DNA of 64,000 nucleotides from Rhodopseudomonas palustris. Lineage in GTDB: Bacteria > Pseudomonadota > Alphaproteobacteria > Rhizobiales > Xanthobacteraceae. Positions within the stretch are counted from its first letter, which is position 1; each line of letters starts with the position of its first letter. Shown here piece by piece: positions 1-64,000 of the stretch. The stretch covers positions 2,852,001-2,916,000 of the forward strand of contig NZ_CP058907.1 in assembly GCF_013415845.1 (NCBI RefSeq), in the 5' to 3' direction. The notes under the pieces were generated by a model. The model was not told the origin of the DNA. It did not search any database and saw only the letters and a program-made list of their open reading frames with translations. A program made the translations under genes and the position numbers.

Positions 1-1
1 G

Positions 2-40
2 AAGATGGTATTCTGGAACCGAGATTCGCGTTCCGTATGA
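2..40 (+). CDS. C-terminal end of a probable antitoxin (partial)
   Basis: An open frame enters from the left edge and ends at a TGA at 38-40. It encodes about 12 residues ending in Asp-Ser-Arg-Ser-Val. The stop overlaps the ATG of the PIN toxin in an ATGA arrangement, the usual coupling of antitoxin and toxin genes. Only the tail is visible, so the antitoxin family cannot be told. The assignment rests on position and overlap, not on sequence similarity. Confidence 0.4.
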   Translation, partial: KMVFWNRDSRSV

Positions 41-606
41 CCCTTTACCTCCTCGATACCAATGTGCTGTCGAACCTTTCCAAGCCTCGTCCTTCGCCAT
101 CGGTGTTGAACTGGTGTCATCGTCTGCGGCCACGAAACTGGTGCATCGCTCAGTGCACGATCATTGAGATCCGGAGGGGGATCAAGATCCTCGCTTTGAA
201 AGGCGAGCGAGCAAGGGCAGACGCTCTTAGCGACTGGTTCGATAACCTGATGGCGATGCGACCACGCATCATTGCACTCAACGACCACATCATCGATGTG
301 TTCACTGATCTATCATTAGTACCAGAGCTACAGAATGTGTTCGCGCCTAATCCGGGTAAGTATCCCGCTAGAGTTGGGCGTGACCTCGAAATTGCGGCGA
401 CTGCCATCGTTGTGAACGCGATAGTAGTGACTGTTAACGTCTCCGACTTCTTAGCGATTAACGATCACGTACGGTTGCCAGGACTGTTTAATCCCGACAC
501 GGACCAATGGCTTGTTCGCCCAAGGAGGCGGGAGACTGAAGCGGTCGGGGAGGAGGGGCATTGGGATATGCACCGACGTTTGAGTGCCAAAATTCTGAAG
601 CATTGA
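37..606 (+). CDS. vapC: VapC-like PIN-domain ribonuclease toxin
   Basis: This 189-residue protein is a PIN-domain toxin of the VapBC type, a Mg2+-dependent RNase that cleaves tRNA or other RNA when its antitoxin is lost. The four acidic positions expected of a PIN active site are visible: D7 in LLDTN, E44 in IIEIRRG, D116 in RDLEIAATA and D137 in NVSDF. The PIN fold covers about residues 1-145; the tail of about 45 residues is longer than usual. The ATG overlaps the stop of the upstream gene, so the pair is probably co-translated. The family call is firm; the target RNA is unknown. Confidence 0.85.
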   Translation: MTLYLLDTNVLSNLSKPRPSPSVLNWCHRLRPRNWCIAQCTIIEIRRGIKILALKGERARADALSDWFDNLMAMRPRIIALNDHIIDVFTDLSLVPELQNVFAPNPGKYPARVGRDLEIAATAIVVNAIVVTVNVSDFLAINDHVRLPGLFNPDTDQWLVRPRRRETEAVGEEGHWDMHRRLSAKILKH

Positions 607-1087
607 GTTGACCACTGAAAGGGCAAAGCAGACATTGCTGATGTCGCATCACGCCACCAAGTTTATGGTGCACGGCCTAGCGGTGTGCCCAGGCGACTAA
701 TTGCAGTGGCAAAGTGGCCGGAGCCGGCGTGTTCGACTACATCGAGCGGATTAAAACGACAAGGCGCCACTTGGTGCCTGCTATCTGATCTTATTGAAAT
801 CGAGCGACAGCTGGGATTTGTTTAACTGGACTTTCGCTCGATCCGGCAGCAGCTGAATGATGTGAGTCACAGGCGATGTTCTGTACATTTCTCAAACGGC
901 GCCGAGCGGCGTGGGAGCTGGCAGAACTGGACGCCGATGCTCTTATGGAGGGCTACGGTTGAAGGCCGCCATCAACACCGCTTTCCCGATCATCGCTGCG
1001 CCACCGTTGAAACGAAGCTCGGAAGTAGCTGCAGACGATGGCGTTTAGTGAAGTGGCGTTGATAGCATGGGCACCTCGGTCCGTCGA
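607..1087. other. Intergenic region without a supported gene
   Basis: About 480 bases between the PIN toxin and the ParA gene. Several short open frames occur, none with a convincing ribosome binding site plus recognisable protein. A 28-codon frame at 876-962 resembles the start of a small Arg-rich rhizobial protein but stops early and may be a relic. Confidence 0.5.
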
Positions 1088-1732
1088 TCATGCTTTGATG
1101 CGAGCCAACTCCTTGTCCACTAGGTCGCAAAGCTGCTGAATTTCGCGATCGGCGGCTTCGCCACGTGAGAAACTGGAGACGGATTCACCAACCGTAAAAG
1201 CCCGAAGATAGTCCGGTCGCATGCGAATGATCGGAGCCACCTGCTCGCCAAATGTCTCCAACTCATGTTCGATCTGATCTCCCTCAAGCAAATGGATATC
1301 GATCCGATTGGGGACGATAATTGCGGCAAGGGGCGCCTTACGTCGCCGCCGCACGGCGCCGATCACGCGAATCGTTTCATCGACCCCCTCTATGTCGAGA
1401 CCCGAAGCTGTGCACGGAACGAGCACGATGTCGGCGATCGCCACCGAAGCGCCCAATTGGCGCGCGCTAGGCGCTGTATCAATTATGATCGTATCGGCCG
1501 GTAAGCGCCGTATGTCCTGAGCCCAAATCTTGAGCGGGATCTGCTCCAGATTCATCTCGTAGACGGGGAATTCGAGATTATCCATCATCGCCCAGATCGA
1601 AGCCGAGCGCTGTGGGTCGCTGTCCACTAGCGCTACCTCGCGCTCTCGTCGGCTCAATTCACCGGCGATATTTATGGCGATTGTCGTCTTGCCGACACCA
1701 CCCTTCTGTTGCGCTACGACGATGATCGGCAT
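1088..1732 (-). CDS. ParA/MinD-family ATPase (orphan)
   Basis: A 214-residue ParA-type P-loop ATPase. The deviant Walker A motif KGGVGKTT with its signature lysine lies at residues 10-17 after the chosen start, followed by the A' motif VDSDPQ and the Walker B region IIIDTAP. Such ATPases position DNA, protein clusters or secretion machinery on the nucleoid or membrane. No parB or parS-like site is visible nearby, so a plasmid-type partition role is not supported. The frame stays open upstream to an ATG at 1804, but the extra 24 residues do not look like the family and ParA proteins normally begin just before the P-loop. It is transcribed away from the RTX gene; a link to type I secretion is speculation. 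Confidence 0.85.
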   Translation of the reverse strand: MPIIVVAQQKGGVGKTTIAINIAGELSRREREVALVDSDPQRSASIWAMMDNLEFPVYEMNLEQIPLKIWAQDIRRLPADTIIIDTAPSARQLGASVAIADIVLVPCTASGLDIEGVDETIRVIGAVRRRRKAPLAAIIVPNRIDIHLLEGDQIEHELETFGEQVAPIIRMRPDYLRAFTVGESVSSFSRGEAADREIQQLCDLVDKELARIKA

Positions 1733-2090
1733 TCCTACGCTTGACCTGAGTATATTCACAAAGTCATCAACAGTTAGACGTGTGGCGTAGTCACCTGATA
1801 CCATCGAGCAATGCAGTGTCGTCGTCCGGGGCGATGCGACTTATCGACGAGCAGTGCCATGTAGTTCCTCTATGTGTTTAATGCGAATGTTCGTATTTGC
1901 TCATCCGGCATTGGGTAGGTCGTTAGACCACATAGTAATCGGCGTACTTGCAATTCGGTCGCGAACATAATTGCTGATGGATCGGCTGCCAATATTGACA
2001 AAATGTTGCTGCGTTCGCTAACATTTTATTAACGGAGATTCCGTCGTGCGGCTGCTACGTGCCGTTCGCGTCGAGCGAAGGTATTGACTA
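1733..2090. other. Divergent intergenic region, ParA / RTX
   Basis: About 350 AT-richer bases between two divergent genes, so it should hold both promoters. The possible upstream extension of ParA lies at 1733-1804. Near the RTX start a purine-rich stretch (gcgaagg, 2075-2081) sits about 10 bases before the ATG at 2091. No clear operator was recognised. Confidence 0.4.
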
Positions 2091-3371
2091 ATGTATCTTA
2101 CCAAGACGGATTTGCACGATAACTACCTGGGTGGTCTGGATCAGGCGACCCGCGATGCTGTCATCAATCAATTGGTCGCCGACAGTGTCTATACGGGCGG
2201 CGTCGAAGACGGCACGAAAGCTTATGTGTACAACACAATTTTACCGCAGAATCCGCCTGGATCGGTTTTGCTTCTCCAGGGAAACCTGAACGTAGTCACC
2301 ACCGACAACCCGGTGTTGAGGGTGGTCGCGCTCGACAATTCAGCTCCCGGTGCTGACCTTGTTGTCAAAGGCTCGAATAGTGTTTTTGTCGCGCTCGGCA
2401 GTGGCGGCGACTCTGTAAGATTGAGGGGGACGGGCTCTGATACCGTCCTCGGAGGCTCGGGCAATGACACGATTGATGGAAGCCTGAATACGGGAGCCCA
2501 GAATCTGTCGGGCGGTGCAGGCAACGATAAGATTACCGCTGGATCCGGGAGCGCGACACTTATCGGTGGCGAGGGCAGTGACACGCTGATTGCCGGAAGC
2601 GGCGCTAACCAAAGGCTATATGGTGACTCAGGGGCGGACAGCCTTCTGGCAGGAGGCGGGGCTGGACAATCGCTTTATGGCGGCGATGGGAATGACACGT
2701 TGCGGGCTGGCAATGGGGCAGATCAGTTGCTCGATGGCGGCCTCGGTAACGACAGTCTCGTTGGGGGAACGGGTTTTGGCCAGTCAATCTACGGCGGTGA
2801 TGGCAATGATACGTTGCGGGCCGGCAATGGGGCAGATCAGTTGCTCGATGGCGGCCTCGGCAACGACAGTCTCGTTGGGGGAGCGGGCTTTGGCCAATCG
2901 ATCTACGGTGGCGGTGGCAACGACACGCTCCGGGCAGGTATCGGTGGAGCCCAGTATCTGAACGGTGGAGAGGGCGACAACGTCTTCTACGGTGGAGCTG
3001 GTGATACGCTGGTCGGCGGCGGCAGCGGCTCCAATACCTTTTATCTCGGGAACGGCGGAGGTGGCGCCGAGAGTATTCTTGGCGGCAGCGGTGCTGATAC
3101 GTTTTACGTCGATGCCGATATCACTGCCCCTGGGCAGAGCGGAGTGGAGACCATCAGCGGTGGCGCTGGAAATGACACGATTCGATTCTCAGGGCGGAGC
3201 TATGACGAGGATGTGTACGGTATCTCAACGGATCCCGCGACCGGAGTTACCACTCTGATCTTCAATGGCACCAATAATCCGGATGGATCGGTGAATCCGG
3301 GTGAGACCTTCACCATTACGGGTGTCGAGCAGCTGGTGTTCAGCGATGGGACGCGGAACATCTTGACCTGA
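2091..3371 (+). CDS. RTX-type calcium-binding secreted protein
   Basis: A 426-residue Gly/Asp-rich protein. From about residue 115 to 330 it carries many hemolysin-type nonapeptide repeats of the form GGxGxDxLx, which fold into a calcium-binding parallel beta-roll outside the cell. There is no N-terminal signal peptide. The C-terminus has the GVEQLVFSDGT pattern often seen before the uncleaved C-terminal signal of type I secretion substrates. The first 110 residues match no domain I recognise, and no enzyme domain is evident. The ABC exporter and HlyD adaptor immediately downstream on the same strand are the obvious export route. The protein could be an adhesin, biofilm or S-layer-like component. 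Confidence 0.85.
   Translation: MYLTKTDLHDNYLGGLDQATRDAVINQLVADSVYTGGVEDGTKAYVYNTILPQNPPGSVLLLQGNLNVVTTDNPVLRVVALDNSAPGADLVVKGSNSVFVALGSGGDSVRLRGTGSDTVLGGSGNDTIDGSLNTGAQNLSGGAGNDKITAGSGSATLIGGEGSDTLIAGSGANQRLYGDSGADSLLAGGGAGQSLYGGDGNDTLRAGNGADQLLDGGLGNDSLVGGTGFGQSIYGGDGNDTLRAGNGADQLLDGGLGNDSLVGGAGFGQSIYGGGGNDTLRAGIGGAQYLNGGEGDNVFYGGAGDTLVGGGSGSNTFYLGNGGGGAESILGGSGADTFYVDADITAPGQSGVETISGGAGNDTIRFSGRSYDEDVYGISTDPATGVTTLIFNGTNNPDGSVNPGETFTITGVEQLVFSDGTRNILT
2685..2912 (+). repeat. Tandem 114-bp duplication inside the RTX gene
   Basis: Two adjacent 114-bp units (38 codons each) encode near-identical blocks running from GNDTLRAGNG to GQSIYGG. They differ at only a few bases, mostly at third positions. 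A third, more diverged unit begins after them. Boundaries are approximate because the flanking nonapeptides are similar. The near identity points to recent duplication or gene conversion that lengthens the beta-roll. Confidence 0.8.
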
Positions 3372-3782
3372 TAATATTCGCGACGGCAGCAGAAGCCGCA
3401 TGCTGCGCAACTCGCGATGTCCCACCACCTCGTGGTAGTGCGTGCAACGAACGACACCGCAGTGGCGTTGGAGAATTGTGGAACGCATATTTTGCGATTG
3501 ATATCATCAGATGATCACGTCCGCACGCCTATTGATCAGCTGATCTCAGTGAAAATCTGCGCCGTGATCACATGCAGTAAGTTTCGATCAAGTTGAGGTG
3601 CTGATCCGTCGGAAGGGAGCCGCAGCTCGGAGAAACGAGAGGCTCGATTGGAGTCGTCAGTACGAAACTCTGGAGCAATCGTGCGCTTCGGCAGCGCGGC
3701 CTCCGGCTGCGGATGTGCCCGAATGCCTGGCTCCAGGCTGATGACCTGAAGAGCGGCAATTGCCGTCCCGCCCGGAGAAGCC
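3372..3782. other. Intergenic region between RTX gene and exporter
   Basis: About 410 bases with no supported gene. It contains a perfect 12-bp palindrome, GATCAGCTGATC at 3534-3545, in a stretch rich in GATC-type symmetry. No hairpin with a T-run was seen after the RTX gene. The exporter operon may therefore have its own promoter here. Confidence 0.4.
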
Positions 3783-6020
3783 ATGACCACGATTGGTAGC
3801 GATATCGATCCGATGATGAGCGACGGCCCGCAGGACTCCGCGCTCGCGTGTCTGGTGATCGTGGCTCGTCAACATGGTATCCATCTCACCACCTCGCAGC
3901 TTGTGCACGACAACGTATTGGACGGCAGCGAGGTGTCGACGAGCGATCTGGTTCGTTGCGCAGACGGTGCCGGCCTGACGGCAAAGTCCGTGGTGCTCGA
4001 TTGGGAGGGCTTGCAACACCTGAAGAAGGCCTTGCCCGCCATTGTCAGGCTGACCAATGGCGCCTGTATGGTGTTGCTACGGCTCGAAGGCGACGATGAG
4101 AGCCCCCGAGTCGTACTGCGCGATCCGAATGCTGGCGAGGATGCTCTCCTCACGGTCGACCGTTACAGGTTCGAGGATGCTGCAACGGGAGAGATTATCC
4201 TCGTCAAACGGAATTACGATATCGCAGACGAAGGACAGCCCTTCAGCATTGGTCTCATTACGGCGCTTATCTTCCGCGAGCGCCGGATTGCCCGCGATAT
4301 TGCGATCTGCGCTCTGATCCTCGGCCTTTTGGCACTGACGCCGATCATGTTCTGGCGGCTGATGTCCGACAAGGTCATCATCTACAAGGCCTACAACACC
4401 TATGCGGTGCTTTGTATGGCGCTTCTGGTTCTGACGATATTTGAGACCGCGTTCTACTACCTTCGGCAATCGATGGTGCACTTCCTGACGACCAGGCTGG
4501 ACGTCAAGCTATCGACCTACATGTTTGAAAAGGTACTGAACCTGCCGATGGACTATTTCGAGAGGACCGCGGTGGGCCTCGTCTCGCGCGACATGCGGGA
4601 GATCTTCAAGATCAGAACATTCCTCGTCGGCCAAATGTTTGGAACCATTCTGGATTCGACGATCCTCATTTTCTTTCTCCCGGTGATGTTCTTCTTCAGT
4701 CCGGTGATGAGCTTGACGGTGCTCGCCTTTGCCGCGGCGATGGTTGGAATCCTGGTTCTCATGCTCCCGGCTTATCGCAGGAAGTCGAACGCCGTCATCA
4801 AGGCGGAAGGCGAGCAGGGCGCATTTCTGATTCAGACCCTGAATGGCATCCGGACGGTCAAGTCGCTCGCGCTCGATGCGCGCCAGCGCCATCAATGGGA
4901 CGTTCTTGTGGCCAGAACCGCAAAGGCCCGGGTGGCGGAAGGTATGATGGGAACCCTGATCGCTACGATGATCAGGCCGCTGGAGCGGCTGGCCGTCAGT
5001 GTGCCTTACGCGCTCGGCGTCTATCTTGCGATGTCCAGCAACGATCCGATGGCGATTGGGTCGTTGTTCGCCTTCCTGATGCTGTCGCAGCGGGTGACCG
5101 CGCCGCTGATGCAGATGGCACAACTCAGCCAGCAATACGACGAAGCAAGGACTGCGGTTGCTGTTGTCGGAGGGCTTGTCAATCAGAGGCCCGAAGAAGG
5201 ACGGTCAGGACACGGCGTGCAGACACCACTGCGCGGCGAGGTCCAATTCTCCAACGTCGTGTTCAAGTACAAGGGAGCTGTCAGGCCGGCCCTGAACCAA
5301 GTTTCGTTCGAGATCCCGGTCGGGGGCACGCTGGGGGTCATGGGCAAAAGTGGATCCGGTAAGACAACAATTACCCGGTTGTTGCAGCGGTTGCATTCGG
5401 ACTACGAGGGGCTGATCAAAATCGACGGAATCGACGTCCGCGAGTACGACGTCGACCACTTGCGACGAAACATTGGCGTGGTTCTGCAGGAGAATTTCCT
5501 GTTTTCCGGCACGATCCGCGAGAACATCACGGCCGCCAAGCCAGACGCGACATTCGAAGATATCGTCCGCGCGGCGAGAATGGCGGGAGCCGAGGAATTT
5601 ATCGACAAGCTGCCGCGCGGCTACGAGACATTCATCTACGAGGGATCGCCGAACCTGTCCGGTGGTCAGCGTCAGCGGCTGGCGATCGCCCGCTCACTGA
5701 TAGCGGATCCGCCCATTCTCATTCTCGACGAAGCGACCAGTGCGCTCGACGCCGAGAGCGAGTCGATCGTGAACGAAAACATCTCCAGAATCGCTCATGG
5801 AAGGACGATGATCATCATTTCGCACCGGCTGTCCTCGCTGATCAAAGCTGATACGATCCTTGTCCTCGATCAGGGCCAGGTCAACGACCTCGGTCGACAC
5901 GAAGAGCTACTTGAGCGAAACGAGATCTACAGCGGGTTGTGGCATCAGCAGAACGGACACCTCGACGCGCGGCCACGGCTGCGTAGGTCGGAATTCAGGA
6001 GCCCGACCCTTGTCTCATGA
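3783..6020 (+). CDS. Type I secretion ABC transporter (HlyB-like)
   Basis: A 745-residue permease-ATPase of type I secretion. Residues 1-130 form a C39-peptidase-like domain in which the catalytic Cys position appears as Ser (QDSALACL) and the catalytic His is absent. It should therefore bind substrate without cleaving it, as in HlyB. Residues 160-450 hold about six membrane segments. The ATPase domain shows Walker A GKSGSGKTT at 521-529, the signature LSGGQRQR at 625-632 and Walker B ILILDE at 645-650 followed by ATSALDAES. It probably exports the RTX protein just upstream and perhaps other substrates in the window. It overlaps the adaptor gene by 11 bases. No TolC gene is present here. Confidence 0.92.
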   Translation: MTTIGSDIDPMMSDGPQDSALACLVIVARQHGIHLTTSQLVHDNVLDGSEVSTSDLVRCADGAGLTAKSVVLDWEGLQHLKKALPAIVRLTNGACMVLLRLEGDDESPRVVLRDPNAGEDALLTVDRYRFEDAATGEIILVKRNYDIADEGQPFSIGLITALIFRERRIARDIAICALILGLLALTPIMFWRLMSDKVIIYKAYNTYAVLCMALLVLTIFETAFYYLRQSMVHFLTTRLDVKLSTYMFEKVLNLPMDYFERTAVGLVSRDMREIFKIRTFLVGQMFGTILDSTILIFFLPVMFFFSPVMSLTVLAFAAAMVGILVLMLPAYRRKSNAVIKAEGEQGAFLIQTLNGIRTVKSLALDARQRHQWDVLVARTAKARVAEGMMGTLIATMIRPLERLAVSVPYALGVYLAMSSNDPMAIGSLFAFLMLSQRVTAPLMQMAQLSQQYDEARTAVAVVGGLVNQRPEEGRSGHGVQTPLRGEVQFSNVVFKYKGAVRPALNQVSFEIPVGGTLGVMGKSGSGKTTITRLLQRLHSDYEGLIKIDGIDVREYDVDHLRRNIGVVLQENFLFSGTIRENITAAKPDATFEDIVRAARMAGAEEFIDKLPRGYETFIYEGSPNLSGGQRQRLAIARSLIADPPILILDEATSALDAESESIVNENISRIAHGRTMIIISHRLSSLIKADTILVLDQGQVNDLGRHEELLERNEIYSGLWHQQNGHLDARPRLRRSEFRSPTLVS
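5997..6001 (+). promoter_or_regulatory. Ribosome binding site that sets the TTG start of the HlyD gene
   Basis: AGGAG lies 8 bases before the TTG at 6010 and inside the end of the ABC transporter gene. No suitable ATG or GTG exists in the adaptor frame near this point, so the site supports TTG initiation with translational coupling. Confidence 0.6.
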
Positions 6021-7365
6021 CTCGCAGAGCCAGCGTGCGCTGACGACGGTTCGGCAGTTTCAATCCGAAACCGACGCTATCCGCGAGGAGACCGAGCCCC
6101 TGGCGGCACGGATGACGATCTTCGTCCTCTCGGCGTTTCTAGTGGCCGGCCTGTTCTTGACGTTCGTCAGTAGTGTCGATCGGATGGTCACGAGCCAAGG
6201 TGGCAAGGTCGTGCCGGTCGGCCAAGTGAACGTGTTCCAGGCGCTGGATCCGTCGATCATCAAGAGCATCGATGTCCGTGAAGGTGACAAGGTCGAGAAA
6301 GGAAAGACCCTCGCGACGCTCGACCCGACCTTCGCTGTGGCGGAGGTCAAGCAGACCAAGCAGATGATCGCCAGTCTCGAGGCCCAGGTGATCCGCGATC
6401 AGACCGAACTCGATGGGAGTGTACTATCTTTTCCGGAAAGCTGGGACGACGATTTCAAGGTCTACGCCGGGCTCCAGAAGGTGTTGTACACGCAAAGAAT
6501 GGCGCAATACGCGGCGCAATTGTCGAGTTTCGACGCTAAGATGCGCCAGACCGAAGCGACGATCCTGCGACTCCAGAAGGACGACGAGCGGTATGGACAG
6601 CGGGACGAGATTGCACAGAAAATCGAAGGCATGCGGAGCTCCCTGGCGGCGAGCGGTTCAGGTTCACAGTTGAACCTTCTGTTATCCCAGGATGCACGGC
6701 TGGAGTTGCTACGAAACCTGGATAGCACGCACAACAGCCTGGTGGAGGCCCGGCATACACTGGAAACGATCGCAGCGGACAAGAATGCTTTTATCGAGCA
6801 ATGGAAAGCTCAGTTGAGCCAGGATCTCGTCGCGACCAGGAATAAATTAGACGACACGCGATCGTCCTACGAAAAGGCGCTGAAGCATCAGGACCTCGTA
6901 AGACTCAGCGCCATGGAGCCCTCTGTCGTTCTGACAATCGCCAAGCTTTCGGTTGGATCGGTGCTCAAGCAGGGCGATCCATTCATCACGCTAATGCCGC
7001 TGGATTCCCCCTTGGAGGCGGAAATCTCAATCTCATCCAGAGACATCGGCTTCGTGAGAGCTGGCGACCGGTGCGTGCTCAGTATTGATGCCTTCAACGC
7101 CGCCGAACACGGAACGGCAGAGGGTAAGGTCCGTTGGATCAGCGGTGGCGCGTTCACAACTGACCAGGACGGCAAGCCGGTGGATGCGTATTACAAGGCG
7201 CGTTGCTCGATTGACGAAACCAACTTCGTCGGAGTGCCGGCCAGTCTAAGGTTGATTCCCGGAATGACGCTGACCGCCGACATCAATGTTGGCCGGCGGT
7301 CGGTGGCGATGTACCTGTTGGCCGGTGTGATCCGCGGCGCCAGCACGTCGATGCGAGAGCCGTAA
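6010..7365 (+). CDS. HlyD-family type I secretion adaptor
   Basis: A 451-residue membrane fusion protein linking the inner-membrane exporter to a TolC-type outer membrane channel. One membrane segment lies at about residues 35-58. It is followed by a lipoyl-like beta hairpin (residues about 75-115, IKSIDVREGDKVEKGKTLATLDP), a long coiled coil (about 115-290), and the C-terminal beta-barrel with SVLKQGDPFITLMPLDSPL. The TTG start at 6010 is chosen because AGGAG sits 8 bases upstream; the open frame continues further up, but only inside the transporter gene. Co-transcription with the ABC transporter is clear from the overlap. Confidence 0.9.
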   Translation: MSHDSQSQRALTTVRQFQSETDAIREETEPLAARMTIFVLSAFLVAGLFLTFVSSVDRMVTSQGGKVVPVGQVNVFQALDPSIIKSIDVREGDKVEKGKTLATLDPTFAVAEVKQTKQMIASLEAQVIRDQTELDGSVLSFPESWDDDFKVYAGLQKVLYTQRMAQYAAQLSSFDAKMRQTEATILRLQKDDERYGQRDEIAQKIEGMRSSLAASGSGSQLNLLLSQDARLELLRNLDSTHNSLVEARHTLETIAADKNAFIEQWKAQLSQDLVATRNKLDDTRSSYEKALKHQDLVRLSAMEPSVVLTIAKLSVGSVLKQGDPFITLMPLDSPLEAEISISSRDIGFVRAGDRCVLSIDAFNAAEHGTAEGKVRWISGGAFTTDQDGKPVDAYYKARCSIDETNFVGVPASLRLIPGMTLTADINVGRRSVAMYLLAGVIRGASTSMREP

Positions 7366-7376
7366 ACGGGGATTTT

Positions 7377-9389
7377 GTGGTGGGGCTCGAGTCTCTGCGC
7401 TCCTGGCTCGGCCGGATTCGCCGCTACGGTCGGAAACGCCATCCGGAGTCGGTCGAGGCGCTGCGGCTTGCGGCGGAGGCTAGTGATGCCGGCGCGATGT
7501 TCCGCTTAGGCATGCTGTACCTCGGTGGGAAGGGCGTGATGCGCAGCATCGCCGATGGCGCGGTGTGGCTGGAGCGCGCTGCGGAGTGCGGCGTGGTCTC
7601 GGCTCAGTTTGAGCTCGGTATGATCTATCTCGAAGGGGCGAGGGCGCAGCCCTGGCCAGGCACTCCCGCGGCGTGGCGATCGGCGGCGGCGACGCGCAAT
7701 CCGGCGAGTACGACCGCGATCTGCGAGGTGCTGTTTCCAAACGGTCTCGAGGTTCAGCAGGATCTTTCCAAGGCGCTGCATTGGATCAGTCAAGCAGCGC
7801 AGGCCGGCCACGCGGAGGCACAACTTGCGCTCGGCAATATGTGCCGCTACGGCCGTGGCTGCGAGCAGGACCACGCCAAGGCGCAGGCATGGCTGCTACA
7901 TGCCGCAGGCCAGGGATTGTGCAGCGCCGAGTTTGCGCTGGGCGATATCTATTTCCAGGGACTGGGTGTTGAGCAGGATTGCGATCAGGCCGCTGGGTGG
8001 TACGAGCGCGCGGCGGACAAGGGCGATCCCCGGGCGCAGGTCGCGCTCGGTTTCCTGTATCTGACCGGCCGCGGTCGGCTCGAGGATCATGGCGCGGCGG
8101 CAGCGTTGTTTCTCAAGGCCGCGGCGCAGAACGAGGTCCGCGCATTGTATCACGTTGGCCTGCTATTCCAGGCGGGGGACGGCCTGCCGTTCGACATCGA
8201 CCGCGCCGAGACCTTCTTTAGGAGGGCGGCGAAGAAGGACCATCTACCGGCCATTCTGGCGCTTGCCGACCTGTATGCGCGTGGGCGGAACGTTCAGCCA
8301 AACTTGCGTGAAGCTGCCTATTGGTATCATCGAGCCGCCGAGCTCGGCGACGTCCAGGCGCAATATTTGACCGGGCGCTTCTTCGCGACGGGCACTGGCG
8401 CAGCGCCCAATTTACGTGAAGCCGCCAGATGGTTTCAGCGCGCTGCGGAGCACGGGCACGCCGCGGCGGCTTACAGCATCGCAATGATGTATCGCGAAGG
8501 CGCCGGCGTTGCGCAAGATATCTGCCGGGCGATTGACTGGTTTGAGCGATCGGCGGCAGCGGGCATCAGCGCTGCGCAGGTACAACTCGGGCGGCTGTAT
8601 TTGGCCGGCGAGGGAGTGGCGCGTGATTCGGTGCGCGGGGCCGACTGGCTTGAGCGGGCCGCGGCCGGCGGCGAGCCCGAGGCTTGTACCGCTCTTGCCC
8701 TGTTTCTGTTGCAGGCGGGTGACGGTACCGATTGGTCGCGCCCCCGTGAACTCCTGCAGGGTGCGGTCGAGAAGGGGCATGCCGCCGCGGCAATGCTGCT
8801 CGGCGATGTGTATTTCGGCAAATTCAAAGTCCCAGTCGATCATGCCAGCGGCCTCGGGTGGTACCGCAAGGCAGCCGATGCAGGGCATGCGGACGCGCAG
8901 TTTGCGATCGGAATGGCGCATCTGCGCGACGGCGGCGCGCGCGACCAGGCCGAGGCGGCGGCGTCCTGGATCGAGAAGGCGGCGCTTGGGAACCACGCCG
9001 ACGCGCAGTTTCAGCTGGCGGTGATGTACTGCACTGGGCAGGGCGTGTTTCAGGATCTGCCGCGGGCGGTCGCGTGGTACGAGCGCGCCGCCGAGCTTGG
9101 CCATGTCGTTGCTCAGTTCAATCTTGCCGTGATGTTGAACAAGGGGCAGGGCTGCGATCCGGACCCGGTGAAGGCGATCGGCTGGATGGAGATGGCAGCC
9201 GAGCGCGGCATGCCGGAAGCGCAGGTAGCGCTTGGCGATCTGCTGCGCGCCGGGCGTGGTCGGACGGTCGATGTTGGCGGTGCCAGGCATTGGTACCAGG
9301 AGGCGGTCCGCCAGGGGAGCGACGTCGCTAAGGCGCGGCTTGAGGCGATTGGGGTGGTCGGGCGCGTGGTCGAACCGGATCCCGAATGA
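7377..9389 (+). CDS. Large Sel1-repeat (TPR-like) protein
   Basis: A 670-residue protein built almost wholly of about 16 Sel1-type repeats of roughly 36 residues, with the recurring pattern A-x2-LG-x-(L/M)Y-x2-G-x-G-V and A-x2-W(Y/F)-x-(R/K)AA. These alpha-solenoids serve as protein-binding scaffolds. There is no evident signal peptide or membrane segment. The start is GTG at 7377, with GGGGA at 7368-7372 upstream; a second GTG follows at once. It begins 11 bases after the HlyD stop, so it belongs to the secretion operon and may be a cytoplasmic chaperone or assembly factor for it. The repeat family is certain; the role is inferred. Confidence 0.85.
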   Translation: MVGLESLRSWLGRIRRYGRKRHPESVEALRLAAEASDAGAMFRLGMLYLGGKGVMRSIADGAVWLERAAECGVVSAQFELGMIYLEGARAQPWPGTPAAWRSAAATRNPASTTAICEVLFPNGLEVQQDLSKALHWISQAAQAGHAEAQLALGNMCRYGRGCEQDHAKAQAWLLHAAGQGLCSAEFALGDIYFQGLGVEQDCDQAAGWYERAADKGDPRAQVALGFLYLTGRGRLEDHGAAAALFLKAAAQNEVRALYHVGLLFQAGDGLPFDIDRAETFFRRAAKKDHLPAILALADLYARGRNVQPNLREAAYWYHRAAELGDVQAQYLTGRFFATGTGAAPNLREAARWFQRAAEHGHAAAAYSIAMMYREGAGVAQDICRAIDWFERSAAAGISAAQVQLGRLYLAGEGVARDSVRGADWLERAAAGGEPEACTALALFLLQAGDGTDWSRPRELLQGAVEKGHAAAAMLLGDVYFGKFKVPVDHASGLGWYRKAADAGHADAQFAIGMAHLRDGGARDQAEAAASWIEKAALGNHADAQFQLAVMYCTGQGVFQDLPRAVAWYERAAELGHVVAQFNLAVMLNKGQGCDPDPVKAIGWMEMAAERGMPEAQVALGDLLRAGRGRTVDVGGARHWYQEAVRQGSDVAKARLEAIGVVGRVVEPDPE

Positions 9390-9396
9390 AGTGGCG

Positions 9397-10059
9397 TTAG
9401 CTCGTCATGTCGAGACCAGCTTGGGCGAGCTGGCGTTCTATTGCCATGCGGTCTGCCCGCTCCATCAGCGCCACCGCCCACAGGTCGAACCGGTCCGATT
9501 TCGCGAGCACGACCGGGAAACCGGCATCGATCAGGCCTTGGCCAAGTGAATCGCGGGTAAATGCCGTTTTGTGCGCCATATGGATCTGGCCGGCGGCGAT
9601 CGAACTGGAGTGCCCGTAGAACATGTCGTGCGCGGTAATCGGCCCGGCAGGCGAATGATAGACGACGTGATCCATGCCGTATCGCGCCGCAAGGCCCGCT
9701 GCGACCTCGATGTCGGGCGAGGTGATCACCGCAAAGCCATTCGGCTTCAGGATCGAGCGGAGCTGGAGCAGCGCGGTCCGCACTTCGTGTCGGAATAGAT
9801 GCTCCAACACGTGGGATGCCCAGACCGCGTCGATCGAATCGGGCTCAAACAGCGCGCCGACATTGTCGAGCGAGCCGACCACGTCGGGCCGCACACCCGG
9901 TTCGATGTCGAGGCGCAGTTCGTTCCAATCCGAGGATGGAAACATCTTCTGCAGCCGTGTCGACGCATGCGCGCCGGAGCCGATGTTGAGCACCAGCCGA
10001 GCGGCGGATGGACTCCGGCGGAAGATATCGGGCGGAGTGGTCTTTGGGGTGTCGTGCAT
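9397..10059 (-). CDS. Class I SAM-dependent methyltransferase
   Basis: About 220 residues with the Rossmann methyltransferase fold. Motif I appears as LNIGSGAH, an acidic residue ends strand 2 (LRLDIEPGVRPD), and the post-motif DAVWASHVLEHL is typical of small-molecule or glycan methyltransferases. It is convergent with the Sel1 gene, 7 bases apart. ATG at 10059 is preferred; a TTG at 10074 in the same frame is possible. Given the neighbours it may methylate a sugar or a lipid-linked intermediate, but the substrate is not shown by the sequence. Confidence 0.8.
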   Translation of the reverse strand: MHDTPKTTPPDIFRRSPSAARLVLNIGSGAHASTRLQKMFPSSDWNELRLDIEPGVRPDVVGSLDNVGALFEPDSIDAVWASHVLEHLFRHEVRTALLQLRSILKPNGFAVITSPDIEVAAGLAARYGMDHVVYHSPAGPITAHDMFYGHSSSIAAGQIHMAHKTAFTRDSLGQGLIDAGFPVVLAKSDRFDLWAVALMERADRMAIERQLAQAGLDMTS

Positions 10060-10457
10060 CAGGGTCTCGGTCAAATCATATCCGGGGGAGAACCAGAAGA
10101 TGCCGCCGGCTATCGCACCAGATGTGCAGTTAGTGTACAGAGCCTTTCTACATGATACCAGCGACGCACTGGCTCGTTGTGATTTGTGCGTAGTCGGGTG
10201 TCGATAATAATGTCGACGCGCAGAGTTTCGCCAAAATATCTGGTAACCGTGTAGCAGGTTGCAATGCGATGGTCGGGCTTGTATGCGACGCCTGTTTCTG
10301 GTTCGAACGTAGCATTAGCTCGTCCACAACGGACTGGCATCGTATCATTTGGATCATGCGTAGCGGACGCGACCCCGGTCAAACGCTGTCTCGTCCTTGT
10401 TTACTCCGGCCGTGGCTCGGCGGATGCCACGTCGATGGTGGGCGTCGGGGGAGTTTG
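10060..10457. other. Divergent intergenic region
   Basis: About 400 AT-richer bases between the methyltransferase and the DUF4214 gene, so it should hold two divergent promoters. Frames here remain open to the right, but the strong GGGGAG at 10447-10452 before ATG 10458 indicates that the DUF4214 gene starts there. Confidence 0.4.
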
Positions 10458-11090
10458 ATGGTGTTGAGGGGGCAAATCGAAGCGGTCACATCCTCCGGAT
10501 ACGTCACTGGATGGGCTTGCAACTTGCGGCGGCCCTGCGTCGCCCGCCTGGTGACCATCCTCAATGACGCCGGCCGGGAATGTGGCCACGGTTTTGCGAA
10601 TTATTATCGTCCTGATCTCGTCTCCGCGAAGATCGGTACCGGCTGGCACGGCTTCCGGGTTCGCGTCGAGCCGTTCGCAACTGAACGATCACCGCCGCTG
10701 ACACTGGTCGATCGCTTTGCTGATCAGCAGCTCTGCACGGTCGAGCCGCTTGAGGTCGGCGACGACGTTGTCGTCGAGATCGAATCGTTCGAGCAGTTGG
10801 TCGCGATCGATCCCACCGTGGTCGGCTCGGTCGACGAACTCGCCGGTTGCGAACGGGTGTTCGACAGCGTCATCGGCCGCGATGGCGTCGAGGCCTATGT
10901 CAAGCGCGCTTACGTCTACGTGTTGGGGCGCGCCGTGGATGCCGGCGGGCTGGCGCTCTATAGTCGGAAGCTGCGCCGGCGCGAAATCACCCCGTTTGGC
11001 CTGATCCAGATCCTGTCGAGCAGCGACGAATTCCAGTCCCGCCCGCGGCTGTTGACCTCGCCGAGCGCGACGGGCTTCCCATTCGGATGA
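10458..11090 (+). CDS. DUF4214-domain protein
   Basis: A 210-residue protein. The C-terminal part (about residues 135-195) matches the DUF4214 pattern: a helical segment with AYVKRAYVYVLGRAVDAGGL, then a segment ending in LSSSDEFQSR. DUF4214 occurs in secreted, S-layer-like and glycosyltransferase-associated proteins; its molecular role is unclear. The N-terminal half (GQIEAVTSSGYVTGWACN) looks like a small beta domain that recurs in glycan-cluster proteins. The ATG at 10458 has GGGGAG 5 bases upstream. It starts a same-strand run of genes continuing to 16067. Confidence 0.7.
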   Translation: MVLRGQIEAVTSSGYVTGWACNLRRPCVARLVTILNDAGRECGHGFANYYRPDLVSAKIGTGWHGFRVRVEPFATERSPPLTLVDRFADQQLCTVEPLEVGDDVVVEIESFEQLVAIDPTVVGSVDELAGCERVFDSVIGRDGVEAYVKRAYVYVLGRAVDAGGLALYSRKLRRREITPFGLIQILSSSDEFQSRPRLLTSPSATGFPFG

Positions 11091-11100
11091 GTGCGCGCCG

Positions 11101-12192
11101 ATGTTCTACGACCACGGAGTGCTGATCTCGGTTCCGGCGGCGGATCTCGCCGGGGTACATATGGACGGCTCGGTGGTCGAGACCGGCGCGCTGTTCGACC
11201 TCGATCTGCCGCGCGACCTCAAATTCGCGATCCGGGCCATCCATGATCTATGCGAGGGGGAGGGGCTGCCGTCCTACCTGATCGCCCGCCCTGAGATCTT
11301 CATCAACGAACCGGCGCTGCGCTGGATGTCCGATCGGGTCGGGCGGATCCGCGACCATGTCTGCATCAGCGACGGCCGCGCCGTCCGGGTGATCCCGCGC
11401 TTCAACAATCACGTGCTGTTCTTCCGGCTCGGCGCCGCACGCAATTTCGAATGGGTCCGCAACCTGCAGAAGCGCTGCCCGGAGCTGATCCAGGGCCTCG
11501 GCTGCCAGATCAATTCGGTGCTGCCATTCCGCGCCAGCGAGGCGCTGATCCCGGTGGCGCTGCAGCCGCTCGCCTGCCCGGACTACGCGCCGAGCTTCTA
11601 TCGGTTCTGCCTCAGCCGCTACGGCCCGGAGCATAGTGCGCGGCTGACGCTCGGTGCCGGCCTGTCCGCCGCCGAGCCGCTGCGCGGCTGCGCCGTCGTC
11701 AGCTACGTGCCGTTGACCGAGCTGGCGCTGTCCAGCGAGGGCTTCCGCCGGCTGCTCGCGGCGCGGATCGCCGAGGCGCATTTCGATCCGACCGCCGCGG
11801 TGGTGATGGTGCTGCCGCCGGGCCCGGACGGCGAGCAGGCCCACGCCGCCCGGATTGCCGATGTAGTTGGCGCGCTGCACGGCGTCCCGGCCGCGATCCC
11901 GCCGACCCGCTGTGACCGCGTGATTCTCGCCACCGAGGACTGCCCAGACGGGCTGCTATTCGCGCCCGGCCGCCGGGTGGAGCTGCTCCTGCATCATTCG
12001 GTCGACGCCTGGATGCGCAGCCCGGAGCATTATGCTCGGTTCGACGACATTCTGTTCGCGGCGGCGTGGCCGCTTCGTAGTCGCGAACTGCTCAAAGACT
12101 ATGCCGCCAATCTGATCGGCCGTGCGCCGTCGTTCTATTGGCTGGAGCACCTAACGCCGGAGCCGAACGATGCCGGGCTGGGGCTGATATGA
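11101..12192 (+). CDS. Unrecognised 363-residue protein of the glycan cluster
   Basis: I do not recognise this family. There is no signal peptide, membrane segment or classical nucleotide-sugar motif. The N-terminus has a strand-rich stretch (MFYDHGVLISVPAADL), and the middle contains the unusual SYLIARPEIFINEPALRW and Cys-containing segments. The gene is 10 bases after the DUF4214 gene, and its TGA overlaps the ATG of the next glycosyltransferase as ATGA. It is therefore probably made together with that enzyme and could be a partner or an unusual glycosyltransferase. Composition is GC-rich like the right neighbour. Confidence 0.7.
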   Translation: MFYDHGVLISVPAADLAGVHMDGSVVETGALFDLDLPRDLKFAIRAIHDLCEGEGLPSYLIARPEIFINEPALRWMSDRVGRIRDHVCISDGRAVRVIPRFNNHVLFFRLGAARNFEWVRNLQKRCPELIQGLGCQINSVLPFRASEALIPVALQPLACPDYAPSFYRFCLSRYGPEHSARLTLGAGLSAAEPLRGCAVVSYVPLTELALSSEGFRRLLAARIAEAHFDPTAAVVMVLPPGPDGEQAHAARIADVVGALHGVPAAIPPTRCDRVILATEDCPDGLLFAPGRRVELLLHHSVDAWMRSPEHYARFDDILFAAAWPLRSRELLKDYAANLIGRAPSFYWLEHLTPEPNDAGLGLI

Positions 12193-13289
12193 GCGCGGGC
12201 AGGCGGAAGCCGAAACTGGCGATCGACGTATCGCCGCTGCTTGAGGATCAGTGGACCGGCATCCCGGTGTTCACCCGCCGGCTGGTGCAGGCGCTGCAGC
12301 GCGACGGTGGCGTCGACCTGGAATTTTTCACCCATTGCGTCGCGATCCCGCCGGACCGGGTTGACGCCGCGATCCGGATCAACACCGGCTCGTTCCTGCG
12401 CGAGAGCCTGGCCGGGGTGGTCGACGACGCGCGGGTGTTCGATCGCTCGCGTAATTTACTGTTTCCCACCGTGAAGTCGGCTTGGACGATGTCGTCGCAC
12501 GAGGCCAGCACGATCCACGATATGAGCACGCTGTTCATGCCGGAGAACCACGAGGAAGAAAACATCGCCTTCCACCTCGATCATCTCAAAGACGAGTTGC
12601 GCACCGACGAGGTGGTGTTCTGCGTCTCGGAGGCGACCCGCAATGCGCTGGTGGCGGCGTTTCCCTCGGCCGAGCGCAAGGCCAGGCTGATCTATCAATA
12701 CGCCGACTGGCCGAAGGAATTCGCGATCTTCGACCGCAATCTGCCTGCGCCGAAGGTCGGCCGCTACGCCGCGGTTGTCGGCACCATCGAGCCGCGCAAG
12801 AATCTCGGCCTGCTGATCCGCGCGCTGGCGCTGCCCGGCATCGCGCGGTCGGAGCTGAAATTCGTCGTAATCGGCCGCAAGGGCTGGCTGGTCGATCGGT
12901 TTCTCGACGAGCTCACCGATGCCCAGCGCAGCCGGCTGGTGTTCACCGGCTTCGTCTCCGAATTCGCCAAGTATCGTGTCATCAAGCACGCCGAGTTTCT
13001 GATCTTCCCGTCGCTTTATGAGGGCTTCGGCATTCCGGCCGTGGAGGCGATGAGTCTCGGCAAGCCAGTGCTGGCGTCGCGCACCTCGAGCTTCCCGGAG
13101 GTGATTGGCGACGCCGGCGTGTATTTCGATCCACTGTCGGTGAGCGAATTCGCCGCAGCGTTCGACGAAATCGAGGCGCCGGCGCGGCGCCGCGAGCTGG
13201 CGCCCCGCGCGCTGGCGCAGAGCCGCGCCTTCGGGCCGGAGCGGATGGCGCAGCCGGTGCTGCAATGGGTGAACGAACGCGACGGATAG
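12189..13289 (+). CDS. GT4-type glycosyltransferase
   Basis: A 366-residue retaining GT-B glycosyltransferase. It has the GT4 C-terminal signature: VGTIEPRKNLGLLIRAL at the start of the second Rossmann half, then FTGFVSE, and SLYEGFGIPAVEAM with the donor-binding E-x7-E pair, followed by GKPVLAS. It transfers a sugar from a nucleotide donor in the cytoplasm. ATG at 12189 overlaps the previous stop. The open frame upstream of it lies inside the preceding gene and is not used. Donor and acceptor are unknown. Confidence 0.9.
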   Translation: MSAGRRKPKLAIDVSPLLEDQWTGIPVFTRRLVQALQRDGGVDLEFFTHCVAIPPDRVDAAIRINTGSFLRESLAGVVDDARVFDRSRNLLFPTVKSAWTMSSHEASTIHDMSTLFMPENHEEENIAFHLDHLKDELRTDEVVFCVSEATRNALVAAFPSAERKARLIYQYADWPKEFAIFDRNLPAPKVGRYAAVVGTIEPRKNLGLLIRALALPGIARSELKFVVIGRKGWLVDRFLDELTDAQRSRLVFTGFVSEFAKYRVIKHAEFLIFPSLYEGFGIPAVEAMSLGKPVLASRTSSFPEVIGDAGVYFDPLSVSEFAAAFDEIEAPARRRELAPRALAQSRAFGPERMAQPVLQWVNERDG

Positions 13290-13348
13290 CCGGGGCGCCG
13301 GGCGCCGGCCCGGTGTCCGGCCCGGAGCGAACTGCGAGGACGTGACGG

Positions 13349-13795
13349 ATGCTGAACTTCAAGAATTCGCTGAGCATCGCCGACGGCGGGCTGCCGGACG
13401 ACGCGCTGCGGAATTTCTGGGGCGTGGAGAAAGGTTTCGTTTGGTCGAAGGGCCGCTGGTGCGAGATCGCCTTCGGCTTCGATCTGGCCGAGCTCAACGG
13501 CACCCAGCTGTGCGACCTGATCCTGGATATCGACGTGTTCCGCCACGAGGGTCGGCTCGACGGCCAGAACCTCCTGATCTACCTGAACGGGCTGCGGATC
13601 GGCTCGCTGTACTGCACGCAGTTCTGCACCGTGGTGTTTCCGTTCGAGGCGTCGCTGCTCAAGGCGGACGAGAACATCCTGACCATCGACACGCCGGATG
13701 CCGAGAGTCCCAGCACGCTTGGCAAGGGCGATAGTCGCACTTTGGGTCTGCAATTGTTCTCGGTTCAGATACGCCGGGTCGACTGTCGATTGTGA
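13349..13795 (+). CDS. Small beta-rich protein of unknown function
   Basis: A 148-residue protein with alternating hydrophobic strands (LCDLILDIDVFRHEG, NLLIYLNGLRIGSL), suggesting a beta-sandwich or carbohydrate-binding fold. There is no signal peptide and no family I recognise. Its TGA at 13793-13795 overlaps the next gene's start. The 59-base gap before it is extremely GC-rich with repeated CCGGCCCGG. Its place between a glycosyltransferase and a GH99-like protein suggests a role in the same glycan process. Confidence 0.7.
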   Translation: MLNFKNSLSIADGGLPDDALRNFWGVEKGFVWSKGRWCEIAFGFDLAELNGTQLCDLILDIDVFRHEGRLDGQNLLIYLNGLRIGSLYCTQFCTVVFPFEASLLKADENILTIDTPDAESPSTLGKGDSRTLGLQLFSVQIRRVDCRL

Positions 13796-15075
13796 TGTGG
13801 CTGAACCGGACCACGGACATGCTTTTTCCTGTGCTGCGCAAGCTGGTTTGTTTCGCTGCCGGTGCATTCGTCGCCACCTTTGCATGTCTATCGACACCGG
13901 CACGGGCAACGGAAGTCGATCCCACGACACTCGATGGAAAAATGATATTTGGTTACCAGGGATGGTTCGGGTGCCCAGGCGATGCCGCAGGGCGCGGCTG
14001 GGTGCATTGGAAGCTCGGCGAACGTCCAACGGTCGATTTGCTCCCGGACGTCAGCGAACTCGAGGCATCTGAACTTTGCGATAGTGGGTGGACCACGGCG
14101 GACGGACGACCCATCAAACTATTCTCCTCGCAGAATCCGATCACCGTGGATCGGCATTTCAAATGGATGAAGAACTACGGCCTGGACGGCGTCGCTCTTC
14201 AGAAATTTGCTGCGACGTTGCTCGACCCCATGCGCCGCGTGTCTGTTGATCGGGTATTGGCGAATGTGCGGAAAGGCGCTGCGCGGCACGGCCGGATCTA
14301 TTTCCTGATGTACGACCTGACTGGAATGCCGCCGGACAAATTAGGCCTTGTGACCGACGATTGGAAGCGGTTGCTCGGCGAGGGCATCGCCAGTGAACGT
14401 GCCTACTTGCATCACAATGGACGGCCCGTCCTAGGCCTCTGGGGAATCGGCCTATCCGGTAGCGCTGCGGCGCTGACGCTGTTGGATAGCATCAGAGCTG
14501 AGAGCAACTCTACCGGGGGCGTAATTTTGCTGGGGGGCGTTCCTGCGATGTGGCGGGACGATATAGAACGCGAGACTGGCCTCGCGGAGGTGTGGCGGAA
14601 GCTTGACGTGATCAGTCCATGGACAGTCGGGCGATATGCCGATGACGCCGGTGCGGATGAATACCGCGCCCGGAGCCTTGTTCCGGACATGTATGCCGCA
14701 GGACAATTGAAGTCGCAGTACATGCCGGTAGTCTTTCCCGGATTTAGTTGGTCCAATCTTCAATCTGCGCACCGGCATCACGACAAGGCAATTTTCAATC
14801 AGATCCCCCGACGTTGCGGCGCATTCTATCTACGTCAGGTTATGAACGTAGTTCAGTCGGGTGCGCGCATGGCTTACACTGCTATGTTCGACGAAGTAGA
14901 TGAGGGGACTGCAATGTTCAAGCTAGTGTCCCGAGTGGCGGACAGTCCTTCCGAGCCGCGCTTCCTAACTCTCGACGCCGACCGCTGCGGGACAGACAGC
15001 GATCTATACTTGAAATTGGGAAGTAAAGCGTCCGATGCAATCCGTAAAATGGATGCGTCGCTCCTTAACAGATAG
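13792..15075 (+). CDS. Secreted GH99/GH71-like glycoside hydrolase family protein
   Basis: A 427-residue protein with an N-terminal export signal: a basic stretch, a hydrophobic core around residues 18-35 and an ARA site before TEVDPTTL. The body resembles the GH99-like family (endo-alpha-mannosidase/xylosidase-type beta-alpha barrel), with GKMIFGYQGWFGCPGD at its start, DGVALQKFAA, GRIYFLMYDLTG and AYTAMFDEVDEGTAMFK near the end. The acidic residues of the last motif sit where such barrels keep catalytic carboxylates. It starts at GTG 13792 or ATG 13795. Its location suggests trimming or editing of the exported glycan. The fold family is fairly secure, the substrate is not. Confidence 0.75.
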   Translation: MMWLNRTTDMLFPVLRKLVCFAAGAFVATFACLSTPARATEVDPTTLDGKMIFGYQGWFGCPGDAAGRGWVHWKLGERPTVDLLPDVSELEASELCDSGWTTADGRPIKLFSSQNPITVDRHFKWMKNYGLDGVALQKFAATLLDPMRRVSVDRVLANVRKGAARHGRIYFLMYDLTGMPPDKLGLVTDDWKRLLGEGIASERAYLHHNGRPVLGLWGIGLSGSAAALTLLDSIRAESNSTGGVILLGGVPAMWRDDIERETGLAEVWRKLDVISPWTVGRYADDAGADEYRARSLVPDMYAAGQLKSQYMPVVFPGFSWSNLQSAHRHHDKAIFNQIPRRCGAFYLRQVMNVVQSGARMAYTAMFDEVDEGTAMFKLVSRVADSPSEPRFLTLDADRCGTDSDLYLKLGSKASDAIRKMDASLLNR

Positions 15076-15107
15076 ATCGCCGCCTAAGTCCTGAGGAACG
15101 GACCACT

Positions 15108-16067
15108 ATGAAGACAGCCTATCTTGGATCGTTTGGCTTTGGAAATCTCGGGGATGAATTGTGCCTCCTTGAGGCAATGGCTCGTTATGAGGCTCACAAT
15201 TCTTGGGTGTTCAGCGTCAGGCCGGAATATACGGGGCGGTTTGTCACGCCGAAGGGCTGGTTTAACCGCCGTGCCGAGTTGAATGAGATCAAGCCGGACC
15301 GGGTTGTGCTTGGCGGAGGCGGTGTTGGTTTCTGGCCCAGCTTGAGGGACTCGTTGCATTGGATGCAAGACCACCTTGTTCGCGGCGCGGAATGCCACAT
15401 TCACAATATCGGAGTGGGGAAAATCGTTCAGCCCGAATGGAAGGCCGATCCGATCGTTAGAAACGTGATCAACGGGTGTTCATCGTTCACGGTGCGCGAT
15501 CACGTGTCGAGGTGGATGGTCTTGGAGTGGGGGTTTGGACGTGACCCTGGGCTGACGTTTTACCCTGAGCGCGAGTTAAAGGCCGACATGTCGTTGGCAA
15601 GCCTTCTCCCAGAAGGGCCGCTTCTAGGTATCTCCATCACTGGCCAAAAAGCGATGACCGACTCGATGTTGCAAAATCGATCAAGAATTCAGGAGCTTCT
15701 GAAGCAATTCGAATCACATTCGGTCGTGCCAATCATCAGCGTTAATCACCCATGGGAGCCGGACGAGGACGACATTGCGGGTTTCAACAGGTTTGCGGAT
15801 GCCTTCTTGAGGAATGCGACCATAGTGCTTCCGCAAATATTGGACCGAAAATGGTGGGACGAAAATCTAACTCCGCTAAGGCTAAAAGGACTAATCGCGA
15901 AATGCGATACGATCCTCTCTCAACGAAAGCACAACATTATCCACGCAATCGGCGCTGGTGTGCCGTTTATCGCCATCCATCCCTCGAGGGACGATAGCTT
16001 GGAACGAATAATCTATACGCTTCACCCCAAAATTAGGTCGGCATGCGGGATTCTGTCTTTGGCTTAA
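15108..16067 (+). CDS. Polysaccharide pyruvyl transferase-like protein
   Basis: A 319-residue protein matching the polysaccharide pyruvyl transferase family (CsaB/WcaK-like). It has an N-terminal glycine-rich element (YLGSFGFGNLGDEL), the conserved VVLGGGGVGFW, a VRDHVSRWMV helix and the LISQRKHNIIHAIGAGVPFIAI-type region near the end. Such enzymes add ketal pyruvate to sugars, giving negative charge to surface polymers. The ATG has a GAGGAACGG region about 8 bases upstream. The last 35 bases overlap the convergent TPR-glycosyltransferase gene. GC content is visibly lower than in the preceding genes, suggesting separate acquisition. Confidence 0.75.
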   Translation: MKTAYLGSFGFGNLGDELCLLEAMARYEAHNSWVFSVRPEYTGRFVTPKGWFNRRAELNEIKPDRVVLGGGGVGFWPSLRDSLHWMQDHLVRGAECHIHNIGVGKIVQPEWKADPIVRNVINGCSSFTVRDHVSRWMVLEWGFGRDPGLTFYPERELKADMSLASLLPEGPLLGISITGQKAMTDSMLQNRSRIQELLKQFESHSVVPIISVNHPWEPDEDDIAGFNRFADAFLRNATIVLPQILDRKWWDENLTPLRLKGLIAKCDTILSQRKHNIIHAIGAGVPFIAIHPSRDDSLERIIYTLHPKIRSACGILSLA

Positions 16068-17742
16068 TGGGTGGATTTCCGATCAACCGCCAGTTACCTG
16101 TCCCGGTTTTGTATTCCAATGGTCGCTCAGTGCAGAGTTGTCGATAGTTTTGAAATCCGAGGATCGCCACCGCATCATCCGAGGGGGATCCAGCGAGAAA
16201 TGCTCGTGCAAATGCACGTGTTAGGAGGCCCGGTCCAGTCGTGCTCCAGATGTCGGGTGGCGATGTTGAGCTTTGGTGGCCATTGATAGTTCTTACGGCC
16301 TCGTCAAGGGCGTCCTGTAGCAAGGCGGATCTGGGTTTGGATGCCAAAAAGCCGTTCATTAAGTAATACGGAGAGCTTGGAGAGGCGACTACAACAAGTT
16401 CATGAGATTTCCAGCTTTGGTAGGCTCCCCATATCGGACTTATGCATTCTTCATCGGCATCAACGTAAATTCCACCATTCACTATCAGAAACGCAAGCCG
16501 GAAAATGTCGGACTCCATGGCGGGATGATGGCTCCTGTCGAACGCGCGAACCACATCGCTTGCGAAATTTTGTTCAATGAACTGCCTCGCTGAATCCCTA
16601 GTAAAATGCGCGGTCGTGATTGTGGGGTTCATCGTTTGCCAGCTGTCGATGCACTTCAGTACGTCGAGTGGAATCTCCAAGCAATTCCAGTACTGGACGA
16701 TTCGATAGGGTATGTCGGTCGGGTCCGGCGGGGTAAGTTGTTGACTGTTTCTGAATATGTGAAGGTTCAGGGATTTTGTATTAAAGAGCAATGAAAGCAG
16801 GAATTGCGATGACATGGTGGTTATTTGAAGTTGGCGAATATCTGAGAGCAATCGGTCTCGGTTTTGAATGAGGCGGCTGTCGGCGGCGGCCGATAGATAT
16901 TTAAATCGTAGTCTAGCTAGTGGTTCGAGAAGGCACGAATCGTCGGAGAGTAAATTGTTCAGATCCTGGAAGCGCCTTGCTGCGTAAAGTGAAGTGGCCA
17001 GAAGGTAGGTCAATTGAGCGCTTAATTTCTGTCGCGACGAGATGGTTGTTAGGAATTGTGATGCCGCGTCGGGGCTAACTGCTCTGGTGAGAAATCGATG
17101 TACTGCGTCGATGACGATGAATTTATCGCTCTCGCTTCGGATTCGAGCAATGCATGCTGCGGCCCCGCGAATCTTTCCGAGATTAGTGAGGTCGTGGATG
17201 AGTTGACACAAGACATCAAGAGTTAGCGTTGATGTTCTGCCTTGTCTTATCGATGAGGCGGCGCGTTTGCGCGATTGGTCGCGGGAAGTGAGCAGTCGTG
17301 ATATGGTACTCAGCCAGTATCCGCTCTTTGTGGGCGGCAAGTTTTCGAATGCAGTTACAGCGGAATTGAAATTCTGCTGGAGCAGGTGGTTTCGGCCATG
17401 TTCAAAGTGTGCCTCGGCCAGTGAGGGGTCGATGTCGGCCGCAGTCTTGAATGAGTTTGCTGCGTCGGCGAATAGCCCGAGTCCGCTCAAATGGAATCCG
17501 ACGTACATGTGTGCCCAAAGGTGGCGCGGATTGTAGGATGTCAGCGCCACATATGCTCTAGCGGCCTCTGCAATGTTAAGAGATTCGCGAAGGCAGTCTG
17601 CCCGGAGTTGCAGAGCGACGAGATCATGTTGATCGATCTTCAGGGCGGCAAGGCAGGCGGTTTCAGCATCCTCAAACGCATTTGCCGATTTCCGCGATTT
17701 CGCAAGGCGTAGAATTTCGGAAATGATGCCGTTGGTGTCCAT
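16033..17742 (-). CDS. TPR-glycosyltransferase fusion (DXD sugar-binding type)
   Basis: A 569-residue protein. Residues 1-170 carry tetratricopeptide-like repeats (FEDAETACLAALKIDQHDLVALQLRA and following). After a helical middle, residues about 360-560 form a GT32/DXD-type glycosyltransferase domain: PYRIVQYWNC, ESDIFRLAFL and GGIYVDADEE, with D428 and D430 as the metal- and donor-binding DXD. It is a paralogue of the fusion at 18664-21186. TPR fused to glycosyltransferase recalls protein-modifying enzymes such as OGT. ATG 17742 is preferred over the adjacent TTG. AT content is high for this genome. Confidence 0.82.
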   Translation of the reverse strand: MDTNGIISEILRLAKSRKSANAFEDAETACLAALKIDQHDLVALQLRADCLRESLNIAEAARAYVALTSYNPRHLWAHMYVGFHLSGLGLFADAANSFKTAADIDPSLAEAHFEHGRNHLLQQNFNSAVTAFENLPPTKSGYWLSTISRLLTSRDQSRKRAASSIRQGRTSTLTLDVLCQLIHDLTNLGKIRGAAACIARIRSESDKFIVIDAVHRFLTRAVSPDAASQFLTTISSRQKLSAQLTYLLATSLYAARRFQDLNNLLSDDSCLLEPLARLRFKYLSAAADSRLIQNRDRLLSDIRQLQITTMSSQFLLSLLFNTKSLNLHIFRNSQQLTPPDPTDIPYRIVQYWNCLEIPLDVLKCIDSWQTMNPTITTAHFTRDSARQFIEQNFASDVVRAFDRSHHPAMESDIFRLAFLIVNGGIYVDADEECISPIWGAYQSWKSHELVVVASPSSPYYLMNGFLASKPRSALLQDALDEAVRTINGHQSSTSPPDIWSTTGPGLLTRAFARAFLAGSPSDDAVAILGFQNYRQLCTERPLEYKTGTGNWRLIGNPPIKPKTESRMPT

Positions 17743-17839
17743 CAAGCTGCCCGGTCATTGAGTGTCAGGTCTTGAGTGCATCGATGTGCCGCATAAATCT
17801 GCGATGGTGGCGCGATCGTCAATTGGCTGAGAGTGCGTG

Positions 17840-17914
17840 TGTAGTATTATATATATAGCTGTCGTGCTGGGAGTGTGCTGAAGTCAGCTATAATTTTTTG
17901 GCGGTGAAAGATCC
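17840..17914 (+). promoter_or_regulatory. AT-rich divergent promoter region with a TATAAT box
   Basis: The interval contains an AT-rich run (attatatatatag, 17845-17857) and a consensus -10 hexamer TATAAT at 17889-17894, 20 bases before ATG 17915. No good -35 hexamer is placed 17 bases upstream. This would drive the methyltransferase at 17915 with a short leader. Confidence 0.35.
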
Positions 17915-18550
17915 ATGACAGACGTTGAGCAGGTTTTTACCGGAATTTATAGGCACAACAGTTGGAACGATGCGGAATCGGTATCGGGGCCAGGGTCTAG
18001 GCGAGCTCAGACGAGGCATTTACAGAGTGAGCTCCCGTTGCTGTTGAAAGAACTCAAGGTTCGGACCTTACTTGACATTCCCTGCGGCGACTTCAATTGG
18101 ATGAAAGAGGTGGATCTCGAAGGCGTCAACTATATAGGCGGCGATATAGTCGGGCAGCTTATTGAGAGAAATTCGCAATTGTGGACGAATGAGCGTCGTT
18201 CATTCTTCCAGATTGATCTAATGACGTCGCAGTTGCCGCGTGCGGACTTGGTGTTTTGTCGTGATTGTCTCGGTCATCTACCGGTCGAGGCAATATATGC
18301 AGCTCTCCGAAATATATGTGCGAGCGGAGCGGAGTATTTGCTGACGACTCACTTTACGTACCGCTCGTTAGACGCGAACCGAGATATTCTAACGGGCGAT
18401 TGGCGCCGTCTGAATCTGGAGATTCCTCCGTTCTGTTTTCCGCCGCCAAAACGTATGATTGTTGAAGGTTGCAGCGAGGGCGGCGGGTGCTTCGCCGATA
18501 AGTCAATGAGTCTCTGGCCAGTTGGCCAGATCTCTTCGCTGGTTGGATGA
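17915..18550 (+). CDS. Class I SAM-dependent methyltransferase
   Basis: A 211-residue methyltransferase. Motif I is LLDIPCGDFNW at about residues 53-63, with the acidic end of strand 2 in YIGGDIVGQLIE and the post-motif ADLVFCRDCLGHLP. This subtype occurs in surface-polysaccharide clusters of alphaproteobacteria. It is transcribed divergently from the TPR-glycosyltransferase at its left. Its moderate GC matches that neighbour and contrasts with the very GC-rich gene to the right. The substrate is unknown. Confidence 0.8.
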   Translation: MTDVEQVFTGIYRHNSWNDAESVSGPGSRRAQTRHLQSELPLLLKELKVRTLLDIPCGDFNWMKEVDLEGVNYIGGDIVGQLIERNSQLWTNERRSFFQIDLMTSQLPRADLVFCRDCLGHLPVEAIYAALRNICASGAEYLLTTHFTYRSLDANRDILTGDWRRLNLEIPPFCFPPPKRMIVEGCSEGGGCFADKSMSLWPVGQISSLVG

Positions 18551-18663
18551 CGGTCTGCTGGCTACCGGTTGATTGTGTATGGGTGACAGCTGAGCAGTGG
18601 GTTCGATCTACTCTGGGGCAATGGAAGCGTGCGGTCATTGTCCGGTGGGCGCTGCCGTAGGCG

Positions 18664-21186
18664 TTATCCCATCTTGTACCCCAGCAACGCCCCGACTCCG
18701 ACCGAACGCTGAAACCCGCCGAACTCGAAGATCCGCGTCGTTTTGCGCCAGCCGTCGTCGGGCGCGGTGCTGATGAAGGTGGCGAAGGCGCGGCTGAGCA
18801 GGCCGGGGCCGGTCGACAGCCACTGGTAATCGTGATCGCCGCGGATCAGCGCGGCGCAGCCCTGCGCCAGCGCCGCGCACACGATCGGGTGGCCGGGCAC
18901 GGCGGCGATGAAGCTGTTTCCGAGGGCGCCCTCTATCTGCTGCACGGCCGCGAACTGCGTGCCGTCCGGTAGGATCTCGGCGAGGCCGGCGAAGCAGCGG
19001 TCGTCGGCGTCGGCCCACACCCCGCCGCCTTGCGCCAGCCAGGCTAGCCGGAACAGGTCGGCGCGCTGGGCGGCGTCGCCGCACAGCGCATAGGCCTCGC
19101 TCACCTCGTCGGCGCATTGGGCGTCGATGAACGCGGCGGCGCTGTCGGCGTCGAAGCGCAGATAGGCGAAGCCGGGATTGCGCGCGGTCCAGCTCTGCAT
19201 CAGCCAGCCGACATCGTCCGGCGGCTCGACCTCGTGCCACAGCTGCGCGATCCGCCGCGGGATCGCCGGCGCCGCGTCGTCCGGCGCGTTCGGCGGCGCG
19301 AACAGCCCACTGCGGCGCGCGGCGTCGAGCAGCGCGGTCGCTGCCGCAGTGTTGTCGGGATAGTCGAGGAACAGCCTGCGCAGCCGGGCGAAGCGAGGTT
19401 GTGGCGGGTCGGTCCGCGCGGCGGCGAGTTCAGCCGCGACCGCGTTGTCGAGCGCCAGCTCGTCGATAAGCTGGCCGAGGTGGGTTTGCGACAGATGGGG
19501 TGGGGTGCGCTTCAGCAGCGATTCGGCGGTCTGCATTCGGGCGTGATGGCCGAGATGGCGGCGCGCCGCCGGTGCGTCGCAGCGGTGGAGCTGCAGCCGC
19601 GCCAGTTCGAGTTCGGGTTGCGGGCTGGCCGGCGTCAGCATCTGCGCCGTCTCGGCCTGCGCCACCGCGGCGTCGAGGTCGCCGTCGGCCTCGGCGCAGC
19701 GCGCCAGCAGCAGCGCGTGGCGGGCGCGGTCCGGTGCCGTCTCCGGCTGCAGCGCCTGCAGCGCCGCGCGGGCGGTGTTGGTGTAGCCCTGGTCGAGCAG
19801 CAGCTCGGCCCGCAGCAGCGCCGGCGCCATCGCGCCGGCGGCGCCATGGCGGTCGAGCGTCGCCTGCGCGGCCGTGTAGTTGCGCAGCCGGCGCAGCGCC
19901 TCGGTCTTGGCGATCACCAGCGCCGGATGCGGGCCGAGCCGGTCCAGTGCATCGTCGAACACCGCGATGCCGGCGGCGATCTCGCCCTGCGCCAGCAACG
20001 CGCGGCCGAGCTGCAGCAGCGGCGAGGGATGCTGCGGGTGCGCCGCCGCCCAGCGCCGGGCGCAGTTCGCCGCTGCGGCGTTGGCGCCGGCGATCAGATG
20101 ATGCTCGACCAATTGCTCGCACGCGGCGAAATGCGTCGGCGCCAGCGCAAGCGCCTGGTCGAGCCGCGCCAGCGAGTCGGCCGGCCGGCCCAGCGCGCGG
20201 TCCTCGATCGCCAGCTGCACCAGCACCGCCGCCCGGTCCGGCGCCTGCGCCAGCGCGCGGGTGAACGCCGCATGCGCCTCGGCCCGCTGCCCCTGCGCCC
20301 TGAGGAGCGCGCCCTGCTGCATCAGCGCCGCCGGGTCCTCCGCGTCCAGCGCCAGCACCGCGGCGATCTCCGCGCTGGCTTCGGCGAAGCGGCCGAGGTC
20401 GCGATACTCGGTTGCGAGTTCGAGCCGGATCGCCGGCGTGGCGACAATCGCGGCGGCGTCCTGCAGCGCTGCTAGCGCCGCGCCGCGCTGGCCCTGCCGG
20501 CGGTGCAGCCGGGCGAGGCCGAGCCGCGCGCCGAGATGCGCTGGCGCCAGTGCGATGGCCTGCGCCAGCGCCGCGGCGGCGTCGTCGGTGCGGCCGAGTT
20601 CGCGTAGGTCGTCGGCAAGTTCGGCGAGCACGCCGGGGTCGTCGGGGGCGCTCGCGGCGGCGTCCTGCAGCACCGCCAGCGCGCCGGCCCGATCGCCCAG
20701 CACGCGCCGCACATGCGCCAGCGCCACCCGCGCCCCCACCCCCCCGGCGTGCGCGGCGATCACCCGCTCGAGGATCACCGCGGCTTCCTCCGGGCGGCCG
20801 AGAACGCGCAGGTCCGCGGCGATCTCGGTCTGCAGGCCGGTATGGTCAGGTGCGATCGCCGCGGCCTCCTGCAGAACGGCCAGCGACGCGGCGCGGTCGC
20901 CCTGCCTCCGCCGCAGCCGGGCGAGGCCGAGCCGGGCGCCGATATGCGCGGGGTGGCGCGCTATCAGCTGTTGCAGCAGCGCGTCGGCTTCCCCGGTGCG
21001 GCCGAGTTCGCGCAGGTCGTCTGCGATCTCCGCCTGCACGCCCGCATGGTCGGGGTCGAGCACCGCCGCGGATTGCAGTGTCGCCAGCGATCCTGGGCGA
21101 TCACCTCGCCGACGCAGCGCATGGGCGATCGTCACCAACTCGTCGATCGACGCGCCGTCGTCGGGATGGCTCCGGTCCGCCTGCAA
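18664..21186 (-). CDS. Long TPR array fused to a DXD glycosyltransferase
   Basis: About 840 residues. The first 600 form a long array of about 34-residue tetratricopeptide repeats (LARLRRRQGDRAASLAVLQEAA-type units recur many times). The last 220 residues are a DXD glycosyltransferase: RIAQLWHEVEPP, AQRADLFRLAWLAQGG and VWADADD, with D726 and D728 as the DXD, then WLSTGPGLLSRAF. It shares this architecture with the smaller gene at 16033. TTG 21186 is chosen because GGGGAG lies 6 bases before it; a TTG at 21210 is also in frame. GC content is extreme (above 70% by eye), unlike the flanking genes. A role as a protein or large-acceptor glycosyltransferase is inferred from the TPR fusion. Confidence 0.82.
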   Translation of the reverse strand: MQADRSHPDDGASIDELVTIAHALRRRGDRPGSLATLQSAAVLDPDHAGVQAEIADDLRELGRTGEADALLQQLIARHPAHIGARLGLARLRRRQGDRAASLAVLQEAAAIAPDHTGLQTEIAADLRVLGRPEEAAVILERVIAAHAGGVGARVALAHVRRVLGDRAGALAVLQDAAASAPDDPGVLAELADDLRELGRTDDAAAALAQAIALAPAHLGARLGLARLHRRQGQRGAALAALQDAAAIVATPAIRLELATEYRDLGRFAEASAEIAAVLALDAEDPAALMQQGALLRAQGQRAEAHAAFTRALAQAPDRAAVLVQLAIEDRALGRPADSLARLDQALALAPTHFAACEQLVEHHLIAGANAAAANCARRWAAAHPQHPSPLLQLGRALLAQGEIAAGIAVFDDALDRLGPHPALVIAKTEALRRLRNYTAAQATLDRHGAAGAMAPALLRAELLLDQGYTNTARAALQALQPETAPDRARHALLLARCAEADGDLDAAVAQAETAQMLTPASPQPELELARLQLHRCDAPAARRHLGHHARMQTAESLLKRTPPHLSQTHLGQLIDELALDNAVAAELAAARTDPPQPRFARLRRLFLDYPDNTAAATALLDAARRSGLFAPPNAPDDAAPAIPRRIAQLWHEVEPPDDVGWLMQSWTARNPGFAYLRFDADSAAAFIDAQCADEVSEAYALCGDAAQRADLFRLAWLAQGGGVWADADDRCFAGLAEILPDGTQFAAVQQIEGALGNSFIAAVPGHPIVCAALAQGCAALIRGDHDYQWLSTGPGLLSRAFATFISTAPDDGWRKTTRIFEFGGFQRSVGVGALLGYKMG

Positions 21187-21254
21187 TTCGCACTCCCCGC
21201 AATCTATCAATCAACAATCAAATCGTCGCCGGCCGCGGCGGGCCCGGCCTGATG

Positions 21255-22889
21255 CTAAGCCTGCCCGGCCGACAGCTCGTGGCGCAGCGCGTCGAGTCGG
21301 GCGCCGACCGCTGCGGTCACTGCGTCGAGCCCGTGCAGCCGTACGATCTGGCGCCGCGCGGCCTCGATTTTGCGCAGCACTGCGTTCCCGTCGCTGCGCA
21401 CCCGTCGCAGATGATCGACCGCGCCTGCAAGATCCGGCTCCGCCCATTGGCTGCCGTCGGAGAAGATATACGCGCCGCTTTCAACTTCGACGAGACGATA
21501 GTCGACGGTGAAGCCGGTCGCGGCGTCGAGGAAGCTGGTGCTTCCGGAGTAGTCGGTCGCGATCACCGGAGTACCCAGGTACATCGCCTCGGCAATGATC
21601 CGGCCAAATCCCTCGGAGCGGTGCAGCGAGACGAAGCAGTCGATGTCCGCGATCAGTCCACACACCTCGGCGCGCGACATCGGCCCGTCGAGCAACGCAA
21701 TCCGGTCGTCGTCCCCGATCCGAGCCAGCACACGGTGGAACGCATCGGGATGCACATGGCCATTGATGCTCTTGATCAGCAGCCGCTCGTTGCCAAAGCG
21801 GTCCGGGAAGGCAGCCTGGAAAGCCGCGATGGCGCCGAGCGGGTTCTTTCGCGCGATGTAAGAGTTGAAATCGAACATCGTCAGAAACACGAAATCGGCG
21901 GCGCTGAAATTCGCGGTGGCGCGGGCGAAGGGCGCGACCGCCTCGACGCCGACATAAGGCGGCATGAATCGCACCGGCCGGGTAGTGGCGCGCGCGAACA
22001 CCCGGGCGACGAAATGGCTGATAGCCCAGATTTCGTCCATCGCGTCGAATGCGTGCCGCCAGTACTGCGGCACCGTGCTCAATTCCCATGGCCAGTAGCC
22101 GATATTGTAGCGATGCGCGAACAGGTCGGCGCCGCGCTCGATCCGCAGCCGCTCGGTTTCGAACGCGGTCATGCAGAACACGTTGATCGGAAACACCGGC
22201 CGATCGACGAACAGCGAGGCCAGCGCGCTTGGCGCCGAAGTGGCGCGCGTCTCGGACAGCTCGACATTGTAGATGCAGAACGGCACATCGGCGTGCCGCA
22301 GCACCGCGGCGAGGCAGCGGATGTCCTCGCCGATTCCGAACACGCCCTCGGCGTAGCCGATCAGGTTGACGCCGATCCGAGCATTGCCGGCTTGCTGTTC
22401 CGCTTTGAAACCCTCAACAACATCGATGACCTCACCAGCTTCCACCCGAGCAGTAGCATGGCCTATACATTCCCCTGGAGATATGACGCCTTCGGACAAA
22501 GCGCGAAAGCTACGTATCTCACTGTGGGTGACGAATGGAGCAAGGCCAAATTCGGGGACGCCTTGCTCGTAATACCATTCATGAAGCATAGGGGTTGGGA
22601 GGCTGAGCTTGTCCGCAACTGTCGCAGCAAACAGTTCAAGGCGTGTGAGGTAGCGTCCGGCCGGCTCGGACAGATACCGAAAGAAGTCGGAGTCAATTAC
22701 GATGCCGTGGTACCGTCGGCGACCGTTGATCGCGGCCCACAGCAGAAAGAAGCCCGCTTCTTCTTCTGTCGGCGTCCTGCAATCACCGGACAGCTCGTCG
22801 CGCAGCACGTAGATCGAGCGAAGCACAGGATCGCGTTCGAAGATCTTTAGGGCTTTCAACAAGGTGTTGTTTTCAACGGTCTCAACCAT
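21255..22889 (-). CDS. GT4-type glycosyltransferase with N-terminal extension
   Basis: A 544-residue protein. The first 170 residues match no family I know. From about residue 170 there is a GT-B fold: GVNLIGYAEGVFGIGEDIR at the acceptor half, then SLHRSEGFGRIIAEAMYLGTPVIATDYSG as the donor-binding E-x7-E element, both typical of GT4. ATG 22889 is preferred over a TTG 9 bases upstream. It ends about 70 bases before the long TPR-glycosyltransferase start on the same strand, so the two are probably one operon. The N-terminal third is noticeably less GC-rich than the rest. Confidence 0.85.
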   Translation of the reverse strand: MVETVENNTLLKALKIFERDPVLRSIYVLRDELSGDCRTPTEEEAGFFLLWAAINGRRRYHGIVIDSDFFRYLSEPAGRYLTRLELFAATVADKLSLPTPMLHEWYYEQGVPEFGLAPFVTHSEIRSFRALSEGVISPGECIGHATARVEAGEVIDVVEGFKAEQQAGNARIGVNLIGYAEGVFGIGEDIRCLAAVLRHADVPFCIYNVELSETRATSAPSALASLFVDRPVFPINVFCMTAFETERLRIERGADLFAHRYNIGYWPWELSTVPQYWRHAFDAMDEIWAISHFVARVFARATTRPVRFMPPYVGVEAVAPFARATANFSAADFVFLTMFDFNSYIARKNPLGAIAAFQAAFPDRFGNERLLIKSINGHVHPDAFHRVLARIGDDDRIALLDGPMSRAEVCGLIADIDCFVSLHRSEGFGRIIAEAMYLGTPVIATDYSGSTSFLDAATGFTVDYRLVEVESGAYIFSDGSQWAEPDLAGAVDHLRRVRSDGNAVLRKIEAARRQIVRLHGLDAVTAAVGARLDALRHELSAGQA

Positions 22890-22918
22890 TTGAGCCAAGC
22901 ATCAATGATCCGACTAGA

Positions 22919-24007
22919 CTACCGAAGTTCGGCAATCCTCCGCAGGTGGGCCGCGAGACAGCTCGAACCGATCGCCTGAGATCGGAAGGGCTGCATGTAG
23001 CCTTTCATTTTGGCATTCTTGCGTGCGTCGCCCGGGCTGATGCCATAGGCATTTCGGAAGAGCCGATTGAAGGTCCCAAGATTGGAGAAGCCATAGCGGT
23101 GTGCGATCTGCGCAATGCGCTGATCGGCGAGTTCCGGTGTCACGATCTCTACCCAAGTCTTTTGAAGACGGGCTTTGCGGATATAACTAGCGATGCCGCC
23201 GACCGGCTCGAAAAGTCGATAAACCGAAGAACGGGAGAGGCCGAAATTGACCGCGATGAAGTTGGCATCAAGAAATGGTGAGGCGAGGTTCCGTTCGATA
23301 TAGCGACGGATGGTAACGAAAGATGCGAGGGGGCGGCCGACGCGGGGAGCAAGTTGAGCTTGTGGTATCGTACGAACGGCGTTGGCCGCCAACTCGATTA
23401 GACCGTCCGCCAGCGAGTCAAAGTGGTCCGAAGTCAACGAGTGGGTTTGGTCGGAAAGGCATTGAAGGCAGTAGCCGAGCATCCTGCCTGCGGCCGTATC
23501 TCCCTTGAGAACAATTCCGTGCAGGTCGTTTTCAGTGCTGATTGAGCCCTGAAAACGGTAACGCGGGATCCAAAGTGTTATCGCCTCGCTAATGGATTGC
23601 AAGATCGCAAGCTGCAATGTGACCGTGCGAGATAGATCGGTAAAAACAACATCGCCCTGGCTGGTGTCTATTGAAATGTGCTCGGCACCGGCAGTGGCGC
23701 CGCCAGCAGCGAAGAACGTTACGGCGAAATGGTCTAGCTGGTCGTGTTCGATCGTAGCATTCGATCGTACCAAACGAACGCGGCTTGCTTGCAGATTGGT
23801 CAGTACGAATCGGTTTGTGGAATAGCACGCGAAGTTGCCCTCAAACCGTCCAATTTCGTCGGGATCCGCCGCAACATCGAACACATTCGCGATCGATTGG
23901 CACCATGTGTCAAATGACACTGCATGCTGTGTGTTCGATGCGGCGGGGCGCCCACTAACAGGCTCTCCAGGAGGAGAAATTTTGGTTGGCTCAGTGGACG
24001 ATTGCAT
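22919..24007 (-). CDS. AraC-family transcriptional regulator
   Basis: A 362-residue regulator. Residues about 30-210 resemble the AraC-binding-like sensor domain, and the C-terminal 100 residues are the double helix-turn-helix: FLDANFIAVNFGLSRSSVYRLF for the first and IAQIAHRYGFSNLGTFNRLFRNAYGISP for the second. It activates or represses transcription in response to a ligand or signal. It is divergent from the Hint-domain gene and upstream of the two glycosyltransferase genes on its own strand; both are candidate targets. ATG 24007 is chosen; a GTG at 24016 is possible. Confidence 0.88.
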   Translation of the reverse strand: MQSSTEPTKISPPGEPVSGRPAASNTQHAVSFDTWCQSIANVFDVAADPDEIGRFEGNFACYSTNRFVLTNLQASRVRLVRSNATIEHDQLDHFAVTFFAAGGATAGAEHISIDTSQGDVVFTDLSRTVTLQLAILQSISEAITLWIPRYRFQGSISTENDLHGIVLKGDTAAGRMLGYCLQCLSDQTHSLTSDHFDSLADGLIELAANAVRTIPQAQLAPRVGRPLASFVTIRRYIERNLASPFLDANFIAVNFGLSRSSVYRLFEPVGGIASYIRKARLQKTWVEIVTPELADQRIAQIAHRYGFSNLGTFNRLFRNAYGISPGDARKNAKMKGYMQPFRSQAIGSSCLAAHLRRIAELR

Positions 24008-24311
24008 CGCCCGCACCGTTACGACGATGGTCGCTCTGAATTGGAGTCCGCCGGCCGCGTGTTGGAGTTAGTTGCAATCGAGTGCAATAGATGGCGCGCC
24101 GGCATGCGGGACTGTGGGGCATCGTAGTGCGTATCCGGTGGAGCGCGAAGCAGTTGATGATCAGTTTAAATGTCTCATAAAACAATCATATCATGTCAAA
24201 TGGCGCAAACGCATTGATTTCAAAAAAATCGCGATAGATAATGTTGATCGTAACATCCGATACGGGTGCGTCTCACCTGAACCATAAGATATTACCAGGG
24301 ATGGAGTGACG

Positions 24312-25604
24312 ATGATGGTCATCGGTACACCAAAGGTGCAGTCGATTAGTTGGGGAGCGCCAACGGGCGCCGTCAATCGGAGTGGCGTCTCGTTCTTGAA
24401 TGAAGGCGACAGTGTTTCGATTACCTACAAATTCGACCGTAACGTCTCGTCCCTCTTTCATCCGGGGTCGAATGCCGAATATATCGTTCTAAACAATGGC
24501 GAAAAGGCCTTTGTCTCCGAGGTGCATGGTAACCAGGTGAAATTCTCGTACACGGTCAAGCCAAGCGACGATATAGTAGGTCTTGGTCTGATCGGTCCGA
24601 CGGGTACTGAGATCTTCGGTCACGGCGGCCAGCATCTGTCATTTAATTATAGTGGACATGCCGTCTCAGCTCCAAAGGGATTAGAAATCGTCGACACCGC
24701 ACCGCCAACCATAACCATCGATACAATCGCCGGAGACGATGTGTTGAGTCGTGTCGAGGCGCGGCATGGGCTCAGAATTTCCGGGACGACAACGGCGGAG
24801 AACGGCCAAACCGTTGTTGTTCGTGTGGTTGATGAATCAAATAACAAAGTAATTGAAAAGATTTCGGGTACGGTTTCGAATGGGAAGTGGGAGGTCGACC
24901 TTAGCAGATACGACGCGTTGCGCTTATCCGACCCAACCTATAGGGTTACCGCTGAAGTCGCCGATTTTGCCGGCAACAAATCGGCGGACGCTCGGTACTT
25001 CACCTCGACTATCTGCTTCATGGCGGGAACTCGAATTCAGACCGTCGATGGACAGGTGATGGTTGAGACGTTGAAGCGCGGCGACACTGTCGTCTGCGCG
25101 GATGGCCGGGTGAGGACTGTGAATTGGCTCGGGCGACAAACTGTTTCGACGGTATTTGCCAATAGTGTGAGAGTGCTTCCAATTAGGATTATGGCGGGTG
25201 CGATTAGCGACGGCGTTCCATCAAGAGACTTGCTAATCTCACCTGATCACGCACTGCTTATTGACGGCATTCTTATTCACGCCGGAGCCTTGGTAAACGG
25301 GACTTCGGTCGTCCGAGAGACGGACGTTCCTCGCACATTCATGTATTACCACGTCGAAGTAAGCGATCATTCGCTCATTCTTGCTGAGGGAACTCCCGCC
25401 GAAACATTCGTTGATAACGTAGATCGTTTGGCGTTTGACAATTGGGCAGAACACGAGGCCCTGTATCCTGGGGGGCTCACGCTCTCCGAAATGCCGTATC
25501 CACGAGCAAAATCCCACCGGCAAGTGCCGGTCAGAACACGTGTTAGGTTGGCAGAACGTGCCCGCCTGATCGGCGTACGGCCAGATCAATTAGCAGTCGG
25601 TTGA
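24312..25604 (+). CDS. Ig-like plus Hint-domain secreted protein
   Basis: A 430-residue protein. The first 230 residues hold beta-sandwich repeats of the bacterial Ig/cadherin-like kind (DTAPPTITIDTI, then a typical ISGTTTAENGQTVVVRVVD unit). From about residue 235 there is a Hint domain (intein/hedgehog-like, Hint_2 group): CFMAGTRIQTVDGQ with the nucleophile Cys, then SPDHALLIDG and LVNGTSVV. The canonical terminal His-Asn of splicing inteins is not visible, so autocleavage rather than splicing, or no activity, is likely. There is no signal peptide, so type I secretion is a candidate route. ATG 24312 follows GGGATGGAG. The divergent AraC gene may control it. Confidence 0.75.
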   Translation: MMVIGTPKVQSISWGAPTGAVNRSGVSFLNEGDSVSITYKFDRNVSSLFHPGSNAEYIVLNNGEKAFVSEVHGNQVKFSYTVKPSDDIVGLGLIGPTGTEIFGHGGQHLSFNYSGHAVSAPKGLEIVDTAPPTITIDTIAGDDVLSRVEARHGLRISGTTTAENGQTVVVRVVDESNNKVIEKISGTVSNGKWEVDLSRYDALRLSDPTYRVTAEVADFAGNKSADARYFTSTICFMAGTRIQTVDGQVMVETLKRGDTVVCADGRVRTVNWLGRQTVSTVFANSVRVLPIRIMAGAISDGVPSRDLLISPDHALLIDGILIHAGALVNGTSVVRETDVPRTFMYYHVEVSDHSLILAEGTPAETFVDNVDRLAFDNWAEHEALYPGGLTLSEMPYPRAKSHRQVPVRTRVRLAERARLIGVRPDQLAVG

Positions 25605-25659
25605 TCTTCATAATCCAGGTCGACGTGATTTACGACACCTCTGGCCACTCGTGTTCATG

Positions 25660-26565
25660 TCACTCGGTCGAATCGGAGGCTTCGCGCGGACGGCTACGAA
25701 AAACTCGGACTCTGCCGGTCGTCATAGGTGGGATCGCCGGTTGCGAGTGGGACGTAACGATGGGATCGGCAGCACCCAGCCCCTCAATCGTTATTCGCAA
25801 TCCGACCATCGGCTCACGTCCAGTTGGTCCGGACAGCGAGATGCGCTGCCCGGTGGCACGTAGCGTTGGAGAATTGAGAAAGATCGCCTCCGCCAAAAAG
25901 TGCACGTTTCCTGCGCTGCGGCCGGTCATTTCGAGAAGAAGGCCGGAAATTGGCAATGCTTTGCCGCGAGTGCCGGAGAAAGTGCCTGTCGCGACCAAGT
26001 CGACCTGACTGCTTCTGGTCTCCATCGTCTTCACCGCATATCTCAAGTGGAGGTCTTTAGGCTGTCCGGGCCAAGTCAGCATGACACCTTCGATTCGAGA
26101 AGGAGATCCGGGGCCTGCGACCCACTCGTTTGGACCCACGACTACGTCTCCGCGGCCTGCAACGTGTCCGAGAAGTCGGAAGCTGTTCAGATCGAGCTCG
26201 CGTGAACTAGATCTTGGCGTTGTGGAAGGGGAAGCGGGATCGACGCCTTGCGACAAAGGCTCAATCTGCACAGTCGCTGCCTGCGAGCCGCCATATCTCG
26301 AGGGATGGACGCGGACGTTGATTGATGCAGGAAGCGCGGTTCGGACAATCAGCGTGGTACCGGGCTGCCACAATACTGGGGTGGTCTCGTCCGGATGCAG
26401 AATAAATTCGATATCGCCCTCGCTGCCCGGCATCGCGCTCACGACGATCTTAGGAGGAGCATTCTTGTCCTCGGCGCCGTGGTACGTAACGACGTACAGT
26501 CCCCGGTCGAGCTTGAGTTGTTTGTCTGGTCCGTGAGCGGGATCACGTTGTATCGTAGTTCTCAT
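25660..26565 (-). CDS. Unrecognised 301-residue protein beside the Hint gene
   Basis: No family recognised. The N-terminus (RGLYVVTYHGAEDKNAPPKIVVSAMPG) and the remainder are strand-rich, with a Pro/Ser-rich linker around residues 110-122. The C-terminal half suggests a second beta domain. There is no signal peptide or membrane segment. ATG 26565 has AAGG 9 bases upstream; a longer frame exists but reaches into the neighbour's promoter. The gene is convergent with the Hint gene, so they are not one operon. Confidence 0.6.
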   Translation of the reverse strand: MRTTIQRDPAHGPDKQLKLDRGLYVVTYHGAEDKNAPPKIVVSAMPGSEGDIEFILHPDETTPVLWQPGTTLIVRTALPASINVRVHPSRYGGSQAATVQIEPLSQGVDPASPSTTPRSSSRELDLNSFRLLGHVAGRGDVVVGPNEWVAGPGSPSRIEGVMLTWPGQPKDLHLRYAVKTMETRSSQVDLVATGTFSGTRGKALPISGLLLEMTGRSAGNVHFLAEAIFLNSPTLRATGQRISLSGPTGREPMVGLRITIEGLGAADPIVTSHSQPAIPPMTTGRVRVFRSRPREASDSTE

Positions 26566-26764
26566 CGCACGGCGCCTTTTAAATACGGAATGCACGCATT
26601 CTGTGTCTGGCAATCGAACCAGGATGACATACTTAGATGTCTGCAATAACAGGGATTGTGCGAAGGGCGATAGACCAGATTCTGGCCAAAAATTATGTCT
26701 TTTTGATCACTCGTATCGCGGCCTGTATCTATCGTTCGATACTTCATGCAGAGTAATTCGTTTC

Positions 26765-28060
26765 ATGCGGATCCTATTTATCCACAATAATTTTCCTGCT
26801 CAGTTTAGAGCTCTCGCATCGTGCCTCTCTCGCGAGCGGGGAGTGTCTGTCGCGGCTATCGGCGCAGGCGGATCGCAGGCCTTAGAGGGAGTTCAATTGG
26901 TAAGATATTCGCTGGACTTTGCGGATGTATCTGCCACGCACCCATTTGCACGTCGTTTCGACTTGGAGTGTCGGCGCGCGGAACAAGTTCTCTATGCTTT
27001 GTCGGCGCTGGCATCGCGGGGATTTGTGCCCGACGTTGTCGTTGCGCATCCAGGCTGGGGCGAGACGATCCCGGTGCGGACCGTATTCCCATCAGCAAAG
27101 ACTATTTTGTACTGCGAGTTTTTCTATAGAGCGAACGGCCAGGATTGCGGATTTGATCCAGAGTTTCCGTCGACCGGTCTGGATGGTCATGTGGGATTGC
27201 ATCTGAAGAACGCTGCCACCTTGTTAGCATTAGAGGACTGTGATGTCGGTGTGTCGCCGACTTCTTGGCAGCACTCGACGTACCCCGCGCATTTTCGTCC
27301 GAAGATTCACACGATCCATGAAGGAATAGACACCTCGATCGTGAAGCCAAATGCTGATGCAAAGGTCATTCTGCCAGACGGATCAGCCGTAAGTGAGAAA
27401 GATGAAGTGCTCACGTATGTATCTAGAGATTTTGAGCCGCTGAGAGGTTTTCACGTCTTTATGCGCGCGCTCCCTGCGATTATGCGACATCGGCCAAATT
27501 TGAGGGTGATGATCGTTGGGAGAGATGGTACATCTTATGGTGCTCATCCGCCGACGGGTAAGACCTGGAAGTCTATCTTTCTTGAAGAAGTGAGGGGCAA
27601 GATAGATCTTGGCCGCGTCCACTTTCTTGGACCATTGCAATATGACCAGTACCTACGAGTGCTCCAAATATCGTCAGTCCACGTGTATTTGACTTATCCG
27701 TTTGTTCTGTCTTGGTCGTGTCTCGAAGCCATGAGTGCAGGCTGCGTCGTAGTCGGTTCGGATACCGAGCCCGTTCGGGAGGTTATCAACGGGGAGAATG
27801 GATTGTTGGTGCCGTTCTTTGACGCGGGCGAATTGGCGCGTCGAGTTGTCGATGTACTCGCAGACCCTGAACAATATGAGGCGATGCGCAAGGTTGCACG
27901 AGAGTATATCGTTGCAAATTTCGACTTACAGACGGTGTGCTTGCCGAAAATGCTATCGTTGGTGAGGTCTGTCTGTGCGTCTCGATCGTCGTTTTTGGGA
28001 CGGCGAGTATGGCCGGGACGTCAAGTACGCCGAAGTGAACACGGAGGTAAATTAGGGTGA
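26765..28060 (+). CDS. GT4-type glycosyltransferase
   Basis: A 431-residue GT-B glycosyltransferase. It begins MRILFIHNNFPAQFRAL, a start typical of a widespread alphaproteobacterial GT4 subgroup. It has VVAHPGWGETIPVR in the acceptor half. The donor half shows LTYVSRDFEPLRGFHVF, MIVGRDG, and YPFVLSWSCLEAMSAGCVVVGSDTEPV, with the conserved Glu before the A-M-S-G segment. ATG 26765 is preferred because the region upstream overlaps the divergent neighbour's start. The extreme C-terminus is basic. Sugar and acceptor are unknown. Confidence 0.88.
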   Translation: MRILFIHNNFPAQFRALASCLSRERGVSVAAIGAGGSQALEGVQLVRYSLDFADVSATHPFARRFDLECRRAEQVLYALSALASRGFVPDVVVAHPGWGETIPVRTVFPSAKTILYCEFFYRANGQDCGFDPEFPSTGLDGHVGLHLKNAATLLALEDCDVGVSPTSWQHSTYPAHFRPKIHTIHEGIDTSIVKPNADAKVILPDGSAVSEKDEVLTYVSRDFEPLRGFHVFMRALPAIMRHRPNLRVMIVGRDGTSYGAHPPTGKTWKSIFLEEVRGKIDLGRVHFLGPLQYDQYLRVLQISSVHVYLTYPFVLSWSCLEAMSAGCVVVGSDTEPVREVINGENGLLVPFFDAGELARRVVDVLADPEQYEAMRKVAREYIVANFDLQTVCLPKMLSLVRSVCASRSSFLGRRVWPGRQVRRSEHGGKLG

Positions 28061-28228
28061 CGTCATGGCGGCGAGGCCAATGCGCATGGCCACATACGGC
28101 TTGATTAGCGTATTCGGTCTGTCATATGCAAAAAAATGATTAGAAGAAGTTGCCTGTCTACGCAATGATTGTCCGACGTACTCAAGTTAAATGGTGAGGC
28201 GACGATTGGTGCGATAGAGGGTGGATGA

Positions 28229-28444
28229 TTAGCAATTATTACCGACGCCACGTGCGAGTAAGTCGGCAACAAATTGTGCGTCTTCTTTTAGGATCAAGCT
28301 AGAGCCGGCTCCTCGTCCGTCCGCGGCAAGGCGAATGAGCGTCCCGTGCTTTGGGCCGCTGTCCGCTTCTTTGAAAAACACGATTCTATCAACGTTGATC
28401 CAAACCGGTCGTCCATCAGCGTCCGTAAACTCGAAGAACTTCAT
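28229..28444 (-). CDS. Small FlbD-like hypothetical protein
   Basis: A 71-residue protein of strands and one helix: FEFTDADGRPVWINVDRIVFFKEA, then LIRLAADG and LILKEDAQFVADLLA. The pattern of residue-plus-turn, NxxxI and a final short helix recalls the FlbD fold, but similarity is weak and there are no flagellar genes here. ATG 28444 is preferred; an ATG at 28477 adds 11 residues. The gene stands alone between a glycosyltransferase and a broken gene. Confidence 0.5.
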   Translation of the reverse strand: MKFFEFTDADGRPVWINVDRIVFFKEADSGPKHGTLIRLAADGRGAGSSLILKEDAQFVADLLARGVGNNC

Positions 28445-28692
28445 TTCTGACGCGGGATGTCTGCGGCGAGGGGGCATCGAAATATTCGAGTTGTTAGAGT
28501 GAATGTGGGAAAGCGTGCTTAGAGCGCATGCTTTAAAGGTGCGCTAGGATGTCGACTGAAGCAGTTCTTGTCCAGGGCGTCGTGTAGGAAGGTGGATAAC
28601 GTTAGTTCAATCGTAGCGCTGGTGTGTGTGCGTGGAGATAAGGGGAATAACGACGGTATCATTATGACGAAAAGTTCGTCGTAGCGCCGTTA

Positions 28693-28999
28693 GGCGGGGC
28701 GGGCCGTCATGCTCGCAAACCTTCGGGACGCGGTGTTATTCCGCGCGCCGCGCGGTGTCGCCACAATCCGACCGGTGCCGCCATGATCATCTCGTTGATT
28801 GTGATGATCTCGAGCGCCTGCGCCACGGGGTACATGCTGACCAGCGTCTATTGGGGGGGGCGAAAAGGTCCACGACGCCTTGGCCAACGCGACCCTCGCC
28901 CTCGTCGCGCTCCATGTCCTGGGCGTCATCCTGGTCAGCTTCGAACACCGCGAAAACCTAGTGAAGGCCATGTCACGGGCGCGGAAGCGCGAGCTGTAG
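28693..28999 (+). pseudogene. Cytochrome b561 relic, truncated and frameshifted
   Basis: The stretch encodes the C-terminal part of a prokaryotic cytochrome b561-type diheme membrane protein. One frame gives GRHAR, then CRHNPTGAAMIISLIVMISS, then TGYMLTSVYWGG. Across a run of eight G at 28853-28860 the frame shifts and continues as EKVHDALANATLALVALHV, then GVILVSFEHRENLVKAM, ending at TAG 28997-28999. The order HNPxGA, transmembrane helix, VHExLAN, transmembrane helix, HRENLVxAM is that of the b561 family. The first helices are missing, so the gene is dead unless both defects are sequencing or slippage effects. Confidence 0.7.
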
Positions 29000-29376
29000 C
29001 GAACGAGCGTGCGCCAGAGGAGAGCGCCTCTAGGCCTCCACCTGCCCGAATCTTGGATGGCAAGGCGGCCGGAGGAGTGGAGCTGGTGAGCGTGCTGGAT
29101 CGCAAGCTCGGTTTTGTTAGAGCTCTGCGATCGTCACTGACCCGGAAGTTTTCGGTTCTGATACTCTGGCCTTGATTGGGCGAACTGCATCGGGGATGCG
29201 TCCAGCTCCTTGTCGCATGTAGCGCAGGTGTTTGCTGTCTTGGCCTGCAATTATCGTCCGCTTCGGGTCACAAGCGCCGAACGGCAGACGTCCGAAAGGG
29301 GCTGGAGGTTCGCTTTTGTCTGGAGGGCGGCTGTAAGGCAGGCTTTCCCACCATGCATGCCTTCGGCCAATGGTGT
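29000..29376. other. Intergenic region without a supported gene
   Basis: About 380 bases between the b561 relic and the 3' end of the metallophosphoesterase gene. Short frames occur on both strands, none resembling a known protein and none with a good ribosome binding site. Confidence 0.45.
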
Positions 29377-30276
29377 TCAATACACCTTCTGATGCGTTGG
29401 ACAATTGCAGGCAACGCCGAGTCCTCTATCGATGAGGACAGGAGCGGTTGCCCTCACTGTTCCACTCTGACCAGTCGAATAGAACTCCATTCTATTGCTG
29501 TCAGTGTCGATCATCACCATCGTAAGTACGTCGGTGTAAACCGCATTGGTATCCAACGAAATTCGGTTTTCTGTCACAACGGGAAGTGGCGGTGTTAACG
29601 GCGAGTGGCCGTGAACCACAACGTGCGAGAGATGGCTGACGTGATCCAAGAACGATCCTCTAATTTGGAGTAGGTCGCTCAGGTTCTGGTCGTCTGCTGG
29701 CCGGGCCGGATTGATACCGGCGTGCACGAAGAGATATTGCCCCAGGATTTCGCTCAGCGACGCTGATTGCAAGACCTCCAAGTGGTCTTCAAAACGTTCT
29801 TTGATCTCGCGGAGATCGTCGAATGTGAAACAGTCTGAGTGTCCGAGATATGAGGTAAGCGTGGTCGCTGCACCACGCGCGAACCAATCTTCCACAAACC
29901 TCTGCTCCGTCAGGGAATCGCGAAACATGAAATCATGATTTCCCAGGAGCAAACGGCTTTCAGGCCAGCGCTTCAGTGTTTCGCATACGATATTCATGGC
30001 TCCGCGGCTGTCTGGTCCGCGGTCAACGATGTCGCCCAGGAAGTAGACACGGGGGCGACGAGGAGTTTCGGCCGAATGCTCGTCTATGAACTTGATGAGA
30101 GACTCCAGGAGGTCAGAACGTCCGTGGACATCGCCAATCGCGCACACGGTCGAGTTCAGATTTAATAGATTCATCGAGGACGGGGAGGGGGCGGAGGAGA
30201 TGTTGCGTCCTGGAACTGATGGAACATGACCTCGGAATATTCCCTTTCGAACCGCCTGCAGAATTGAGGCATTCAT
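29377..30276 (-). CDS. Metallophosphoesterase (serine/threonine phosphatase-like)
   Basis: A 299-residue member of the calcineurin-like phosphoesterase superfamily. The metal-binding signatures are present: GDVHGR (about residues 47-52), GDIVDRGPDS, GNHDFMF, and later VHAGINP and VVHGHSPL. These coordinate two metals for phosphate ester hydrolysis. The group resembles bacterial PrpA-type or ApaH-like enzymes. The start ATG 30276 has AAGGG 8 bases before it and gives the N-terminal leader commonly seen in this family; an internal ATG at 30174 would still keep the catalytic domain. Its start is about 50 bases from the LexA box of the divergent cassette. Confidence 0.88.
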   Translation of the reverse strand: MNASILQAVRKGIFRGHVPSVPGRNISSAPSPSSMNLLNLNSTVCAIGDVHGRSDLLESLIKFIDEHSAETPRRPRVYFLGDIVDRGPDSRGAMNIVCETLKRWPESRLLLGNHDFMFRDSLTEQRFVEDWFARGAATTLTSYLGHSDCFTFDDLREIKERFEDHLEVLQSASLSEILGQYLFVHAGINPARPADDQNLSDLLQIRGSFLDHVSHLSHVVVHGHSPLTPPLPVVTENRISLDTNAVYTDVLTMVMIDTDSNRMEFYSTGQSGTVRATAPVLIDRGLGVACNCPTHQKVY

Positions 30277-30327
30277 TCGGCTCGCCCTTAGACATTCGGC
30301 GGATCCCTTAAGGGTGACTCGACGAAT

Positions 30328-30342
30328 GTTCATGAAATGTTC
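30328..30342 (+). promoter_or_regulatory. LexA (SOS) box
   Basis: GTTC-ATGAAAT-GTTC matches exactly the alphaproteobacterial LexA operator GTTC-N7-GTTC. It lies 11 bases before the ATG of the first gene of the cassette at 30354-33032, which contains SRAP and DinB. That functional match supports it as a real operator. Confidence 0.85.
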
Positions 30343-30353
30343 TATGGTGGCGC

Positions 30354-30752
30354 ATGTCCGATCGACCCGCGAGCTGGCGCATGCCGACACCTCGACAGAT
30401 GGAAAGGCTCGCGGAGGCCGCCGTCCGTAAGGAATGCGGTGGTGACCTCCGCCCCGATGACAATCTTCCCGAGGACTATTGGAGGGCCATCCTTGCCGAC
30501 GCACGGGCCCAGGGAGCTCCAGCAGCATCGATCGCACGCCGCCGCGTCTCAGACGTCACTTCAGCCTCGCTTCGCGTCTCCTGCCGTCGCTGTGGCCGTC
30601 TGGTGGAGATTGGCGCAGGCGACGCTGGGCGGCTGTATGGCGCGGGGACTGCGTTAAAGGACGTCGCACGACGACTTCTTGAGGGCACGTGCGAATCCAG
30701 AACCGGCCGCTACGAAGAGGACGGCTGCTGGCCGTCCGTAGAGACGCGCTGA
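30354..30752 (+). CDS. Cys-motif protein, first gene of the SOS cassette
   Basis: A 132-residue protein of unknown function. The first 60 residues are helical and charged. Residues about 74-125 carry SLRVSCRRCGRLVEIG, with a Cys-x2-Cys pair, and a later GTCESRTGRYEEDGCWPS with two more Cys, which could make one zinc site. I recall similar proteins next to SRAP genes in related genera but cannot name the family. It sits 11 bases after the LexA box, so its transcript would have a very short leader; starts at ATG 30381 or 30399 are possible. Confidence 0.65.
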   Translation: MSDRPASWRMPTPRQMERLAEAAVRKECGGDLRPDDNLPEDYWRAILADARAQGAPAASIARRRVSDVTSASLRVSCRRCGRLVEIGAGDAGRLYGAGTALKDVARRLLEGTCESRTGRYEEDGCWPSVETR

Positions 30753-30761
30753 CCGTTCCCT

Positions 30762-31211
30762 ATGGCCCCGAAGCACCATCCAACGCCACTCTCCGGAGGC
30801 GACCGGAAGGCGCTAAAGAAGGAGCTGGGCCGAGCACGCGCAGTGACAACCCTCCTAGCGGTCCAGTCGGCTGAGCTGCGGGCGAGGGGAGAGGCTCTGA
30901 TCCAGCAAGCCGACCGTCTACTGTGTGAAAGCTGGAACGAGCGGCTGTGGGCCGACGGCGGCCCAATCGACCCGTCGCCGACTATCGACCAAGCCGTCAA
31001 CGGGGGCTATTGCTGGATCGAAATCGAATGCTCACGGTGCAGAACACCGAATGAGGTCGACCTGGCGGCACTCCGTCACCCGTCGACGACCTGCGTTCAT
31101 GACCTTGCCAGTCGCCTTCGCTGCAGCAAGTGCGCGAAAGCAGGAAAACGGCCGCCGGCGACGCTACTTCAGCTGGCACAGCGCGCTCGACGTGTCGATC
31201 CGGAGACCTGA
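30762..31211 (+). CDS. Cys-motif protein, second gene of the SOS cassette
   Basis: A 149-residue protein. The N-terminal helix (KALKKELGRARAVTTLLAVQ) is followed by SWNERLW and PTIDQAVNGGYCWIEIECSR. Two Cys pairs, IECSRCRTP and LRCSKCAKA, likely bind one zinc, a possible nucleic-acid-binding ribbon. It begins 9 bases after the preceding gene and ends 2 bases before the SRAP start, so all are co-transcribed. Function is unknown; co-regulation with DinB and SRAP suggests a role in DNA damage. Confidence 0.72.
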   Translation: MAPKHHPTPLSGGDRKALKKELGRARAVTTLLAVQSAELRARGEALIQQADRLLCESWNERLWADGGPIDPSPTIDQAVNGGYCWIEIECSRCRTPNEVDLAALRHPSTTCVHDLASRLRCSKCAKAGKRPPATLLQLAQRARRVDPET

Positions 31212-31213
31212 CT

Positions 31214-31939
31214 TTGTGTAATCTGTACTCGATCACCACCAACCAATCGGCGATCATCGCCCTTTTCCGCGTGGTCAACCAGCACGTCGGCAACCTCGCG
31301 CCGATGCCCGGCGTATTTCCGGACTACAAGGCTCCAATCATCCGGAATGGGGTCGGCGGCCGCGAACTCGTGACTGCCAGATGGGGAATGCCGTCTTCAG
31401 CGAAGGCGCTGTTAGAAAATGCCCAAAAGCGAGCGGACAAGCTGCGAGCCAAAGGGAAGACGATCGATTTCAACGAAGTGCTGCGGATGGAGCCGGATGG
31501 CGGGACGACCAACATCCGCAATGTTAAGTCGAAGCACTGGACAAGGTGGCTTGGGCTCGAGCACCGATGCGTGGTCCCGTTAAACAGCTTCAGCGAATTC
31601 AACAAGGCCGCGGGTGGCGACATCTGGTTCGCACTCGACGAGACCCGCCCGCTCGCTTGCTTCGCCGGTATCTGGACCACCTGGACTTCGGTCCGAAAGG
31701 TGAAAGAGGGCGAGACGACCAACGACCTCTACGCGTTCCTCACGACCGAACCGAACGCCGAGGTCGGCGCCATCCATCCGAAAGCGATGCCCGTCATCCT
31801 GACAACGCCTGCCGAGGTCGAGACTTGGCTGTCGGCCTCTCAGGAGGAAGCCCTGAAGCTGCAGCGCCCGCTGCCGGACGGTGCGCTGCAGATCGTCGCT
31901 CGGGGCGTGAAGAAGGATGGGGATCTGCTCGCCGTTTGA
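31214..31939 (+). CDS. SRAP (HMCES/YedK-type) abasic-site-binding protein
   Basis: A 241-residue SOS-response-associated peptidase family protein. SRAP proteins expose Cys2 after removal of Met1; that Cys forms a thiazolidine crosslink with abasic sites in single-stranded DNA and protects them at forks. Here TTG at 31214 gives M-C2-N-L-Y-S, which fixes the start. Other expected parts are present: APMPGVFPDY, RWGMP, RCVVPLNSFSEF with its Glu, and the catalytic His in IHPKAMPVIL. It starts 2 bases after the previous stop and ends 4 bases before dinB, matching an SOS operon. Confidence 0.92.
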   Translation: MCNLYSITTNQSAIIALFRVVNQHVGNLAPMPGVFPDYKAPIIRNGVGGRELVTARWGMPSSAKALLENAQKRADKLRAKGKTIDFNEVLRMEPDGGTTNIRNVKSKHWTRWLGLEHRCVVPLNSFSEFNKAAGGDIWFALDETRPLACFAGIWTTWTSVRKVKEGETTNDLYAFLTTEPNAEVGAIHPKAMPVILTTPAEVETWLSASQEEALKLQRPLPDGALQIVARGVKKDGDLLAV

Positions 31940-31943
31940 CGCC

Positions 31944-33032
31944 ATGACCGAAACCTCTACTTCAGCCGCCCATCGTAAGATCATCCACGTCGACATGGAC
32001 GCGTTCTACGCCTCGGTCGAGCAGAGGGACGATCCGGCGCTGCGGGGAAAGCCGGTCGCAGTCGGTGGCTCGCGCGAGCGCGGAGTCGTTGCAGCCGCAA
32101 GCTACGAAGCTCGCAAGTTCGGCGTACGGTCGGCGATGCCGTCCGTCACCGCGAAACGTCAATGTCCCGACCTGATCTTCGTGAAGCCGCGCTTTGAGAT
32201 CTACAAGGCGATCAGCCTGCAGATCCGCGAGATCTTCGCGAAGCATACCGCGATCATAGAGCCGCTATCGCTGGACGAAGCCTATCTTGATGTGACGGAA
32301 AATCTTCAGAATATTCCGCTAGCGCGCGACATCGCCCTCGCCATCAGGGCGAAGATCAAGGAGGTCACCGGCCTCAATGCCTCCGCAGGCATCTCATACA
32401 ATAAATTTCTGGCCAAGCTCGCGTCCGATCACCGCAAGCCGAACGGCCAGTATGTGATCTCGCCGGAGATGGGACCTTCGTTCGTGGAGAGTCTGCCTGT
32501 CGGCAAATTCCACGGAATAGGTCCGGCGACTGCGGCGAAGTTCAACGGGCTTGGCATTCGAACTGGTCTGGATATTCGGAATCAGACCCTCGAATTTCTG
32601 CAGGGGCATTTCGGCAAGGCCGGAACTTACTACTACTGGATCTCGCGTGGCGTCGATGAGCGGCCGGTTCGCGCCAATCGCATCCGTAAGTCGGTCGGTG
32701 CGGAAAATACCTTCTCGTCCGACCTCACCTCGTTCGAGTCGATGGTCGCGGAGCTGCAACCCCTCATCGACAAGGTCTGGGGGCATTGCGAGAGGACCGG
32801 CAATCGAGGCCGGACTGTCACTCTCAAGATCAAGTTCGCGGACTTTGAGATCGTCTCAAGAAGCAGAACGTTGGCCAGCCCTGTTTCAAGTCGTGCAGCC
32901 CTCACGACCAGATCGGTCGGGCTGCTGGAGGCTGCGATGCCTTTGCCGAAACCGGTTCGGCTTCTTGGCATCTCGTTGTCGTCGCTAAAGAACGATGACG
33001 AAGTTGAGCCGCAATTCGGACTGCCTCTCTGA
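31944..33032 (+). CDS. dinB: DNA polymerase IV (Y-family translesion polymerase)
   Basis: A 362-residue error-prone polymerase that bypasses lesions. The catalytic motifs are visible: IIHVDMDAFYASVEQ (D17), YEARKFGVRSAMP, and SLDEAYLDV with D111 and E112. The helix-hairpin-helix GKFHGIGPATAAKF and the little-finger domain follow. Length is normal for DinB. No clear C-terminal beta-clamp-binding peptide was identified. The ATG at 31944 is 4 bases after the SRAP stop; a longer in-frame start inside the SRAP gene is unlikely. Regulation is presumably by the LexA box at 30328. Confidence 0.95.
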   Translation: MTETSTSAAHRKIIHVDMDAFYASVEQRDDPALRGKPVAVGGSRERGVVAAASYEARKFGVRSAMPSVTAKRQCPDLIFVKPRFEIYKAISLQIREIFAKHTAIIEPLSLDEAYLDVTENLQNIPLARDIALAIRAKIKEVTGLNASAGISYNKFLAKLASDHRKPNGQYVISPEMGPSFVESLPVGKFHGIGPATAAKFNGLGIRTGLDIRNQTLEFLQGHFGKAGTYYYWISRGVDERPVRANRIRKSVGAENTFSSDLTSFESMVAELQPLIDKVWGHCERTGNRGRTVTLKIKFADFEIVSRSRTLASPVSSRAALTTRSVGLLEAAMPLPKPVRLLGISLSSLKNDDEVEPQFGLPL

Positions 33033-33483
33033 GCCGCGGGTGCAGACGGCCGATCTCAATGATCTGATGTTGGTGATACATGAAAGGGCGGCGTCTCTAG
33101 TGCCGCCGCGCTAGCGCATGGTCTGTCTTGGAGGATTTCACCGGTGGCCAATACTGTCGAATGCGGAATTCCGAATGCTTGCGATACGCGGCTCGGCTTC
33201 AATGGAGGCGTACTGGAGTACGATCGCGAGCGGTAATAAGGAGCGGAAAACGCACCGTTAGCGTCGCAGGTGAGGGGCACTGAATTGGAGAATGTCGTCG
33301 GCATACCCGTTGTGCAGTTTGGCTAAACGTACCGATTACCGTCGATGCCTCTCTCCATCTGCATCAGCTTATGAGAATTGCATGATCAACGAAAAATTTT
33401 GCAAACCCTTAACCTCGAAGGCAGGCGTCGTTTGAGTTGGCGATCCGCAACACGTACGGAGATCCGATGAGCAGGAGCTAAGT
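33033..33483. other. Intergenic region without a supported gene
   Basis: About 450 bases after dinB. No convincing coding frame or terminator hairpin was recognised. AGGAG at 33473-33477 serves the small gene at 33484. Confidence 0.45.
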
Positions 33484-33690
33484 GTGAATACTCCGGAAGA
33501 ACTTTCTCGCCGACGAAAAGTGAAGGCTGATGCACGGGCAAAGGCCGACAACCTATTTGAGGAAGTGACACGAGACTGGGAGGAGCGCGTCGCAAGGGCC
33601 ATCAAAGAAAGCATCGCGCGAGCACCTGAGCCGGTGTCCGTTGCAGAAGCGATCGAAATGCTGAAGAGATTCGATAGAGCGCAGAGTTAG
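33484..33690 (+). CDS. Small helical hypothetical protein
   Basis: A 68-residue charged, probably all-helical protein (RRRKVKADARAKADNLFEEVTRDW). The GTG start at 33484 has AGGAG with 6 bases spacing, which supports real translation. It has no recognisable domain. It lies at the left border of the defence/toxin island and next to the hipA relic. Confidence 0.55.
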   Translation: MNTPEELSRRRKVKADARAKADNLFEEVTRDWEERVARAIKESIARAPEPVSVAEAIEMLKRFDRAQS

Positions 33691-33736
33691 ATTTGCGCTC
33701 GTCGTGCATGGTGAGATCGCGTCACGCGTCACCGCC

Positions 33737-33762
33737 AGCCTGCCACTCTAGATGACCGCGAC
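33737..33762. repeat. Copy of the 26-bp repeat seen at the hipBA promoter
   Basis: AGCCTG-CCACTCTAGATGAC followed by CGCGAC matches 39655-39680 apart from one gap and three or four substitutions. It abuts precisely the point where hipA homology ends, as expected for an insertion-sequence end or recombination junction. Confidence 0.6.
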
Positions 33763-34007
33763 AGGTTTGAAAATCGAGAGCGCCTGCGCGACCCGAACCC
33801 GAATTCAGCATAAAGGTCAGCTCGTCGAATTCGACATATTGGCCGCGTGGCCTTTGAGACCCGTCAGGCGATTGATGACGTCGCGCCGCCCACAGGCATC
33901 GGGCACGCCGTCGCGCAGACAGTTCGCCATCATCAGCGGAGCATTCGGCTGCATTGCGCCGCGCTGCAGCGGCAGATCCGATAAATTGATCGGGATCGCC
34001 TGCTTGA
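33763..34007 (-). pseudogene. hipA fragment (relic)
   Basis: Read on the minus strand, about 245 bases match the part of the intact hipA gene from about 40288 to 40530 at high identity. The intact gene at that place encodes QAIPIY through RGAMLPNAP to GALDFQT. The relic has a 1-base deletion in the stretch corresponding to DAAKDVEF, which breaks the frame, and lacks the rest of the gene on both sides. The similarity is clear by eye, including EFDELTFMLNSGS. It shows that more than one hipA copy has existed here. Confidence 0.8.
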
Positions 34008-34224
34008 GACTGAATGTTGTAAGCCGAAAGGGGAACAGCGTTTAGAGCCGAGCACAAAATAAGCCCTATGTCATATCTGCCTTCTGTCGGAGGTCGGGTG
34101 CTGAGCTGCGAATACTGGTGGCTGCAAACCAGCATGAATTCACCCGCCTCGGGCATTTCCCTCCGCACAACTTGTCGAATGCAAAGCGCAGTTCGACGAT
34201 CTGGAAGTGGAAAGGGAGGGGAGT

Positions 34225-34611
34225 ATGTCTCAGTCAAAGGATAAAGATATCGTGTTCTGTAAGTTGGCATTGGAGTGCATGCGTTTTTCAGAGGAATCAG
34301 GAAATTACCGCTCACTGCAATTGCAGATCGAAGCGAAGCATCCCACTATGCAAGAGTGCACTGACCAGAAAATAAGAACAGAATACACGGCGCTATTAGC
34401 ACGCGTTGCAAACGCTCGAGCGTACGAACAATTGCACGGGGAAGGGAGCCTTCTAAATCTTAATCATCCATCAGTGCAGCGTCACATTAAGCGTCGTCTA
34501 ATTGGAGAAGAGAGAGTGGCGGCCGCAACGGCGCAAGCGAATCGCCAGTCACGGTCCGAATTGACTTCTCGCTCCGTTATCTTCCCAAGCAGCGTCGACT
34601 GCGTCTGGTAA
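34225..34611 (+). CDS. Hypothetical protein
   Basis: A 128-residue helical, charged protein with no recognised domain (CKLALECMRFSEESGNYRSL, later SVQRHIKRRLIGEERVAAA). The ATG at 34225 has GGGAGGGG just upstream; an in-frame GTG at 34207 is less likely. The 3' end overlaps the convergent small gene of the SIR2-HerA set by 63 bases. It may be an accessory of the island or unrelated. Confidence 0.5.
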   Translation: MSQSKDKDIVFCKLALECMRFSEESGNYRSLQLQIEAKHPTMQECTDQKIRTEYTALLARVANARAYEQLHGEGSLLNLNHPSVQRHIKRRLIGEERVAAATAQANRQSRSELTSRSVIFPSSVDCVW

Positions 34612-34974
34612 CGACAGGTAGTAGCCGACAACGGTTTTGCCACGTAGAACTATAAACGAGACGCCGTCGGTTAGCACGACGTAGCCCTCCGGGCACTGGT
34701 CGGTAGCGTTCTGATCGAGAACAAAGTAGGCCCAGCGCGATTGCCTTTCTATTTCGTTCCCGCTGACGGGCCCATCGCAAAATTGAGCATCCATCGCCTT
34801 CTCAATCTCGACCTTATAGTTGGCTCTCCAGCGTTGGGGTATCGGTTTCAGAGTTGGGGAGAAATCTCCAGCGCATGTTACGAGAAAGTACAGCGTTTCT
34901 GAATCGCCAGATGCTTCGATGTCTACTAATGCAATTTTCAACTGTGTATCCTTGATAGGTTGAAATTCGCTCAA
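34549..34974 (-). CDS. Small unknown protein, last gene of the SIR2-HerA set
   Basis: A 141-residue protein beginning MSEFQPIKDTQLKIALVDIEA. It is strand-rich with no recognised motif, signal peptide or membrane segment. Its ATG is 14 bases after the HerA stop on the same strand, so it is probably translated from the same mRNA. The known SIR2-HerA pair does not need such a gene, so this could be an added regulator, inhibitor or activator, or a bystander. Confidence 0.6.
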   Translation of the reverse strand: MSEFQPIKDTQLKIALVDIEASGDSETLYFLVTCAGDFSPTLKPIPQRWRANYKVEIEKAMDAQFCDGPVSGNEIERQSRWAYFVLDQNATDQCPEGYVVLTDGVSFIVLRGKTVVGYYLSLPDAVDAAWEDNGARSQFGP

Positions 34975-34988
34975 AATGTGAGGGCATG

Positions 34989-36725
34989 CTATTTGACAAG
35001 CGTCTGCCGCCTCCAGCTTTCCACTGCTTTATCAAGCGTCCCCTTGGAAGTCTTGTCTGCCCAGCAATCCCAGAATTCAATGGTCCCGCTAAGGGGCTCG
35101 CTGTTTGGTTTGGCAATGCGGATGCGGGTCGGCAGCAGAATTGCGTCACCGACTACCAGCGCTTCGCCAGTATCAAGAACAGGCAGGAGATCGCTAAATC
35201 CGCCTAAGCTATCGGGGAGCAAGCGGCGAACTACAGCTTGGTCGTCACCGTTTGTCAGCCGCATCGCGATCAGGTTGTTGCATTGGCTAACAACAGTCCG
35301 GTTCACCTCTGCCGGACGTTGGCTAATAACCACCAAACCGACGCCGTACTTTCGACCTTCTTTGGCGATGCGTTCGAACATACCAATAGCATTTTCGGCT
35401 GCTCCGGAGGTGGCGTCTTGTGGGATGTATAGGTGGGCCTCATCACAAAAGAGAGCCACAGGGTGGCGCGTTCCCTGAGCGCTCCATTGCTGCACGTGGA
35501 ATGCTAGTCTAGCCACCATTCCAACAATGAGTGGCAGAATGTCGGATGGCACTTCCGAGAAGTCGATTACCTTGACGCCACCGGAGCCCCCCTTGGCCGA
35601 AGTGCCGCCGAGAAGGAGCCCAACGACCTCGTCAAGCCAACTATAACTATCGGCGATTCCGTTTCGTGGAAACAGGAAACCGAGCCTGCGGTCGGTGCGC
35701 TTTCCTTCCAGACGCTGGATCAATCGGCTTAGCTTGCCGTGAAAGTCACCTTGCTTTTCGGACCTGGCACCCGGCACCATCTCAGTGTTCAATCTATTAA
35801 GTTCCGACAGGATGAAGTCTGCTGAAAATGGAACGGGGCTGTCGATGGTAAAGTTTGCAAGAACGTCGTGATGGCCGCCCGACGTGAGGAAGTCAGTCTT
35901 AGCCTCAACAACAGCTCTTTGCATCACCATGGCCTGATTTGGCGCATTCTGATCGCTTCGATCTACGAACATTGAAACGAGCGCCTCGTAGCTCATTAAC
36001 CAGTATGGCAAATGGAGCACGCCCTCGGCGAGGCCTCGGCCAGCGTCTATGTCTCCGGGGCCGGCGACGCGGAGATGCACAAATCCGTTTCCCTGCATCG
36101 AAGCATACTCACCATGCATGTCGAACACGATGGCATTGGCGCTCTCAAGTTCAGCGACTTGCTCTAGAAGTCGTGCGGTCGTCCATGACTTACCAGAGCC
36201 TGTGCTTCCAACTACGAGAGCGTGGCGTTGGAAGAGCTTGTTGCCATTCACATAAGCCTCGGCCTTCGGATCGAGCGTATATGCGCCGAGCGATAGGCGC
36301 TGGGGACCTGCTGTCACCTGAGAAATGACGCCCATGAATCGGGTAAGCCGTTCGCCTTCAAGAGCGAAGCAACAGGCGTCGATTTCTGGTACTGTCTCAA
36401 GCGTCCTCCGAAATACGTTCGCTCGAGTACCCTCGCGATCGAGAAGCGTGCCAATCAAGGTGATGCGGACGAGGTTTACTTCCGTATGAGCTTGCTCCGT
36501 TTGGTCAATGTCCGATACTTTCGCTTCTTCGAGCGCGGTGCGAGTAATCTTGTGGATGACGCCAATGAGTTTTTGGCCAGCCAAACTGCTCTGAAGCGTC
36601 ACCAGTCGGTTCACTTGTAATGCGCGCAGAGCTTCAATATCGTCTACCTGAACGATCACGGTTGCCGTATCGACTGACTTCACGCGACCAAGCGCCTCCT
36701 CGTCAGAAAAATTAAAGATGCTCAT
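34989..36725 (-). CDS. herA: HerA-family ATPase of a SIR2-HerA defence system
   Basis: A 578-residue FtsK/HerA-type hexameric ATPase. An N-terminal beta-barrel (HAS-like, about residues 10-110) precedes the motor domain. Walker A is GSTGSGKSW at 173-181, Walker B LFCDEAHLYIP with D428 and E429, and the Q-loop SQRPAEV at 468-474. In SIR2-HerA systems (also called Nezha) the ATPase assembles with the SIR2 NADase and helps sense phage, leading to NAD+ loss. The true start is ATG 36725, which overlaps the SIR2 stop as ATGA. Such overlap shows co-translation. Confidence 0.9.
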   Translation of the reverse strand: MSIFNFSDEEALGRVKSVDTATVIVQVDDIEALRALQVNRLVTLQSSLAGQKLIGVIHKITRTALEEAKVSDIDQTEQAHTEVNLVRITLIGTLLDREGTRANVFRRTLETVPEIDACCFALEGERLTRFMGVISQVTAGPQRLSLGAYTLDPKAEAYVNGNKLFQRHALVVGSTGSGKSWTTARLLEQVAELESANAIVFDMHGEYASMQGNGFVHLRVAGPGDIDAGRGLAEGVLHLPYWLMSYEALVSMFVDRSDQNAPNQAMVMQRAVVEAKTDFLTSGGHHDVLANFTIDSPVPFSADFILSELNRLNTEMVPGARSEKQGDFHGKLSRLIQRLEGKRTDRRLGFLFPRNGIADSYSWLDEVVGLLLGGTSAKGGSGGVKVIDFSEVPSDILPLIVGMVARLAFHVQQWSAQGTRHPVALFCDEAHLYIPQDATSGAAENAIGMFERIAKEGRKYGVGLVVISQRPAEVNRTVVSQCNNLIAMRLTNGDDQAVVRRLLPDSLGGFSDLLPVLDTGEALVVGDAILLPTRIRIAKPNSEPLSGTIEFWDCWADKTSKGTLDKAVESWRRQTLVK

Positions 36726-37774
36726 GCAAGTACCCCTATTACATGGTTGAGAAATTGATCGAGTCGCCAAAGTGGCTGATCAAGCGTGAACCCGGTTGGT
36801 ATTGCGTTTGTGTAGGCGAGAGCGCCGCTCGTAGCTCCTTCTTCGATCGCTAAGTATCGGCGGCATCGTCCGCTAGAAAGGAATGCTTTTGCAGCTGGTG
36901 ACAATTCTTTTGTGAGGACAATGAGAGGAACGGCATCGCGGTCGCAGCGCTCAACCAGTTTTGTTTGCAGGTGCTCATCGTTGAATCCGTACCCGACGCA
37001 TAAATACGCGCGGGCAGATGATAGCGCGCTGTCGCTGCAGCTCAATATTGTACGAAAGGGTTCACCATGCGTCAGGCGAAATTTGTCCAGGCCCGGTGTG
37101 ACCATGAGTGGTACGTAGCCGGGCGGGACAGATCCGGTGTTACGTAGTCCGACTATTTGATGGTCGGAATCCTGGAACCAGTCGAGAGACCCGTGAACCT
37201 TCCAAATTGCGACAGTGCGTAGAGGTCGACCCTCGACGGTTATTCGAACGTTTGATGAAGGTGCCCGATTTTGAAGATGACCGTAGGTGAATCCAGTGAA
37301 GGTGCTGATATTTGCGGCGTCAGCTGCGTATTCGGCAAGGCGATCATAATTAGGGGTTACGACGTGTAGCGTTTTGTGGGTACTGTCGAAGAGGTGCGTG
37401 TATAGGCGGGTTAGCGGGAGGTAGCGTCGATCCGTCAGCAGAGTGTCTAGAACATTCATATCGTATGGTACGAGAAATTGGCGGGTCGCACTTGCGATGA
37501 AGTGTGTTTGTCTCTCGGTTGGGCGTACAGATTGAAGAGCGCTTTCGAGGTCAACGCCGCGTTTTAGCTCCGCGAGAAGAGCCGTCCATTCGTTGGTTTC
37601 ATGCGTCGTCCAGCCGGGATCCGCATGCGCTGCAGATAGATGAGTGGCCAAAGCGTTCATGCTGGGTACGCCATGTGCAGCTGATGCCCCGCTCCCGAGG
37701 ATGATCACCGGTGCTAAGCTAAGTGTGCTTTGCGCAAATTCTTGAGCCAAATCGGCGGCTGACGGCTTTGCCAT
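36722..37774 (-). CDS. SIR2-domain NADase of a SIR2-HerA defence system
   Basis: A 350-residue SIR2-family protein. The NAD-binding Gly-rich loop is GSGASAAHGVPSM at 27-39. The catalytic region is TPNYDRLAEY with N142, and the conserved His lies in KVHGSLDW at H194. A second NAD-binding stretch is GYGFNDEHL at 261-269. These are all the residues expected for NAD+ hydrolysis. In defence systems SIR2 effectors empty the cell of NAD+ on phage infection. It precedes HerA by an ATGA overlap and follows the Mrr-like gene by about 170 bases. Confidence 0.9.
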   Translation of the reverse strand: MAKPSAADLAQEFAQSTLSLAPVIILGSGASAAHGVPSMNALATHLSAAHADPGWTTHETNEWTALLAELKRGVDLESALQSVRPTERQTHFIASATRQFLVPYDMNVLDTLLTDRRYLPLTRLYTHLFDSTHKTLHVVTPNYDRLAEYAADAANISTFTGFTYGHLQNRAPSSNVRITVEGRPLRTVAIWKVHGSLDWFQDSDHQIVGLRNTGSVPPGYVPLMVTPGLDKFRLTHGEPFRTILSCSDSALSSARAYLCVGYGFNDEHLQTKLVERCDRDAVPLIVLTKELSPAAKAFLSSGRCRRYLAIEEGATSGALAYTNAIPTGFTLDQPLWRLDQFLNHVIGVLA

Positions 37775-37947
37775 TCTGATTAGTTCCTAAAAATGCCTAC
37801 GAATGGCGGAGCTCTTGCGAATCGTAGAGCGGTAAGAAGCGCATGACGGCGTTGAGCTTGACGAGTTGTGGAGCAGCTCTAACCGATTGAAGCATCTGCA
37901 ATGCAAGGCGCTGCAAACGTGCTAATGTTCGCAAGAAACGATCGCAA

Positions 37948-39159
37948 TTATCGTCTAAACGCGATGTCGGTTACTACGATGCTCTGGAGAGACTCAAGAT
38001 GGCCAGTCACACGATAGGCGAACGTTTCGTTCCCGGAGTAGCCATTGTCGCCGTCATCCGTTGAGCCGTATACGTCAAAGTGGACCATGGCCGTGAATAG
38101 TACGCCATCGTCTGTGGCAAATTCGACCTCGTCAGCTTCGATGTTCTTGATTTCGGTGAATTCATGAAACCGCTCTATTTCCCACAGCGTATGCTGATCC
38201 CAGAATGTCTCGTCAGTCAGGTTTAGGAGAACTAGATCATCGTATAGCTCCCAAAGTGTTTCTTGGTCGCACCTCGCCGCTACCGATAATTCTACCTCGT
38301 CGGTGAATTGTTCGAATTCGCGAAGTATTTTGATCACGTTGTAGATGCGACTGCTGTCGTCATCTTTCTGCGCGAGATGGAGGAGGTGTCTATAGGCGTC
38401 GTTTGGAAAGGACCTAATTAGGTGGTCCGTAAACGCGAGGAAGGCGTCGAAGTGAAGCTGCTGGATCTGCCTTATTGCCAAATCATTCGGATTTTGTGCG
38501 ATAACCTTTGGGACAATCTGATCAATAAGAGTTTGTTGATCGAAGTCGTGTGGCCAAACGTTGATACCGCGCACCAATTGTAGCCGTTCCTGGTGCGGCA
38601 TGAGGTGTAGTCGTAGGGCACCCACGACTACTCGTGGCACGGACTTCTCGATTCGCTTGCGAGCGGCTTCAATTTCAATTGCTGCGTTCTTCGCCATTTC
38701 TCTTGGAAAGAATTGACGCAGCAAATCCGCAAACTGTTCCGAGAGCAGCATTGATGTTATCGCGAAGCGATCCCATACCCTCGTTTGAACGGGATCTTGA
38801 GGGTTGCTCTGCAAGGCGTCCAGCTTTGCCTTTAATGCCGTGCCCACCGTGGTTGTTGTTGCCAACAGGAAGCCGTCGCAATTGTGTTGGCGCACTTTGT
38901 CTAAGACGCTGCCAACATCTTGTTCGCTGACCGATTGGTTGGTCTTGGAATTGTCTTTGCAGCTGACGAGCCAGCGCACTGGTGTTGACCCGATCTGTCC
39001 CGTCTGCGTCTCGGTAAAGATGAGATCTCGTCCCTGGTCCGCGCCGCGCCCAGTCCAGGAGACAGCGAGACCTAATCGCTCTCCGATCAGGCGCACCAGG
39101 CCTTCAAGGTTCTCGCCGGTTGGCTTGCTGCTAAGTTCGCTAAAATCGAGTGTTGCCAT
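37948..39159 (-). CDS. Mrr-like restriction endonuclease-domain protein
   Basis: A 403-residue protein. Residues 10-150 form a PD-(D/E)xK nuclease-like domain of the Mrr type: GADQGRDLIFTE supplies the Asp, and RWLVSCKDNSK supplies the Lys, with the usual Glu/Gln replaced by Ser. The region DGFLLATTTTVGTALKAKL follows as in related proteins. The remaining 250 residues have no domain I recognise. ATG 39159 is favoured because domain homology starts there; an ATG at 39204 is possible. It lies upstream on the same strand as SIR2-HerA, so it may be a third component, but the 173-base gap allows an independent promoter. Confidence 0.75.
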   Translation of the reverse strand: MATLDFSELSSKPTGENLEGLVRLIGERLGLAVSWTGRGADQGRDLIFTETQTGQIGSTPVRWLVSCKDNSKTNQSVSEQDVGSVLDKVRQHNCDGFLLATTTTVGTALKAKLDALQSNPQDPVQTRVWDRFAITSMLLSEQFADLLRQFFPREMAKNAAIEIEAARKRIEKSVPRVVVGALRLHLMPHQERLQLVRGINVWPHDFDQQTLIDQIVPKVIAQNPNDLAIRQIQQLHFDAFLAFTDHLIRSFPNDAYRHLLHLAQKDDDSSRIYNVIKILREFEQFTDEVELSVAARCDQETLWELYDDLVLLNLTDETFWDQHTLWEIERFHEFTEIKNIEADEVEFATDDGVLFTAMVHFDVYGSTDDGDNGYSGNETFAYRVTGHLESLQSIVVTDIAFRR

Positions 39160-39349
39160 CCACGTCTCGCGTGAACCCCTGGAAGGGTCTAGACAATGTT
39201 GCATTCGATAGGTTTGGGAGAGCCTTCAGGCGAGCGCAAAAAAAGACTCAATCAGGGCTTGCTTTCGGAAGGCATTGCACGATTGGGGCGGCGTTGGGAA
39301 GGGATGTGCCTTTAACCGCCTGTTTACCGAAGTATTTGCTCCTATGTGC

Positions 39350-39375
39350 AAAACCCGCCGTTTCCGGCGGGTTTT
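39350..39375. terminator. Hairpin terminator, left copy
   Basis: AAAACCCGCCG, loop TTTC, CGGCGGGTTTT: an 11-bp stem with a T-rich 3' side. An almost identical hairpin is found at 41519-41546. Here it lies upstream of the nuclease gene rather than downstream of a plus-strand gene, which fits duplication. It could act on both strands. Confidence 0.65.
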
Positions 39376-39420
39376 ATTTTACCGCTTAGGCATACGGTCT
39401 AACTTTGGGATGATTTGCGG

Positions 39421-39461
39421 CGCACTTTGGCTGAAGCCGGCCATCCTATGCCAGCATCTAC
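39421..39461 (+). repeat. Direct repeat flanking hipBA, left copy
   Basis: About 41 bases matching 41588-41628 at 33 positions, including the identical 13-mer GGCCATCCTATGC. With the neighbouring hairpin the pair forms an imperfect repeat of about 110 bases in the same order and spacing on both sides of hipBA. Confidence 0.65.
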
Positions 39462-39682
39462 ACTTCTGTTGAGGTAGCCAAAGGATATCGCAGCGCACTC
39501 CGTAAGTCGTTGCAAATGTTCAGCGGGAATCTCGAAAGTGCCGCAGTGCCGCGCTCGGAGGATTGGCCGAACTGCTCGCGCTGGGCTTTCGGCAACAGCG
39601 ACTTAAGGCCGACCAGCAGCTTGGCGCTAGCAGAATGGTCGGGTTTCGCTGCTAGCCTGACCACTCTAAATGACCGCCACAA
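39458..39682 (-). pseudogene. Possible IS66-type transposase fragment
   Basis: A 74-codon minus-strand frame contains LLVGLKSLLPKAQREQFGQSSER, which resembles the N-terminal helix and (R)FGxSSE motif of IS66 transposases. Before and after that motif there is no similarity I can recognise, and the frame is far too short for a whole gene. Assignment rests on this motif alone. Confidence 0.3.
39655..39680. repeat. Second copy of the 26-bp repeat
   Basis: This copy, with CTCTAAATGACCGCCAC, matches 33737-33762, where it abuts the hipA relic. Its right part is also the left arm of the inverted repeat at 39666-39772. Confidence 0.6.
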
Positions 39683-39772
39683 CAGGCATATTGCCTCTTA
39701 TGACTGTTATAGCGGTCAATGCTTGCAAGAAGGTCAAATGTTTGCTATGTGACTGATGTGGCGGTCATTTAG
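39666..39772. repeat. Perfect 16-bp inverted repeat around the hipB promoter
   Basis: CTAAATGACCGCCACA at 39666-39681 is exactly inverted at 39757-39772, giving a 107-bp unit. Between and after the arms GGTCA occurs repeatedly. It could be a HipB operator array, a small non-autonomous element, or paired insertion-sequence ends. Confidence 0.75.
39723..39751 (+). promoter_or_regulatory. Probable hipBA promoter
   Basis: TTGCAA at 39723-39728 and TATGTG at 39746-39751 are 17 bases apart, a sigma-70-like spacing. The right arm of the inverted repeat lies just downstream of the -10, where a repressor would block transcription. HipB-type proteins autoregulate in this way. Confidence 0.45.
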
Positions 39773-39799
39773 GTCCTCACGCCTTCTATATCGGTCAAA

Positions 39800-40147
39800 A
39801 TGGAAATCTCATCTCGCAAACGCCCGCGCACCTACTCGCGCCTCACGAAAGAAGCTCTGGAGCTGCTGGGCAAGCAAGTGCGCCTCGCGCGCAAGCAGCG
39901 TCGCATGTCCGAGGCCGATCTGGCGGCTCGCGTGGGTATCGCGCGCAGCACGCTTCAACTGATCGAAAAGGGCGATCCGAAGGTCGAGATGGGCCTCGCA
40001 TTCGAAGCCGCGACATTGGCCGGCGTGAGCCTGTTCGTGCCCGAGGCCTCGACACTTGCATCTCAATCGGAACGGCTCAACGACAAGCTCGCGCTTCTCC
40101 CGAAGTCGATCCGTCGTCCGCGCAAAGAGGTCGACGATGATTTCTAA
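39800..40147 (+). CDS. hipB: HipB-like XRE-family antitoxin
   Basis: A 115-residue helix-turn-helix antitoxin. The XRE fold covers about residues 20-75: LGKQVRLARKQRRMSEADLAARVGIARSTLQLIEKGDP. The basic N-terminus and charged C-terminal tail are typical of HipB relatives that bind HipA and the operon's own promoter. The stop overlaps hipA by 11 bases. Confidence 0.9.
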   Translation: MEISSRKRPRTYSRLTKEALELLGKQVRLARKQRRMSEADLAARVGIARSTLQLIEKGDPKVEMGLAFEAATLAGVSLFVPEASTLASQSERLNDKLALLPKSIRRPRKEVDDDF

Positions 40148-41420
40148 GAACGAAAAGCGCGAGGCCCCACAGACTGCGTTTGTGTGGATCTGGCTGCCAA
40201 ATGCCGATGAACCGATCGTGGCTGGCCGTATCGATCGCGATGGCGATCTTTACGCTTTCACCTACGGCCGAAACTATCTCGCGCACAAGCAGGCGATCCC
40301 GATCTATTTGCCGGAGCTGCCGTTGCAGCGCGGCGCAATGCTGCCGAACGCTCCTCTGTTGATGGCGAGCTGTCTGCGCGACGGCGCGCCCGATGCCTGG
40401 GGGCGGCGCGTCGTCATCAATCGCCTGACAGGTCTTAAAGGCGACGCGGCCAAAGATGTCGAATTCGACGAGCTGACATTCATGCTGAATTCGGGTTCGG
40501 ATCGCGCCGGCGCTCTCGATTTTCAAACCTCTGCCGATGTTTACAAGCCGCGTGATCAAGCCAGCGCGACGCTGGAACAATTGATGACCGCGGCCGAGTT
40601 CGTCGAGCGCGGCGAGCCGATTCCGCAGGCGCTCGACAACGCGCTCTTTCATGGCAGCTCGATCGGTGGCGCGAGACCCAAGGCGTTGATTGAAGATGGT
40701 GCTAAGAAGTATATCGCGAAATTCTCCGCGACGAACGACACCTATGCTGTCGTTAAAGCCGAATTCATCGCGATGCGGCTTGCTGCGCGGGCCGGTCTCG
40801 TTGTCGCTCCCGTTTCCCTGTGCGCGGTCGCTGGCAAGGATGTGCTGCTGGTCGAAAGGTTTGATCGCACGCGTGCGGGCAAAGCGTGGCGTCGCCGCGC
40901 TATGGTCTCCGCTCTTACGCTGTTCGGACTCGATGAGCTGTCGGCACGCCACGCGAGTTACACCGAACTCGCCGACATCGTTCGAGCGCGCTTCACCGCG
41001 CCGCAGGAAACGTTGCGTGAGCTGTATGCGCGGATGGTGTTCAATGTGCTGGTCGGCAACACCGACGATCATGCGCGCAATCATGCCGCGTTCTGGGACG
41101 GATCCACTCTGACACTGACGCCAGCCTACGACATCTGCCCGCAAGCTCGCAACGCGCGGGAGGCGAACCAGGCGATTGGCATCGACGGCAACGAACGCAG
41201 AAGTTTGCTCAAAGCCTGCCGCGCGGCCGCGCCCAAGTTCCTACTGAACGATAACGACGCGCGCGCCGTCATCGACGGTCAGGTTGTAACGATTCGGCAG
41301 AGTTGGGCCGACGTTTGTGACGAAGCCGGCTTGAGCGAGATCGATCGGACGTTCCTATGGCAGCGCCAATTTCTGAATGACTACGCATTCGACGGCTACT
41401 CAACATTTGCGACCGAATAA
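40137..41420 (+). CDS. hipA: HipA-like serine/threonine kinase toxin
   Basis: A 427-residue HipA-family toxin. HipA phosphorylates a cytoplasmic target (an aminoacyl-tRNA synthetase in the studied cases) to induce dormancy. The N-subdomain contains RGAMLPNAPLL and CLRDGAPDAWGRRV. The Gly-rich ATP loop is SSIGGARPKA at 174-183. The catalytic loop is NTDDHARNH at 308-316, followed by the metal-binding AYDICP. All parts needed for kinase activity are seen. ATG 40137 lies inside hipB; an upstream in-frame start is unlikely. A broken fragment of a near-identical gene lies at 33763-34007. Confidence 0.93.
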   Translation: MISKNEKREAPQTAFVWIWLPNADEPIVAGRIDRDGDLYAFTYGRNYLAHKQAIPIYLPELPLQRGAMLPNAPLLMASCLRDGAPDAWGRRVVINRLTGLKGDAAKDVEFDELTFMLNSGSDRAGALDFQTSADVYKPRDQASATLEQLMTAAEFVERGEPIPQALDNALFHGSSIGGARPKALIEDGAKKYIAKFSATNDTYAVVKAEFIAMRLAARAGLVVAPVSLCAVAGKDVLLVERFDRTRAGKAWRRRAMVSALTLFGLDELSARHASYTELADIVRARFTAPQETLRELYARMVFNVLVGNTDDHARNHAAFWDGSTLTLTPAYDICPQARNAREANQAIGIDGNERRSLLKACRAAAPKFLLNDNDARAVIDGQVVTIRQSWADVCDEAGLSEIDRTFLWQRQFLNDYAFDGYSTFATE

Positions 41421-41518
41421 ACTTCGTGAGCTGCCTTAATTGAAAAGCCTCGCCTGTCGATAAGCAAGGTCTTGCTCAACGCCTATCGACTGACCGCTCG
41501 ACAGCATTTTCACCGAAG

Positions 41519-41546
41519 AAAAACCCGCCGTTTCCGGCGGGTTTTT
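41519..41546 (+). terminator. Hairpin terminator after hipBA, right copy
   Basis: AAAAACCCGCCG, loop TTTC, CGGCGGGTTTTT: a 12-bp stem followed by T. It lies 98 bases after the hipA stop and is correctly placed to end its transcript. It is nearly identical to the hairpin at 39350. Confidence 0.8.
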
Positions 41547-41587
41547 CGTTACGAAGCGAGTGCGGCATAATATGCACTGCATTGGGA

Positions 41588-41628
41588 CAGACTTTGGGTG
41601 AATCTGGCCATCCTATGCGAACATTTAC
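41588..41628 (+). repeat. Direct repeat flanking hipBA, right copy
   Basis: Partner of 39421-39461: 33 of 41 positions agree, including GGCCATCCTATGC. It sits about 45 bases after its hairpin, close to the 49 bases on the left. The wording GGGTGAA-x-CTGGCCA recalls IS21-type ends, from memory only. Confidence 0.65.
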
Positions 41629-41936
41629 AACAACATTTAAACGAGCGCTTCCAGAGCGCCCGGTTGTACTTCCGCAGGTAGAACATTTTCGACAGATCCC
41701 AAGTCGATTTTGCCTCTTCACCGACTAGCTGCCAATTCCACTCTATCGATGGTCGCTGCGGCTTTCGTCGTGATGTTCATCGCGCCGCTTAAAATCATCA
41801 ATTTAACTAAACTGTTTCGCAGGCTCATTCTGTTCTTCGCAGATCGTGGCTCTCATGCCGTGGGGTGCAGGTTGCCAAAACGCATCGTAACTTGCTGCAA
41901 TCAACCGTATGCTGGCCTCGGAGGTGGGAGGTTAAC

Positions 41937-42329
41937 ATGAGCTATGAAGACATAATGATCGCCGGAGATGTCACTGAAGCATTGGAAGCGTGGCTCGCAC
42001 GACGGTACGAAAACGTGGTCGATATTGAGGTGCGAGGCGTCCTCGAGGGCGAGTACGCCGCGGTCGCCTACGCCGCCGTGCAATCCCCCCAGTCCTATGG
42101 ATCGGTGGGAGCCGTCGTTCTCATGCTTAAGCATGATCTAGAAGGTGGCGCTGACGGATATCGGATCAAGGAAATGACAGAGGACGAGGGCCCAGTTGTC
42201 GATTTCTGTCCCCTCCGTATCCTCGACCAACTGTCGCCGACCGAGAATCACTTCGCCGAGCACTGGAGAGATAGGTGTCGCCAGCGGATAACCGAAAGCG
42301 ATGTCACGCCGCAGTTTTCGAAGAGCTAG
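41937..42329 (+). CDS. Hypothetical protein
   Basis: A 130-residue acidic protein (DVTEALEAWLARRYENVVDIEVRG, then a segment with GPVVDFCPLRILDQLSPT). The middle alternates strands, suggesting a compact alpha-beta domain. No family recognised. The ATG at 41937 has a GGAGGTGGGAGG region upstream, which supports expression. Confidence 0.6.
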   Translation: MSYEDIMIAGDVTEALEAWLARRYENVVDIEVRGVLEGEYAAVAYAAVQSPQSYGSVGAVVLMLKHDLEGGADGYRIKEMTEDEGPVVDFCPLRILDQLSPTENHFAEHWRDRCRQRITESDVTPQFSKS

Positions 42330-42600
42330 GCGCCGCTAGATCACAGGATCGCTAGCGTCGGCGGGTTGAGGTTAGAACAGCCTTGCAGAATGGGGCGCCA
42401 CCAATGGACATTTATGGCGCTAGAAAGTACGCAAAGGCGTGCTGGATGAAGGCAGTAGTCAATGCTCGGCAAACGATCGGAACGGGCGCCGGGGGAGTTG
42501 CCTCTCCAGATCAATCAGGCGTCAAATCCAATGGTCATCGGAGAAGTGCCAAAGTGGTCAAAATGACCGTGAAAATGGACAACCTTTCCGATCTCCACAC

Positions 42601-42816
42601 TCAGTTGCAGGAAAAGCGTTTCACCAAGTGCTTGGTGACGAAACCATAGCCGCAGGTGTCGCAGGTCCATAGATAGCTCACCACGCTTTCGGTGAGATAC
42701 GCCGATGCTTCGGCTGCGACCATCGAGTCGGCGCAGACCGGGCAGGTGGGAAGATCGCTGCCGCGCGGTGCGGGACGAGGAACGTTGGTCGACAGAACTT
42801 CAGCAATCGCCGGCAT
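42601..42816 (-). CDS. Small zinc-ribbon protein
   Basis: A 71-residue protein with two Cys pairs, LPTCPVCADSM and WTCDTCGYGFV, forming a zinc ribbon. Similar small proteins are common in Bradyrhizobium relatives, with no assigned role. ATG 42816 is fixed by GAGGAGG upstream; the frame extends 7 codons further. Confidence 0.7.
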   Translation of the reverse strand: MPAIAEVLSTNVPRPAPRGSDLPTCPVCADSMVAAEASAYLTESVVSYLWTCDTCGYGFVTKHLVKRFSCN

Positions 42817-43242
42817 CGTGACCTCCTCATCTTCCAAAAGCGTTGGACCTGATTGGTTGAATGGGCCTGAGAGTTCGAATGAACTGAAGCGTCAGGCATG
42901 TGTTCGACTGAAGTGATCACCACCTCAGTTGCACGAACTATACACTAGGAACTCTGACGATGTCGCAACACAAATGCGTTCGTTTTGCGAAATTCGATTC
43001 TGCACTGCACGCCTCGCGCGAGCTTTGCCGCCGACATCTCGATTGCGAACGTGTTCGTTAGCGATTCAATTACTATTGCGGCTGGCAAGGCGGCGTGATC
43101 AACCGGTGATGAAGCCTGTCACAGCTGAGTCTTGTGCGCCGCGATGTGCGGCGTTCGTTCAACTGTCGTGGAGCTAGCTCGCCGGTCATTCGACGAGTCA
43201 CGTCAACGCCTTAAGTCTGCTCAACTTGCCGAGAAAACCGCC
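42817..43242. other. Intergenic region without a supported gene
   Basis: About 425 bases. Frames at 42929-43177 and upstream of 43243 are open but have no recognisable protein. In particular no BrnT-type toxin is seen ahead of the BrnA-like gene. Confidence 0.45.
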
Positions 43243-43488
43243 ATGTCGCAGCCGCCCCGCCGACCCCGCACGCTGAACGATGCCCGCACCGAGGCGGAGG
43301 CCGCCTTCAAGAAAGTCACCGCCAAGCCGGTGGAAGCGCCGCCGAAGCGCCAAGCGCTGCCGGGCGTGAAGGAGATGGTGTCGCTGCGGATCGATCAGGC
43401 TGTGCTGGAACACTTCCAGGAGGGCGGCCCGGGCTGGCAGGACCGTATCAATGCGGCGCTGCGCAAGGCCGCAGGCCTCGACGGCTAG
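43243..43488 (+). CDS. BrnA-like antitoxin (orphan)
   Basis: An 81-residue protein whose C-terminus, VSLRIDQAVLEHFQEGGPGW followed by QDRINAALRKAAG, matches the ribbon-helix-helix region of BrnA antitoxins. The N-terminus is Pro/Arg-rich with LNDARTEAEAAFKKV. BrnA normally follows brnT, but no toxin gene is seen upstream, so the gene may be an orphan or part of another regulatory use. The stop overlaps the convergent transporter gene's stop by 3 bases. Confidence 0.7.
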   Translation: MSQPPRRPRTLNDARTEAEAAFKKVTAKPVEAPPKRQALPGVKEMVSLRIDQAVLEHFQEGGPGWQDRINAALRKAAGLDG

Positions 43489-44375
43489 GACGAATTCCGG
43501 ATCGAGGCTGCGGCGGGCGGTCGCGGAGCGCCGCGCAGATTGAGCAGGTTGCCGGTCAGGATCAGCGCGGCGCCGATCACCGTGTAGGCGTCGAGCCGTT
43601 CGCCATAGATCAGCCAGCCGGCAGTCGCCGACAGCGGCACCCGCAGGAAGTCCATCGGCACCACGATGGTGGCATCCGCGTAAGTCAGCGCCCGCGCCAT
43701 GCAGTAGTGCGAGAACGTGCCGCAAAACGCGATGATGACGATCCAGACCCAGACATAGGCCGACGGCCATTGCCATAGCCACAGCGCTGGCACGAGGCCG
43801 GCGGCGCTCTGGATGAGCAGCATCCAGAAGATGATTGCGAGTGTGCTCTCGGTGCGGGTCAGCGACTTCATCAGCGTGACAGAGATGCCGAAGCCGACGG
43901 CGGCGCCGAGTGCGATCAGCTGTCCCGGCTCGATCGACGAGGTAGCGGGACGGACGATCACCACGACGCCGATCAGCCCGAGCACCACCGCGGTGATCTT
44001 CCAGACGTTCATGTGTTCGCCGAGGAAGGTCGCGGCCAGTATCGCGATCCAGATCGGCATGGTGAACTCGATCGACACCACTTGGCCGATCGAGATCAGC
44101 GTCAGCGCGTAGAACCAGCCGAGCTGCGCGGCGTAATGCACCAGGTTGCGGCTCAGATGCGCCAGCGGCCGCGCCGTTGCCATCGCGGTCAGCCCGCCGG
44201 CTTTGTGGATCAGCGGATACAGCATCGCGAAGCCGATCAGCGAGCGCAGTTCCATCACCTGAAACACGCTCAATTCGCGCAGCGTTTCGCGGCCGGCGAC
44301 GGCGACGATCACCATCAGCGCCAGCCAGCCGGCCATCCACAGTGCGGCCTTCAACATCGAGGGAGAGCGGGTCAT
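43485..44375 (-). CDS. EamA/DMT-family transporter
   Basis: A 296-residue membrane protein with about ten hydrophobic helices in two EamA halves. The first half ends near FTMPIWIAILAATFLGEHM, the second with PMDFLRVPLSATAGWLIYGE and GAALILTGNLLNLR, both classic drug/metabolite transporter patterns. The substrate is unknown. ATG 44375 is chosen just before the first helix; the open frame continues upstream through a Gly/Arg-rich stretch that is unlikely to be translated. Confidence 0.88.
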   Translation of the reverse strand: MTRSPSMLKAALWMAGWLALMVIVAVAGRETLRELSVFQVMELRSLIGFAMLYPLIHKAGGLTAMATARPLAHLSRNLVHYAAQLGWFYALTLISIGQVVSIEFTMPIWIAILAATFLGEHMNVWKITAVVLGLIGVVVIVRPATSSIEPGQLIALGAAVGFGISVTLMKSLTRTESTLAIIFWMLLIQSAAGLVPALWLWQWPSAYVWVWIVIIAFCGTFSHYCMARALTYADATIVVPMDFLRVPLSATAGWLIYGERLDAYTVIGAALILTGNLLNLRGAPRPPAAASIRNSS

Positions 44376-44563
44376 CGCGGCGGTTTGGCTCGTTGATGGC
44401 GTCGGCGTTTCCTGACGTCGCTCTATCTTCGACAACAGCAGGCTTGGCAACCGCCGCGCCGCAGAGGCCCGCCTGCGGCCGCTGCGGTTGATTTCCACCG
44501 CCGCTTGTGCGCGCAATTGCGGTCAAAGCGGCGAACAAGCCGGTGACCAAGGGAGGATCGACG

Positions 44564-44965
44564 ATGCGGGTGCTGCAACCGGATGGATGGGCCAAGCCGC
44601 GGGGCTTTTCGCACGGCGTCGCCTTCAACGGTCCCGGCCAGTGGCTGGTGCTGGCGGGACAGACCGGCACCAACGATCAGGGCGAATACGAATCGGACGA
44701 TCTCGCAGCGCAGGTCGGCGCGGCGCTGCGGCGTGTGACGCGGCTGCTGGCGGAGGCTGGAGCAGGCCCCGAGCACATCGTGCGGCTGACCTGGTATCTC
44801 ACCAGCCGCGCCGAATACGAGGCTGCTGGTGCCGGAATCGGTGCGGCCTGGAAGGAGACGCTCGGCCGGCACTTTCCGCCGTCGACGCTTCTCTATATCG
44901 GCGGGCTGGTCGATCCCCGGGCTAAGGTCGAGCTGGAGGTGACGGCGTTCGTGCCGGCGCGGTAA
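44564..44965 (+). CDS. RidA-family (YjgF/UK114) protein
   Basis: A 133-residue RidA-family protein. RidA enzymes hydrolyse reactive enamine/imine intermediates of amino-acid metabolism. Visible family features are LVLAGQTGTND near the start, AAQVGAALRRVTRLLAEAG, and VRLTWYLTS and STLLYIGGLVDP toward the end, the last holding the usual beta-strand core. The commonly required Arg before the C-terminal core is not seen in its usual R-x-A form, so this may be an RidA subtype. ATG 44564 has GGGAGG upstream. Confidence 0.82.
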   Translation: MRVLQPDGWAKPRGFSHGVAFNGPGQWLVLAGQTGTNDQGEYESDDLAAQVGAALRRVTRLLAEAGAGPEHIVRLTWYLTSRAEYEAAGAGIGAAWKETLGRHFPPSTLLYIGGLVDPRAKVELEVTAFVPAR

Positions 44966-45054
44966 CGCAGCCTGGCGACTTAGCCTTGCGGATGCTTGCC
45001 AGCGCGGCCGGTTTCGGCCAATGAGCCGCGAGCTTTTCCAAGGAGTTTCGTTCG

Positions 45055-45258
45055 ATGACCCAGCGCTCGACCTCAGCCGATTTCGTCACCGCCTTCGCCA
45101 CCGGCTGGCCGGAGGCTCAGCCGGAGGTGATGATCCTGTCGCTGACCACCCAGAAGGGCGTGCAGGACTTCGCCCTGACCAAGGAGCAGGCGCTTTTGGT
45201 GGCCAAGACCATCAAGCGCACCGCGACCGCGCTGGCCGCGCCCAAGGCGAGGGCCTGA
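45055..45258 (+). CDS. Small hypothetical protein
   Basis: A 67-residue protein (PEVMILSLTTQKGVQDFALT, then KEQALLVAKTIKRTATAL), one strand pair and one helix. AAGGAG is about 10 bases before ATG 45055. It has no recognised domain but appears a genuine conserved small protein of this genus. It is convergent with pucBA. Confidence 0.6.
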   Translation: MTQRSTSADFVTAFATGWPEAQPEVMILSLTTQKGVQDFALTKEQALLVAKTIKRTATALAAPKARA

Positions 45259-45311
45259 CCGCGCGCCGCGGAAGGGCATTCAAGGCTTGCCGCGGCAAGC
45301 GTGCCCCCAAA

Positions 45312-45341
45312 CGAAAACCGGGCCCCTTTCGGAGCCCGGTT
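45312..45341 (-). terminator. Terminator of the puc operon
   Basis: On the minus strand, AACCGGGC, a central part with loop GAAA, and GCCCGGTT form a hairpin followed by TTCGTTT. It lies about 30 bases after the pucA stop and is oriented to end the puc transcript. Confidence 0.75.
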
Positions 45342-45371
45342 CGGCAATACAGCTCAGAAGAGCAGTATTGA

Positions 45372-45551
45372 TTAGCCGACGTTGACCGACGACTCGATCG
45401 CCGCGGCCTTGCCGTTCCAGTACTTCGAGAACCAGGTGGTGTGCGACAGCACAGCAAAGTGCACCAGGATCGCGATCACGGTGACGCTGCCGAGCAGGAG
45501 CGGGAGACCGACGGTCGGCTTCACCACAGTCCAGATACGAGCTTGATTCAT
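45372..45551 (-). CDS. pucA: Light-harvesting LH2 alpha chain
   Basis: A 59-residue LH2 alpha apoprotein ([20 protein letters not shown] at the N-terminus). It has a single membrane helix holding H31, the axial ligand of a B850 bacteriochlorophyll. Y44 and W45, which hydrogen-bond B850 in high-light LH2, are both present (SKYWNG). The complex should therefore absorb near 850 nm rather than as an 820-nm low-light type. AAAGGAG precedes its ATG. It follows pucB by 25 bases, the usual order. Confidence 0.95.
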
Positions 45552-45576
45552 ATTCTATACTCCTTTGGGCAGCTAA

Positions 45577-45720
45577 TTAGTGCAGCCAGGGCGAGTAAAC
45601 GTAGGCGAGGAAGTGCGCGACGATCGCGATCGCACCGAAAATGCGGGTGCCATCGATCACGTGCTTGTGGAGCTCTTCGGACTCCTCGACCGTCAGGCCG
45701 GTCAGCGTCTTGTCAGCCAT
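45577..45720 (-). CDS. pucB: Light-harvesting LH2 beta chain
   Basis: A 47-residue LH2 beta apoprotein. The N-terminal amphipathic part is [20 protein letters not shown], and the membrane helix [14 protein letters not shown] contains the His ligand of B850. The end is YSPWLH. With PucA it forms the ring antenna that passes energy to LH1. It is the first gene of the operon. R. palustris carries several pucBA pairs; which one this is cannot be told from the sequence alone. Confidence 0.95.
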
Positions 45721-45812
45721 TTTGAGACCTCATAATGGGGTTTCTGCGCATCGCCGAGCCGCGTTGCGGCCCTCGATGGCGCGCATATTGACTCGCTCCC
45801 CCCGACCGAACA

Positions 45813-45826
45813 TTGAGCCGGCTCAA
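45813..45826. promoter_or_regulatory. FixK/FNR-type binding site upstream of pucBA
   Basis: TTGAGCCGGCTCAA is a perfect palindrome of the form TTGA-N6-TCAA, the FNR/FixK box. Its centre is about 100 bases before the pucB start. In R. palustris such regulators (AadR, FixK) respond to low oxygen, when the antenna is made. No PpsR-type TGT-N12-ACA site was seen in the same region. Confidence 0.6.
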
Positions 45827-46079
45827 ATTTTCGTGAGTGCCGCGTGATCCGTTGGTCGTAAGGCGGTAGCGAGATGCCGGGTTAGGCCGCTTTATTGTGG
45901 ACCAGCGGATTGCCAAAAGTCCCTTGGTGCGCCCATTCCCGGTCGAATCGAGCTCACGGAGCGGACGGGTGAACGGCGATCGATTTGGGAGCTGCTGGGC
46001 CAAGTGGACCGTCGACGAAGAGAATAAAGAGCCAGCTCTGGACGAGCCGATCAGTCTTCGATCTGACGAGTAAGGCGCA

Positions 46080-46155
46080 TGGTGAGCGCGGAGGGACTCG
46101 AACCCTCGACCCCATGATTAAAAGTCACGTGCTCTACCGGCTGAGCTACGCGCTC
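46080..46155 (-). tRNA. tRNA-Lys (anticodon TTT)
   Basis: The minus strand folds into a normal cloverleaf of 73 bases plus an encoded CCA (46080-46082). The acceptor stem is GAGCGCG paired with CGCGCTC, the anticodon loop CTTTTAA places TTT at 46120-46122, and the T-arm is GAGGGTTCGAGTCCCTC-like. There is no integrase nearby and no partial duplicate was noticed. Confidence 0.95.
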
Positions 46156-46310
46156 ACGTGAGGCGCTGTGTAGGGGGCGGGGCCGGCGGGGTCAATACCC
46201 GCGGTGACCGCGCCAGCCACAGCGAAAGCCGAATTGGCTCAAGCCCACAGATATTTATCCAATCTTCCTCGTGCAACCAATCAGCTGGCGCGCGCGGCCG
46301 CGACGCGCGG

Positions 46311-49145
46311 TTATGCGTCGCGGTGAAGCTCCGAGGCGACCTTCTGCGGCGCCGGGATCGGTGTCGGCAGTGCCACCGGGCGCAGGCCGATCAATTCGGC
46401 GGTCCGCACCGCAGTCGCGGTCCACCAGCCGAACTGGTTGATTCGGGAGTTCTCCAGAATCGCGATCGCTACCGCCGCGAGGAACGGCAGGCTCTGCAGC
46501 ACCAAGACGCCGGCGAAGATGTAGATCTCGGTGATCTGAATGTTGCTGTTGGAGACCACCAGGATCGCGGCGCCGATCAGCAGCAGCACGCCGATCACCG
46601 CTTCCCAGAACGCCTGGAATTCGACCGACATCATCGTCAGGCCGCCCTTGGAGGTGCGGGCGAAGGCGAGGTGCTCGGTGATCAGGCCCTGGGCGACGGC
46701 GCGCGACACCGTCCATTGCACCGACATCGCCGCGATCATCGCGCCGAGCATCTGCGGCACGCCGATCTTCACCCGCAGCCGGTACAGCACCAGGAAGTGC
46801 GCCAGCGTGACGATGAAGGAGGCGATGATCGGCAAGGTCAGGATCTTGTCGGGAATCGCGATGTCGGCGAACGCGACGATCGGGACCCAGATCAGGTTGA
46901 GGATCGCCACCACCACGCCGAGGCTTTCGGCGCCGAGCCAGTTCAGCCAGCCGAGGCCAAATTCGCGGCGCTGGTCGCGGCTGAGGCGGCTGTTGCCGGG
47001 CAGGAATCGGCGCCAGTGCTTCTTGATGATCTGGAAGCCGCCATAGGCCCAGCGATGCCGCTGCTTCTTGAACGCCTCGTAGGTGTCCGGCAGCAGGCCG
47101 TAGCCGTAGCGGGTGTTGGTGTAGTGGGTGAGCCAGCCGTGCTCCATAATCTCGAGGCCGAGATCGGAGTCTTCGCAGATGGTGTCGCTCGACCAGCCGC
47201 CGGCCATGTCCATCGCGGCGCGGCGGATCAGGCACATCGTGCCGTGCACGATAATGCCGTTGTACTCGTTGCGCTGGACCATGCCGATGTCGAAGAACCC
47301 GGCATATTCGCCGTTCATGATGTAGTGCATCAGCGAACGGTCGCCGTCGCGATGCTCCTGCGGCGCCTGCACCAGGCCGACTCGCGGATCGTCGAACGCG
47401 GGGACGAGGTCCTTCAGCCAGTCCGGCGTCACCACATAGTCGGCGTCGATGATACCGATGATCTCGGCATCGACCGCGGTGCGCTCCATCGCGATCCGCA
47501 GCGCGCCGGCCTTGAAGCCTTTGACGTTCTCGGCGTTGATGAACTTGAAGCGCTCGCCGAGCTCGCGGCAGTGATCCTGGATCGGCTGGGTAAAGGCCGG
47601 ATCGGGCGTGTTGTTGATGATCACCACGACTTCGAAGTTCGGGTAATCGAGCCGCGCCAGCGCATCCAGCGTCTGCTTCAGCATCTCCGGCGGTTCGAAA
47701 TACGCCGGGACGTGGATCGAGACCTTGGGGAAGGTCACCGGTTCGCCCTTGGCAATCGCTGCGGCGCGCTTGGCTTCCTGGGCATCGGTGAGGGCGCGGG
47801 TGATCAGCCGTCGCGGTTTGCGGCCGAAGGCCACGGCCGAGATTTCCTCGATCCGCGCCAAGGCGATTGCAACCAGCGGGATCAGCAGGATCATGCCGAG
47901 CGTCAGCGCGAAGGCTGAGCCGAACAGGAAGTAGTGCCCGTTCCAATAGGCGAACACCGTCGCCGCCCAGGCGCCGGCGCCGTGCGCCGCGGCCGACAGC
48001 AGCAGCGTCTGCATCGCGGTCGGGGCGGCGAGCTGCAGGATCGGCAGCGACAGCAGGATGCCGACCAGAAGCGCGATGCCCGCGAGCTTCCAGTAGTTTG
48101 GATCGACCACCGGGCCAGTCCAGGCGAACTTCGGCTGGCGCGAGGCGTCTAGGAAGCCCCAATACGGACCGACGCCGCCTTCGAAGAACTTCCAGGGCTG
48201 ATCGATCGCTTCAACGATGTTGTACTCCATGCCGATCGAGTCGGCGCGGCTGACGAAGTTGCGCAGCGTCACCGCCTGTTCGAACTGACCGGGCACCGCA
48301 GCCTTGCGGTTGTAGCCGGCGCTCGGCCAGCCGAATTCGGCGATCACGATGCGCTTGCCCGGGAAGGCCTCGCGCAGCTTTTGGTAGATGATCATCGCCT
48401 GATCGACCGCCTGCTTGGCGGAGAAGCCTTCCCAGTACGGCAGGACGTGCGCGGCGATGAAGTCGACCGATGAGGCGAGCTCGGGATGCTCGAGCCATAT
48501 GTTCCAGATTTCGCCAGAGGTGACCGGCGCTTTGACCTGAGACTTCACGCGCTGGATTAGCCGGGTCAACCGGCGGACGTTGTTTTCGGCCGTGGCCCAG
48601 CGCACCGCTTCGTCGCGCTTGTCGGCCGGCTGGGCTTCGGCGTCGCGAACCCGCTGGTTCTCTTCGGCCACCAGCCGGTAGCGCTCTTCCTCGCTCAGCC
48701 CGAGATTTTCCAGCGGGATCTGATCGCCGCGATACACCGTTTCGTTGCCGACCACGATGCCGCTGACATTGGCGTTGTGCTTGGCGAGGTCGATCGCGGC
48801 CTGGATCTCGCGCTCGTTGCGGGTGACATCCTTGTCGATCCAGGCGCCGACATTGACCTTCAGGCCGAACTCATTGGCGATCGGCGGCACCATCTCGGGA
48901 CCGCCGGTCGACGAATACAGACGGATGGCGCGGGTCTGCGCCGACAGCTTTTTCAGGTCGGAGCGGATCCGTTCAGCGGTCGGGAAGTTGTCGACGTCCG
49001 GATGGCCGGAGCCATCGAACGGCGCGTAGGACACGCTCGGCAGGATACCGGTGAAGTCGGCGGCTTGTTGTTTCTCCCGAAGGAGACCCCAGAGCCCGGC
49101 GTGAGCGGCGGTGACGAAAAGCAGAACGGCGACGACAGCGCGCAT
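46311..49145 (-). CDS. ndvB: NdvB-like beta-glucan synthase (GH17-like plus GT2)
   Basis: A 944-residue inner-membrane enzyme resembling Bradyrhizobium NdvB, the beta-(1,3)-glucan synthase of cyclic (1,3)(1,6)-glucans. Residues 35-345 form a GH17-like domain with VVGNETVYRG (E135) and EFGWPSAGYN, the acid/base and nucleophile glutamates, probably used for transglycosylation in the periplasm. Membrane helices follow. The processive GT2 domain shows IDADYVV (D567, D569), the SDTICEDSDLG acidic motif and KQRHRWAYGG (Q-x2-RW). Five or more further helices close the chain. ATG 49145 precedes the signal-anchor helix. The glucan has roles in osmotic adaptation and symbiosis in relatives. Confidence 0.85.
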   Translation of the reverse strand: MRAVVAVLLFVTAAHAGLWGLLREKQQAADFTGILPSVSYAPFDGSGHPDVDNFPTAERIRSDLKKLSAQTRAIRLYSSTGGPEMVPPIANEFGLKVNVGAWIDKDVTRNEREIQAAIDLAKHNANVSGIVVGNETVYRGDQIPLENLGLSEEERYRLVAEENQRVRDAEAQPADKRDEAVRWATAENNVRRLTRLIQRVKSQVKAPVTSGEIWNIWLEHPELASSVDFIAAHVLPYWEGFSAKQAVDQAMIIYQKLREAFPGKRIVIAEFGWPSAGYNRKAAVPGQFEQAVTLRNFVSRADSIGMEYNIVEAIDQPWKFFEGGVGPYWGFLDASRQPKFAWTGPVVDPNYWKLAGIALLVGILLSLPILQLAAPTAMQTLLLSAAAHGAGAWAATVFAYWNGHYFLFGSAFALTLGMILLIPLVAIALARIEEISAVAFGRKPRRLITRALTDAQEAKRAAAIAKGEPVTFPKVSIHVPAYFEPPEMLKQTLDALARLDYPNFEVVVIINNTPDPAFTQPIQDHCRELGERFKFINAENVKGFKAGALRIAMERTAVDAEIIGIIDADYVVTPDWLKDLVPAFDDPRVGLVQAPQEHRDGDRSLMHYIMNGEYAGFFDIGMVQRNEYNGIIVHGTMCLIRRAAMDMAGGWSSDTICEDSDLGLEIMEHGWLTHYTNTRYGYGLLPDTYEAFKKQRHRWAYGGFQIIKKHWRRFLPGNSRLSRDQRREFGLGWLNWLGAESLGVVVAILNLIWVPIVAFADIAIPDKILTLPIIASFIVTLAHFLVLYRLRVKIGVPQMLGAMIAAMSVQWTVSRAVAQGLITEHLAFARTSKGGLTMMSVEFQAFWEAVIGVLLLIGAAILVVSNSNIQITEIYIFAGVLVLQSLPFLAAVAIAILENSRINQFGWWTATAVRTAELIGLRPVALPTPIPAPQKVASELHRDA

Positions 49146-49332
49146 CGCGACTAAACCATAAGGGGCCAGTTTGGCAGGTGGACTAACCCGTCCCCGAGGT
49201 CCGTCCACATCGTGGGCGCATCACTGTGCGGATGCGCCCCGTGTCCAAGCAACTCGGCCGACCCCGTGGCGAATTGAGGGCGTCCGGCGACCAAACCCGA
49301 GAAAATCCCGACCGTTCCAGCGCGCCGCGGAG

Positions 49333-49911
49333 TTATTTCGCAGGCGCGGGAGCCGCCGGTTGCTGCGGGGCAGGCGCTTGCGCCGGCTTCGCGGCCGGAC
49401 CGGGAGGCGTTGCGGCCGCTGCGGCGGGCTGCTGCTGGGCGGTCGGATTGATCCAGCATGCGTGCACGCGTCCGCTGAGGCTGTCGGGGGCTTTCGGGTC
49501 GATAGGACCAGATCGCACGACACACCTGAATGCCGCCTGAATGTGACCCGTCGGGCAGCCGAAGCGGTCATACATATCGAGGTGGCGGAACGCGGTGTCG
49601 AGATCGTCGCGCCACATCAGAACCACGACGCGGCGGCCGAGCCAGACGCATTCCGGGTTGCCGGCGGGGCCGTTGATCGCCTGCGCGGCCTCGGCGAATT
49701 CGTCGGTCTTCTTCTGGCTTTCCTTGAGCGCGTCGGCAGTCGACTGAGCCGGCTGATTGTTGGCGACTGCGGGCGGCTTCTGCGTCTGATCCTGAGCGCG
49801 CAGATCGCCGCTCTGGGCGATGGCGCCGCCTACGCCGATCGACAGAGCAAGACCGCTCACGGCCAGGCAACGCAGCATCGCGTTCTGGAACTCAAGGAAT
49901 ACTCGTCGCAT
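49333..49911 (-). CDS. Exported small protein between the two beta-glucan genes
   Basis: A 192-residue protein. A signal peptide is visible (LRCLAVSGLALSIGVGGAIAQ, cut after AIAQ). The middle has GNPECVWLGRRVVVLMWRDDL and DRFGCPTGHIQAAFRC, with four Cys that could form disulfides. The tail is Ala/Pro/Gln-rich and possibly crosses the periplasm. ATG 49911 has a GGGGA upstream. It precedes the NdvB-like gene on the same strand by about 190 bases. A partner role in glucan synthesis is a guess from position. Confidence 0.75.
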   Translation of the reverse strand: MRRVFLEFQNAMLRCLAVSGLALSIGVGGAIAQSGDLRAQDQTQKPPAVANNQPAQSTADALKESQKKTDEFAEAAQAINGPAGNPECVWLGRRVVVLMWRDDLDTAFRHLDMYDRFGCPTGHIQAAFRCVVRSGPIDPKAPDSLSGRVHACWINPTAQQQPAAAAATPPGPAAKPAQAPAPQQPAAPAPAK

Positions 49912-50173
49912 CGTGTCCCCGATCTCGTTGCCGGGCCATCGCGGCGCCGGTCGATCCACCTGATGCCGCTTGAATTCGTCGCCGATAGGGCGTGGCCCTC
50001 GGCAGAATCCCATGACGGACATTTTTGATTTTGTCCAGCAATGGCAGTTCGTCCTTCGGTGCATGGCGACGAATTGATGGCGGAAGAACGTCTGTTGTCG
50101 TGGCGGCCGAACGGCGCAGTGCACAAGGCGGCCTTGGCAGATCGGTCGCAAGCGGCTAATCGACGGGACCCTT

Positions 50174-51808
50174 TTGCAACGGACGGAATCGAAATCCTTG
50201 CGCACGCCGCTGCTGTTGATCCCGATCTCGTTGGCCATGATCTTCGGTGTGTGGTGGTGGATCGCCACGCCGATCACGCTTGAACGCGCGCCGATCGAAG
50301 CCAACTCCAAACTGGAATGCGTCTCGTACGCGCCGTTCCGCGGCGCGCAGACGCCGCTCGATCCGACGACGCATATCGACGCCGAGCAGATCGCGCAGGA
50401 CATGGCGCAGCTCGCCAAGATCTCGAAGTGCGTTCGTACCTATTCGATCGATAACGGCCTCGACCAGCTTCCGCCGCTCGCCGCCAAGGTCGGGCTGAAG
50501 GTGCTGCAGGGCATCTGGCTGTCGAACGACCGCTCCAAGAACCTCGCGCAGATCGCGACCGCAGTCGGCCTCACCAAAGCCTATCCGGACGTGATCACCG
50601 GTTTGGTGGTCGGCAACGAAGTCTTGCTTCGCGGCGAGATGACGACGGCAGACCTGGCTGCAACCATTCGGTTGGTGAAGGCGCAGGCCAAGGTGCCGGT
50701 GACTTATGCGGACGTCTGGGAATACTGGCTGCGTAACCGCGAGATCTACGACGCGGTCGATTTCGTCACCATTCATATCCTGCCGTACTGGGAGGACATG
50801 CCGGTCCGCGCCCGCTACGCCGCGAACCACGTCGACGCGATCCGCAAGCAGGTCGCGGTGGCGTTCCCGGGCAAGGAAATCCTGATCGGCGAAACCGGAT
50901 GGCCGAGCGCCGGCCGGATGCGCGAAGGCGCGTTGCCGTCGCGTGCCAACCAGGCGCGGGTGGTGTCGGAAATTCTCGCCCTCGCCAAGGCGGAGAACTT
51001 CCGCGTCAATCTGATCGAAGCTTACGACCAGCCTTGGAAACGCGACCTCGAAGGCACCGTCGGCGGTTATTGGGGCCTGATCGACGCCGACAACCGCGCT
51101 GAGAAGTATCCGGCGGGCGTGCCGATCAGCAACTTCCCGTATTGGAAGCTCGACGCTGCCGCCGGCATGACGCTGAGCGTTCTGGTATTTCTGACCGCGA
51201 TCCTGACGCTGCGTCGGCGCCCGTGGGCGCCGCGGCTGATCTCCTGGCTGGCGGTGGGCACGTCGGCGACAATCGCCGGCATTCTGCTCGGCATTGCGGT
51301 CGACAAGCTGTTGGTCGAAAGCTACGGCGTCGGGCGTTGGGCGCAGTGGAGCCTGCTGCTCGCCAGCGGCATTTTGACGCCGATCCTCGGTGCGCATGCG
51401 TTGATGTCCGGTCGGCCGCTTCCGACCTTCCTGGATCTGTTCGGGCCGCGCGAAGACCGGTCGCATTCGTTTGCGACTTGGGCGCTTGGTCTGGCTGTAG
51501 CGGTGACCGTGCTGATCGGCGCCCAGACCGCGCTCGGCTTCACCTTCGATCCGCGCTACCGCGACTTCCCGTTCGCGTCGCTGACGATGGCGGTGGTGCC
51601 GCTGTTCCTGCTGATGCTGCTGAACCGGCCGCAGCAGGGGCTCCGGCCGATCGCCGAAGCTTCGTTCGCCGGCCTGTTCGCCCTCTGCGCGCTATACACC
51701 GTGTTCAACGAAGGGCCGAAGAACTGGCAGTCGCTGTGGACATGCGCAGTTTACGCGATGCTCGCGCTCACGCTGTGGCGGGCGCGGGTCGCGCAAACCC
51801 CAAAATAA
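50174..51808 (+). CDS. ndvC: NdvC-like beta-glucan enzyme (GH17-like membrane protein)
   Basis: A 544-residue membrane protein resembling Bradyrhizobium NdvC (beta-1,6-linkage enzyme of the cyclic glucan). One anchor helix (about residues 12-32) is followed by a GH17-like domain, about residues 45-320, with VVGNEVLLRG and IGETGWPSAGR as its two glutamate motifs. The C-terminal 200 residues hold about seven helices. No GT2 domain is present, so a transglycosylase that adds (1,6) links fits better than a synthase. The start is TTG 50174 with GGGA just upstream. It diverges from the NdvB gene group and overlaps the convergent next gene by 41 bases. Confidence 0.85.
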   Translation: MQRTESKSLRTPLLLIPISLAMIFGVWWWIATPITLERAPIEANSKLECVSYAPFRGAQTPLDPTTHIDAEQIAQDMAQLAKISKCVRTYSIDNGLDQLPPLAAKVGLKVLQGIWLSNDRSKNLAQIATAVGLTKAYPDVITGLVVGNEVLLRGEMTTADLAATIRLVKAQAKVPVTYADVWEYWLRNREIYDAVDFVTIHILPYWEDMPVRARYAANHVDAIRKQVAVAFPGKEILIGETGWPSAGRMREGALPSRANQARVVSEILALAKAENFRVNLIEAYDQPWKRDLEGTVGGYWGLIDADNRAEKYPAGVPISNFPYWKLDAAAGMTLSVLVFLTAILTLRRRPWAPRLISWLAVGTSATIAGILLGIAVDKLLVESYGVGRWAQWSLLLASGILTPILGAHALMSGRPLPTFLDLFGPREDRSHSFATWALGLAVAVTVLIGAQTALGFTFDPRYRDFPFASLTMAVVPLFLLMLLNRPQQGLRPIAEASFAGLFALCALYTVFNEGPKNWQSLWTCAVYAMLALTLWRARVAQTPK

Positions 51809-52148
51809 GCAGCCCGATCGCGATCCCCGACAGCCCGATATTGTAGAGCACGATGCCGAAGCCGGCGCAGATCAGGCCGCCGGTGAGCAGCACGATCGAC
51901 GGCCGGATGAAGTGCAGCACCGCGATCACCAGCGCGGCGATGCCGAACACCGAATTCTGAAACAGATACGTCATCAGCAGTCGGGCTTTGCACAGCATCG
52001 AGCGCAACCCGGCATCGCAGGCCAGGGCCACGGTCGACAGCTCGATCGCGAGGTAGCGCAGGTACAGCGCGTAGCCGACGGTCAGGAAGCCGACGATCAG
52101 CAGGAATTGCACCTGATACGGAGTAAGGCGGAACGGCTTTTTCTTCAT
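51768..52148 (-). CDS. Small membrane protein of unknown function
   Basis: A 126-residue protein with three or four hydrophobic helices (FLLIVGFLTVGYALYLRYLA, YLFQNSVFGIAALVIAVLHF, SIVLLTGGLICAGFGIVLYN). No family recognised. ATG 52148 gives a MKKKPFRLTPYQVQ start before the first helix. It converges on the NdvC-like gene and lies 73 bases after the next gene's stop on the same strand. Confidence 0.72.
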   Translation of the reverse strand: MKKKPFRLTPYQVQFLLIVGFLTVGYALYLRYLAIELSTVALACDAGLRSMLCKARLLMTYLFQNSVFGIAALVIAVLHFIRPSIVLLTGGLICAGFGIVLYNIGLSGIAIGLLILGFARPAPATA

Positions 52149-52221
52149 AGCGTGATTATGCTGCGCTTCGAGAGGGCGAACAAGCTGACGCGGCGTTCGT
52201 GACCGAGGCCGCCCCAGGCTT

Positions 52222-53613
52222 TTAGCGGATGCCGAGGAACGATGACAGGGTGGCCGGCCTTGGCGGCGGAGGTGCATCCTGCGCTTGTGCCGGCGGAGGC
52301 GGCGGCGGTTCAGGCTGCTGCAGGGTCACGCGCTCGCGATGCCGGCGCACCGGGCGCTGCGGTGCCGCTTGGGGCGCGCTCGCCGGCGCCGCCATCGGCA
52401 GGCGTTGGCCGTCATAGACCGACGCTTCGCAGGCGCGGTCCGCGCTGCCGAGTGCCGCGCAGACTTTCGCCGCGGCGGCGGCGTCCGCGATCGGACCTGC
52501 GACCAGCCGCAGCTGGGTGGCGTTGCCGTTTTCCTTGATCATGATGATCGGCTGCAGGCCCTTGAGCGACTTCTGGGTCTTCGACAGCTTGCGCCACAAC
52601 CCGCGCAGCCCCTCAACGGTGTTGGCGGCGCCGAGGTCGACGCCGAAGTCGGTGCGCGGCGCCGGCGTTTCCGCGGCAGCCTCCGCGTCTTCGCCGGTCT
52701 CTTCGGGCGAGGTTGCGGCCTTCGGCTCAAGCAGCTTGGCCGCTCCTGGATCCGGCGGCGCCAGGATCGACCGCGACGGCATTAACGGCGTCGTCGAGAT
52801 CATCGCCGCAGCCGTTTGCGCCGCGGGCCGCTCCGGCGGGGCCGGCTCCAGACGCGGCTTGTCGAGTCGAGATCTTTCCTGAGGTTTTTCCGCCATTGCC
52901 TTGTCGTCCGAAGGCTTTTTCGCTTCCGCCGCAGCGGGAGCTTGCGCCGAGGCCGGTTCTTCCGGCTTGGTCGGAGCCAGCGTCACTGGAACGGTTGCAG
53001 CAACCGCCGGGGATGCTGCCGGAGCGGCCGCGGTTGGGGACGGTTCGATCGCCCCCAGCTTCTTGGTAGGAGCTGCAGGCGTGTTCGGCCTAGTTTCGAC
53101 CGGAGCCACGGGCGGTGCAGGCGGGGGCGTCTCCTTGGTCGGAATCTCCGGCAACGTCGCGGCCGCTCCCCAACGGTCTATCGGATTGGCAGCCGCCGGT
53201 GCATTCGGCTTGCCGCCGCCCGACTGCACCCGTGCGATCGATCCTGTGACTGAATCCAGTCCCTGTTCGAGCGTGCCGACGCGCGCATACAGCCGGTCGC
53301 GGTCGGTGTTCAGCGACTCGATCGCCGCGGTCAGCCGGCTGGTCGCCGTCTGGGTGTCCTTGGCCAGGCGCTGGATCATCTGCGACTGCTGGGCGACGTC
53401 CGCCGCCGCCGTTTGCTCGCGCCGCCGGTCGGTGACGTTCTGGACCGCCATAATGGCGAGTACGACGGCGCCGAGCGAGGCAATCGCCCACGATCCCAGG
53501 CGCCACTTGTCCTGGGTGTTGAGCTCTTCTTCATCTGCCAGCAGCCGGGTCAGCCAGCCGCCCGTTTCCTCGGTCGCGAAGCTGTCTGCCAGATCGTCGG
53601 TTTTTCTGGCCAT
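52222..53613 (-). CDS. Single-pass membrane protein with SPOR-like C-terminus
   Basis: A 463-residue protein. One membrane helix lies at about residues 43-60 (WAIASLGAVVLAIMAVQNV), then a coiled coil and a long Ala/Pro/Glu-rich stretch (about 135-315). Residues about 325-405 resemble a SPOR-like domain (LKGLQPIIMIKENGNATQLR, then LVAGPIADAAAAAKVCAALG), which binds denuded peptidoglycan in division proteins. It ends in Pro-rich repeats. It is probably a periplasmic protein of the cell-envelope machinery; the SPOR call is moderate. It diverges from glmU. Confidence 0.7.
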   Translation of the reverse strand: MARKTDDLADSFATEETGGWLTRLLADEEELNTQDKWRLGSWAIASLGAVVLAIMAVQNVTDRRREQTAAADVAQQSQMIQRLAKDTQTATSRLTAAIESLNTDRDRLYARVGTLEQGLDSVTGSIARVQSGGGKPNAPAAANPIDRWGAAATLPEIPTKETPPPAPPVAPVETRPNTPAAPTKKLGAIEPSPTAAAPAASPAVAATVPVTLAPTKPEEPASAQAPAAAEAKKPSDDKAMAEKPQERSRLDKPRLEPAPPERPAAQTAAAMISTTPLMPSRSILAPPDPGAAKLLEPKAATSPEETGEDAEAAAETPAPRTDFGVDLGAANTVEGLRGLWRKLSKTQKSLKGLQPIIMIKENGNATQLRLVAGPIADAAAAAKVCAALGSADRACEASVYDGQRLPMAAPASAPQAAPQRPVRRHRERVTLQQPEPPPPPPAQAQDAPPPPRPATLSSFLGIR

Positions 53614-53780
53614 CGGATGGTCTCAAAGCCTTGAAGCGCGCAACGCGAATCAGATGCCCAACAGTATCAGGGAATTGCCGTTTTCAGGTGGGCGCCGGTT
53701 GCCGCCGGGGCCGCAAACCCGTTTCCCCTTCGTGGCAAAACCCTTTATGAGGGCCGCATCACCAGACCATGGATGTTGAA

Positions 53781-55139
53781 ATGACTACCAGAAACAGCCT
53801 GACGATCGTGCTTGCCGCTGGCGAGGGCACGCGTATGCGATCTTCGCTGCCGAAGGTGCTGAACCCGGTTGCCGGCCGCTCGCTGCTCGCCCACGTGCTG
53901 AGCGCGGCGCCGCATGGCGAACGCGACCGGCTCGCGGTGGTGATCGGTCCGGATCATCAGGCGGTCGGCGACGAGGCCAAACGTGTCCGCTCTGACGCGG
54001 CCATCCATATCCAGGCGCAGCGGCTCGGGACCGCGCATGCGGTGCTGGCGGCCCGCGAGGCGATCGCCGAAGGCGCCGACGATCTGCTGATCGCGTTCGG
54101 CGATACCCCGCTGATCTCGGCCGAGACGTTCGCCCGTCTGCGCGAGCCGCTGCACGACGGCTCGTCTCTGGTGGTGCTCGGTTTCCGCGCGGCCGATCCG
54201 ACCGGCTACGGCCGGCTGGTGGTCCAGGACGGCAAGCTGACGGCGATCCGTGAGCAGGCCGACGCCAGCGCCGATGAATTGAAGATCACGCTGTGCAACG
54301 CCGGCGTGATGGCGATCGATGGCAAGATCGCACTCGACGTGCTCGACAAGATCGGCAACGCCAACGCCAAGGGCGAGTACTACCTGACCGACGCGGTCGG
54401 GATCGTTCGCGACCTCGGCCTGATTGCCAGCGTGATCGAAACCAGCGAGGACGAGGTCCGCGGCATCAACACCAAGGCGCAGCTCGCCGAGGCCGAGACC
54501 GTGATGCAGACCCGCCTGCGCCTGGCCGCAATGGCGGCGGGTGTGACGCTGATTGCGCCCGAGACGGTGTACCTCGCCGCCGATACGACGTTCGGCAAGG
54601 ACGTGGTCATCGAGCCGTTCGTGGTGATCGGCCCCGGCGTGTCGATTGCCGACGGCGCAGTGATCCACTCGTTCTCGCACCTTGCCGAAGCAAAGATCGG
54701 CAGCAAGGCGCAGGTCGGTCCGTATGCGCGATTGCGACCGGGCACGTCGCTCGGCGACGGCGCTAAGATCGGCAATTTCGTCGAGACCAAAGCCGCGCAG
54801 ATCGACGCTGGCGCCAAGGTCAATCACCTGACCTATATCGGTGATGCCCACATCGGCGCGTCCGCCAATATCGGCGCCGGCACCATCACCTGCAATTACG
54901 ACGGCTTCGACAAGCACAAGACCGAGATCGGGGCGGGCGCATTCATCGGCTCGAATTCGTCGCTGGTCGCGCCGGTCAAGATCGGCACCGGCGCCTATGT
55001 CGGCTCCGGCTCAGTGATCACCAAGGACGTGCCGGACGACGCGCTGGCGGTCGAGCGCAACGTGCAGACCGCCAAGGACGGCTGGGCCAAGCGCTTCCGG
55101 GACGCCAAGTCGCGACATCGCAAGCCGAAGGCGCATTGA
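53781..55139 (+). CDS. glmU: GlmU bifunctional UDP-GlcNAc-forming enzyme
   Basis: About 452 residues. GlmU acetylates glucosamine-1-phosphate and joins it to UTP, giving UDP-GlcNAc for peptidoglycan and lipopolysaccharide. The uridyltransferase signature LAAGEGTRM is at residues 11-19, with the conserved Lys in SSLPKVL. The C-terminal left-handed beta helix (from about residue 250) carries hexapeptide repeats such as [13 protein letters not shown], which includes acetyl-CoA and active-site residues. ATG 53781 is preferred; 53769 adds four residues. It is 127 bases from glmS, which supplies its substrate pathway. Confidence 0.97.
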
Positions 55140-55265
55140 AGTTGCTGGTTTGGCTTAACCTTGTGTCAAATCGCAATAATTGTTGACTACCAAGGCTTTC
55201 ACAGAAGCCGCTAGAAGTCGGGAGCGTCGGCAGGTCGCCCGGCGAATTGGGGATTATTCAACCGC

Positions 55266-57092
55266 ATGTGCGGCATCATCGGAATTCTGGGACGTGGACC
55301 GGTTGCTGAGCAGCTGGTCGATTCGCTGAAGCGGCTCGAGTACCGCGGCTATGACTCGGCCGGGGTCGCAACGCTCGAAGACGGCGAGCTCGTGCGCCGC
55401 CGGGCCGAAGGCAAGTTGAAGAATCTCGAAGCGGTGTTGAAGCGGCAGCCATTGGCCGGCCATGTCGGGATCGGCCACACCCGGTGGGCGACCCACGGCA
55501 AGCCCAATGAGGCCAATGCGCATCCGCATGCGGCGTCGGGCGTTGCGGTCGTGCACAACGGGATCATCGAGAACTTCCGTGAGCTGCGCGATGAGCTCGA
55601 GGGCGGCGGTGCGACCTTCGCCAGCGAGACCGACACTGAAGTGGTGGCGCATCTGGTCAATTCGTTTCTGGTCAAGGGGCTGTCGCCACAGGACGCGGTG
55701 AAGGCGGCGCTGCCGCGGCTGCGCGGCGCCTTTGCGCTGGCCTTCGTGTTCAAGGGCTACGACGATCTGATGATTGGGGCCCGAAAGGGCTCGCCTCTGG
55801 CGATCGGCTATGGCGACGGCGAGATGTATCTCGGCTCGGACGCGATCGCGCTGGCGCCGCTCACCGATGACATCAGTTATCTCGACGACGGCGACTGGGT
55901 GGTGCTGACCCACACCACCGCAGAAGTCCGCGATGCCAGGGGCGACGTGGTCAAGCGCGATGTGATGAAGTCGGGTGCGTCGTCCTTCGTGGTCGACAAG
56001 GCGAACTATCGCCACTTCATGGCCAAGGAAATCCACGAGCAGCCGGAAGTCGTCGGCCACACTCTGGCGCGCTATCTCGACATGGCGAGCGAGCGGATCG
56101 CGCTGCCGATGAAGCTGCCGTTCGACTTCAAGGACGTCCAGCATCTGTCGATCACGGCCTGCGGCACGGCGAATTACGCCGGCTATGTCGCCAAATACTG
56201 GTTCGAGCAATTCGCGCGGCTGCCGGTCGAGATCGATATCGCCTCGGAGTTCCGCTACCGCGAGGCGCCGCTGCGCAGCGGCGATCTGGCGATCTTCATC
56301 TCGCAGTCGGGCGAAACCGCCGACACGCTGGCGGCGCTGCGCTACGCCAAGGAGCAGGGGCTTCACACGGTGTCGGTGGTCAACGTGCCGACTTCGACGA
56401 TCGCCCGCGAGAGCGAGGTGGTGATGCCGACCCTGGCGGGCCCCGAGATTGGCGTCGCCTCCACCAAGGCGTTCACCTGTCAGCTCACGGCGCTGGCGGC
56501 GCTGGCGATCGCGGCCGGGCGGGCACGCGGCACCCTGACCGACGCCGACGAGGCAAAGCTGGTGCACGGCCTGATCGAGTTGCCTCGGCTGATGGCGGCG
56601 GCGCTGACGCATGAGCCGCAGATCGAGCGGCTGGCGCGCGACATCTCCAAAGCCCAGGACGTGCTCTATCTCGGCCGTGGCACCTCCTATCCGCTGGCGC
56701 TCGAAGGCGCGCTGAAGCTCAAGGAAATTTCCTACATCCATGCCGAGGGCTACGCCGCCGGCGAGCTCAAGCACGGCCCGATCGCGCTGATCGACGAGAA
56801 GATGCCGGTGGTTGTGATCGCGCCTTACGACCGGGTGTTCGAGAAGACCGTCTCCAACATGCAGGAAGTGGCGGCCCGCGGCGGCCGGATCATCCTGATG
56901 ACCGACGCCAAGGGCGCCGAGGAGGCCACCGTCGATTCGATGGTGACGATCGTGATGCCGGACATGCCGGCCGCCTTCACCCCGATGGTCTATGCCATCC
57001 CGGTGCAACTGCTCGCCTATCACACCGCGGTGGTGATGGGCACCGACGTCGACCAGCCGCGCAATCTGGCGAAGTCGGTCACGGTCGAATAG
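55266..57092 (+). CDS. glmS: Glutamine-fructose-6-phosphate aminotransferase
   Basis: A 608-residue enzyme making glucosamine-6-phosphate from fructose-6-phosphate and glutamine. The N-terminal glutaminase begins MCGIIGILG with Cys2 as nucleophile, and GHTRWATHG and HNGIIENF follow. The isomerase half has two SIS domains with CGTANYAGY, SQSGETADTLAAL and AGPEIGVASTKAFT, and it ends in the usual KSVTVE. Length is as expected. No glmS riboswitch is to be expected in this group and none was seen in the 126 bases upstream. Confidence 0.97.
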   Translation: MCGIIGILGRGPVAEQLVDSLKRLEYRGYDSAGVATLEDGELVRRRAEGKLKNLEAVLKRQPLAGHVGIGHTRWATHGKPNEANAHPHAASGVAVVHNGIIENFRELRDELEGGGATFASETDTEVVAHLVNSFLVKGLSPQDAVKAALPRLRGAFALAFVFKGYDDLMIGARKGSPLAIGYGDGEMYLGSDAIALAPLTDDISYLDDGDWVVLTHTTAEVRDARGDVVKRDVMKSGASSFVVDKANYRHFMAKEIHEQPEVVGHTLARYLDMASERIALPMKLPFDFKDVQHLSITACGTANYAGYVAKYWFEQFARLPVEIDIASEFRYREAPLRSGDLAIFISQSGETADTLAALRYAKEQGLHTVSVVNVPTSTIARESEVVMPTLAGPEIGVASTKAFTCQLTALAALAIAAGRARGTLTDADEAKLVHGLIELPRLMAAALTHEPQIERLARDISKAQDVLYLGRGTSYPLALEGALKLKEISYIHAEGYAAGELKHGPIALIDEKMPVVVIAPYDRVFEKTVSNMQEVAARGGRIILMTDAKGAEEATVDSMVTIVMPDMPAAFTPMVYAIPVQLLAYHTAVVMGTDVDQPRNLAKSVTVE

Positions 57093-57349
57093 GGCGGCCG
57101 TGCGCCGGCCAGCCCGGTGACGCGAAGCGCTCGCAGCATCGGCAAGATGTCGCGGCCGGCCGGCTGTCCACACCGGCAGGTTGTTGATGGCTGACGTTGG
57201 CCTTATATCTGCGGCGTTGGCAGAACGCCGAAGTGGCGCGATCGAACCTGGCCGGGTCGGATCGATCGCTTATCCTCAGGGCGGTCTGCTACAGAGACAC
57301 TCGCGTCGGGCTTCGGCCGCGACATCCGTAGCACCGACCTGGACTTCCG

Positions 57350-58153
57350 ATGACCGAGCAGCTTCCGACCCCGACCGGTGATCTTCCGCCGGACCCGCCG
57401 CGCGGCGTGATGGGGCGTATCCGCAATTACTTCCTGACCGGCCTCATCGTCGCCGGCCCGGTCGCGATCACTTTCTACCTGACGTGGTGGTTCGTGAACT
57501 GGGTCGACGGTTTCGTGCGTCCGTTGGTTCCACCGGATTACCGCCCCGAGACCTATCTGCCATTCGCCGTGCCGGGCTCAGGCCTGGTCGTCGCGTTCGT
57601 CGCCCTGACGCTACTCGGGTTCCTCACCGCCAACCTGATCGGCCGCAGTCTGGTCGATCTCGGCGAACGGCTGCTCGGCCGGATGCCAGTGGTACGGGCG
57701 ATCTATCGCGGCCTCAAGCAGGTGTTCGAGACGCTGTTCTCGGGCAATGGCAACAGCCTGCGCAAGGTCGGGCTGGTCGAGTTTCCGTCACCTGGCATGT
57801 GGTCGATCGTGTTGATCTCGCTGCCGCCGAATCAGGAAGTCGCCACCAAGATTCCGAGCCAGGACGAGCACATCTCGGTATTCCTGCCGTGCGCGCCGAA
57901 CCCGACCACCGGCTTCTTCTTCTACGTGCCGAAGAACAAGGTGATCCCGGTCGACATGAGCGCCGAGGAAGCCGCGACGCTGATTATGTCGGCTGGCGTC
58001 GTGCAGCCGGGCTCCGATCCGCAGAAGAAGATCGCGGCTCTGGCGGCGACCGCGCTGGCCGCGAAGAAGGTCCGCGAGCCCGGCGAGCCGGAGTCAGCCT
58101 TCTCGCGCCGCCGGGCCAAGCCGGCCGAAAAGGCGCCGGACAAGGTCGAGTAG
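57350..58153 (+). CDS. DUF502 membrane protein
   Basis: A 267-residue protein with two N-terminal membrane helices (about residues 28-50, ending near WWFVNWVDG, and 75-100, LVVAFVALTLLGFLTANLIG). The DUF502 core follows: RMPVVRAIYRGLKQVFETLF, FPSPGMWSIVLIS, and the PTTGFFFYVPKNKVIPVDMSAEEA block. The function is not established. It starts 257 bases after glmS, and is followed by convergent recG. Confidence 0.9.
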   Translation: MTEQLPTPTGDLPPDPPRGVMGRIRNYFLTGLIVAGPVAITFYLTWWFVNWVDGFVRPLVPPDYRPETYLPFAVPGSGLVVAFVALTLLGFLTANLIGRSLVDLGERLLGRMPVVRAIYRGLKQVFETLFSGNGNSLRKVGLVEFPSPGMWSIVLISLPPNQEVATKIPSQDEHISVFLPCAPNPTTGFFFYVPKNKVIPVDMSAEEAATLIMSAGVVQPGSDPQKKIAALAATALAAKKVREPGEPESAFSRRRAKPAEKAPDKVE

Positions 58154-58183
58154 CTGCGCGCGCCCCGGAATGACGCGTGGTAA

Positions 58184-60286
58184 CTAACCCGCCCCCAATA
58201 GCGGGATCGCTTCGTCGCGTTCGTAGAGATACAGCAGGCAGCGCAGCGCTTCGCCGGATGGACCTTCGAGTTTCGGATTGTCCTTCAGGATGCGCAGCGC
58301 TTCGTCGCGCGCCTGGGTGATGAGCTGGGCGTGAACTTCTGAGCGCGCGATCCGGTATCCGGGCAGGCCGCTCTGCCGTGTGCCGAGCACGTCGCCTTCG
58401 CCGCGAAGCTTCAGGTCTTCCTCGGCGATCCGGAAACCGTCGGTGGTGTCGCGGATCACTCGCAAGCGTGCCCCCGAAAGCTCACCCAGCGGCTCGCGGT
58501 ACAGCAGCAGGCAGGTGGAGGCTTCGCTGCCGCGACCGATCCGCCCGCGCAGCTGATGCAACTGCGCCAGGCCGAACCGCTCGGCGTTTTCGATCACCAT
58601 GATGCTGGCTTCGGGCACGTCGACGCCGACTTCGACAACTGTCGTCGCGACCAGCACGCTGATTTCGCCGCGCGCGAACTGGCCCATCACGAGGTCCTTG
58701 TCGCTGCCGCGCATCCGTCCGTGCACCAGCCCAACCTGATGATCACCGAAACGCTGTCGCAGCGATTCGAAACGTTGCTCGGCGTCGGTGAGTTTGACGT
58801 TCTCGGATTCTTCCACCAGCGGGCAGATCCAGTACACCCGCTTGCCGGCGGCGATGGCACGGCCGATGCCGTCGATCACTTCCGGCAGCCGCGTGTCGGA
58901 CAGCGTACGGGTGTCGATCGGTTGGCGGCCGGCGGGCTTCTCGCGCAGTTCCGAGACGTCCATGTCGCCGAAGTAAGTCAGCACCAGTGTTCGCGGAATC
59001 GGCGTCGCCGACAGCACCAGCACGTCGACATCGGCGCCCTTGCTGGTCAGCGCCAGCCGTTCGCGGACGCCGAAGCGATGCTGTTCATCAACGACGGCTA
59101 GCGCCAGCGATTTGTAGATCACGTCGTCCTGGATCAGCGCGTGGGTGCCGACCAGAAAGTCGATCTCGCCGGCGGCAAGCCGCTCCAGGATCTCTCGGCG
59201 TTCCTTGCCTTTTTCGCGGCCGGTGAGGATTGCGACCTGCATTCCGGCGCGTTCGGCGAGCGGCGCGATGGTCTTGATATGCTGGCGGGCAAGGATTTCG
59301 GTCGGCGCCATCAGCGCCGCCTGCTTGCCGGCCTCGGCGACGGCTGCAGCCGCCAGCAGCGCCACCACGGTCTTGCCGCTTCCCACGTCGCCCTGCAGCA
59401 ATCGCAGCATCCGCACCGGTTGGCGCAGATCTTCGGCGATCGCCGCGGCGGCCTGCTGCTGCGAGTTGGTCAACGCGTAGGGCAGCGCGTCGATGATCTT
59501 GTGGCGCAGCCGTCCATCGCCGGCGTTGCGGCTGCCGGCCGGGCGACGGAGTTGCGCCCGCACCAGCGCCAGGGCGAGCTGCCCGGCGAGCAGTTCGTCA
59601 TAGGCAAGGCGCGACCAATACGGCCCGTCCGGCAGAATGTCGGTTGGCTGATCCGGGATGTGGACGTGTTTCAGCGCATCGGCGAACGAGGGAAACCGGC
59701 AGCGCCGCAGCACCTCGGGGCTGATCCACTCCGGCAGCGCCGGCAGCTTGGTCAGCGCCTGGGCCACCGCGCGACGCAGCGAGCCGATCGCCAGCCCCTC
59801 GGTGAGCGGATACACCGGATCGATCTGCGGCAGCTTGGCGAAGCCTTCCTCGTCAACGACGCGGTCGGGATGCACGATCTGCAGCGTGCCATCGTAGAGC
59901 TGGCCGGTGCCGGAGACGTAGCGCTTGGCGCCGACCGGCAGCAGTTTCTGCACAAAGTCAGGCTTGGCGCGGAAGAACGTCAGCACCACGTCGCCGGTGT
60001 CGTCGCTGGCATAGACCAGATAAGGCGCGCGCGAGCGGCCTGGCGGCGGCGCGCGGTGGCGATCGACCGTGACCTCCAGGGTCACCACGGTGCCCGGCAC
60101 CGCATCGCGAATCTTCGGCCGGGCGCGGCGGTCGATCACGCTGGTCGGCAGATGCAGCAGCAAATCGGCCAGCCGCGGAGTGTCGTCGCGATCCAGCAGA
60201 TAGCGGAACAGCTTGTCCTGTTTCGGCCCGACGCCCGTCAGGCTGGTGACCGGCGCGAACAGCGGATTGAGTAGAGCAGGGCGCAT
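58184..60286 (-). CDS. recG: ATP-dependent DNA helicase RecG
   Basis: A 700-residue helicase that reverses stalled forks and processes D- and R-loops. The N-terminal wedge domain holds LTGVGPKQDKLF. Walker A is QGDVGSGKTVVAL, motif II VVDEQHRFGV, motif III LSATPIPRTL, and motif VI QLRGRIGRG. ATG 60286 gives the standard length and start (MRPALLNPLFAPVTSLTGVG); the frame extends upstream 21 codons. It is convergent with the DUF502 gene and divergent from sdhE. Confidence 0.96.
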   Translation of the reverse strand: MRPALLNPLFAPVTSLTGVGPKQDKLFRYLLDRDDTPRLADLLLHLPTSVIDRRARPKIRDAVPGTVVTLEVTVDRHRAPPPGRSRAPYLVYASDDTGDVVLTFFRAKPDFVQKLLPVGAKRYVSGTGQLYDGTLQIVHPDRVVDEEGFAKLPQIDPVYPLTEGLAIGSLRRAVAQALTKLPALPEWISPEVLRRCRFPSFADALKHVHIPDQPTDILPDGPYWSRLAYDELLAGQLALALVRAQLRRPAGSRNAGDGRLRHKIIDALPYALTNSQQQAAAAIAEDLRQPVRMLRLLQGDVGSGKTVVALLAAAAVAEAGKQAALMAPTEILARQHIKTIAPLAERAGMQVAILTGREKGKERREILERLAAGEIDFLVGTHALIQDDVIYKSLALAVVDEQHRFGVRERLALTSKGADVDVLVLSATPIPRTLVLTYFGDMDVSELREKPAGRQPIDTRTLSDTRLPEVIDGIGRAIAAGKRVYWICPLVEESENVKLTDAEQRFESLRQRFGDHQVGLVHGRMRGSDKDLVMGQFARGEISVLVATTVVEVGVDVPEASIMVIENAERFGLAQLHQLRGRIGRGSEASTCLLLYREPLGELSGARLRVIRDTTDGFRIAEEDLKLRGEGDVLGTRQSGLPGYRIARSEVHAQLITQARDEALRILKDNPKLEGPSGEALRCLLYLYERDEAIPLLGAG

Positions 60287-60440
60287 CGAACCAAAGCGGG
60301 GTGGATGGGCGGTGCCCGCAGGGTTGGCTGCATTTGCGGCCGATTGCAATGCGTCCGTGCGGGCTGACAGCGGCGATGCTGGCGGCTATATCAAACGCGC
60401 CCGGCACGTCCGGGCTTTTGGCGTTGAGGTGGATTTCGAC

Positions 60441-60727
60441 ATGACGGGCACGACACGGTCGAGCGGCGGGCTCGACGACCGCCGCAAGCGGCTTCTGTTC
60501 CGCTGCTGGCATCGCGGCACACGCGAGATGGATCTGATTCTCGGCCAATTCGCCGACGCCGAGATCGGCACCCTGTCGGAGGCCGAGCTGGACGAGCTGG
60601 AGCGGCTGATCGAGGTCAACGATCACGACCTCTACGCAGCGGTCGCTGGCGGCGACACGCTGCCGGCCGAGTTCAAAGGCGGGCTGTTCGAGCGGATCAA
60701 GACGTACGGCCACCAGGACGGCACCGT

Positions 60728-60731
<4 letters not shown>
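60441..60731 (+). CDS. sdhE: SdhE-family (DUF339) FAD assembly factor
   Basis: A 96-residue protein of the SdhE/Sdh5 family, which helps attach FAD to the flavoprotein subunit of succinate dehydrogenase. The RGTREMDLILGQF sequence includes the family's conserved R-G-x-x-E-x-D core. The rest is helical (ELDELERLIEVNDHDLYA). ATG 60441 is chosen, since upstream frame sequence overlaps recG's promoter. Its TGA overlaps the mfd ATG by ATGA, so both are expressed together. Confidence 0.9.

Positions 60732-64000
<3,269 letters not shown>

Follow-up and report, generated by a model that had tools for sequence, protein, structure and literature searches.

Four genes follow one another on the minus strand at 34549-39159 of a 64,000-nucleotide stretch of Rhodopseudomonas palustris DNA (contig NZ_CP058907.1; hereafter the window): an Mrr-like nuclease gene, a SIR2-family gene, a HerA-type ATPase gene and a small gene. 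Do they form one extended anti-phage system, or a two-gene system lying among other genes? A sequence-only reading had suggested that the two outer genes could be additional parts of a SIR2-HerA system. Our analysis indicates that the two inner genes (36722-37774 and 34989-36725) very probably form, by themselves, a complete anti-phage module of the SIR2-HerA (Nezha) type, and that the Mrr-like and small genes are island neighbours, not subunits. This assignment is based on the domains of the two proteins, their intact catalytic motifs, the translational overlap and the recurrence of the pairing in other genomes.

The ORF coordinates agreed with the gene order that had been read from the sequence. 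The Mrr-like gene (37948-39159, minus strand, 403 aa) lies upstream of the SIR2 gene (36722-37774, minus strand, 350 aa), which encodes the SIR2-family subunit, a predicted NADase. The HerA gene (34989-36725, minus strand, 578 aa) follows, its start lying over the SIR2 stop in a 4-nt overlap (ATGA), as had been noted. The catalytic residues reported earlier were all found: N142 and H194 in SIR2, and in HerA the Walker A sequence GSTGSGKS at residues 173-180 and D428/E429 within CDEAH. The last gene (34549-34974, minus strand) has 141 aa when read from its first TTG and 130 aa from a second TTG at 34941. Its proposed distance of 14 nt from HerA therefore held for the first TTG only; from the second, the gap is 47 nt.

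The identity of the pair was supported by PADLOC, Pfam, the HerA chains in the PDB and the conserved pairing. Both proteins matched PADLOC models nearly end to end, SIR2 over residues 8-345 (PDLC04087, E 2.5e-125) and HerA over residues 1-575 (PDLC04105, E 1.8e-240). Pfam recognized SIR2_2 (PF13289) in the former (E 1.1e-7) and DUF87 in the latter (E 2.9e-28). N142 and H194 were invariant in the 23-row SIR2 alignment. The window thus has the features that define SIR2-HerA (Nezha): a SIR2_2-type domain with the catalytic Asn and His, a HerA/FtsK-type ATPase with Walker A and B motifs, and adjacent same-strand genes with SIR2 first. SIR2 chains from three SIR2-HerA complexes are present in the PDB, and all are distant from the window SIR2: the best profile match (E 1.3e-14) spans about half of the window protein. 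HerA scored 170, 103 and 92 bits against the HerA chains of three solved SIR2-HerA complexes, below its scores of 235, 231 and 215 bits against chains 8ziq, 9c1m and 8xau. The last of these is from a DUF4297-HerA complex, and we take 8ziq and 9c1m to be DUF4297-HerA chains as well.

Pairing was followed in 24 further SIR2 loci, and in all of them HerA adjoined SIR2 on the same strand, with a spacing of -4 to +12 nt. These loci came from the family search (5, E 4e-34 or better), the order (6, 1e-30) and the class (4, 1e-40), and from viral contigs (4) and plasmids (5 of the 157 plasmid records, read around SIR2). Nineteen weaker SIR2 places in 17 family genomes (E 2.3e-10 or worse) were left out; one of these genomes, G168, is also among those with a strong place. 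Resemblance among L061-L064, and among L049-L051, means that the 24 loci are not independent. At one locus (L096), the HerA match is split over two separate ORFs. A regular expression for the SIR2 motif, K[VLI]HGS, matched at 20 of the 24 loci and KPHGS was present at three more; L060 had neither.

The flanking genes behaved differently. No relative of the Mrr-like or the small protein was detected by tblastn (E <= 0.1) at any of the 24 SIR2-HerA loci. Conversely, 14 Mrr-like loci (12 on genome contigs, and those of G108 and G189) contained no match to HerA, to the small protein or to a SIR2 of the window type; the sole weak SIR2 match (L010, E 0.016) was a different, 406-aa SIR2_2 protein. 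At three of the 14 loci (L011-L013) the match covers the nuclease part only, the G189 locus (L046) holds a piece of the gene with an internal stop, and L008, L009 and L012 have little DNA on one side. L045, which repeats L002, and L042, a partial match in G178, were left out. Among 198 genomes of the same family, Mrr-like matches occurred in five (two partial) and SIR2 matches in 22 (16 of them weak), and the window's own genome was the only one on both lists. In G108, of the same genus, and G106 (Afipia sp. 64-13), the Mrr-like gene is present and SIR2 has no match. Searching 385 genomes of the class gave SIR2 in five and the Mrr-like gene in one, the window's own, which was again the only genome with both; this search adds little on the Mrr-like gene, because only that copy was found.

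Co-occurrence of the four genes across genomes had been proposed as the check on the extended system, and on this check the proposal failed: neither flank was found beside the pair at the other loci examined. On these counts, an extended four-gene operon was rejected. The Mrr-like protein was also rejected as an alternative HerA partner, since all 14 of its loci lack HerA. Same-strand gene order is therefore weak evidence for a multi-gene system, as the pair recurs across genomes and its flanks do not.

Spacing and transcription signals were considered as well. A gap of 173 nt separates the Mrr-like gene from SIR2, so the two are not coupled as SIR2 is to HerA. In a scan of 33700-39900, two promoter-like sites (3.5 expected), both within SIR2, and 12 terminator-like sites (6.8 expected) were recorded, numbers that leave the transcripts undecided. 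None of the terminator-like sites falls in the Mrr-SIR2 gap, and the Mrr-like gene and SIR2 may therefore share a transcript.

The Mrr-like protein was characterized further. Pfam placed an Mrr_cat domain at residues 14-114 (E 1.4e-8; 35.3 bits, cut-off 21), and the homologue search returned 101 proteins, the query included. AlphaFold2, run with 35 rows, gave a confident model (mean pLDDT 88.9, pTM 0.60) that begins with an alpha/beta part at the N-terminus, followed by a helical middle and by strands at the C-terminus. Its best Foldseek matches were AspBHI (E 2.0e-5) and MspJI (E 1.7e-4), both partial; with 144-174 columns and a TM-score of 0.23-0.26 of the query, they fit the nuclease domain alone. 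D45 and K68 are invariant in all 35 rows. The usual motif is (D/E/Q)xK, with an acidic residue or Gln; at this middle position, Ser stands in 20 rows and Asn in 15. E16, E50 and E79 are also invariant and might stand in for the missing acidic position. A C-terminal pP_pnuc_2 domain was detected in 5 of 9 homologues scanned (4 above the cut-off), while the Pfam scan gave no such match in the window's own protein. In PADLOC, the candidate PDC-S02 was the only match, and a weak one (E 4.1e-4). No relatives were found in viral contigs. A conserved partner was sought by comparing the neighbours within 3 kb at 11 Mrr-like loci, and none was general: genes were shared only by the near relatives L006 and L010, besides SRAP-like genes at L003 and L010. 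The gene, which lies in a variable island, is best read as a putative nuclease of restriction type that acts alone.

The small gene is an orphan. It may start at the second TTG, which is preceded by AAGGA and at which the database entry P0102 begins. Its codon score (0.01) exceeded those of the other five frames (-0.10 to -0.33), and none of 2000 single-base shuffles reached it; the score lies under the median of known-gene pieces (0.10), within whose wide range the next-best frame also falls. Since 17% of shuffles of that 1.27 kb yield an open frame of this length, the length proves nothing by itself, and codon usage gives some support that the gene is real. The protein had no match in Pfam, PADLOC or NCBIfam. 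Among 5.8 billion proteins only its own cluster was recovered, in a search that needs shared short words and may miss distant relatives. The gene was present in one of the 198 family genomes, its own, and was not found in plasmids. The fold predicted from the single sequence was uninformative (pLDDT 34.9). P0001 was found on 33 contigs and P0102 on 32, which makes it probable that the Mrr-like gene and the small gene stay together in the species of the window.

All four genes lie in a variable stretch, because similarity to the flank stops in other genomes and G189 is without the pair. In five same-genus genomes, likeness to the window's right-hand flank ends at 42601-42603, beyond which no window match of at least 80 bases was found over about 17-18 kb in each. 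G108, the fifth of these genomes, has the opposite orientation and is less similar to the flank. G189, from another genus, has relatives of window 50.9-42.6 kb and 41.9-42.2 kb, followed by its piece of the Mrr-like gene; in the 19.9 kb covered there, SIR2, HerA and the small gene all lacked a match. A HipB-HipA-like pair is located at 39800-41420, a 245-bp hipA fragment lies beside the variable stretch of the SIR2-HerA pair, and a SRAP and a Y-family polymerase gene are present at about 31.1-33.0 kb.

Several other readings of the locus were weighed. In a four-gene system, the Mrr-like protein would cut phage DNA, SIR2-HerA would deplete NAD+ and the small protein would regulate the complex. 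The shared strand, the position of the small gene 14 or 47 nt past HerA, the Mrr-SIR2 gap without a terminator-like site and the contig counts of 33 and 32 would suit such a system. This reading is nevertheless extremely improbable, given that neither flank accompanies the pair at 24 loci, that the pair is absent from all 14 Mrr-like loci, that G108 and G106 carry the Mrr-like gene without SIR2, and that 173 nt separate the two genes in the window. A three-gene system, in which SIR2-HerA would be joined by a species-specific small modulator such as an inhibitor or a sensor, is consistent with the nearness of the small gene to HerA, the AAGGA before one TTG and the signal in codon usage. Against it, the small protein has no relative beyond its own cluster, its fold could not be predicted, and the closest pairs examined, L059 (SIR2 70%) and L095 (SIR2 61%), are without the small gene; we consider it very unlikely.

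Because the small gene is close behind HerA and has some coding signal, it may still be a species-specific helper. A wider combination, with the orphan as a lineage-specific modulator of SIR2-HerA and the atypical Mrr-like nuclease as a second, independent effector under common regulation, is highly improbable. So is, to an even greater degree, a decayed or non-defensive remnant: the variable stretch and the adjoining hipA fragment would be compatible with decay, but the SIR2 and HerA frames are full length and all tested motifs are present. The two-gene module with independent neighbours is thus the reading we retain.

The partners of HerA were also examined on plasmids: of 97 records matching HerA, eight, all outside the 24 loci, were read. 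Two plasmid HerA at 45% identity had SIR2 upstream. For six at 31-35%, the upstream gene was annotated as DUF4297 in one, as SIR2 in one and as a hypothetical protein in four; in none of the eight was the upstream partner annotated as Mrr-like. These records fit one HerA chassis with exchangeable partners, already known in outline. Annotated phage records gave one distant HerA match, labelled terminase. Relatives of the pair occur on plasmids, and other genes of defence type were seen next to them.

By analogy with studied relatives, NAD+ depletion would be the likeliest mechanism of the window's pair. The HerA hexamer would bind the SIR2 dodecamer and open its NAD+ pocket; on infection, SIR2 would destroy NAD+, and the cell would stop supporting the phage. 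According to a review, twelve SIR2 subunits assemble with a hexamer of HerA, and HerA opens the NAD+ pocket in Staphylococcus aureus (PMC12198126). For the Vibrio cholerae Nezha system, PMC11559045 states that residues N168 and H227 of the SIR2 active site were needed, as was HerA for the phages tested, and that resistance to two ICP1 phages was kept when a whole defence island was deleted save for SIR2 and herA; the pair alone was thus sufficient in a relative. In Streptococcus thermophilus, two sir2/herA pairs were cloned and resistance was reported for one (PMC11514479). NAD+ loss is perhaps not the whole mechanism, because helicase and nuclease activities besides NAD+ hydrolysis are reported for the Escherichia coli system (PMC11559045) and degradation of phage genes is listed as the outcome in the review (PMC12198126). 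By the same analogy, a nuclease activity may contribute to defence by the window's pair. In the literature passages accessible to us, we found no published experiment on its SIR2-HerA clade.

Compared with known systems, the Mrr-like neighbour shares the Mrr_cat domain and a partial AspBHI/MspJI fold likeness with Mrr/MspJI-type modification-dependent restriction enzymes, but differs from them by Ser or Asn at the acidic/Gln position and by its helical and C-terminal parts. The window HerA scores best against 8ziq, 9c1m and 8xau and in this resembles DUF4297-HerA, whereas its partner is SIR2 and not a DUF4297 nuclease. With SIR2-HerA (Nezha; GAO_19), the pair has in common a SIR2_2 protein followed by an adjacent HerA ATPase, and the catalytic N/H and Walker motifs are alike; the window SIR2 is short (350 aa) and a distant relative of those with solved structures. 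The window's pair is a further member of this known two-gene system type, and a full-length example of a SIR2-HerA clade to which no PDB chain comes close.

The HipB-HipA-like pair of the window (39800-41420) was flanked by a direct repeat of ~114 bp, whose two copies (39350-39462 and 41520-41629) shared 73% identity; the first copy contained a terminator-like hairpin. A genome-wide repeat search (E ≤ 0.001) returned two copies, both of them those flanking the hip genes. A similar repeat copy was found in Afipia sp. 64-13, where it was located 5' of the Mrr-like gene (locus L002, 9579-9694). A 245 bp piece of hipA was also present in inverted orientation at 33763-34006, with 91% identity to 40286-40530. 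This fragment was separated from the full hipA by the stretch of four minus-strand genes, and it may be a trace of an earlier rearrangement.

In Bradyrhizobium sp. NAS96.2 (locus L003, 10001-11879), the end of the Mrr-like gene (37948-39159 in the window) was followed after 4 nt by a gene resembling the SRAP gene of the window, where SRAP and the Y-family polymerase gene that comes after it are at 31130-33032. In G108, a genome of the same genus, a 97 bp fragment (locus L044, 12028-12124) was located 3' of the full Mrr-like gene. This fragment was 94% identical to part of the window gene (38139-38235), which suggests that a second copy was once present in G108 and has since been lost.

Among the 24 further SIR2 loci compared with the SIR2-HerA pair of the window (36722-37774 and 34989-36725), the SIR2 homologue of L060 (8564-9703) kept the NYD motif and lacked the HG[ST] motif, and therefore its catalytic His region may be altered. 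In the clade with HerA proteins of ~45% identity (L114, L049, L050 and L051), genes encoding a methylase, an SNF2 or DEAD-box helicase, or both, were found near SIR2-HerA. On the Citrobacter plasmid L114, SIR2-HerA and these neighbors formed a tightly spaced run on one strand, and this plasmid is a more promising site than the window in which to seek an extended SIR2-HerA operon.
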